The notes beneath the pieces were generated by a model. That model ran no database searches. It saw only the letters and a program-made list of their open reading frames with translations, and was not told the DNA's origin. Both the position numbers and the translations under genes were made by a program. From Acidobacteriota bacterium (GTDB lineage: Bacteria > Acidobacteriota > CAIWXX01): DNA of 32,055 nucleotides. Numbering within the stretch: position 1 is the first letter of the stretch; each line of letters begins with the position of its first letter. The stretch is from the NCBI GenBank assembly GCA_016191015.1, contig JACPPM010000073.1, positions 1-32,055 on the forward strand, read 5' to 3'. Below are positions 1 to 32,055 of this stretch, one piece after another.

Positions 1-208
1 GCGATGTGCCTCTCAGCCATTTCATCGGTCAGATAACCAGCGCTTGCTCGAAGACAGCCCCAAGTCCCATGGTGCCATCCCCCAGCAACGTGAATGTGGT
101 CGCTGGCCGTGTGCGTCCAGTTCGTATCGTTTCGCCCGACCACATTACACGACCCTATTCTTCGCCTGCAAGGCGAGGGGTTTCCACCATCCCGGATGGT
201 GACACTAA
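1..208. other. Window-edge stretch without a supported gene
   Basis: No reading frame here matches anything I recognise. The frame of the membrane protein that follows is closed by a TAA at 206-208. On the minus strand one frame reads for about 42 codons and ends at a TGA near position 36, but it is preceded by an in-frame TAG. It could be the end of a decayed gene. No promoter or hairpin stands out. Confidence 0.3.
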
Positions 209-319
209 ACTCGGCAAGGGGGCTGTCTCAAGCACGTTGTCACAGAGGGCATCGCCGCATTCGATTTTTTTCTCGCCGGCGCCGGGCTGCGACGCAGTGC
301 CTGGCACTCATCCCTTGCA

Positions 320-1237
320 ATGATCCCCGCGGCGGCATATGCACTGGCCTACTCACTCCTCTTCTCAGAGCGAACGGCCTACTACGATCTTGGGCTGTGG
401 GCGGCTGCGAAAATTCCTCACCTCTGGGCCTCTTTCTGCCAGCTCACTACTCCAAGTGCGTACAAGTGCTCCTTCGGTGCTCCCGAACTAGTCGCCTCAG
501 CGCTTCTCCTCGGTTGCTGTGTGATCGCGGTCGCTCGTCACAGCACCTGCATCGGGCTGGGACTGTCCTTTTTCTTCCTGTCCACGATCCCGGTACTCTT
601 CATTCCTTTTGTGTCGACGCGCTACACGACCGTCCCACTTGTCGGATTCGTCATCGTGATGACGGGGGTGACACGCGAGGCCGTGGCGGCGGCCCGGAGG
701 AAGCGGCTTGCCGCCATAGTCGCCGGTGCCTGCGTCGCCGCATACTTCTCGCTGGGAGTCCGTGTGTTGGGCGGCGACATAAAGGACATGGACCGAACGG
801 GGTTTCAATACGGCGTACTACTAGCCGAAGCGGAGACGTTCGCCGATCAGATCCCAATTGACCGACCGATAGTCTGGGTGCGCCTCGAGCGGCGGAACCC
901 TCTGTTCCATCTCAGGGCGCAGGGGTCCTTTGGTGTCCCAAAGATTTACTTCCAGCGGGATCTCACGCCCTACGGACTCGCGGATTGGGCTCCGCTCTTC
1001 TCCTTCGTCCGCTTCTCCAAGCGCGGTGTGATCCTCACGGACCTTGCCCCGCGTTCAGATCTGGCCGGTCGCCCCTACGCGGTCGTCGCGCACACAGCCG
1101 GACGATTCCTCCGCCTGGATCCCCGCGCGAGCGCCCCTGTCGAAGAGGCGGACATCTGGAGGCGACAGGGGCATCCCGCAGGCATCATCGGCCTCTGGCA
1201 TGCGCATGGCGAGTCGACGGATGCCCCGACGAATTAG
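320..1237 (+). CDS. 5'-truncated polytopic membrane protein (possible glycosyltransferase-type C-terminus)
   Basis: The product has 305 residues from the first ATG, but the frame is open from 209 and the segment 209-319 also reads like membrane-protein sequence. It contains no ATG, GTG or TTG, so the true N-terminus seems to be missing or shifted out of frame. Several hydrophobic segments occupy roughly residues 1-15, 50-92 and 103-150. They are followed by a soluble C-terminal part of about 150 residues. The segment RYTTVPLVGF resembles the end of the membrane core in large O-mannosyltransferase-like bacterial proteins, where a C-terminal extracytoplasmic domain follows. That assignment rests on family feel only. 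The gene converges on the beta-propeller gene with 17 bp between the two stops. Confidence 0.5.
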   Translation: MIPAAAYALAYSLLFSERTAYYDLGLWAAAKIPHLWASFCQLTTPSAYKCSFGAPELVASALLLGCCVIAVARHSTCIGLGLSFFFLSTIPVLFIPFVSTRYTTVPLVGFVIVMTGVTREAVAAARRKRLAAIVAGACVAAYFSLGVRVLGGDIKDMDRTGFQYGVLLAEAETFADQIPIDRPIVWVRLERRNPLFHLRAQGSFGVPKIYFQRDLTPYGLADWAPLFSFVRFSKRGVILTDLAPRSDLAGRPYAVVAHTAGRFLRLDPRASAPVEEADIWRRQGHPAGIIGLWHAHGESTDAPTN

Positions 1238-1254
1238 CCAGCGAGCAACATCAC

Positions 1255-3054
1255 TCAGGGCCCTGCGACGGAGATTACCGTCAGCCCCCCGTCACGACCG
1301 TCCCCGGCGTACAGATACGGCTTGGCCCACCTCACGAGCGAAACGTCGAAGCCCGGCAGATAGGAGCCGAGCAGCACCGGCTTCGAACGATTAGAGACAT
1401 CGTAGGCATCGATGCCCGAGAACCGGCTCGCCAGGAACGCCCGTCCCCCGGAGACGCTCAGCGATCGCACGTACTGGGGCGGGGTGAGGTCGAGCGCCGA
1501 AAGGAGGAGAGGGGCGGCCGGAGAGCCGAGGTCGAAAACCGACAGAGATCCGAGGCCCGCGGCGAAGAGATAGCGCGTCTGCCAGGCGAGTCCGTACGTA
1601 CCTGTCAGCGGCACCTGCTTCGAGATCACCGGTGCGCCCGGTTTCGGGAGACTGATGACGAACAGGTCACTCCCGTTGCCGGCATAGGCGACATTTCCGC
1701 GCACGGCGATGCAGTCCACCCACCCGCCGAGCGCCAGCGAAGCAACGCGCCGCGGTTTCGCGGAATCGGAAACGTCGACGACGTCAATCCCGGCACTACC
1801 GCGCGCAACCACGGCGTTCGTCCCCAGAAGAGCCACCGCATATGCGGCGGCCGAGTACGTCCCGACCTGACGGACCGCTCCCGAGACGCTGAGGATCCGC
1901 ATCCCTCCGGTGCCACATGCCACGTAGGCCTTGCCGCCCGAGACGCGGGCATCCAGTGGGGAGCTGGAGAGGTCGAGCGATGAGCTGATGGTGATCGCGG
2001 ACGGGGATGAAATATCGAGCACGGAGAAGCCGTTGTGGAAGTCGGCGATGTACGCCTTGCCGGACGCTACATCCAGGGAACGGGCGACTCCGAGAGTACG
2101 GCGCCGGTCCTTGACGCGCGGCTCGCGCGCATCCGACACGTCCACCGTCACCAAGCCGGAGAAGTCAGAGGCCAGGTAGTACGTTGACTGCGACAGACTC
2201 CCATCTACAGCCGTCGTCGAAAGTGTCGAAAGGACCGATGGCGAGCGTGGATTGGAAACATCGAGGATGCTGAGTCCTCCGCCACCGTTGCAAACGTACA
2301 GCCTTTTCCCCGCCAGATCGAGATCCGCCGCGCGCCCTGGGAGGTTTTGCACGGCAACCTCGCGCGGAGCGAATCGGTCGGAGATGTCGTAGACGGCGAG
2401 CCCGCCGTCGAGCAGGGAGTCGTAGAGGTATGTGCCCGAGACAGTGAGACGGCCGTTGTAACGGACGTTTTCAAGCGACCCCGCGAATCTCGGGCTCTCG
2501 ATCGTCGCAATATCGTAGACACGGAGGCCGTTGACACCGTCGGAGACATAGAGAGCTCCGGCCGCGGCGACCACATCCTCCACGTAGTAGCTCTCAAAGA
2601 CGGTCGTGACGAGCCTGGGGTGATTTCGATCGGAATAGTCCACCAGGTACACGGCCCGGTTGCCCGCGACGACGAAGGCGTATGGATCCATGAGCTGCAG
2701 TCCCTGTGAGAAGCCGGCGAGCTGGAGTGTCGACGCCACACGAGGGGCGGTTGGGATGGCGACATCGACGATCACTAAGCCTGCGTCCGCGCAGGCGGCA
2801 TACACGTAACCGGCGGCGGCGCGCACTTTCCTTATCGCGCCAGGCAAAGTCAGCCTCGCCGCGTCTTTCTTCGACCGCAGATCGCGCACGATCAGGTCCG
2901 CCGCCTGGCTGTAGTAGAGGTAGCTACCCTGGACCTCTGCGGCCGACGTTCTCCCGCCAAAATGACCGGCGTTTGTGAAAACGAGGCCTGCGTCCGTTGC
3001 GTGCCCAGCCGGGCCAAGCGCGAGTCCGAGGAACAGGGCCGTCCATAGCCTCAT
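1255..3054 (-). CDS. Secreted LVIVD-repeat beta-propeller protein
   Basis: The protein has 599 residues if translation starts at the ATG at 3054. That start begins with a clean Sec signal peptide (MRLWTALFLGLALGPAGHA); an alternative ATG at 3105 would add 17 residues in front of it. The mature part is built from roughly ten to eleven units of about 42 residues, each with the pattern G-L-x-V-x-D-[VI]-S-x-x-x-x-P. Examples are GLVIVDVAIPTAPRV, GLSILDVSNPRSPSV and GIDAYDVSNRSKPVL. This is the LVIVD repeat (Pfam PF08309), known to form a beta-propeller in exported or cell-surface proteins. No enzymatic motif is visible, so a binding or scaffold role is the best inference. It is the last gene of the leftward block, 131 bp after the solute-binding protein gene. 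The unit count is by eye. Confidence 0.88.
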   Translation of the reverse strand: MRLWTALFLGLALGPAGHATDAGLVFTNAGHFGGRTSAAEVQGSYLYYSQAADLIVRDLRSKKDAARLTLPGAIRKVRAAAGYVYAACADAGLVIVDVAIPTAPRVASTLQLAGFSQGLQLMDPYAFVVAGNRAVYLVDYSDRNHPRLVTTVFESYYVEDVVAAAGALYVSDGVNGLRVYDIATIESPRFAGSLENVRYNGRLTVSGTYLYDSLLDGGLAVYDISDRFAPREVAVQNLPGRAADLDLAGKRLYVCNGGGGLSILDVSNPRSPSVLSTLSTTAVDGSLSQSTYYLASDFSGLVTVDVSDAREPRVKDRRRTLGVARSLDVASGKAYIADFHNGFSVLDISSPSAITISSSLDLSSSPLDARVSGGKAYVACGTGGMRILSVSGAVRQVGTYSAAAYAVALLGTNAVVARGSAGIDVVDVSDSAKPRRVASLALGGWVDCIAVRGNVAYAGNGSDLFVISLPKPGAPVISKQVPLTGTYGLAWQTRYLFAAGLGSLSVFDLGSPAAPLLLSALDLTPPQYVRSLSVSGGRAFLASRFSGIDAYDVSNRSKPVLLGSYLPGFDVSLVRWAKPYLYAGDGRDGGLTVISVAGP

Positions 3055-3185
3055 GCACCAATTCTGGCCTCTCCTGCCGCACGGTTCAAGGGAAAGATTG
3101 TGCATCAGATCCTTCGTCGCCTCCCCCCACCCGTCCCGACTCCACGGATTGACGGGATCGCTGTCCAGGCCGCTTACCTGTCAGC

Positions 3186-4661
3186 TCACTGGGCGAAGGT
3201 CCAAAGGTTTTGTTCGCGCGTAAACCTGTAGGTATCACCGATTATGGCCGGCGCTACGATGGTGAGCCGGCGCGAAACCCCCATGGGGATGCTGTAGGTC
3301 AGCAGGGGGAGTGACGGGAGATCGTCGCAGATCGTCCGCTGAATCAGGCCGTAGCTCCGGCGCTTCTCTTCTCCCGGGAGCAAATCGGCGGCTTTTGCAA
3401 AGAGATCGTCCACATCCCGGTTCCTGTAGGCGCTCACGTTGTATTCGCTGTTCGAACGGTACAGGTTGCCGACATCGTCCGGGTCAGCCGAGAACGAGAA
3501 GCCGTAGATGGCGCAGTCGAAATCGCCGGAGAAGAGCCTCTTCTCGAAGAGCCCGCGTTCCAAAGGGACCACGACAGCATCGATCCCGAGATGGTCGATC
3601 AGCCCTTGCTGGATCACCTGCGCGATCTGCCCCCGCTTGCTGCTCTCGGAGTTGTAGAGGATCGCGAGACGGGCGGGCATGCTCTGGAGGTCGCGCCCGC
3701 CCAACCCTGAAGGGGGATCGAAATCCGGGACGGTGGCGCTGTCATCCTTCCACTCACCGTCCAGAAACGCACTGTCGACCACGCGGCCGCGTCCCCAATA
3801 GAGGTACCGGACGATCTCCTCCCGATTGACGCACCGCGCAATCGTTCGCCGGACGGAGAGGCTCGTCAGCCGATTCATGTTGAAAAACAGGAGCTCCACC
3901 GCTCTCGTCGGCACGGAAAGGACTCGCACCCGAGAGACCATGTCCGGATCTCCCTCCGCCTCCCGCAGGAGATCCATCGGGATCTCGGACAAGTCCGTCG
4001 AACCTGCGGCAAGCTCGAGGTACTGCGTCGTCGGATCGGGGACGGTCCGGCAGCAGACGGCTGGAATCGCCGGAGGCTGGCGATGGTAGGACGGATTCGC
4101 GAGGAGAGTGATGCTGCCGGCGTCCCGATTGCCGGCTCGGTAGAAGCCGGTTCCGATCGGGTTGTGATCCAGATCTTTGACATGGGCCGGGAGGACGCGC
4201 GATGTGAGCGCGTGCAGGATCGCGAACGACGGCCGGTCGAGGTGGAAGGTCACATCGGGCCAGGCCGCCACGTCCACTCGACCGATCGTTTTGAACGGAG
4301 CCGAAAACGGATACTCATCCGAGCTGTACCTGCTGATCGTCTCGACGATGTCGGCCGGCGTGAGCGGCCGGCCGTCGTGCCACATGACATCCGATGAGAA
4401 GCGCAGCGACACCCTCTCGGGCGTCGCCTCATGGAGGATCGCAAGATCCGGCGCGAGCCTCCCGGCGCCGTCGTAGCGCAGGACCCCGCTGTAGACACGT
4501 CCGAGCATCTCGTGAGCGACATCCGAGAACGCGGCGACCGGATCGAGGGACTCCGGGGAGCTGCGATACGACTCGACGATCATGCCGGTCTTCGGATTTC
4601 GCACACCCCGGCATCGGGATGCCAGGAGCGCGCCCGCGCATAGGAACTCCCGGCGCTTCAA
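3186..4661 (-). CDS. Family-5 extracellular solute-binding protein (peptide/nickel ABC type), orphan
   Basis: The protein has 491 residues and matches the length and layout of SBP_bac_5 proteins, which bind oligopeptides or nickel and deliver them to ABC permeases. Visible family hallmarks are ESLDPVAAFSD near the N-terminus, the segment VMWHDGRPLTPADIVET, and a late DPDDVGNLYRS region. The N-terminus MKRREFL followed by a short hydrophobic stretch looks like a twin-arginine signal. A Cys at residue 17 is preceded by ASR, which is a poor lipobox. The start codon is TTG, 13 nt after the stop of the upstream CARDB gene, with no strong Shine-Dalgarno sequence. Translational coupling is therefore likely. 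No permease or ATPase partner lies nearby, so the substrate cannot be inferred. Confidence 0.9.
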   Translation of the reverse strand: MKRREFLCAGALLASRCRGVRNPKTGMIVESYRSSPESLDPVAAFSDVAHEMLGRVYSGVLRYDGAGRLAPDLAILHEATPERVSLRFSSDVMWHDGRPLTPADIVETISRYSSDEYPFSAPFKTIGRVDVAAWPDVTFHLDRPSFAILHALTSRVLPAHVKDLDHNPIGTGFYRAGNRDAGSITLLANPSYHRQPPAIPAVCCRTVPDPTTQYLELAAGSTDLSEIPMDLLREAEGDPDMVSRVRVLSVPTRAVELLFFNMNRLTSLSVRRTIARCVNREEIVRYLYWGRGRVVDSAFLDGEWKDDSATVPDFDPPSGLGGRDLQSMPARLAILYNSESSKRGQIAQVIQQGLIDHLGIDAVVVPLERGLFEKRLFSGDFDCAIYGFSFSADPDDVGNLYRSNSEYNVSAYRNRDVDDLFAKAADLLPGEEKRRSYGLIQRTICDDLPSLPLLTYSIPMGVSRRLTIVAPAIIGDTYRFTREQNLWTFAQ

Positions 4662-4674
4662 CTCGCGGCCGTTT

Positions 4675-5868
4675 CTATTCCGCTGTCACGGCCGCGCACG
4701 CGGTCCGGATGTCGCCTTCGTAGAAGCCTTCGATCAGCCGGTACACGGTTCCATCCTTCTTGATGATGTAGTTCATCGGCTGGTAGAAGGCGTGGTAGAG
4801 CGTGTAGGCGCTGTGGGTGGGATCCGAGTTCACCACGTCGCCGAGGACGGTGAAGGTCACCTGGTTGCCATCGACCCATGTCTTGAGGAGGTCCGACGTG
4901 GGATCGATGCTCGTATTCTGGTCCAGATCGTCATACAGGACTTCGACCAGGACCAGACCTTTCGGCTGGTACTCCTTGTAGATGTCCCTGAGCGCGGCAG
5001 TTTCGACCTGCGTGTACCGGGACCACATGCTGCCGAGCACGAGCAGGATCGGTTTCCCGCGGTAGTCATAGAGCGACCACGGTTTCGTACGATAGTCCTT
5101 CAGTGTGAAGTTGGGCGCGGTCTTGTCCTTGACCGATGTCGGAGTGGCGAACTGATTCGCCGCAATCGTGAACTCGTCGGCCACCTGAACGAAGGGCGCC
5201 TCACGAGTATTGTTGGTCTCCGAGATTTCGACAACTTTGTTGGCAGGGTCCGCGATGGCCTTGGCGACATAGGTCCCCTTGGTCTTGGGAATCGTCAAGC
5301 CGGTCGCTTCGAAAGGCATCGTCGAGCCCGCGGGCAACATGCTCGCGAATGTGTAGGTCTGCTTCTTGACGGAGTCCAGATAAAGATCAACCTTGAAGTT
5401 CTTCACCCCGGTTCCACCTGAGTTGAATACGTGGACACGAGTGAGCCCGTCGAAAGTGCCCCAGGTGATCTGGGCGATTCGAAGGTCCGGTCCTTTCGCG
5501 AGTGCGGCCTGGATCTCGAACGTGTTCTCCGTGTTGAACACGATGCTCGACGCACCCACCGCCGTCTTGACTACGACGACACGCTTGCCGGTCACCAGGG
5601 CCGGGATGTCGATCTCCACCACCACGTAGCTCGGATCCTTCTTGACGACCTTCGTGACGGTGATGTTCTTATCGACACCACTCTGTTTCCGGAACTCTAT
5701 CGTCGTGAAATTCTGGAAATACCTTCCGACGACTTTGAAATTCGGGATCTTCTGACCGGCCCGTGCGGTGACCGGGAGGACCTGCAGCACTTCGGGATAC
5801 GGATCTGCTGCCGCAAGCAAACCGGCCCCCCCGAGAATGAGTGACACGACCAAAGCGAGCTTCTTCAT
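4675..5868 (-). CDS. Secreted three-part protein: IPT-like, CARDB and thioredoxin-fold domain lacking CxxC
   Basis: The protein has 397 residues. Residues 1-21 are a Sec signal peptide. About 24-120 form a beta-rich IPT/TIG-like domain. About 126-230 are a CARDB adhesion-type domain, with KGPDLRIAQI at its start and the classic end VVEISETNNTR. About 247-397 form an AhpC/TSA-redoxin type thioredoxin fold, starting APNFTLKDYR and continuing through the strand GKPILLVLGSMWSRY. In this family the position after the strand normally carries CxxC or a peroxidatic Cys. Here it reads SMWSRYTQ, and the only cysteine of the domain is C391. The cis-proline region (QPMNYIIKKDG) is kept. The fold is therefore probably structural or binding rather than redox active. 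The GGGGGG-rich Shine-Dalgarno sequence and the 27-nt gap to argF suggest an operon. Confidence 0.85.
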   Translation of the reverse strand: MKKLALVVSLILGGAGLLAAADPYPEVLQVLPVTARAGQKIPNFKVVGRYFQNFTTIEFRKQSGVDKNITVTKVVKKDPSYVVVEIDIPALVTGKRVVVVKTAVGASSIVFNTENTFEIQAALAKGPDLRIAQITWGTFDGLTRVHVFNSGGTGVKNFKVDLYLDSVKKQTYTFASMLPAGSTMPFEATGLTIPKTKGTYVAKAIADPANKVVEISETNNTREAPFVQVADEFTIAANQFATPTSVKDKTAPNFTLKDYRTKPWSLYDYRGKPILLVLGSMWSRYTQVETAALRDIYKEYQPKGLVLVEVLYDDLDQNTSIDPTSDLLKTWVDGNQVTFTVLGDVVNSDPTHSAYTLYHAFYQPMNYIIKKDGTVYRLIEGFYEGDIRTACAAVTAE

Positions 5869-5895
5869 TACGCCCCCCTTTCTTGAATACGCCTC

Positions 5896-6816
5896 TTACC
5901 GTTTCCCCATCAATAGGATCATTATAGCCTTTTGGACGTGCAAGCGGTTCTCGGACTCGTCGAACACCACCGATTGCGGCCCGTCGAGCACCTCGTCAGT
6001 CACTTCGTCGTTGCGGTGTGCGGGGAGGCAGTGGAGGAAGACGGCATGCGGAGCGGCGGCCGCCATCAACTTCGAGTTGACCTGGTACGGCGGGAAAACC
6101 TTGGCCCGATTCGCGGCCTCGGCCTCCTGCCCCATGCTTGCCCACACATCCGTGTATACAGCATCAACGCCCCGGACCGCCTCGAACGGATCTCTCACCA
6201 CCTCGACCTTCCCGCCGGTCCGTTTGGCGTCTTCGCGGGCTGACGAAACGATCTCGGCGTTGGGCTCGTAGCCTGCAGGCGTGCCGACTCGGATTTCCAT
6301 GCCGAGCTTCGCGGCGCCGAACATGAGAGAGTGAGCGACGTTGTTGCCGTCGCCGACGTAGGCTATCTTGCGGCCCCGCAAGTCCCCGAATTTCTCGATG
6401 AGTGTGAGGTAGTCCGCGAGCGCCTGACAGGGGTGCAGAAGGTCTGTCAGGCCGTTGATGACCGGGATCCCGGCGTGTAGCGCCATGTCTGTCACAGTCT
6501 TGTGGGCGAACGTCCGGCACATGATTCCATCAACCCAGCGTTCGAGATTCTTCGCTATATCGCGGACACTCTCGCGCTTGCCGAGCCCCACGTCCTGCGC
6601 CAGGTAGATGGCATGGCCTCCGAGCTGCGTCATGCCCGCTTCAAACGTCACACGCGTCCGCAGCGATGGTTTCTCGAACAGCATGGCGAGGGTCTTTTGG
6701 TTGAGCGCCCCGCTGTAGCGTTCTGGAAAAGCCTTCACATCTCGCGCAACGGCGAAAATCTCGTGGACTTCTCCTTCAGGCAGATCATGGATGGAAATGA
6801 GGTCTGTCGACGTCAT
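5896..6816 (-). CDS. argF: Ornithine carbamoyltransferase
   Basis: The protein has 306 residues, the normal length for the family. It transfers carbamoyl phosphate to ornithine to give citrulline, or runs the reverse in arginine catabolism, in the cytoplasm. Diagnostic motifs are the carbamoyl-phosphate loop SLRTR (51-55, usually STRTR), HPCQALAD, the DGNNVAHSL loop, DVWASMGQE and the ornithine-site FLHCLPAHR. A Shine-Dalgarno GGAGGAG lies 7 nt before the ATG, and a weak promoter-like pair (TTGTAG, 18 bp, TAGAAT) lies just upstream at 6838-6867. The gene directly follows carbamate kinase (64-bp gap). This points to the catabolic, ATP-yielding direction rather than biosynthesis, but that is an inference from context. 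The gene could equally be named arcB. Confidence 0.95.
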   Translation of the reverse strand: MTSTDLISIHDLPEGEVHEIFAVARDVKAFPERYSGALNQKTLAMLFEKPSLRTRVTFEAGMTQLGGHAIYLAQDVGLGKRESVRDIAKNLERWVDGIMCRTFAHKTVTDMALHAGIPVINGLTDLLHPCQALADYLTLIEKFGDLRGRKIAYVGDGNNVAHSLMFGAAKLGMEIRVGTPAGYEPNAEIVSSAREDAKRTGGKVEVVRDPFEAVRGVDAVYTDVWASMGQEAEAANRAKVFPPYQVNSKLMAAAAPHAVFLHCLPAHRNDEVTDEVLDGPQSVVFDESENRLHVQKAIMILLMGKR

Positions 6817-6880
6817 ATTTGCTCCTCCGGAGTATGAATTCTAGCTTCCAGGCCAACGGCGCTACAACCGCGTCCCATCA

Positions 6881-7825
6881 TCACGGCACGATCCGGGTCC
6901 CGGCCCGTCTCAGGAGCGCTGAACCGAGCTTCTCGGCACACGTGATCAGCACCTCCGAACCGCCCCCTTCGATATAGTTGATCGCCGCGCGGATCTTGGG
7001 ACCCATACTGCCGGCCGGGAACTGACCTTGCTCGAGATATTTCTTCGCCTCCCGCAGGCGCAGCACAGGCAGGGGTCGCTGGTTCTTCTTCCCGAAGTTG
7101 AGGTAGACCGTCTCGACCTCCGTCAGGATGATGTAGAGATCCACCTTCAGCTCGGCCGCCAGTAGCGCGCTGGCGTAATCCTTGTCGATGACCGCCTCAA
7201 CTCCCTGAAGCAGTCCCCTGCCATTGATGAATACCGGGATCCCGCCTCCGCCGGCCGCCACGACGATCTTTCCTTCGCGGACCAGCTTCCCGATCGCATC
7301 CTTCGGCACCACGTCGATCGGGCGCGGCGAGGCCACGACCTTCCGGTACCCTCGCCCGGCATCTTCGACCATCCGCCATTTCTTCTCCTTCATCAGCGCG
7401 AGGGCACGGTACTTGCTGAAGAACGGACCGACCGGCTTGGTCGGATTCGCGAACGCCGGGTCGTCCCTGTCGACGATCACCTCAGTCAGAATCGTGATGA
7501 CCTCCTTGTCCAGACCGGCCTTGCGAAGCTGATTGGTCAGGGCCATCTCGAGCATGTAGCCCATGCTCCCCTCGGTCTGGGCCACACAAATGTCCAGACT
7601 CAGCGGCGGCACCTTCGTGATCGCTTCTTCGACCTGAATGAGGATGTTCCCAACCTGCGGGCCGTTGCCGTGCACCAGAATCAGCTCAAACCCCTTGCGG
7701 ATGATCCGCATCATCAGCCGTGCCGCTGAATCCGCGTTGCGGAGCTGCTCCATCTGCACTCCGCGCTCATTCGATCTGATCAGCGCGTTCCCGCCGAACG
7801 CGATCAGAGCAACTTTTCTAGCCAC
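6881..7825 (-). CDS. arcC: Carbamate kinase
   Basis: The protein has 314 residues, the usual size for the family. It converts carbamoyl phosphate plus ADP to ATP, ammonia and bicarbonate. Family motifs seen are the N-terminal strand and loop ALIAFGGNAL, the phosphate-binding HGNGPQVG, AQTEGSMGYMLE, VVASPRPIDVVPKDAI, AAGGGGIPV and the late PAGSMGPKIRAA. It starts with GTG; an ATG is not available nearby and the Shine-Dalgarno sequence is weak. It sits between a COG2403-type GTPase gene (84-bp gap) and argF. Together with argF it would make ATP from citrulline through carbamoyl phosphate. Confidence 0.96.
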   Translation of the reverse strand: MARKVALIAFGGNALIRSNERGVQMEQLRNADSAARLMMRIIRKGFELILVHGNGPQVGNILIQVEEAITKVPPLSLDICVAQTEGSMGYMLEMALTNQLRKAGLDKEVITILTEVIVDRDDPAFANPTKPVGPFFSKYRALALMKEKKWRMVEDAGRGYRKVVASPRPIDVVPKDAIGKLVREGKIVVAAGGGGIPVFINGRGLLQGVEAVIDKDYASALLAAELKVDLYIILTEVETVYLNFGKKNQRPLPVLRLREAKKYLEQGQFPAGSMGPKIRAAINYIEGGGSEVLITCAEKLGSALLRRAGTRIVP

Positions 7826-7909
7826 TGTTGTGTTGTGGAGCGCACAGAGTGCGGCACGGACCCCGTCGCAACTGCCGCGCCCCTTGACCCACGAGCATCG
7901 AGATCCGTC

Positions 7910-9229
7910 TCAGCCTATCGTGGACAGGACGTCTTCGAGAGTGGGCTTGCCGATCTCCTGCAGGTCGTAGCCGACACGCAGAGCCGGCTTCTTGATCTTC
8001 ACGATCCTGCGCAGGTCGATGGGCGTTGCGATGAGCACGACGTCGCACGGCGTGCGGTTGATCGTGGTTTGCAGATCTTTGACCTGCTTCTCGCCATAGC
8101 CCATGGCGGGGAGGAGCGTCCCGATCTTGGGGTATTTCTGAAACGTCTCCGTGATTGTCCCGACTGTGTAGGGTCTCGGATCGACCAGCTCGGCCGCGCC
8201 GAACTTCGATGCAGCGACAACACCAGCGCCATACTGCATCTCTCCGTGAGTGAGAGTCGGCCCATCTTCGACAACGAGGACGCGCTTGCCCCGGATCTTC
8301 TCGGAGCTTTCGACCGAGATCGGAGAAGCGGCGTCCACGACCACCGCCTGGAGGTTCACGTCGCGGATGTTCTTTCTGACGCGGTCGATGGACTCGGAAT
8401 CAGCCGTGTCGATCTTGTTGATGACAATCACATGAGCGCGGCGGAAGTTGGTCTCCCCCGGATGATACGTCAGCTCATGTCCGGGCCGATGCGGGTCGAC
8501 GACGACGATCTCGATGTCGGCCTTGTAAAACGGAGTATCGTTGTTGCCTCCGTCCCAGAGAACGACGTCGGCCTCCTTCTCGGCCTGCCTCAGGATCGCC
8601 TCGTAGTCAACGCCGGCATAGACAACCGATCCGCGGTTGATGTGCGGCTCGTACTCCTCCATCTCCTCGATTGTGCAGTTGTGGCGGTCGAGATCGGCGA
8701 GCGAGGCGAACCGCTGGACGCGCTGCTTCACCAGATCTCCGTACGGCATCGGGTGACGCACCGCGACCACGCGCATGCCGCGCGCCCGGAGGATCTCCGC
8801 GACTCTTCGCGTTGTCTGGCTCTTGCCGCAACCCGTGCGAACTGCGCAGATCGAAACCACGGGCACCGACGACTTCAACATCGTCTTTGCGGGACCGATC
8901 AGGCGGAAGTCGGCGCCTGCCGCGAGTGTCATCGATGCCTTGTGCATTACGTACTCGTGCCGGACGTCCGAATATGCAAACACCACCTGGTCGATCCGCC
9001 TCTCGCCGATGATCTGGATCATCTCGGCTTCGGCGAGGATCGGGATCCCCTTGGGGTAGAGCTTCCCGGCCAGCGCGGCCGGGTATTTGCGGCCTTCGAT
9101 ATCCGGGATCTGCGTTGCCGTGAAGGCGACCACGTCATAGGTCGGATCGTCCCTGAAGCAGGTATTGAAGTTGTGGAAATCGCGCCCCGCGGCGCCAAGT
9201 ATGAGCACTCTGATTCGGCCGTCAGCCAT
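7910..9229 (-). CDS. Predicted GTPase of the cyclic 2,3-diphosphoglycerate synthetase family (COG2403)
   Basis: The protein has 439 residues. The N-terminal part (about 1-120) is a Rossmann-like domain starting RIRVLILGAAGRDFHNFNT. A P-loop RTGCGKSQTT lies at 131-140, after the strand VPVVSICAV. Then come a long nucleoside-triphosphatase domain with VVLWDGGNND and the HPGETNFRRAHVIVINKID stretch, which is the NKxD guanine-specificity motif. The archaeal homologue CpgS makes cyclic 2,3-diphosphoglycerate from 2,3-diphosphoglycerate. In bacteria the reaction is not established, and I know such genes next to carbamate kinase genes. Tight clustering with arcC and argF here argues for a role linked to carbamoyl-phosphate chemistry. 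GAGGA lies 8 nt before the ATG. The 320-bp gap upstream is filled by a repeat, so this gene is probably the first of its own transcription unit. Confidence 0.88.
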   Translation of the reverse strand: MADGRIRVLILGAAGRDFHNFNTCFRDDPTYDVVAFTATQIPDIEGRKYPAALAGKLYPKGIPILAEAEMIQIIGERRIDQVVFAYSDVRHEYVMHKASMTLAAGADFRLIGPAKTMLKSSVPVVSICAVRTGCGKSQTTRRVAEILRARGMRVVAVRHPMPYGDLVKQRVQRFASLADLDRHNCTIEEMEEYEPHINRGSVVYAGVDYEAILRQAEKEADVVLWDGGNNDTPFYKADIEIVVVDPHRPGHELTYHPGETNFRRAHVIVINKIDTADSESIDRVRKNIRDVNLQAVVVDAASPISVESSEKIRGKRVLVVEDGPTLTHGEMQYGAGVVAASKFGAAELVDPRPYTVGTITETFQKYPKIGTLLPAMGYGEKQVKDLQTTINRTPCDVVLIATPIDLRRIVKIKKPALRVGYDLQEIGKPTLEDVLSTIG

Positions 9230-9325
9230 CGGAATGTCCTCGCTTTCTCAGGCTCCAAAATGGGCAATGAAAGCGCGTATCTTCGCCGTTTCGGCCGGGG
9301 ATTGTCAAATCAGACGTGACACTTC

Positions 9326-9510
9326 CTGAGATTCGGAGGACACTTTGCCGCAGTACAGCCAGCATGTCATCCTGAGGCTCGGCGCAGCCGGGCAGAAGGA
9401 TCTCCTGCAAGACCCGTAGCCCATGGAGGAGATCCTTCGTCACCGGGCTTCGCCCGGCTCCTCAGGATGACATTGCGCGCATGCCCGTGTGCGTCTACTC
9501 CGAATCTCAG
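9326..9510. repeat. Palindromic dispersed repeat element, full copy (MITE/REP-like)
   Basis: This 185-bp element fills most of the gap 9230-9550. Its ends are a perfect 13-bp inverted pair, CTGAGATTCGGAG at 9326-9338 and its complement at 9498-9510. Inside lie a perfect 14-bp pair (9364-9377 and 9460-9473, ATGTCATCCTGAGG) and a perfect 12-bp pair (9395-9406 and 9427-9438, GAAGGATCTCCT). The right half (9423-9510) recurs in reverse orientation at 13633-13720. It encodes no transposase, and any open frame through it is a by-product of the repeat. Confidence 0.85.
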
Positions 9511-9550
9511 TGACACTTCAGTCTCGTGGTGACGGTGGTCGGCCATGACG

Positions 9551-10570
9551 CTAGCGCGTGCCCTCGCGCAAGTACCGCGCGGCGTCCTCCGGGAGTGTCG
9601 GATTGATATAGAAGCCGGTTCCCCATTCGAATCCGGCGACTTTGGTGAGTCGCGGAATGATCTCCATGTGCCAGTGATAGTCGTCCTCGATCGTCTTCCA
9701 GTAGTTCGCCTTCTTGTAGTAGACGGGCGCTGTGTGGACAAGGAAGTTGAATGGCGGATCCTGCAGCGTGCTGAACAGCATCGACAGCGTGGTCCGGACG
9801 CATTCAGCGAACGGCTTGATAAGCTCGTCGCGGATCGTGTGGAAATTGGCGCAATGCTCCTTGGGCAGGATCCACGTCTCGAACGGGAACTTGGATGCAA
9901 ACGGAGCAAACGCAACGAAATGCTCGTTCTGGAAGACAATCCGCTCGCCCTCCTCCATCTCCTCGTTCAGGATGTCGCAGAACAGGCATCGCTCCTTGCG
10001 TTGGTAGTGGAGCGAGGCGCAATTGAGCTCCTCCTTGACCCACCTCGGCGTGATCGGAAGTGCGATGATCTGCGAGTGCGGGTGATCGAGATTGGCGCCG
10101 GCTGCAGCACCGTGGTTCTTGAAGATCTGGATGTAGCGGAAGCGCGAGTCCCCTCGCAACTTCGTCATCCGATCGACATGCATCCGGATGATCTCCTCGA
10201 CCTGATGCGTCCCGATGGTGTCGAGATTCGCGTCATGATTCGTGCTCTCCACGACGATTTCGTGTGCGCCGACGCCGTTCATAAGATCGTAGATGCCCTG
10301 TCCGCGCCGCTGGAGCTCCCCCTCGGTGCGCAGCACGGCGAACTTGTTGGGAATCGTACGAACCCACCAGCCGGGCTGATTCACCTTGCTGCCGGCCTCC
10401 CGGAAAGCGTAGATCTCCGGCGGCGTCTTGCCTTCGTTGCCGGGACAAAACGGGCAGAACCCACCCTTCTTCGTGGACTCGACCGATCCGAAATCAGACG
10501 GCCGCAGGCCCCGGTCGGGAGTGACGATCACCCAACCGTTACTGAGTGGGTCTTTCCGGAGGATCGACAT
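9551..10570 (-). CDS. galT: Galactose-1-phosphate uridylyltransferase family protein
   Basis: The protein has 339 residues, normal for GalT. The enzyme moves UMP between UDP-glucose and galactose-1-phosphate (Leloir pathway). The covalent-catalysis triad is visible as HPHSQ at 163-167. The zinc ligands are CPFC at 39-42, followed by PGNE, and a second CLFC near 195-198, with NHGAAAGANL just before the triad. The C-terminal half keeps HWHMEIIPR. Some members of this family are ADP-glucose or nucleotidyl phosphorylases, which cannot be told apart by eye. The start is ATG with a weak AGGA upstream. The next gene upstream codes for a glycogen-binding CBM48 protein, so a link to sugar storage is plausible. 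No galK or galE is present in the window. Confidence 0.93.
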   Translation of the reverse strand: MSILRKDPLSNGWVIVTPDRGLRPSDFGSVESTKKGGFCPFCPGNEGKTPPEIYAFREAGSKVNQPGWWVRTIPNKFAVLRTEGELQRRGQGIYDLMNGVGAHEIVVESTNHDANLDTIGTHQVEEIIRMHVDRMTKLRGDSRFRYIQIFKNHGAAAGANLDHPHSQIIALPITPRWVKEELNCASLHYQRKERCLFCDILNEEMEEGERIVFQNEHFVAFAPFASKFPFETWILPKEHCANFHTIRDELIKPFAECVRTTLSMLFSTLQDPPFNFLVHTAPVYYKKANYWKTIEDDYHWHMEIIPRLTKVAGFEWGTGFYINPTLPEDAARYLREGTR

Positions 10571-10711
10571 CGTCAGGGGGTCCTATCGCTGTCGTGCGAT
10601 GTCACGGAGACTGCGCGCCGATCGACCAGCAGTGCCTGCAACCCCGCGTGTCGGAAGTCCCTCTCGCGTACTCACGCGGACCCGGCTGGCCGATGCAGGC
10701 GCGGGCCGCCG

Positions 10712-11026
10712 TCACTCCACCACGACCACCGAGTTCCTCCCACCGAAAGGATCGGCCAGCGTGTGCGTGTTGCTCGGGTCTTCAATCCACTTGCCGTCAA
10801 CGACGAACTTGTATTGATAAGTGCCCGGAACCAGCTTCACCTTGGCCTGCCAAACCCCTTTCTTGTCCATCTTCATCTTCACCTCTTCGGTGCCCCACTG
10901 ATTGAAGTCCCCCGCCAGAAAGACCGCCGTCGCCTCGGGCATCTCCAGTCTGAACTCCGCACCAGGCGCCTTCGTCCTGGGCTTGCTCTCTTTGGGTTCC
11001 TTCGCTCCGCTTTTTGCTCTAGCCAT
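10712..11026 (-). CDS. Stand-alone CBM48/AMPK-type glycogen-binding protein
   Basis: I start this gene at the ATG at 11026, giving 104 residues. A perfect AAGGAGGT (complement of 11036-11043) lies 9 nt upstream of that ATG, but directly abuts the ATG at 11035, which is therefore unlikely to be used. Residues 1-22 are a Lys/Ala/Pro-rich tail. The rest is one CBM48 (AMPK-beta-like) domain with AVFLAGDFNQW, GVWQAKVKLVPGTYQYKF, DGKWIEDP and a final GGRNSVVVV. Such domains bind alpha-glucans and normally precede a catalytic GH13 domain. Here nothing follows, so it is a free binding module. It sits 141 bp before galT in the same direction. Confidence 0.88.
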   Translation of the reverse strand: MARAKSGAKEPKESKPRTKAPGAEFRLEMPEATAVFLAGDFNQWGTEEVKMKMDKKGVWQAKVKLVPGTYQYKFVVDGKWIEDPSNTHTLADPFGGRNSVVVVE

Positions 11027-11035
11027 TTCCGTCAT

Positions 11036-11043
11036 ACCTCCTT
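11036..11043 (-). promoter_or_regulatory. Consensus Shine-Dalgarno that fixes the CBM48 start
   Basis: Read on the minus strand this is AAGGAGGT, fully complementary to the 16S 3' end. It is 9 nt before the ATG at 11026 and 0 nt before the ATG at 11035, so it supports the inner start. Confidence 0.8.
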
Positions 11044-11235
11044 GGGAAACAGTACCGTCGAGGCCGTCGCCTCTCAGAAGCCCTCGTCGTCGGATTCCTT
11101 TTCCCCTCCGGAGATCGGACGAGGACGCGAGCAACCTTACGGTTATTTCCGAACCGGGCACATGATATGTGCCGAGTGGAGAGTGTGTCAAGATCCGAGC
11201 CCGATCCTGAATCCGGCGACAACGTCGCCCGAGAC

Positions 11236-12036
11236 CTACAGCCGTGCGAGGTACGCACCCAGGTGCGCGTTGAAAACGCTCGGATTCTCGAGGTTGCTCA
11301 AATGACCAGCGCCGGGGATCACATGGAGCTCAGAGCCGGCTATCCGATCGGCCATCGCGCGAGAGACGGCCGGAGGCGTGAGGGAATCCTCCTCGCCGAC
11401 CATGAGCAGCACGGGGATTCGTATGAACGGCAGGACGGGGGTGGTATCGGGACGTCGCATGAGCGCCTGCTGACCTTTGATCAGGACGTCGGGCACAGTG
11501 CTCAGAATCGTGGCCCTGATACGCTCGACCGCGGTGGCGGCCGTTGCGAAACTGGTGGCGGCGAAGACGCGCTTCAGGAACCCTTCTGCGAACGCCGCAC
11601 ACCCGCCCTCCCCGATGCTCCTCATCGTTTCCACACGCCTCTGCCTCCCCTCCTCGCTGTCTGCATCGCTCCGGGTGTCGCAGAGCGCCAACCCGCGGAA
11701 CCGCGCGGGAAATCTCTCGTACGCACGCAACGCAATGTATCCCCCCATCGAGAGACCGACGGCGACGGGCATCACGAGGTGCAGCTCATCTAACAGACCG
11801 ATCAGATCGTCAACAAAGAGATCGATGGAGAGCCCGCCGCTCCCGCCCGAGCTCTCGCCGAATCCGCGAATGTCATACGCCACACACTCTGCGACCGGCG
11901 CGAGCACCTCCAGCTGCGGAACCCACATCTCCTTGCTGAACGGATATCCGTGGATGAACACCACGGGTATGCCCGTTTCCTTTCCCACTCTCAGGTAGGC
12001 CGTGTCAACGCCATTGACGCAAACTCGCGAGGACAT
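11236..12036 (-). CDS. Alpha/beta-hydrolase fold protein
   Basis: The protein has 266 residues with no signal peptide, so it is cytoplasmic. The fold markers are in order: the oxyanion strand VVFIHGYPFS (26-34), YDIRGFGES, the nucleophile elbow GLSMGGY with Ser96, the acid region MVGEEDSLTPP, and the catalytic histidine in IPGAGHLSNLENP. This is the pattern of 3-oxoadipate enol-lactonase/haloperoxidase-like hydrolases. The substrate cannot be told from the sequence. AGGAG lies 11 nt before the ATG. The gene is separated from the sulfatase-like gene upstream by 181 bp that contains a long hairpin, so it may be transcribed separately. Confidence 0.9.
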   Translation of the reverse strand: MSSRVCVNGVDTAYLRVGKETGIPVVFIHGYPFSKEMWVPQLEVLAPVAECVAYDIRGFGESSGGSGGLSIDLFVDDLIGLLDELHLVMPVAVGLSMGGYIALRAYERFPARFRGLALCDTRSDADSEEGRQRRVETMRSIGEGGCAAFAEGFLKRVFAATSFATAATAVERIRATILSTVPDVLIKGQQALMRRPDTTPVLPFIRIPVLLMVGEEDSLTPPAVSRAMADRIAGSELHVIPGAGHLSNLENPSVFNAHLGAYLARL

Positions 12037-12099
12037 TTCGTCATTCGCTCCTAACCCTGCCGGCAGATTCTACCAAGATCGAGGCTCGTGGGTGAGACT

Positions 12100-12175
12100 G
12101 GAGTTCAAAGTTCAAAGTTCAAAACGTTCGGGATCGACCTCGTCGGTTGAACTTTGAACCTTGAACTTTGAACTC
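12100..12175. repeat. Long hairpin made of TTCAAAG-type heptad repeats
   Basis: The left arm (12100-12122) is three to four tandem copies of TTCAAAG. The right arm (about 12150-12175) is the reverse complement, with one mismatch over about 23 bp. The loop is about 27 nt. It lies between the stop of the sulfatase-like gene and the start of the hydrolase gene. It could act as a transcript 3'-end stabiliser or weak terminator for the former, but no T-run follows. A related heptad run (AATTCAAAATTCAAAACTC) occurs at about 24516-24535, again just past the stop of a leftward gene. Confidence 0.75.
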
Positions 12176-12217
12176 CCTCCCTCCCTCCATCCACGCCGCA
12201 CGCGTGCACGGAGGTGA

Positions 12218-13525
12218 TCATTTGACATATCCGAGAGCGCGCAGCCCCTCTTCGATCTCGGGGTCGCTCCCCCTCGATCGCTTGAAGTCAGTCGAGAGAT
12301 CGTGCTTCTTGAGCTCGGAGAGCAGATCGTCGTAGCCCCCAGTGGCAGCCAGATCATGCAGCTCGGAGGGATCGGCTGCGAGGTCGTAGTACTCGATGCT
12401 GCCGCTTTGCGGAGCGTAGATGATCTTGCGCCTTCCTTTGATGACGGCAAACAACGCTTCGCGATCCTTGGAGAGGGGATGCAGGGTCTCGCTGTAGCTG
12501 ATGCGATCGGTCGTGTCCTCGCCCCGCATGACGCCCACGAGTGAGCGTCCATCTATGCCAGCGGGCGGCGTGAAGCCGTAGATCTCCGCGATAGTCGGCA
12601 GGATATCCACCGTGCGCACGTACGTATCGACCCGCCTCCCCTCCTCGATCCCGGCCCCGCTCCAGATGAGGGGCACACGTATTTCTTCCTGATAGAGCCG
12701 CTCACCATGCCGAGGATATCCATGGTCGCTCAGCCCCTGGCCGTGATCGCCGACGGCGATGATCAGAAGCCTGCGGCGTCCGATCAGCGGGCGTACTTTG
12801 TCGAAAAACGACCCGAGTTGCGCATCCATCCACGCGATCTCGAAATCGTAGGAGTTGAAATCCTCCCCAGCCTTCATACGGGCGAGGTACGCGCGCTTGA
12901 ACTCGGGGGGAGGATCCACCTGCGAATCATGTGCATCGAAGAGGTGGACGAAGGCGAAGAAGGTGGCGGGTTTGGGAGTCTGGAGCCATCGCAGGCAAGC
13001 CGCGAGCGTCTCATCAGCGCGACGCTGGTTCGAAAGCTGCGACACCCTCGGTCGCCCAGGTCGCGGGGTCTCAACGAGGAAGCTCTCGTCGTAAATATCG
13101 AACCCGCGGTCCAGGCCGTACATCTGCTTCTGAAGCGGACGGGAGCTGATGAAAGCGCCGGTAGCGAATCCGTTGGCGCGGAGAAGCTCAGCGAGAGTGC
13201 CGACCTCCGGCTTGAGACGCAGCTCGTCAAAGCCCCAAAGAAACCTGACACCGTGCCGCCACGGATAGAGTCCCGTGAACATCGATGCGTGCGATGCCGG
13301 CGTAAATGACGCGCTGCTGATGGCGTGTTCGAAGACCGTCCCGCTCTTCGCCAGTCCATCAAGGAAAGGGGTCCGCGCGGATGCGTACCCGTAGCAGCCC
13401 AGATGATCGGCGCGCACGGTGTCGAGCGAAACGAAAAAGACGGCGTCGCCGCTTCTGGCAAGATAGACGGTGACGATCACGGCAGCCGCGACCGGAACGA
13501 GGAGCAGTGCCAATCGTCCGCGCAT
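12218..13525 (-). CDS. Membrane-anchored sulfatase-like protein with Thr nucleophile (alkaline phosphatase superfamily)
   Basis: The protein has 435 residues. A hydrophobic segment at 5-22 acts as signal or anchor. The catalytic domain begins FFVSLDTVRADHLGCYGY, giving the first metal ligand D35, and continues with a late AVGDHGQGLSDHG (metal ligands) and a C-terminal YYDLAADPSE segment typical of sulfatases. The sulfatase signature [CS]-x-P-x-R is replaced by TPASHASMFTG at 75-85. No Cys or Ser is available for conversion to formylglycine, and the Arg is a His. Thr75 is the likely nucleophile, as in phosphodiesterase or phosphoglycerol-transferase relatives. The annotation 'sulfatase' should therefore be read as fold only. 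A promoter-like pair lies immediately before the ATG. Confidence 0.88.
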   Translation of the reverse strand: MRGRLALLLVPVAAAVIVTVYLARSGDAVFFVSLDTVRADHLGCYGYASARTPFLDGLAKSGTVFEHAISSASFTPASHASMFTGLYPWRHGVRFLWGFDELRLKPEVGTLAELLRANGFATGAFISSRPLQKQMYGLDRGFDIYDESFLVETPRPGRPRVSQLSNQRRADETLAACLRWLQTPKPATFFAFVHLFDAHDSQVDPPPEFKRAYLARMKAGEDFNSYDFEIAWMDAQLGSFFDKVRPLIGRRRLLIIAVGDHGQGLSDHGYPRHGERLYQEEIRVPLIWSGAGIEEGRRVDTYVRTVDILPTIAEIYGFTPPAGIDGRSLVGVMRGEDTTDRISYSETLHPLSKDREALFAVIKGRRKIIYAPQSGSIEYYDLAADPSELHDLAATGGYDDLLSELKKHDLSTDFKRSRGSDPEIEEGLRALGYVK

Positions 13526-13533
13526 GCGGCCGG

Positions 13534-13562
13534 ACTATACCAGAGCGACCGCCGGGCGCCAA
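13534..13562 (-). promoter_or_regulatory. Sigma70-like promoter abutting the sulfatase-like gene
   Basis: On the minus strand TTGGCG (13557-13562), a 17-bp spacer and TATAGT (13534-13539) are seen. Only 8 nt separate the -10 box from the ATG at 13525, so the message would have almost no leader. No Shine-Dalgarno sequence fits in the gap. Confidence 0.55.
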
Positions 13563-13632
13563 GAGAGCCGGCGGCTCTCCTCGCGCGCGCGTCATCCCGC
13601 GACTCTGTGCGCCCGTGCCGACGAATGAGGTC

Positions 13633-13720
13633 CTGAGATTCGGAGTAGGCGCGCACGGGCATGATCGTAACGTCATCCTGAGGAGCCGGGCGAAGCCCGG
13701 TGACGAAGGATCTCCTCCAT
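13633..13720. repeat. Half copy of the palindromic dispersed repeat, inverted
   Basis: These 88 bp match the reverse complement of 9423-9510 with about six mismatches by eye. The last 45 bp, including the hairpin GAGCCGGGCGAAGCCCGG, are identical. It begins with the same CTGAGATTCGGAG end and abuts the next repeat at 13722. Confidence 0.85.
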
Positions 13721-13721
13721 A

Positions 13722-13989
13722 GTGTCTAAGAAGTTGAGTGCTGACACGAAATGGCAAAACGTTCGAGTGGGTGAGATCCTCGGAACCCCTCTCAGGAAAG
13801 CAGGAAGGGAGGAATGCAGGAACGGAGCAGTCATCTCCGGAGCTCAGCGTGGCATCGAACAGACCCCTTCCGGCCTTCCTAACTTCCTGCCTTCCTGAGA
13901 GGTGCTCGGAAGGGTCTTGCAGCGTGCCTGGGTCTTGCCTGTTTGGTTGCGTCTCCGCCGCGTTAGCGTCCAAGAAGCTGAGTACTGAC
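13722..13989. repeat. Dispersed repeat, copy 1, with internal inverted arms
   Basis: Positions 13722-13939 match 31838-32055 with about 15 differences in 218 bp by eye, roughly 93 percent. Inside, CCTCTCAGGAAAGCAGGAAG (13788-13807) pairs with 13883-13902 with one mismatch in 20, giving a long stem. The leading segment at 13724-13745 (GTCTAAGAAGTTGAGTGCTG and two more bases) recurs at 13968-13989 with three differences, so a second unit seems to begin there and break off. No protein-coding evidence is seen. Positions 13526-14046 otherwise hold only the promoter and the repeats. Confidence 0.85.
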
Positions 13990-14046
13990 GCGCAATCTGC
14001 GGCCAGCTCGGAACTTTGAGGAGATCCTGCCGCATCTGGACCGTCC

Positions 14047-14076
14047 TTGACACCCGGACCGATGGGGTCCTATATT
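14047..14076 (+). promoter_or_regulatory. Near-consensus sigma70 promoter for the VWA/tubulin-like operon
   Basis: TTGACA (14047-14052, 6/6), an 18-bp spacer and TATATT (14071-14076, 5/6) are seen. The expected transcription start is near 14083. An in-frame GTG sits exactly at 14083, so translation could begin without a leader. Otherwise the ATG at 14149 would have a leader of about 66 nt. This is the only strong promoter before the three-gene operon. Confidence 0.7.
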
Positions 14077-14148
14077 CGCCTCGTGATCCCCGCTCGGCCG
14101 GACCGCATCGCGCACATGTTTCCGACTCTCTCTGAGGCAGCGAGAAGC

Positions 14149-15657
14149 ATGAGAGTGCCGGCTTTGGCCCTCGGGATCCTCCTGTCGATTGCTCCGCCAA
14201 CCCGAGCGGACCGCCAGCGAGCCGGAAGCATCGATGCGTTTATCGTGCTGGACGAGTCAGGGAGCATGAAACCGATCTTTCAGAAAGTGCTTGCCTACGT
14301 CTCGGAGGAGCTCGTCGTCGGGTACCTCCAGCCCGGGGACTACTTCTGTCTTGTCGGCTTTAGCGACGTGCCGCATGTGCGGATCAGCCAGCAGGTTTCG
14401 TCCCGGGCGGAGAAAGAGAACCTGGCCGCGATCGTGCGGAACCTGAACGTGGTCCCCGCGGGGTACACCGACATGGGGCGCGCCCTCGAGGAGACGCTGC
14501 GCCAAGTGACGACTTTGGCAGATTCGTCGCATCAGCAGGCCGTCCTGATCATCACCGATGGGATGAATCAGCCCCCGCGCGAGAGCCCCTACTTCAGCCC
14601 CATGCGCTCGGACACCGGCCGGGGTCTCGCCCCACCCTCGGGTTTCAATCCGGCCTTCCTCGCGCAGGTGAAGAAGCTCTCCGAGGCCGGCTGGCGCACG
14701 CATGTCGTTGGCATCGGCAGCGAGACAGATGCCAAGACACTCGCCGAAGCACTTGGAAGCGCATGGACAGTCTTGCGGCAGTTCGACGCCGCCGAACTGC
14801 AGGCAGGCCTGGGCAACTTCTGGGACGAGACGCTGAATCTCGCCAGCCTCGAAATGCCTCAGCGCCCGTATCTCCCCGGCGAGACGATCAGCGGCCACGT
14901 GTTCATCTCATCCGCATCGGACCATGAGCGCGAGGTGCATCTGAGCGGAGTGAAGAGCGTGAAGTTGGAGAGGGTTGGAAATGGCAGCCTACCGGGGATC
15001 TCGTTTTCCCTTGCCGAATCGAACTGGCAAATTCCCGCCCGCAAGAAGGCGGCGTTCGAAATCCGGGCCTCTCTCCCTCCGGACTTCCCCCCAGGAGACT
15101 ATAGCGCGACCGTCCGGTTCGAACAGACAAGCGCCGTGCGCTTCTATCCTCCTGAAGCGACCATCGCGTTCCACGTGCCTGGCTTCTGGGAGCTGCACGG
15201 TACTACGATCGTAGTTTCCTCGACGGCGCTGCTGATTCTCGCGATCTCCCTCCTGCTCTATCGTCGCCGCCCCGTCGCGATGATGGTCATCGTGGATGGC
15301 GCCGAAGGTGCGCACGCTTCGCGCCCGGCGCGACTTGGCGTCGCCGGAGCGTGCAGTGTGGGCGGAGGCGCCACCGACCGCATGCGCATTCCCGGGCTCC
15401 CCCAGAAGGTCGCGATGTTCGAACGCCGTACGGTCAACCGTTTCGCGCTGCTCTCGACCAGTGCGACACATATTCCGACGATCCCTGAGTACGCGCTGGG
15501 CGACCCGATCGAGGTGCGTGTGGGACCCGGCGAATCCGACCGCCGACTCGTGCGAATCGTCCGCTGGACCCGGCCGGCTACGGCAGGCAAACGGCCGGCG
15601 ACGCCGCGCTCGCCGGTCGTGCCCCCGCCCGCATCCGGAGGCGTCGACTTTCGCTAG
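14149..15657 (+). CDS. Membrane-anchored von Willebrand factor A domain protein of the tubulin-like cassette
   Basis: From the ATG at 14149 the protein has 502 residues and opens with a compact Sec signal peptide (MRVPALALGILLSIA). In-frame starts at GTG 14083 and ATG 14116 would add 22 or 11 residues. A VWA domain covers roughly 28-210, with an intact MIDAS: DESGS at 35-39, a Thr in YTDMGRALEE and IITDGMNQ. A beta-sandwich-like region follows. A single transmembrane helix lies near 352-373 (VVSSTALLILAISLLLY, followed by RRR), then a soluble tail of about 130 residues. The positive charges after the helix place the VWA domain outside the inner membrane and the tail in the cytoplasm. There, the tail could meet the tubulin-like protein encoded 21 nt downstream. 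VWA domains with a MIDAS bind protein partners through a metal ion. Confidence 0.9.
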   Translation: MRVPALALGILLSIAPPTRADRQRAGSIDAFIVLDESGSMKPIFQKVLAYVSEELVVGYLQPGDYFCLVGFSDVPHVRISQQVSSRAEKENLAAIVRNLNVVPAGYTDMGRALEETLRQVTTLADSSHQQAVLIITDGMNQPPRESPYFSPMRSDTGRGLAPPSGFNPAFLAQVKKLSEAGWRTHVVGIGSETDAKTLAEALGSAWTVLRQFDAAELQAGLGNFWDETLNLASLEMPQRPYLPGETISGHVFISSASDHEREVHLSGVKSVKLERVGNGSLPGISFSLAESNWQIPARKKAAFEIRASLPPDFPPGDYSATVRFEQTSAVRFYPPEATIAFHVPGFWELHGTTIVVSSTALLILAISLLLYRRRPVAMMVIVDGAEGAHASRPARLGVAGACSVGGGATDRMRIPGLPQKVAMFERRTVNRFALLSTSATHIPTIPEYALGDPIEVRVGPGESDRRLVRIVRWTRPATAGKRPATPRSPVVPPPASGGVDFR

Positions 15658-15678
15658 GCATTTCATCGGAGGTGTTGC

Positions 15679-18639
15679 GTGCCGATCACTCCCATCATCG
15701 TTCTCGGTATCGGGGGCACGGGCATGAAGGCCCTGCTCCAGCTAAAGCGCATGATCGCCGAAAGCCGCGCCGGGGGCCTGAAGAGCCTTCCCGCCGTGCG
15801 GCTGCTCTGCATTGACTCCGACGATCTCATCCGCCCCAAGGCCTCCCCCGATCCGCACATCGCCATCGAGGATATCTCTCTGGATCCGGTCAACGAATTC
15901 CTGAAACTGGATATTCCCGGAAACGTCTCTTATGCGGATCTGGACCGAGCGCGGTCGTGGTTCCCGAAGGAGCTCGAGTATTACATCCCGGACCTCTCGA
16001 CGGGCTGCAAGCAGTACAAGCCTCTCGGAAGGCTGCTCTTTGGCTGGAACTACCCGAAGGTTTTGAAATTGGTCGAGCCGCTGCGGGACATGGTCGATAG
16101 CGCACTCCTGCGCAAGCTGGGGGTCACACAGGTCGAAGATCCGATGATCTTCATCGTCTCATCGCTCTGCGGCGGCACCGGCGCCGGCATGTTTCTGGAC
16201 GCGGCATACATGCAAACGAATCTGTGGAAGCGAAAGTGGAGCAGGTTCAATACGAAAGTATGCGGTCTGCTGGCGCTCCCGAGCGTCTTCGCTGACATTA
16301 CGCAGGCAAGCGAGCGGATTCGATCGAACGCGTATGCGTCGATGAAGGAGCTGGATCACTTCATGAACAAAGACGTGTACATGGACCCCGAGCGTGCGTT
16401 CCGCTCGGACTATCCCTATGTGGAGCATCCCGAAGTCTATCAGGCGGCACCCTTCGATCGTGTCTTCCTCTTCGACAACAGTAACGGCCGAGTGAGCGTG
16501 TCATCCGCCCAGATATACGAGATGATGGCGCGGTACATTTATCTGATGGCCTGCGGCGAGCTGACGCAGGAATACAACAGCCTGGACAACAACCTGAACC
16601 CGACGGTGCGCGGAACTCACCGGCTGCTCAACAAGCCTACCTGCTACTCGTCGTTCGGCTACTACTCGGTGGTCTTCCCCAAACGCACGGCGCTGCAGCT
16701 CGTCGCTGCCGACCTCGCGCTCGACCTCGTCCAGGAAGAGCTGGCATCAGCCACCGATCAGCGCGCCGTCGACCAGGTGGCCGATGCGTTTCTCACGGCC
16801 TGCAAGATGTTCTTCGGCACCCAGTCTCCGCAGATCCTCCACTCGCTCTCACAGTACACGAACGCGTCGGGCGAGCGGGTGAATATCCAGGACACGATCT
16901 CCGGCACGATCGCCAACATCGACCTTTCGGCCGAACAGCCGGAGAATTTTGAGGGAATCCTGCGCGAGTACGACACGCGCCTCACGAATACCGATCTCGC
17001 GTTGTTCGAAGCCGACTGCAGGCGAGACGCGCAGGAGCTCCTTCGCGCCTTTCGGGCGAAACTCGAGCTCCAGATCCAGGAGCTGGCGGATCCCTCACGG
17101 AAGGGAAGCGTGTTCCAGGCGCACCTGTTTCTGGAGGAGCTTGCGCGCGAGGTCGAAGAGGATATCGCGGCGCTCACCGGCATGCTCCAGCAGACTGAGA
17201 CGCAGCTCCCGGGGCTCAAGAGCGCCCTCGAGACTCAGCTTCTGAAGATCAGAGAGGCCGGCGCTTCCCGGAGCCTCCTTACGCGGATCAACCTTCGCCG
17301 CACGATGGCGGCTCTGCTGGAGGAGACGAAGGAGAGGTTTGAGAGCTTCTGGCTCGCGCGGCGCAAAGCGACGATTCTCCAGAACGCGATCGCCGTGTAC
17401 AAGGGCGATCCCTCGTCGCGCGAGCCGGACCTGCGTTCGGGCGCACTCGAATCGATCCTCCGTGAGCGTGACCACTACCGCGCCAAGGTGGCGGTGTTGG
17501 AGCGGGCGCGCGAACGGTTCCTCGAGACTATCCGCGCGCGTCGGTCGGTGGCTGAGGGAGATTTCACAAAGATCGTCTTCGACTACACCCGGGATATCGA
17601 GCCGATGGTGCAGGAGGTGAAGGCGCGCCGGGGCGCGCTCGCCGCGGTTAGGGCGCAGGTGCGAAGCCCTGGTGTCTTCGGTCCGGACCTCGACGGACTC
17701 ACGGCTGTGCTCGCCGACCAGGCCATTCTGCGGCTTTCGGACCTGTGCGCGGCCGCGTATCAACCCGTCGTGGACGCGTGGTCGTTGGATGAGTGTGTCG
17801 CCGGCCTGGGTGACGTAGGGACGTTGGTGAAAACGTGGTTGAACTTCTCACGGCCGTTTCTCATGCTCGACAGCGTCGATGCATCGAAGTACGGGTTCGG
17901 CGAGGAGCACAATGCGGCGCGGTTCATCGCGATTCCGCATACGTATGTGGGGAAGCCGTGTGAGCAGATCCTGAATCGGTGCCCGGTTTCAGGAGTGGCT
18001 GAGTGCGACCGGTGGCCGCGATGTCTGAAGCGTGCGATCCTGGAGGTGCTGCCGCGAGGAACGAGCGTTGGTCACATGGCGGGGCGCCACGAGATCCATT
18101 TCCTGTCGCTCTATCACGGGGTCGCCGCCAGCAGCCTGATTCACCTGATCAGCGAATCCGCCGCCGTGTACCGCAACCACCTGCTGGCCAGCGAGAAGAT
18201 TCACATGTTCGGCCCGCTCGCGCTCTATGACCTCCGTGAGCCGCTGCCGAACAAGACGCTCGAGCGCATGAAGGATCTCTTCTATCTCTCCTTCGCCACC
18301 GGGTCGATCGCCTGGGACGACCGCGAGGAGGTCTTCCGGTTTCGAGCCGACGCCGATGTCGAGCTGAAGCTGCCCCCGAGCATTCCGCTGGGGGCCGACA
18401 TCGTGGCTGTTCTCGACAACTTCCACTCTCATGAAGGCGTGACGGCTCAGGCGGTCGCAGAGGCTTTCACCGTGATGGATCGTCGGATCGTCGATCGGTG
18501 CCGGTCCGACGCGCGAGGTCTCGGCCAGGAGGCGCTCACCTTCATACGCGGCAACGACGTGCCGCTCGACGACGACGAGAAGCGGCGCCTCTACAGCCTC
18601 GGAAAGGAGCTGGCGGAGGGGCGATGCAACAGTATCTGA
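15679..18639 (+). CDS. Tubulin/FtsZ-like GTPase (Tubulin_2 family), large bacterial form
   Basis: The protein has 986 residues. It starts at GTG with GGAGG 7 nt upstream, 21 nt after the VWA gene. The N-terminus IIVLGIGGTGMKAL (6-19) is the first nucleotide-binding loop. SSLCGGTGAGMF at 161-172 is the tubulin/FtsZ signature loop (GGGTGS/TG type). CIDSDD at 44-49 follows the second strand. This is the arrangement of the Tubulin_2 family (PF13809). About 440-650 is rich in helix and coiled-coil heptads (FLEELAREVEEDIAALTG), and a further domain of about 330 residues ends the protein. It lacks FtsZ-type size and tail. Related proteins encoded with VWA proteins have been proposed to form a membrane-remodelling system. 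It probably polymerises or switches with GTP, but this is inferred from the fold. Confidence 0.9.
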   Translation: MPITPIIVLGIGGTGMKALLQLKRMIAESRAGGLKSLPAVRLLCIDSDDLIRPKASPDPHIAIEDISLDPVNEFLKLDIPGNVSYADLDRARSWFPKELEYYIPDLSTGCKQYKPLGRLLFGWNYPKVLKLVEPLRDMVDSALLRKLGVTQVEDPMIFIVSSLCGGTGAGMFLDAAYMQTNLWKRKWSRFNTKVCGLLALPSVFADITQASERIRSNAYASMKELDHFMNKDVYMDPERAFRSDYPYVEHPEVYQAAPFDRVFLFDNSNGRVSVSSAQIYEMMARYIYLMACGELTQEYNSLDNNLNPTVRGTHRLLNKPTCYSSFGYYSVVFPKRTALQLVAADLALDLVQEELASATDQRAVDQVADAFLTACKMFFGTQSPQILHSLSQYTNASGERVNIQDTISGTIANIDLSAEQPENFEGILREYDTRLTNTDLALFEADCRRDAQELLRAFRAKLELQIQELADPSRKGSVFQAHLFLEELAREVEEDIAALTGMLQQTETQLPGLKSALETQLLKIREAGASRSLLTRINLRRTMAALLEETKERFESFWLARRKATILQNAIAVYKGDPSSREPDLRSGALESILRERDHYRAKVAVLERARERFLETIRARRSVAEGDFTKIVFDYTRDIEPMVQEVKARRGALAAVRAQVRSPGVFGPDLDGLTAVLADQAILRLSDLCAAAYQPVVDAWSLDECVAGLGDVGTLVKTWLNFSRPFLMLDSVDASKYGFGEEHNAARFIAIPHTYVGKPCEQILNRCPVSGVAECDRWPRCLKRAILEVLPRGTSVGHMAGRHEIHFLSLYHGVAASSLIHLISESAAVYRNHLLASEKIHMFGPLALYDLREPLPNKTLERMKDLFYLSFATGSIAWDDREEVFRFRADADVELKLPPSIPLGADIVAVLDNFHSHEGVTAQAVAEAFTVMDRRIVDRCRSDARGLGQEALTFIRGNDVPLDDDEKRRLYSLGKELAEGRCNSI

Positions 18640-20693
18640 TCATCGGCCTGAACGACTTCGGCGGGCGTGTCATCGAGCGGGCGCGCGCGCTGCCACTCGA
18701 TGCCAGCATTGTCTACCACAGGCTGGATTGCGCTGCCTGTCCTGTCGAGGGTACGTACCTGGAGTATCGCAGGCAGCTGCTGGATGTCTTGAACCACGAG
18801 GTCTACAATTTCTCGAACACGCATCTCACGGTGTATCTGGCCGGGCTGCTGATCCAAGAGCACATGGCAGACGATCTGATCCATCTCGGCTACCTTTTCA
18901 AGACATTCTTCCGTGAGAACATCATCCTCAACCCGCGGATGAAGGTCCTCACGGCCATGCCGGCGATCATTCCCGAGGAAGCCTACGGGTGGCTGCCGGC
19001 AACACAGCAAGCGCTCGGGAGAATCGACCATTTCGCGTCGCTGAAGGAGCCGTTCCAGCCTGCCTATACGGAGGTGCAACGAGCGCTGCCATCCATCTCC
19101 GGCCCGCCCTTCGACGAGATCGTGTTCTGCTACTCTGAGTCGCTGGACGACGAGGACCTGGCGGTGACAGCTCAAGCTGCCGCGACCAAGATCTATTTCG
19201 ACATCGTCGTCCTGCCGGCGCGGGCTGGGGCCGAGGAGAAGGTGGCTGAGTTTTACCGCAACCCCCCGGCCGCGCAGGGGTACGCGCCCGTCACCGGGAC
19301 ATCAGTAGCGTTCATGCCGTCCCTCAGGCGGCTCGTCGCAGACGAAATGGAGCTCATGATCGCGTCGCGTCTCTGGGATCGCTTCCTGCCTGCCGAGCCG
19401 CCGCGATCCGCCGACATTCTCGATCGCGTTGACGGCGTGTTGGAACAGATCGGTGCGCGACAGATCCGTGAGGTCGTTGCAGGGATTGTGACACAGGCCC
19501 TCGAGCGTGAGAAATGGTTCGATCTCGCGGCTCTGGACACTCTGGCTGCCTACAACGTCGAGACGTCGCTCGCTCCGGACACGTGTCTTGCCGGCTTCAT
19601 GCAGACGCTCGAACGCGAGCGCAACCGGTATGCGGGACGCGTGCGGGACCTCGTGATCGATGCGATCGAGAGAATGCCCGAGCGGCTGGCCGCGGCGATC
19701 CGGGAGAGGCATCCCGAGATGGATCTGCGCGAGATCGACACGCTGTTCACCTTCGCCTTCCACAAGCTCGCCGATCTGCCGGCCCAGTCTCGATCCCTCG
19801 CCCAGGAAGCCCGCGACGAATTGGACCGGGCGCGACGGGAGATCGGGGTGAAAACCGCTCGCCTTCGTGAGATTGTCTCCGCGAGATCGGCGCGAATGAA
19901 AAAGGGCGGCGAGACGGAGGCCAGGATCCGCGAGGTGCTCGAGACGGTGAGCGTGGGCGCACTGCTGCGCTGCGGATTGATGGTGACTGCAGCCGAGGCT
20001 GTTTCGCAGGATACAACACTCGATGGGCGAATCCGGGAAAGCTACGCCCGCATGCACGCAATGTATGAACAGTATCTCGGACGGCGGCCCGAGCTACTGG
20101 CGCACTTCGCCAACAGGCGTGATGCCTATGTGGCGCGTGGCGAGTTGTCGCTCTTCGTCCTGCGACAGCTCTTCCGCCGGCGGCTTCTCGATGCACAGAT
20201 CCACGCGAAGATCGACGGCCTCCTTCAGGATCCATCCGCGCAGCCGCTCCGATTGCTCGCCGGGAAGTTCCTCTTCGAGAAGTGGTGGCAGCAGCCGGAC
20301 ATGCCGTTGGATGAGGTCGAGCGAGGGATGATCGAATCGGTTCGAGTCCTGGCCGGGACTCATGTCGAGCGAATGACCGAGGAGCTGACGGTGGACCACC
20401 GCGAGCTGGGGCACGTGTTGCGAGATGTGGCGCGGGATCAGGCCGGTGCCATCTTCGATCGCAAGTACCTCGAGCACCCCCAAGCGGCATTCCGTGAGGC
20501 GATCTTTGTGTGTCATAAAGAACCGGATGTCTCCGCGGCCCTCGCCGACGCACCCTTCGCCAACCCGGACCTCACCGATGTCGCCCACGTCCCGGCACTC
20601 CCCTACCAGGTCCTGCTCGTCTCCGAGCTCTACAATCTCCCCTTTCGCGCCTTGCGACAGTACGACTCGATGGCCCGGGGGAAGGTCGAGTGA
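18624..20693 (+). CDS. Partner of the tubulin-like protein; probable degenerate tubulin-like paralogue
   Basis: The protein has 689 residues. The start is ATG 18624, overlapping the end of the tubulin-like gene by 16 nt, with GGAGG just upstream, so the two are translationally coupled. No annotated family was recognised at first sight. By eye, blocks of the N-terminal 255 residues line up in the same order with the tubulin-like protein. YLIIGLNDFGGRV (4-16) matches IVLGIGGTGMKAL. VYLAGLLIQEHMADD (70-84) falls where SSLCGGTGAGMFLD lies. MKVLTAMPAI (106-115) matches TKVCGLLALPSV. PPFDEIVFCYSES (161-173) matches APFDRVFLFDNSN. VAFMPSLRRLVADEM (228-242) matches VVFPKRTALQLVAAD. The GGTGAG loop is lost, so it probably cannot bind GTP in the usual way. 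A helical coiled-coil stretch lies near 400-440. Confidence 0.75.
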   Translation: MQQYLIIGLNDFGGRVIERARALPLDASIVYHRLDCAACPVEGTYLEYRRQLLDVLNHEVYNFSNTHLTVYLAGLLIQEHMADDLIHLGYLFKTFFRENIILNPRMKVLTAMPAIIPEEAYGWLPATQQALGRIDHFASLKEPFQPAYTEVQRALPSISGPPFDEIVFCYSESLDDEDLAVTAQAAATKIYFDIVVLPARAGAEEKVAEFYRNPPAAQGYAPVTGTSVAFMPSLRRLVADEMELMIASRLWDRFLPAEPPRSADILDRVDGVLEQIGARQIREVVAGIVTQALEREKWFDLAALDTLAAYNVETSLAPDTCLAGFMQTLERERNRYAGRVRDLVIDAIERMPERLAAAIRERHPEMDLREIDTLFTFAFHKLADLPAQSRSLAQEARDELDRARREIGVKTARLREIVSARSARMKKGGETEARIREVLETVSVGALLRCGLMVTAAEAVSQDTTLDGRIRESYARMHAMYEQYLGRRPELLAHFANRRDAYVARGELSLFVLRQLFRRRLLDAQIHAKIDGLLQDPSAQPLRLLAGKFLFEKWWQQPDMPLDEVERGMIESVRVLAGTHVERMTEELTVDHRELGHVLRDVARDQAGAIFDRKYLEHPQAAFREAIFVCHKEPDVSAALADAPFANPDLTDVAHVPALPYQVLLVSELYNLPFRALRQYDSMARGKVE

Positions 20694-20812
20694 TTCCGGC
20701 TCTGGCCGCGCTGCGGCCTCACGCCTGGGCATCCCGCCTGTGTCCGGAGCCGGGTGATATGGGCCGTTGGGTCACTCATCCTGTGTGAAGGACCACCGCG
20801 AGGTTCGCACCG

Positions 20813-21232
20813 TTGCTAGAACGATTGCACCCTGACGTAGGAGTTTTGGCCAGGCGCCCCGGCGCGTCTGTGAAATCGATCGCGAAGTTGCGGGAGCGAT
20901 ACCCCGCGTTGCCCCCGGAGCTCGCCGAGCTGATGCGAGAAGCCAGCGAGATCGAATTGTCGTATCGCGGAGTCTATCTTCGGCTGTACGGGCCTGAGGC
21001 GTGCGAGGAGATGGACGAGGCTTACTCAGTCTCGAAGCGCATTCCGGGCGCTGTCACAGTGGGCGACAACGGAGGTGGGGAGGCCCTTGTGGTCATGCCC
21101 GACGGTGCGATTCATAGAATCGGTTACGGGGCGCTTGCGGTCGATGCGCTCAGGTTCGTGGCTGCGAGCCTGGAGGCACTCCTTGTTCAGGCCAGCGTGC
21201 CGGCGAACGCAGTCGGGAATTGCTGTTCATGA
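20813..21232 (+). CDS. SMI1/KNR4 (SUKH) family protein
   Basis: The protein has 139 residues with a TTG start. The family pattern is LRERYPALPPELAELMRE at 28-45, LYGPEACEEMDEAY, and RIPGAVTVGDNGGGEALVVM, where an N-terminal helix is followed by a strand-rich core with the D-x-G-G-x-x-A turn. SUKH proteins are often immunity proteins against secreted or contact-delivered nuclease toxins, though many are solitary with unknown roles. No toxin gene is adjacent. The gene stands 119 bp after the tubulin-like cassette on the same strand but has no clear coupling to it. It opens the accessory stretch. Confidence 0.75.
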   Translation: MLERLHPDVGVLARRPGASVKSIAKLRERYPALPPELAELMREASEIELSYRGVYLRLYGPEACEEMDEAYSVSKRIPGAVTVGDNGGGEALVVMPDGAIHRIGYGALAVDALRFVAASLEALLVQASVPANAVGNCCS

Positions 21233-21335
21233 GACGAATCGGTCCGACAAGCTGGTAAAGCAGACGGCTAGCTGCCGCGCCTGTGAATGTCGTCGGATGC
21301 CGTGGGAGACCTTTGCGAGGTTGTCCTGATACATG

Positions 21336-21497
21336 ATGCACAACAAATCCGAATCGGACGACATAGCCCAGCTCCTCGCCACCGCGCCTTCCGCGGAAAA
21401 TGGGCGAACCCTGATGACGTGGGTTGAGTCCGTCAAGCGCCGCATCGGGCGTGGCACGCAGGTGCGATGGTGGCCCTGTAGGACAGCCTGTTTCTAA
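21336..21497 (+). CDS. Small hypothetical ORF (53 aa)
   Basis: An ATG-started ORF encodes 53 residues beginning MHNKSESDDIAQLLATAPSA. The acidic, helix-like N-terminal half looks like a real protein start, while the end (TQVRWWPCRTACF) looks arbitrary. It may be the N-terminus of a decayed gene. There is no Shine-Dalgarno sequence. Apart from this and the promoter at 21509, the gap 21233-21543 shows nothing. Confidence 0.2.
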   Translation: MHNKSESDDIAQLLATAPSAENGRTLMTWVESVKRRIGRGTQVRWWPCRTACF

Positions 21498-21508
21498 ACA
21501 ATGTGTAC

Positions 21509-21537
21509 TTGACACAAGGACACTTGGCGCATAGCAT
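21509..21537 (+). promoter_or_regulatory. Sigma70-like promoter giving a leaderless AAA/DUF4143 message
   Basis: TTGACA (21509-21514, 6/6), a 17-bp spacer and TAGCAT (21532-21537, 4/6) are seen. Six bases later comes the ATG at 21544, which is where transcription should start. No Shine-Dalgarno sequence is present. Confidence 0.65.
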
Positions 21538-21543
21538 TGCGAC

Positions 21544-22872
21544 ATGGGCCTTCATCCGGTCCTGGCGGAGAAACTGAGCACTGCACTGGCAGTCGTGTCA
21601 CCAATCGCGCTCACCCGGCGCGACGCCCGGCTGCCCAGGGTAGCGGGGAAGGTGCACGCGGTGATCGGGATGCGCCGCACCGGGAAGACCATGTTCCTGC
21701 TTCAGTTGCTGAGCGAGCACCGGGAGTCAGCTGCTGGAGCCGAGCGGGCGATCTACCTCAGCTTCGACGACGATCGGCTGGCCGGGCTAGAACTGGAGCA
21801 GCTCGGATTCCTCCTGGAGGAGTACTACCGGCGCTACCCTGCGCTGCGCGGGCGCGAGACGGTGAACTGGTTCCTGGACGAGATCCAGCTTGTGCCCGGA
21901 TGGGAGCGCTTCGTGCGACGCGTGATCGACTCCGAAAAGATCGAGATTGCCGTCTCCGGCTCCTCCGCGCGGATGCTCTCGCGCGAGGTCCATACCTCGC
22001 TGCGCGGGCGCGGGATGGCGACCGTCATCCGGCCTTTCAGCTTCCGCGAGTTTCTGCGCCATCACGGCGAGGAGCCAGAGAAGGAGCCACGGCGCTGGAC
22101 TCCTGCCGATCGGTCGCTGATCGAGAAACGTTTTCGCGAGTACCTCGTCGAGGGTGGGTTCCCCGAAGTGCAGGGAGTGGCGGCCACGCTGCGGATTGAG
22201 CTCTTACAAGGTTATGTGGACACGGTTCTGTTTCGAGACGTAGTCGAGCGCCATGGGGTGTCGCAAGTGGCCGCGCTCCGCTGGCTCGTGCGCCAGTGCT
22301 TACGCAACCCGGCCGGGAGCTTCAGCGTCCACCGGCTGCACCGGGACCTGAAGGCTCAAGGGCACGGTGTGGCCAAGGATGCCGTGCACGCGATGCTCGG
22401 CCATCTCCTGGATGCTTTCCTGCTCAGCGCCGTGCCGCTGGTCACCGAATCGGAGCGACAGCGCAACTCGAACCCGCGCAAGCTTTACCCTGCGGACCCC
22501 GGTCTCATCAAGGCCTTCGACGCCAGTGGCCGCTCAAACATCGGCCACGCGCTCGAGACCGCAGTGTTGAACGAACTGGAGAGACGCGGCGCCGAGGTCG
22601 GCTACGTCAGGACGGGCGAGGGGCTGGAGGTCGACTTCCTCGCGCGACGGACGACAGCGGGAGAGGAGCTGATCCAAGTGTGCGTGGACCCATCTTCCCC
22701 AGGGACCCGCGAGCGTGAACTGCGCGCTCTGGCGACGGCAGGGAAGGAACATCCACGTGCGACGCGGCGTGTGTTGGTGCTCGACCGCGACAATCTCATG
22801 CGGACCGAAGAGCCGGGGACGGAGGTACTCCCGGCCTACGAATGGCTCCTCGCTGCGCAGAGGGATCACTGA
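21544..22872 (+). CDS. AAA ATPase with DUF4143 C-terminal domain
   Basis: The protein has 442 residues. The AAA_14-type ATPase domain has Walker A GMRRTGKT (42-49), a YLSFDDDRL segment, Walker B WFLDEIQ (109-115) and the sensor-like SGSSARML (138-145). The MATVIRPFSFREFL region that links to the second domain follows. The DUF4143 half (about 200-380) contains the line EYLVEGGFPEVQ and ends in a restriction-nuclease-like fold marked by LEVDFLAR. Such proteins are common, patchily distributed and of unknown function. They are frequent near mobile or defence genes. It is monocistronic here, with its own promoter and seemingly no 5' leader. Confidence 0.92.
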   Translation: MGLHPVLAEKLSTALAVVSPIALTRRDARLPRVAGKVHAVIGMRRTGKTMFLLQLLSEHRESAAGAERAIYLSFDDDRLAGLELEQLGFLLEEYYRRYPALRGRETVNWFLDEIQLVPGWERFVRRVIDSEKIEIAVSGSSARMLSREVHTSLRGRGMATVIRPFSFREFLRHHGEEPEKEPRRWTPADRSLIEKRFREYLVEGGFPEVQGVAATLRIELLQGYVDTVLFRDVVERHGVSQVAALRWLVRQCLRNPAGSFSVHRLHRDLKAQGHGVAKDAVHAMLGHLLDAFLLSAVPLVTESERQRNSNPRKLYPADPGLIKAFDASGRSNIGHALETAVLNELERRGAEVGYVRTGEGLEVDFLARRTTAGEELIQVCVDPSSPGTRERELRALATAGKEHPRATRRVLVLDRDNLMRTEEPGTEVLPAYEWLLAAQRDH

Positions 22873-22986
22873 TGCCGAGAGACACCGCTGTGCGGATGGG
22901 CTGTCCTCCCGTGCGGGCAGCCGCGCGAATGGACGCTGCGGCGTCGTGCCCGTACAGTTGCGACGGAATACAATCGCGACACATCG

Positions 22987-23460
22987 TTGAGGAGTGCACG
23001 AAGTGACACTGCAACCCCGCAACCCGGCCGCCGTCGCCATCCGAGCACCGCGCCCTCGCGCGGGATGTGCCCACCCTTGGTCATCATCAGGTCGACGAGA
23101 AGCTATGCGGAAGCCAAGACTGCTGCATCCACCGCGGCTTCTCAGTTGGGTCCCCAACTCGATCTTCGTGGGCAGTTCGAATCTCGGGAGACCGGCCTGA
23201 CGCTCGATGGCTCGACATGTGATGAGAATGGTTTGGGGTATCCGTGTTAAGTGGCAAGGGGCCGCTCGGATGACGGTGTCTACATTAGCGTCGAGCGCTC
23301 GAACGCGTGCAGCGGATTCAGAAAGGGATTCTATGTGGTTGTCGTCGCCAGCGAGCGGGAGGAGGATTCGAGCGTTCGCGAGGTCCTGGCAGCAACCAGG
23401 AAGGTGTACGCCGACTGCTATTCCAAACTCACGAACATCCACATCGGGTGTAACCATTGA
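22987..23460 (+). pseudogene. Interrupted gene (SPOR-like?), broken by an in-frame TAA
   Basis: Two consecutive open segments in one frame are separated only by TAA at 23248-23250. The first ends DENGLGYPC. The second begins VARGRSDDGVYISVE and runs to a TGA at 23460. Read through, they give a coherent product from about 23065: PLVIIRSTRSYAEAKTAAS, then a beta-rich middle, KGFYVVVVASEREE and a C-terminal helix. One base change (TAC or TAT to TAA) would explain the break. The layout recalls SPOR-like repeat proteins, but the family is not certain. A GTG at 23251 could restart translation. No promoter was found. The rest of 22873-23651 holds nothing supported. Confidence 0.5.
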
Positions 23461-23651
23461 ATGGGGGATGCCGCTCTGCCAATCGCTCGCTGAAGCGCAG
23501 GTATGCAAACTACCCCGCCTGGGTAGAAGACCGCCGCCGGTGTGATCACGGTAGTGTCTGAGACGGGTATGAACTCTCTGTCCACCGGACTGGCAGTGAG
23601 GGGCTGTTCGCGCCAGTCACAGCGGTCCGGGGATTCCCCACGTCAGGCACG

Positions 23652-24086
23652 ATGAAACCAAAGTTCAGCCGTCCGTACCTGGATAAGCTCTTCTCGTCGG
23701 CAGAATACTCCCAGCTCGTTGAGCTTTCTGGGATCCTATGTGGTTCCGAGATATTTGACCCCGATGAACCCGACTACGGGTTCCCGACGCCGGTATTCGT
23801 TCTCGTTGAGAGCCTGGTGTGGTTTGCTCAAGCGTCCCGCTCAGGGGTCTGGTCGTATTTCGAGGCGACGCCAATGGCGAGACAGCAAGCCATGCTCAGG
23901 GCACTTGAACGCGAAGCGCCGGGTGGGTTCGCATTACAGTACGCTATGGGGATGCGAGATTGGCAGGTGAAGACGAGAATGAAGAAGGTAGAGCGTTGGA
24001 TGAAGGCGCACGAAGAAGAAAACAACTTCTGGCTGTGGCGCCTTGCTTGGGCACACCGCGCATCAATTGAGCGAATTTGTGCGTAG
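23652..24086 (+). CDS. Hypothetical cytoplasmic protein (144 aa)
   Basis: The frame has a protein-like composition, rich in aromatic and charged residues and not in the Arg/Ser/Pro bias of shadow frames. It begins MKPKFSRPYLDKLFSSAEYS and has a hydrophobic stretch FVLVESLVWFAQASRSG at about 49-65. A helical region with ALEREAPGGFALQYAMGMRDW follows. A weak resemblance to DUF4375-like proteins, some of which are immunity proteins, is possible but not firm. The start is ATG and the Shine-Dalgarno sequence is weak. It stands alone between the broken gene and a small ORF. Confidence 0.55.
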   Translation: MKPKFSRPYLDKLFSSAEYSQLVELSGILCGSEIFDPDEPDYGFPTPVFVLVESLVWFAQASRSGVWSYFEATPMARQQAMLRALEREAPGGFALQYAMGMRDWQVKTRMKKVERWMKAHEEENNFWLWRLAWAHRASIERICA

Positions 24087-24160
24087 CATAAAGCCTGCCA
24101 TGGCTCGCCCCTTCGGTGCCTCGTGCCTGGTGGCTGACAGGTTCTCTTCGCACTGGCCAT

Positions 24161-24292
24161 ATGAAGGCGTTGCCACGTGAATCTACGGACGCAGATCTGA
24201 TTGACGCGCTGCATCAATGGGTTCAGCTGCGCGCCGCGCGGTTGGTGGCACGGGCCACTGAGCTCAGGATCTGTTTTGCCGATATCAGGTGA
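24161..24292 (+). CDS. Small ORF (43 aa), probable N-terminal gene remnant
   Basis: It starts at ATG and encodes MKALPRESTDADLIDALHQW followed by VQLRAARLVARATE. The helical start resembles the opening of a longer cytoplasmic protein that has been cut short by a TGA. Nothing recognisable follows. The stretch 24087-24585 otherwise contains only a perfect palindrome at 24484 and an A/T-rich heptad run. Confidence 0.3.
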   Translation: MKALPRESTDADLIDALHQWVQLRAARLVARATELRICFADIR

Positions 24293-24483
24293 CCTCGCTC
24301 CAGGCACGCCCCGCAGTTTGTTCGATAGGGTGTCCACATGTGCTGATGTGTGGGGAGCACTGCCCGCCGGCGATGCATGGACGTGCCCCGGAGTCGGTCT
24401 GCATCATCCAAATCAGGGCGCCGATGTCGGGTTTCGTGCTCATGGTTCGTTACTCGCGTAGGCGTCGTGATGAGTTTACCACC

Positions 24484-24516
24484 GCCCAAATCCGCGGCCA
24501 AGCCGCGGATTTGGGC
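24484..24516. repeat. Perfect 14-bp palindrome with 5-nt loop
   Basis: GCCCAAATCCGCGG (24484-24497), a 5-nt loop and the exact complement (24503-24516) form a very stable hairpin. A run AATTCAAAATTCAAAACTC follows directly. It lies 70 nt past the stop of the leftward gene 24586-25458 and could end or protect that transcript. No U-tract follows on either strand. Confidence 0.75.
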
Positions 24517-24585
24517 AATTCAAAATTCAAAACTCAAAACCGGAAACTGCTCGGTCAATCACCGGGCGCGGCGTGCTCGGGTCGC

Positions 24586-25458
24586 TTATGAAAGCCCCAG
24601 ACCTAACGCGGCCGAGCCGCAACCTGCATTGGTTGCGTCTCCGTTGTAAGCGTACATCCCGGCTGCGATGTAGCCCCCGTCCGTCGTGGGACGAGCCGAT
24701 GCGAACAAGTCGAATCCGACCCGCGCGCCGTATCGCTTCTGCCAGTGGATGTTCCCGGATGCGTCAGTCTTGATCAGCCAGGCATCGACGTCGTTTTCCC
24801 TTGAGCTGGCAGCCAGATAACCGGCCACGATGTACCCCACGTCCGGTGCCTGGTCACCCATGAAAAAGCCGCATCCACGGCCATTATCGTACTCCCGGAA
24901 CCACTCGAGGGTCCCCGCCGGCTGGATCTTCATGACGTAGCCGGTCACGTAGTTGTCGTTTGCGCTATCCATCATCTGCCCGGTGACGATGCACCCACCG
25001 TCCGAAGTCTGCCGACCAGCCCACGTCAACATCGACAGACCGTTCACCTTGACTGACTTCTGCACCTTGATCTTCCCGTTCGAGTCAAGTTTGATGAAAT
25101 AGTGAGAGACCTCATCCTGATCGGGTAGAAGCGTTGCGTTCCCGAAGACAAAGAACCCGTTGTCGGCCATGGGAAGGACGGCCGCAACCCCCAGCGTGTG
25201 AGTCTTGGATCCGAATCGATTCTGCCAAATCACCGAGCCGGAAGCGCCGAGCTTCATGACCCACGCGTACTGTCGATCAGTCTTGGCATCGTAAGCTGCG
25301 CCGCCGGCGATGAAGCCGCCGTCGTTCGTCTGCAGGGCGGTCGATAGGCCCTCCCACTGGCTCGTCCCATATTGCTTGGCCCAATAAGTGCCGGCCTCCG
25401 CCGGCGGCAGCGCCATCGTCGACGAGAGGCAGATCCCGACGAGATTTGCGATCTTCAT
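24586..25458 (-). CDS. Secreted DGGxIxxG repeat (beta-propeller-like) protein, C-terminus apparently cut
   Basis: From the ATG at 25458 (GAGGT 7 nt upstream) the protein has 290 residues and begins with a Sec signal peptide ending near PPAEAG. The body has about five units of some 50 residues. Each contains T-x-D-G-G-[YFC]-I-x-x-G and then K-x-D-x-x-G-x-[IVL]-x-W-[QF]. Examples are TNDGGFIAGGA, TSDGGCIVTGQ, PDVGYIVAGYL and TTDGGYIAAGMY. Related exported proteins are predicted propellers. The last unit stops after GYIAAGMYAYNGD and ends in a Gly/Ala-rich tail unlike the repeats, so the 3' end seems lost. No enzyme motif is visible. Confidence 0.75.
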   Translation of the reverse strand: MKIANLVGICLSSTMALPPAEAGTYWAKQYGTSQWEGLSTALQTNDGGFIAGGAAYDAKTDRQYAWVMKLGASGSVIWQNRFGSKTHTLGVAAVLPMADNGFFVFGNATLLPDQDEVSHYFIKLDSNGKIKVQKSVKVNGLSMLTWAGRQTSDGGCIVTGQMMDSANDNYVTGYVMKIQPAGTLEWFREYDNGRGCGFFMGDQAPDVGYIVAGYLAASSRENDVDAWLIKTDASGNIHWQKRYGARVGFDLFASARPTTDGGYIAAGMYAYNGDATNAGCGSAALGLGLS

Positions 25459-25775
25459 GATCGTTACCTCTGAACAAAGGGGCACTCCGGGCAACCAATC
25501 ACCCGCGTGATCGACCCGGAGCTCATTACAAGAAGTCTATCATGCCAGCGACAGGGACGCGCATGTATTCGCTCAACGCAGGAGTCACGGGTTACCCAAC
25601 CGGACCGCCGACCTCAAGAGAAAACCCGGGGCTGATGCAAAGTCCCGAAATCCGTCCATCACTGTTCCGTACCCAGGCCGAAGGCCGGATTTCGTCGCCG
25701 CTCCGTAGTTTGCGCTTGAGGCCCCGAGCCGGTAGGCTGATGCCCGGCCGCTGGGCCGGATCGTGGGAGGAATCG
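25459..25775. other. Divergent intergenic region
   Basis: This 317-bp gap separates two divergently read genes and should hold both promoters. No box pair better than chance was seen. The only clear signal is GGAGG five nt before the NYN gene start. Confidence 0.4.
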
Positions 25776-26693
25776 ATGTCAAGAAAGAAGAAGACCGGGA
25801 AGAAGACAGAGCCGCGACCTGCGCCCGTGGCCCTCGAAGGTGTGCCGCCGGCAGAAGTCGCACCTGGACCCCTTGAGCCCGGCCGGGAGCGGCGGAGCAA
25901 GCGGCTGGTGCTCATCGACGTGGAAAACGCCAGCAACGAGACCCAGTTGATCGCGCTGCTGGAATCCCTCCATATCGACCGTTCGGCGCAGGCGACCGAG
26001 ATTCACGCGTTGGGCAACTGGCGGCTGGCGTCGACTCACGTCGCGCGGCGTCTGGCGTCACTCGGGGTTTCGTTGCTGCACACCGCTCCGGCCGCCGGAG
26101 TGCGCGATTGGAGCGATCTGAGGCTGGCCGTGACGGCCGGATGCTGGTTGGCCGAAGCGATGCCCGGAGATCAGATGGAGATCCTCTCGAATGACCAGGC
26201 ATTCGACGCGGTCGGGGACGTGGCCGCAGCGCGCGGCGTGGCGTTCCGCCGTATCCAGCATGCCGCTGGTGGTGGCGCAGCGCGCCGTGGTGGCGCGCCA
26301 CGGGGTGGCACGCCACGGGGCGGCACTCCGCCGAGCGGTACGCCGCCGAGCGGCTCAACTCGTGCGAACCGCGATCGGGCTGGTGCGGAGACACCCCAGG
26401 TCGGACATGCCTCCTCCCCGGCTCCGTCGGCATCTCGACCGGCGCCTGCCGCACAACAGGAAGTTGCTCCACGCGAACCGCATGGCGCCAGTCGCGATCA
26501 GCTCATCGCCACGATCCGTGATCTATCCGGGGACTCTCCCGGCCGATGGCTCCAACTCGACGCGGTGGGCGAGGCCCTGAAGGCGCGCGGGTTTTCCCGG
26601 CCGCCCGGATCGCCCCGTCTGGTGACGCGGCTGCGATTGCTGAAGGAGCTCGAGGTCAGCGCGGCCGGTCGCGTCCGCATCCGCCCCAGGTAA
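25776..26693 (+). CDS. NYN-domain (PIN-like) putative RNase with Gly/Pro linker and possible OST-HTH tail
   Basis: From the ATG at 25776 (GGAGG five nt before) the protein has 305 residues. A Lys/Pro-rich start of 40 residues precedes the NYN domain (about 43-165): KRLVLIDVENASNE with Asp48, GVRDWSDLRLAV with Asp114, and EILSNDQAFDAV with Asp140 and Asp144. These acidic residues match the metal-binding set of PIN-like nucleases. Residues 166-235 are low complexity and include a tandem GGTPR/SGTPP repeat. The last 65 residues (DQLIATIRDLSGDSPGRWLQ and on) look like a small winged helix of the OST-HTH/LOTUS kind, which binds RNA and often follows NYN domains. It is likely an RNA-processing enzyme with unknown target. 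Confidence 0.82.
   Translation: MSRKKKTGKKTEPRPAPVALEGVPPAEVAPGPLEPGRERRSKRLVLIDVENASNETQLIALLESLHIDRSAQATEIHALGNWRLASTHVARRLASLGVSLLHTAPAAGVRDWSDLRLAVTAGCWLAEAMPGDQMEILSNDQAFDAVGDVAAARGVAFRRIQHAAGGGAARRGGAPRGGTPRGGTPPSGTPPSGSTRANRDRAGAETPQVGHASSPAPSASRPAPAAQQEVAPREPHGASRDQLIATIRDLSGDSPGRWLQLDAVGEALKARGFSRPPGSPRLVTRLRLLKELEVSAAGRVRIRPR
26289..26348 (+). repeat. Four 15-bp tandem units coding GGAPR/GGTPR/GGTPP/SGTPP
   Basis: Four in-frame 15-bp units occur back to back inside the linker of the NYN gene, the first being GGTGGCGCGCCACGG. Unit number probably varies between strains by slippage, changing linker length without a frame shift. Confidence 0.75.
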
Positions 26694-26728
26694 AGACTGC
26701 GCACCTGCCAGGAGCGACGAGCACCCTC

Positions 26729-28207
26729 TCAAGAGAACAGCAGGACCGCCCCGCTCACGACGGCAATGAGCACGAGGGGAATCAGTGTCGAGAAACCGCG
26801 CCTCCGGTCAGCTCGAGTCGGAGCGAGCAGGTCGAAGCGCTGCCGAACTGTGAAGAAGGCCCAGCCGAGAACAAGCATGGACGGGATGATTCCGCTACAC
26901 GTGAGGAGAAATGGATGCAGGTGCCCCGGCATGCCTGGAGCCGAGTCGTGCAGTAGTTTCCCCAAGGCGATCGGTGGCAGCGTGACGGCGTAGAGGAACG
27001 CGAGACTGACCCACGCTTGCACCCCTTCCTGGGCGAAGGGCGAAAGGAAGACCCCGCTGATCAGCGTCAAGACCAGCCCCGCCAGGAAGTAGGGCGGTTG
27101 GAGGACCGGGAAGAGCGCTCCGGACTGCACCATCACTCGATCCTCGTACCACACCAGAAGAGCCATGAAGATCGCGGCACCAGGCAGGAGCATGAGGAGA
27201 CGGGCCGCAACCTTCTGCGCGATGATCCCGTCGAAGCTCAACGGTGCCGCGAGGAGGTATTCCCACGCCCGATCACGGAACTCCAGCCGGAACATATGAA
27301 ACCCGTGGAGAAACGCCTTGGCGAGTACCATGAGGCCCAGAGCGACGATCGCAAGAGCCAGCGGATCAAACACGATCGCCCGCCCGTTCACCTCGACTCT
27401 CATCCGAGACAAGAGAGGAATGATGAGCAGCCCCAGCCAGGAGATCCATTCAGTGCGCCAGAGCTTATCGAATTCGTGGGGGACGAGGCCAGCCACACGA
27501 CTCCATCTCCCCACTTTCCAGGAAGACGGGGTGGAAATCGAGGCGTCGATTTCCTTGTGCATTCGCAGGAAGGCGAGCGGTGGCCGCCCGACAAGCGTCT
27601 GCCAACTGAAATAGAAGTAGCAAAAAAGGACTGCCATGAACACGCTCGAGCTCATCCACTCCAATCCGAACGGCGACAGGAGGACATTCCCGAGCCATCG
27701 TACAAACCACCACGCCACCAGGATCCCGGCCATGACGGCCAGGCGGACTGTCCCCCAATCGACAAGACTCAAACAGAATCCGGTAGCGAAGAGGATACAC
27801 ATCCATGGGAAGAACCATCGGATCTCAAGGAAGGATGGCAAATCAGGTCCCGTCCAGAGAGAAAGTTCGTTGAGGTCCAATCCCTGTGCCACCACCCAGG
27901 CCACCAGAGCCAGGAGGGCCAGGATGAACAGCCGGGGCGCGAGTTTCATGAACCAGAGCTTCATGGAGGAGAGCGGCGCAGCCAGGATGTAGTCGAAGGC
28001 CCGATCATCGATCTCTCTGCGAAAAGCGGTGATGCCAAGGTGGATCGACACCCAGTATCCCGCGACCAGAAGCCCGTAGTAGAAGGCGAAGATCGATTCT
28101 ACGCCCACCTCCTTTGTCACAATCATCCGCACTACCGGAAGGAGTGCCGCGACGCTCAGCCGCGGCGCAGTCGCCAGAAGCACATCGCGGAGCTCCAATC
28201 TATGCAT
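26729..28207 (-). CDS. ABC transporter permease with internal duplication (YtrC/D-like)
   Basis: From ATG 28207 the protein has 492 residues (a GTG two codons earlier is possible); AGGTG lies just upstream. It is very hydrophobic, with about 12 membrane segments. Two copies of a permease half are visible. Counting from the GTG, ITAFRREIDDRAFDYILAAP at 61-80 is repeated as MFRLEFRDRAWEYLLAAPLS at 307-326, each followed by further helices. This is the motif pattern of ABC-2 type efflux or antibiotic-response permeases. The fused form would be a full transmembrane dimer in one chain. The gene overlaps the ATPase gene by 8 nt, so both are made together. Confidence 0.85.
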   Translation of the reverse strand: MHRLELRDVLLATAPRLSVAALLPVVRMIVTKEVGVESIFAFYYGLLVAGYWVSIHLGITAFRREIDDRAFDYILAAPLSSMKLWFMKLAPRLFILALLALVAWVVAQGLDLNELSLWTGPDLPSFLEIRWFFPWMCILFATGFCLSLVDWGTVRLAVMAGILVAWWFVRWLGNVLLSPFGLEWMSSSVFMAVLFCYFYFSWQTLVGRPPLAFLRMHKEIDASISTPSSWKVGRWSRVAGLVPHEFDKLWRTEWISWLGLLIIPLLSRMRVEVNGRAIVFDPLALAIVALGLMVLAKAFLHGFHMFRLEFRDRAWEYLLAAPLSFDGIIAQKVAARLLMLLPGAAIFMALLVWYEDRVMVQSGALFPVLQPPYFLAGLVLTLISGVFLSPFAQEGVQAWVSLAFLYAVTLPPIALGKLLHDSAPGMPGHLHPFLLTCSGIIPSMLVLGWAFFTVRQRFDLLAPTRADRRRGFSTLIPLVLIAVVSGAVLLFS

Positions 28208-29024
28208 ATTCACCTGCGATGAAGGCGGCCACGATGTCGTTGAGGTTCAGGTCGACCACGTCCCCCTGGACCCCGTCCAGGCTGCGCTCGTCGAATGGAT
28301 AGACCACGTACTCCCGCCGGTCGCTGTATTCCCGCTGGAACAGCACGGGCAGCCTTGTCTGCTCCTCCCGCGACACGATCTTCTTCACCTTCTGCTTGAG
28401 ACTCTCGATGCTCTCGTCGACCGCAATCTCTCCGTCTCTCAGCATCACCACGCGGTCGACCAGACTTTCGATATCGTGAAAATTGACATTCACCATGATC
28501 ACCGTCATTTCCCGCTCGCTCAACTGACGGATGATCTCATCCAAAAACAGGCGGCGCAGATAGGCATCAAGATCGTGAATCACCTCGTCGATCAGAAGCA
28601 GGTCCGGCTTCGGCGAGAGAATCAGGGCCAGATGGAGAATCGTGCGCTGGCCGATTGACAGCTCCTTGATCCGCTGCCGGAGGCCGATGCGCGTGTGACG
28701 GATCAGACTGTCGTCGAACTGTTCCACATGGAAGAGAGAGAGATGAAGGCGGATCAGCTGGTCGACCCTCAAGCTCTCATACAGACTCAATCGATCCGAT
28801 ATAAATCCGATCTTGGCACGGGGATCGCGACCCAGACGCGGATCGAGACTGATCGTCCCCCGTGCCGGCTTCAGAACCCCCGCCACGAGCCGCAGGAGCG
28901 TACTCTTGCCGGCTCCGTTGATCCCTGTGACAAGAACCACTTGGCCGCTTGGTATCGCCAGATTGAGATTGCGATAGATCGGCTTTCTGCCGAAAGCGAA
29001 GTCGAGATCCCTGATCTCCAGCAT
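28200..29024 (-). CDS. ABC transporter ATP-binding protein lacking the H-loop histidine
   Basis: From ATG 29024 the protein has 274 residues; AAAGG lies 3 nt upstream. Longer reading frames only add shadow sequence of the regulator gene. Motifs in order are Walker A GINGAGKST (34-42), signature LSIGQR (122-127, standard LSGGQ), Walker B LLLIDE with Glu147, and D-loop HDLD. The strand after the D-loop reads TVIMVNVNFHDIESLVDRV. An ungapped alignment with typical ATPases (TVLMSTHILSDVE) puts Val180 where the H-loop His should be. It could be a weak hydrolase or use the His three residues on. About 70 residues follow the core and may be a specific regulatory tail. The gene starts 7 nt after the regulator stop. 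Confidence 0.9.
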   Translation of the reverse strand: MLEIRDLDFAFGRKPIYRNLNLAIPSGQVVLVTGINGAGKSTLLRLVAGVLKPARGTISLDPRLGRDPRAKIGFISDRLSLYESLRVDQLIRLHLSLFHVEQFDDSLIRHTRIGLRQRIKELSIGQRTILHLALILSPKPDLLLIDEVIHDLDAYLRRLFLDEIIRQLSEREMTVIMVNVNFHDIESLVDRVVMLRDGEIAVDESIESLKQKVKKIVSREEQTRLPVLFQREYSDRREYVVYPFDERSLDGVQGDVVDLNLNDIVAAFIAGEYA

Positions 29025-29031
29025 GACCCTT

Positions 29032-29439
29032 TCATCCCCCTTTTGACCTGGCAATTTCGAGCTGACGTTCGAGCTCGCTGATCGCCTCCTGAACCGAGTA
29101 CCCGATCTCAGTGATCCTCGAAAGGTACTCCGCTGTTTCCCGAACGAAACTGTGGCGCCGCTCCTGGTGGAACTTCTTCCTGTCGACGCGCACGTAGTAG
29201 CCGGCGCCGGGCCGAGAGACAACGAAGCCATCGACTTCGAGCTGGTAGTAGGACTTCAGAATGGTATTGGGATTTACCTGCAGCTTCGTCGCAAGCTCCC
29301 GGATCGACATGAGCGCGTCTCCATCTGATAAATGCCCGGACAGTATGTCCATCTTGATCGCCCGCTTGATCTGCTCATAAACCGGGACCGCCGATTTTGG
29401 ATCGACGGCGAGCTCTAGAGGACGGCTGCCTGGGCTCAT
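29032..29439 (-). CDS. GntR-family regulator, YtrA type
   Basis: The protein has 135 residues from ATG 29439 (a GTG one codon earlier is possible). The N-terminal winged helix is clear: PVYEQIKRAIKMDILSGHL, then LMSIRELATKLQVNPNTILK, then QLEVDGFVVSRPGAGYYV. Only about 55 residues follow, mostly helical (VRETAEYLSRITEIGYSVQE). It therefore lacks the large ligand domain of FadR or HutC types and belongs to the short YtrA subfamily. These proteins typically repress a downstream ABC transporter operon and respond to cell-envelope-active compounds. The operon order regulator, ATPase, permease fits. A perfect tandem 8-bp repeat overlaps its promoter. Confidence 0.92.
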   Translation of the reverse strand: MSPGSRPLELAVDPKSAVPVYEQIKRAIKMDILSGHLSDGDALMSIRELATKLQVNPNTILKSYYQLEVDGFVVSRPGAGYYVRVDRKKFHQERRHSFVRETAEYLSRITEIGYSVQEAISELERQLEIARSKGG

Positions 29440-29447
29440 CACTGCTC

Positions 29448-29480
29448 TATAACAGTATAACAGTTTGATTCGGATGTCAA
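29448..29480 (-). promoter_or_regulatory. Promoter with tandem TATAACAG operator candidate
   Basis: On the minus strand TTGACA (29475-29480), a 15-bp spacer and TATACT (29454-29459) are seen, giving a leader of only about 7-8 nt. Overlapping the -10 box is a perfect direct repeat TATAACAG twice (plus-strand 29448-29463). Placement and perfect repetition suggest the binding site of the GntR regulator. Confidence 0.55.
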
Positions 29481-29519
29481 GCCGGGCCGGCCGTGCGTCA
29501 AGACGACGGCAAAGTCCCG

Positions 29520-29661
29520 GAAACCGCAGATTTCACAGATTGACTCGCAGATGTCGTCTATTGCTTCGCGCCGACCCGAGAGTGAGGAGCAAGTTGTTCG
29601 TCGGTTGAATGCTGGACGAATCTGCGTACTCTGCGCGGAAATCTGCGCCTTCTGCGGTTTC
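29520..29661. repeat. TCTGCG-repeat region with inverted flanks
   Basis: Four TCTGCG units start at 29621, 29630, 29642 and 29651, with two inverted units at 29525 and 29546. The outer 10 bp pair perfectly (GAAACCGCAG at 29520-29529 and its complement at 29652-29661). The stretch 29443-29793 has no gene and otherwise holds only the GntR promoter. Confidence 0.6.
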
Positions 29662-29793
29662 GCGCGGCACGGCCTCGCCCGAGTCGGCGCCTCGACTTTG
29701 CCGCAGCCCCCGGCCGTGCGTACCGTTCGCGTGATCGGCGGCTCTATCGTTGGGTCGTCGCCCGCATGGAGCGGCGATCGAGGCGCCGCGCGG

Positions 29794-31749
29794 CTATGAA
29801 GCGGTCCCCTCGCCCTCTGCCTCGTCCTCGGGATCGGGCATGTACTCGAGGCCCGCGCAATCAGCGAGCCACTCGATGGCCCCGTCGGTCTGGCTCCATG
29901 CCTGCCCGCATACCGCGACGCAGATGATCGCTTCCTCCTCGCTCCCAAACGCGTAGGTCGACGGCGGAGGCGGCAAGGGCTCCTCAGCGACCAGACATTT
30001 GGCCACAAATCTGTTGTCGCTGAGGGCCTTGTTCAGGAGCTCACGGGAGACGGTCGTGTCACCGTGCGTCCGGAACGCCAGGAGCGCGCGGCTGTAAGAC
30101 CAAAGCGCCGATGAGTCATCATCGTAAGCATTGATCAGCGCCTCCGCCTCAGCGTTCCGGCCGCACTCGAGGAGAATCGGCAGGAGCGAGTCCCGGGCGC
30201 CCTGGTTGTCATTGGGGTTGAGGCGAAGGAGCTCATTGTACAGATCGATCGCCTCCTCATCCTGGCCGAGCGACTTGCGGCATTCGGCCAACCCCGCCAG
30301 GGCGCGCATGAAGCCGCGCGTCTCGACAATCCCCCAGAAATGTCCGACATTCTTCCTGAAGAACGCCTGACCCAACGCTCGTTTCCCGGCGTCCACTCCT
30401 GCCGCGTAGAGCTCCATGGCTTTTTGCGCATCCCCGACGGCCTCGGCGAGAAGAACGTAGGCATCGGCACAGTCGGGTGAGAGCTGAAGTGCCTGACGTG
30501 CGAGCTGGAACCGGCGGCGGCCGAAGGCGTCGGCCGCCTGGTAGCAGAGATCCTGAGCCTCCTCCACGGCGTTTCTCGGCGCATACTTCCGTCCCTTGTC
30601 GATGCCGCCGAGCTCCCGCCGCAATGCCTCGTTCAGCTCCTCCGGAGATCCGAACCTGGATTCCTGGGCAAGTCGGCCGGCATCCGCAAGAATCGGTTCC
30701 GTCCTACGCTCATCGACGAGCCCGTGCTTCGCGAGCGTCCTGTAGTCGGGCGGATTGAGAAGAAACGTGAGGTTTAGCCTATACTCGGCCGGGCCGTCGA
30801 AGGTCTCCACGCGCTTCTGCCATCGATCCGCGTCCAGCTCATCCTCGGATGTCGCGGCGAGAGCGCGCATCATGCCCTCCATCCAGGTGAGCGCCTTCGG
30901 ACCGGGGCGTTTCCTGATCCCCTCTCCCCTTCGAAAATGACCTGCTGATGGATAGGCGTTCGGGGCGGCGACCGGCAGGTTGTGACCGAGCCACAGGTCC
31001 AGATCCGAGATTGGAACCCTCGAGAAGTGTTCGAAATCCACAGCCCACCACTCCCTGCGAGTCGATCCCGTCTCGGAGAGCGCTGAGCCATCCGCCATCT
31101 TCAAGAAATCCTCGCGTGTTTCGAAAAACAGGAGACCAAATTCCTGGCCGGCATTGCCCAGGGCGCAGACGAAGCGGTACTCCGATCCCACCCGGGGCGA
31201 CTCGACTTCGATGAGGTCCATGTTGGTCAGATTTCGCCAGGGGCTGGCTTCGTAATAGAGGCGCGCGGCCTCGGCGAATGCCCGCACGCGCTCGATTGTG
31301 GTCCCCTTCGCATCCAGAAGACTCGGCGCAACCAGGCCAGGGGCGATATCCTGTGCCATCCTGTCAGCGATGCTACTCAGGGCAATCAGGCGCTCGCGAT
31401 ACTCAACGACTGTGCCTGAGTTTGCGAGCGCGGTCGCAAGCCGGTCTGCTGTCCCGCGGTCGTTCACCTCCAACTTGCCCGGCCTGTAGCCCAGCGGTCC
31501 TTCCCCCCCGGAGGCGAGCGATACGAGCGTTTCCCAAAGATCGGAAAACTGAGCCTCCTGGGGCAGGACGACGCGTGGAGGCGAACTGAGGATGCCAGTC
31601 CGGAGGCAGACCCATGCCGCGATCAACGGCCGAACCGGCTCGTCCGCCGACTCGGGGACGCACACGGGAAAACGGACAAACCCGCCCTGCCATACCTCTT
31701 TCCCGCGCAGCGGGAGACGCACAAACCGTTCGACGTCGAGCTCCGCCAT
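29794..31749 (-). CDS. Tetratricopeptide-repeat protein, large, cytoplasmic
   Basis: From the ATG at 31749 the protein has 651 residues; GGAGGT lies 5 nt upstream and fixes this start over a GTG one codon earlier. The N-terminal 380 residues form a domain I do not recognise, without a signal peptide. Visible there are WETLVSLASGGEGPLGYRPG and FVCALGNAGQEFGLLFFETR. About 390-600 hold TPR-type helices: RRRFQLARQALQLSPDCADA, RALAGLAECRKSLGQDEEAI and DLYNELLRLNPNDNQGARDS. The C-terminal part (AFGSEEEAIICVAVCGQAW) is typical of a conserved bacterial family that resembles the human ST7 repeat region. It ends in an acidic tail. It stands alone and its role is unknown. Confidence 0.85.
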   Translation of the reverse strand: MAELDVERFVRLPLRGKEVWQGGFVRFPVCVPESADEPVRPLIAAWVCLRTGILSSPPRVVLPQEAQFSDLWETLVSLASGGEGPLGYRPGKLEVNDRGTADRLATALANSGTVVEYRERLIALSSIADRMAQDIAPGLVAPSLLDAKGTTIERVRAFAEAARLYYEASPWRNLTNMDLIEVESPRVGSEYRFVCALGNAGQEFGLLFFETREDFLKMADGSALSETGSTRREWWAVDFEHFSRVPISDLDLWLGHNLPVAAPNAYPSAGHFRRGEGIRKRPGPKALTWMEGMMRALAATSEDELDADRWQKRVETFDGPAEYRLNLTFLLNPPDYRTLAKHGLVDERRTEPILADAGRLAQESRFGSPEELNEALRRELGGIDKGRKYAPRNAVEEAQDLCYQAADAFGRRRFQLARQALQLSPDCADAYVLLAEAVGDAQKAMELYAAGVDAGKRALGQAFFRKNVGHFWGIVETRGFMRALAGLAECRKSLGQDEEAIDLYNELLRLNPNDNQGARDSLLPILLECGRNAEAEALINAYDDDSSALWSYSRALLAFRTHGDTTVSRELLNKALSDNRFVAKCLVAEEPLPPPPSTYAFGSEEEAIICVAVCGQAWSQTDGAIEWLADCAGLEYMPDPEDEAEGEGTAS

Positions 31750-31837
31750 CACCGACCTCCTGTGTCCGAGCGATCAGCCTACCACAACGTCGCTTGAACC
31801 CGGCATGGGGCGATACGCCTGAATCCGCCAGGAGCTG

Positions 31838-32055
31838 GTGTCCAGGAAGTTGAGTGTTGACGCAAAATGGCAAGACGTTCGAGTGGGTGAGATCCTCCGA
31901 ACCCCTCTCAGGAGAGCAGGAAGGGAGGAATGCAGGAACGGAGCAGTCATCTCCGGAGCTCAGGGTGGCATCGAACAGACCCCTTCCTGCCTTCCTAACT
32001 TCCTGCTTTCCTGTGAGGTGCTCGGAAGGGCCTTGCAGCGTGCCTGGGACTTGCC
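31838..32055. repeat. Dispersed repeat, copy 2 (cut by the window end)
   Basis: It is the second copy of the element at 13722-13939, in the same orientation, about 93 percent identical by eye. The internal inverted arms are kept with small changes. It starts about 90 bp upstream of the TPR gene start and continues beyond the window. Confidence 0.85.

Follow-up and report, generated by a model that had tools for sequence, protein, structure and literature searches.

It was found that an acidobacterial genome of 6.4 Mb carries a tightly packed trio of plus-strand genes for a membrane-bound vWA protein (VWA), an intact tubulin-like GTPase of the Tubulin_2 type (TUB) and a third protein (THIRD) which, judging from profile comparison and a predicted model, is very probably a diverged tubulin-fold protein lacking the GTP pocket (a probable pseudo-tubulin). 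The three genes lie in one entire contig of 32,055 nucleotides, called the window here. Since the trio recurs in several phyla, it looks like a conserved machine, linking a signal to a filament or switch, and not a local oddity. I found no prior description, in the open-licence literature, of a pair of an intact and a pocket-less tubulin with matching trees and no accessory GTPase.

The features of the locus are listed in Table 1. An earlier note, made from the sequence alone, had proposed three ORFs with 21-nt and -16-nt spacing behind a near-consensus promoter, and all of these were located as described. The spacer of 21 nt between the VWA stop codon (15657) and the GTG start codon of TUB (15679) holds the Shine-Dalgarno sequence GGAGGT, and a Shine-Dalgarno-type sequence, GGAGGGG, precedes the ATG start codon of THIRD (18624). 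The promoter is the best of three promoter-like sites in 11 kb, where 1.5 would be expected by chance. An ORF finder chose TTG 14047 as the start codon of VWA. This choice was rejected; the TTG belongs to the -35 hexamer of the promoter, and therefore the start codon is ATG 14149. The 34 extra residues that the TTG start would add are not conserved in L052, a contig of a Vicinamibacteria MAG and the nearest named relative.

Table 1. Features of the three-gene locus (positions in the window)
Feature	Position	Strand	Basis or remark
Sigma-70-like promoter, TTGACA-18-TATATT	14047..14076	+	11/12 consensus match; first hexamer begins with TTG 14047
VWA gene, 502 aa	14149..15657	+	Pfam VWA 1.6e-10; 53% identity to L052; hydropathy
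MIDAS motif DESGS, VWA residues 35-39	14251..14265	+	Intact DxSxS
Single strong membrane helix, VWA residues 352-370	15202..15258	+	Hydropathy
VWA cytoplasmic tail, 132 aa	15259..15654	+	Follows helix 352-370
TUB gene, Tubulin_2 (FtsZ-like) GTPase, 986 aa	15679..18639	+	PF13809; CetZ-like model
TUB T1 loop GIGGTG, residues 10-15	15706..15723	+	Loop sequence
TUB T4 loop GGTGAG, residues 165-170	16171..16188	+	Loop sequence
TUB/THIRD gene overlap, 16 nt	18624..18639	+	TUB stop 18639, THIRD ATG 18624
THIRD gene, 689 aa	18624..20693	+	Putative N-terminal pseudo-tubulin domain and helical C-terminal part; no TM helix
THIRD degenerate T1 loop GLNDFGG	18645..18665	+	Alignment to Tubulin_2 profile
THIRD degenerate T4 region GLLIQEHMADDL	18843..18878	+	Alignment to Tubulin_2 profile; GGTGxG lost

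The neighbours of the operon in the window are sulfatase, hydrolase and ABC-transporter genes, and the window contains no Rfam family or tRNA. No kinase, GTPase or OmpA gene was matched in the three-gene operon or the scanned surrounding genes, which agrees with what the earlier note had said of GTPase and OmpA genes. A dispersed short repeat of about 58 nt (13663-13745, 9423-9477 and about 40 further places, with 44 genome matches) resembles a REP/MITE-type element; some copies form inverted pairs, and one lies just 5′ of the operon. Two copies of a 218-nt direct repeat, 94% identical, lie just before the operon promoter (13722-13939) and at the contig end (31838-32055). Thus, the assembly broke in the repeat, and the operon sits inside the 18 kb between the copies. 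An ATPase gene of the AAA_14/DUF4143 type (21544-22872; PADLOC candidate PDC-S01) lies 0.85 kb past the operon and has a promoter-like site of its own. A PDC-S01 gene is also found directly 5′ of the trio in Meiothermus taiwanensis (L094); its presence near both trios is probably a coincidence because the family is common. Further downstream, an intergenic imperfect 28-bp inverted repeat (24471-24529; 79% complementary, 3-nt loop) is terminator-like, its T run being unchecked.

The VWA protein consists of a signal peptide, a vWA domain, a beta-rich region, one TM helix and a cytoplasmic tail. The signal peptide is predicted from inspection of the sequence and from the hydrophobic N-terminus of the L052 equivalent. 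The intact MIDAS and the single membrane helix announced by the earlier note were both seen, and its topology, with the vWA domain outside and the tail in the cytoplasm, agrees with the hydropathy. The DESGS motif, the subsequent Thr-Asp (YTDMG) and the TDG are all kept in L052. This plan, with the vWA domain outside, one TM helix near the C-terminus and a tail of about 89-133 residues, also holds for most equivalents in other acidobacteria, Nostocales, an Ignavibacteriota MAG and Thermaceae, an exception being the 1023-aa protein of L037. When the tails of the cyanobacterial and two acidobacterial equivalents were compared with the PDB, four weak matches were obtained, all of them FHA domains (best E 0.044), which suggests an FHA-like fold for such tails in cyanobacteria and acidobacteria. 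Homology of the window VWA tail to the FHA-like cyanobacterial tails was not detected. In the acidobacterial MAG locus L079, the gene 5′ of the tubulin pair (3043-4278) encodes a signal, a TM helix and a tail but no recognisable MIDAS.

TUB was assigned to Tubulin_2 (PF13809) with an E-value of 1.2e-52 and 179.8 bits, above the gathering score of 27, and has both glycine-rich loops. Beyond the N-terminal domain, the remainder is long, helical and coiled-coil. The mean pLDDT of an AlphaFold2 model from a nine-sequence alignment is low, at 48; the first 80 residues reach about 75, and values for the remaining GTPase domain are moderate. In VIA-align, this model matched CetZ best (Z 17.5, 2.5 A, 162 residues) and then tubulins and FtsZ; in Foldseek, CetZ2 was the sole match below 0.001. 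The structure search that the earlier note had proposed for TUB thus came out in favour of its tubulin assignment. Searches of the TUB sequence against solved structures gave nothing, and the family profile gave chance helical matches only. TUB is a member of the Tubulin_2/FtsZl1 family, with an FtsZ/tubulin N-domain fold in the predicted model. Since the genome encodes a separate conventional FtsZ, TUB is not the division protein. Close homologues of TUB were absent from 60 near relatives. Elsewhere, a Tubulin_2 relative with 28% identity (E 6e-19) is encoded at 6934-7824 of MT836542.1 (H14), a 9.8-kb unannotated record from human faeces filed as phage, which may be a misfiled bacterial contig rather than phage.

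THIRD has no match in Pfam (including the PF13809 gathering score), NCBIfam or PADLOC; it is therefore termed a divergent relative here, not a Pfam member. The earlier note had called it a degenerate tubulin, and the profile comparison bears this out. A profile of two sequences (THIRD and its L052 counterpart) scored 66.8 against a Tubulin_2 profile of 17 proteins over THIRD residues 67-277 (E 3.6e-7 for one comparison), and 56.9 when the window TUB was left out of the latter. In the controls, 40 block-shuffled decoys reached at most 30.1, the reversed profile 20.4 and unrelated real profiles 14-25. In the alignment, HLTVYLAGLLIQEHMADDL stands opposite the S4 strand and the GGTGSG loop, and the motifs RIDHF and PPFDEIVFCY are in register with ELDHF and APFDRVFLFD, respectively. 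The model of residues 1-309 (pLDDT 67.5, pTM 0.68), built from an alignment that included Tubulin_2 rows and hence biased that way, has strands and helices in the FtsZ order. The structure search proposed for THIRD held in part: in the structure aligner, every listed row was a CetZ, an FtsZ or a tubulin (best Z 12.7), while the best matches of Foldseek alone included both FtsZ/TubZ, at a probability close to 1, and chains of the G-alpha and flavodoxin-like kinds. No close homologue of THIRD was found in 149 genomes of the phylum, and THIRD as query gave no match among plasmids.

Is this trio common elsewhere? L052 carries the trio in unchanged order, and the identities to the window are 53% for VWA, 67% for TUB and 48% for THIRD. 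The dN/dS values against L052 are about 0.32, 0.19 and 0.30, respectively, with dS of 1.3-1.5. Thus, all three genes are maintained by purifying selection and are more than chance ORFs. The gap between the VWA and TUB genes is 270 nt in L052, and therefore a single transcript is not universal. PF13809 was above the cut-off in 20 of the 347 genomes of the phylum. I collected 63 Tubulin_2 loci from this phylum survey, the genome contigs of all species and plasmids. A degenerate second Tubulin_2 gene lies directly 3′ of the first in 28 of these, and 23 of the 28 also have a VWA gene directly 5′ (the loci counted as lacking it include some cut by contig ends). This order of VWA, intact tubulin and degenerate tubulin was found in Cyanobacteria, Acidobacteriota and Ignavibacteriota. 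The earlier note had asked for such a neighbourhood survey and had taken the third component for an addition specific to this locus; it is instead a recurrent partner across a whole branch of such operons. The same note would have abandoned its reading if TUB had no tubulin fold or if the genes parted in relatives; both were examined, and neither occurred. In filamentous cyanobacteria, the trio sits among ordinary chromosomal genes in many species.

The profile of the second tubulins matches Tubulin_2 with an E-value of 1.4e-34. The GGTGxG loop is kept by nearly all first tubulins and by none of the 31 second tubulins longer than 800 aa (one locus being entered twice). In the tree of N-domains, ten second tubulins form one branch (90/93), and their branching mirrors the order among the first tubulins: L076, for example, goes with L040 and L077, and L036 with the cyanobacterial L054 and L057. 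This mirroring points to one ancient duplication, after which the pair was inherited together. THIRD has 689 residues against about 1000 in the long second tubulins, and lacks their hydrophobic segments. A single origin of THIRD and these longer proteins was neither supported nor rejected by the tree test (p-AU 0.24). Near residues 585-680, the long second tubulins of L054, L057, L076, L077 and L079 have one or two strongly hydrophobic segments, which would fit a pseudo-tubulin that is itself anchored in the membrane.

Another version of the trio was found on Thermaceae plasmids. The plasmids of Allomeiothermus, Meiothermus taiwanensis and Thermus oshimai have genes in the order vWA, tubulin, a 677-686-aa protein and brxL, and a Thermus thermophilus plasmid has kept the third protein and brxL after a truncated tubulin. 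The Thermaceae tubulins nest within the branch having long second tubulins (100/98). Thus, the third proteins of about 680 aa are probably shortened second tubulins; profile comparison found no relation of them to tubulin or to THIRD, and their assignment follows position, size and the tree place of their tubulin. The sets lie in defence islands. An IS copy is inserted before brxL in Allomeiothermus, Hma genes and the PDC-S01 gene flank the M. taiwanensis trio, and CRISPR type I-C genes flank the T. thermophilus set. In Allomeiothermus pMESIL01 (L091, 6233-14916), two same-strand ISMesi2 copies bracket the trio like a composite transposon. In T. oshimai, a TROVE-domain gene (L095, 6700-8175) lies directly 5′ of the vWA-tubulin-third-brxL set. 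BrxL was not found near trios in the other loci searched, nor among the window ORFs of at least 120 aa.

Other pairs of tubulin-fold proteins are known: alpha/beta-tubulin, BtubA/B and AtubA/B are encoded or used together and have unequal nucleotide roles. Compared with these pairs, one putative partner here seems, from its sequence, to lack the pocket altogether. Operons of vWA and FtsZl1 genes were described by Makarova and Koonin (2010; PMC2875224), who proposed membrane remodelling, and the earlier note had described this work accurately. The window resembles those operons in having a vWA gene with an intact MIDAS directly 5′ of a Tubulin_2/FtsZl1 gene, and TUB resembles the FtsZl1 proteins in its N-terminal GTPase domain with intact loops, its coiled coil and its helical C-terminus. 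However, the window operon has no gene for a protein kinase, a separate GTPase or OmpA; one of these is frequent but not universal in such operons. A degenerate-tubulin third protein is also not described in its main text, although some of the trio genes may figure among the unnamed associated families of its supplement. The same authors noted that the T6-H7 elements are not identifiable in this family. It is therefore doubtful that such proteins polymerise via the usual contacts, and filament contacts may be unusual. Kaur et al. (2020; PMC7159879) described GAP1-N2 GTPase-centric conflict systems. In Firmicutes, such a system encodes two tubulins, each ending in a coiled-coil tail, and a vWA protein placed in the membrane with its vWA domain extracellular. 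The window likewise has two tubulin genes, one of them degenerate, and a membrane vWA gene, but the three-gene operon itself lacks the GAP1 GTPase, the FNIII protein and the second vWA gene of those systems; one tubulin here has no GTP loops, and the phyla differ. BREX is touched by the brxL gene after the equivalent trio in Thermaceae, whereas no further BREX gene was seen in the Thermaceae operon itself and the window has no brxL. In the open-licence literature, I found no experiment, function or solved structure for any Tubulin_2 protein and no link between tubulin and BREX.

The chances seem about evenly balanced that the trio is a membrane signalling device of three parts, with the tubulin pair at its core. 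I infer for it an interaction of TUB with THIRD, GTPase activity of TUB, assembly, a role of the tail and a biological purpose, as follows. The vWA protein would span the inner membrane, exposing its metal-dependent ligand-binding domain to the outside and keeping a tail of about 130 residues inside. TUB and THIRD would form a heterotypic complex, which the tail may recruit or release. TUB would bring the intact GTP pocket and the long coiled-coil and helical extension, and THIRD, having lost its pocket, might serve the GTP-dependent assembly or switch of TUB as a fixed partner, be it nucleator, cap or adaptor. Thus, an event at the cell surface would start or stop assembly at the membrane.

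The trio may instead be a conflict system directed against phages or mobile elements, where the vWA protein or the tubulin pair senses an attack, GTP-driven assembly gates the response and BrxL is the downstream DNA-acting part in some lineages. This is a serious alternative because of the BrxL neighbours in Thermaceae, where four plasmids have the third protein beside brxL (three complete sets and one with a truncated tubulin), and because Kaur et al. (2020) assigned vWA proteins and tubulin pairs to conflict systems centred on GTPases; Hma and PDC-S01 genes around one Thermaceae set and CRISPR type I-C genes around another also speak for it. Nevertheless, it is somewhat unlikely, and it overlaps with the signalling device. 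BrxL is absent from all non-Thermaceae loci searched, the window included; the sulfatase, hydrolase and ABC-transporter genes around the window operon and the ordinary chromosomal surroundings of the cyanobacterial trio speak against conflict; and none of the three proteins has a PADLOC model. A more specific version, with TUB and THIRD joined in an obligate active/pseudo-tubulin heteropolymer or switch within a vWA-gated conflict module that recruited BrxL in Thermaceae, appears doubtful.

Filaments of FtsZ-like proteins anchored by vWA might also deform the inner membrane, as part of a remodelling or vesicle machinery. The vWA and FtsZl1 core is that of Makarova and Koonin, VWA is membrane-bound, and the long second tubulins of other phyla have their hydrophobic segments. 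On the other hand, the missing OmpA, kinase and GTPase genes and the lack of a membrane segment in THIRD count against such a machinery, and filament formation is a predicted role; the reviewers of that paper voiced like doubts. I regard remodelling as rather doubtful. Finally, THIRD could be an unrelated helical scaffold occupying the place of the second tubulin. THIRD was unranked by a single-sequence HMM search besides lacking a Pfam match, and the similarly short Thermaceae third proteins could not be related to tubulin by profile comparison. However, the profile score of THIRD far exceeds the decoys, the match is collinear across 200 residues with motifs in register, and the predicted strand and helix order is Rossmann-type, all of which makes a mere scaffold very unlikely.

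Tubulin_2 proteins have been known since 2010, and the trio makes their role and polymerisation directly testable: an intact TUB, a pocket-less sister and a receptor-like vWA protein make up a minimal three-gene system open to reconstitution. If the proposed pairing is true, TUB and THIRD would be an ancient counterpart in bacteria to the unequal pair of alpha- and beta-tubulin, and such an active/dead pair of bacterial tubulins would bear on the origin of unequal tubulin pairs.
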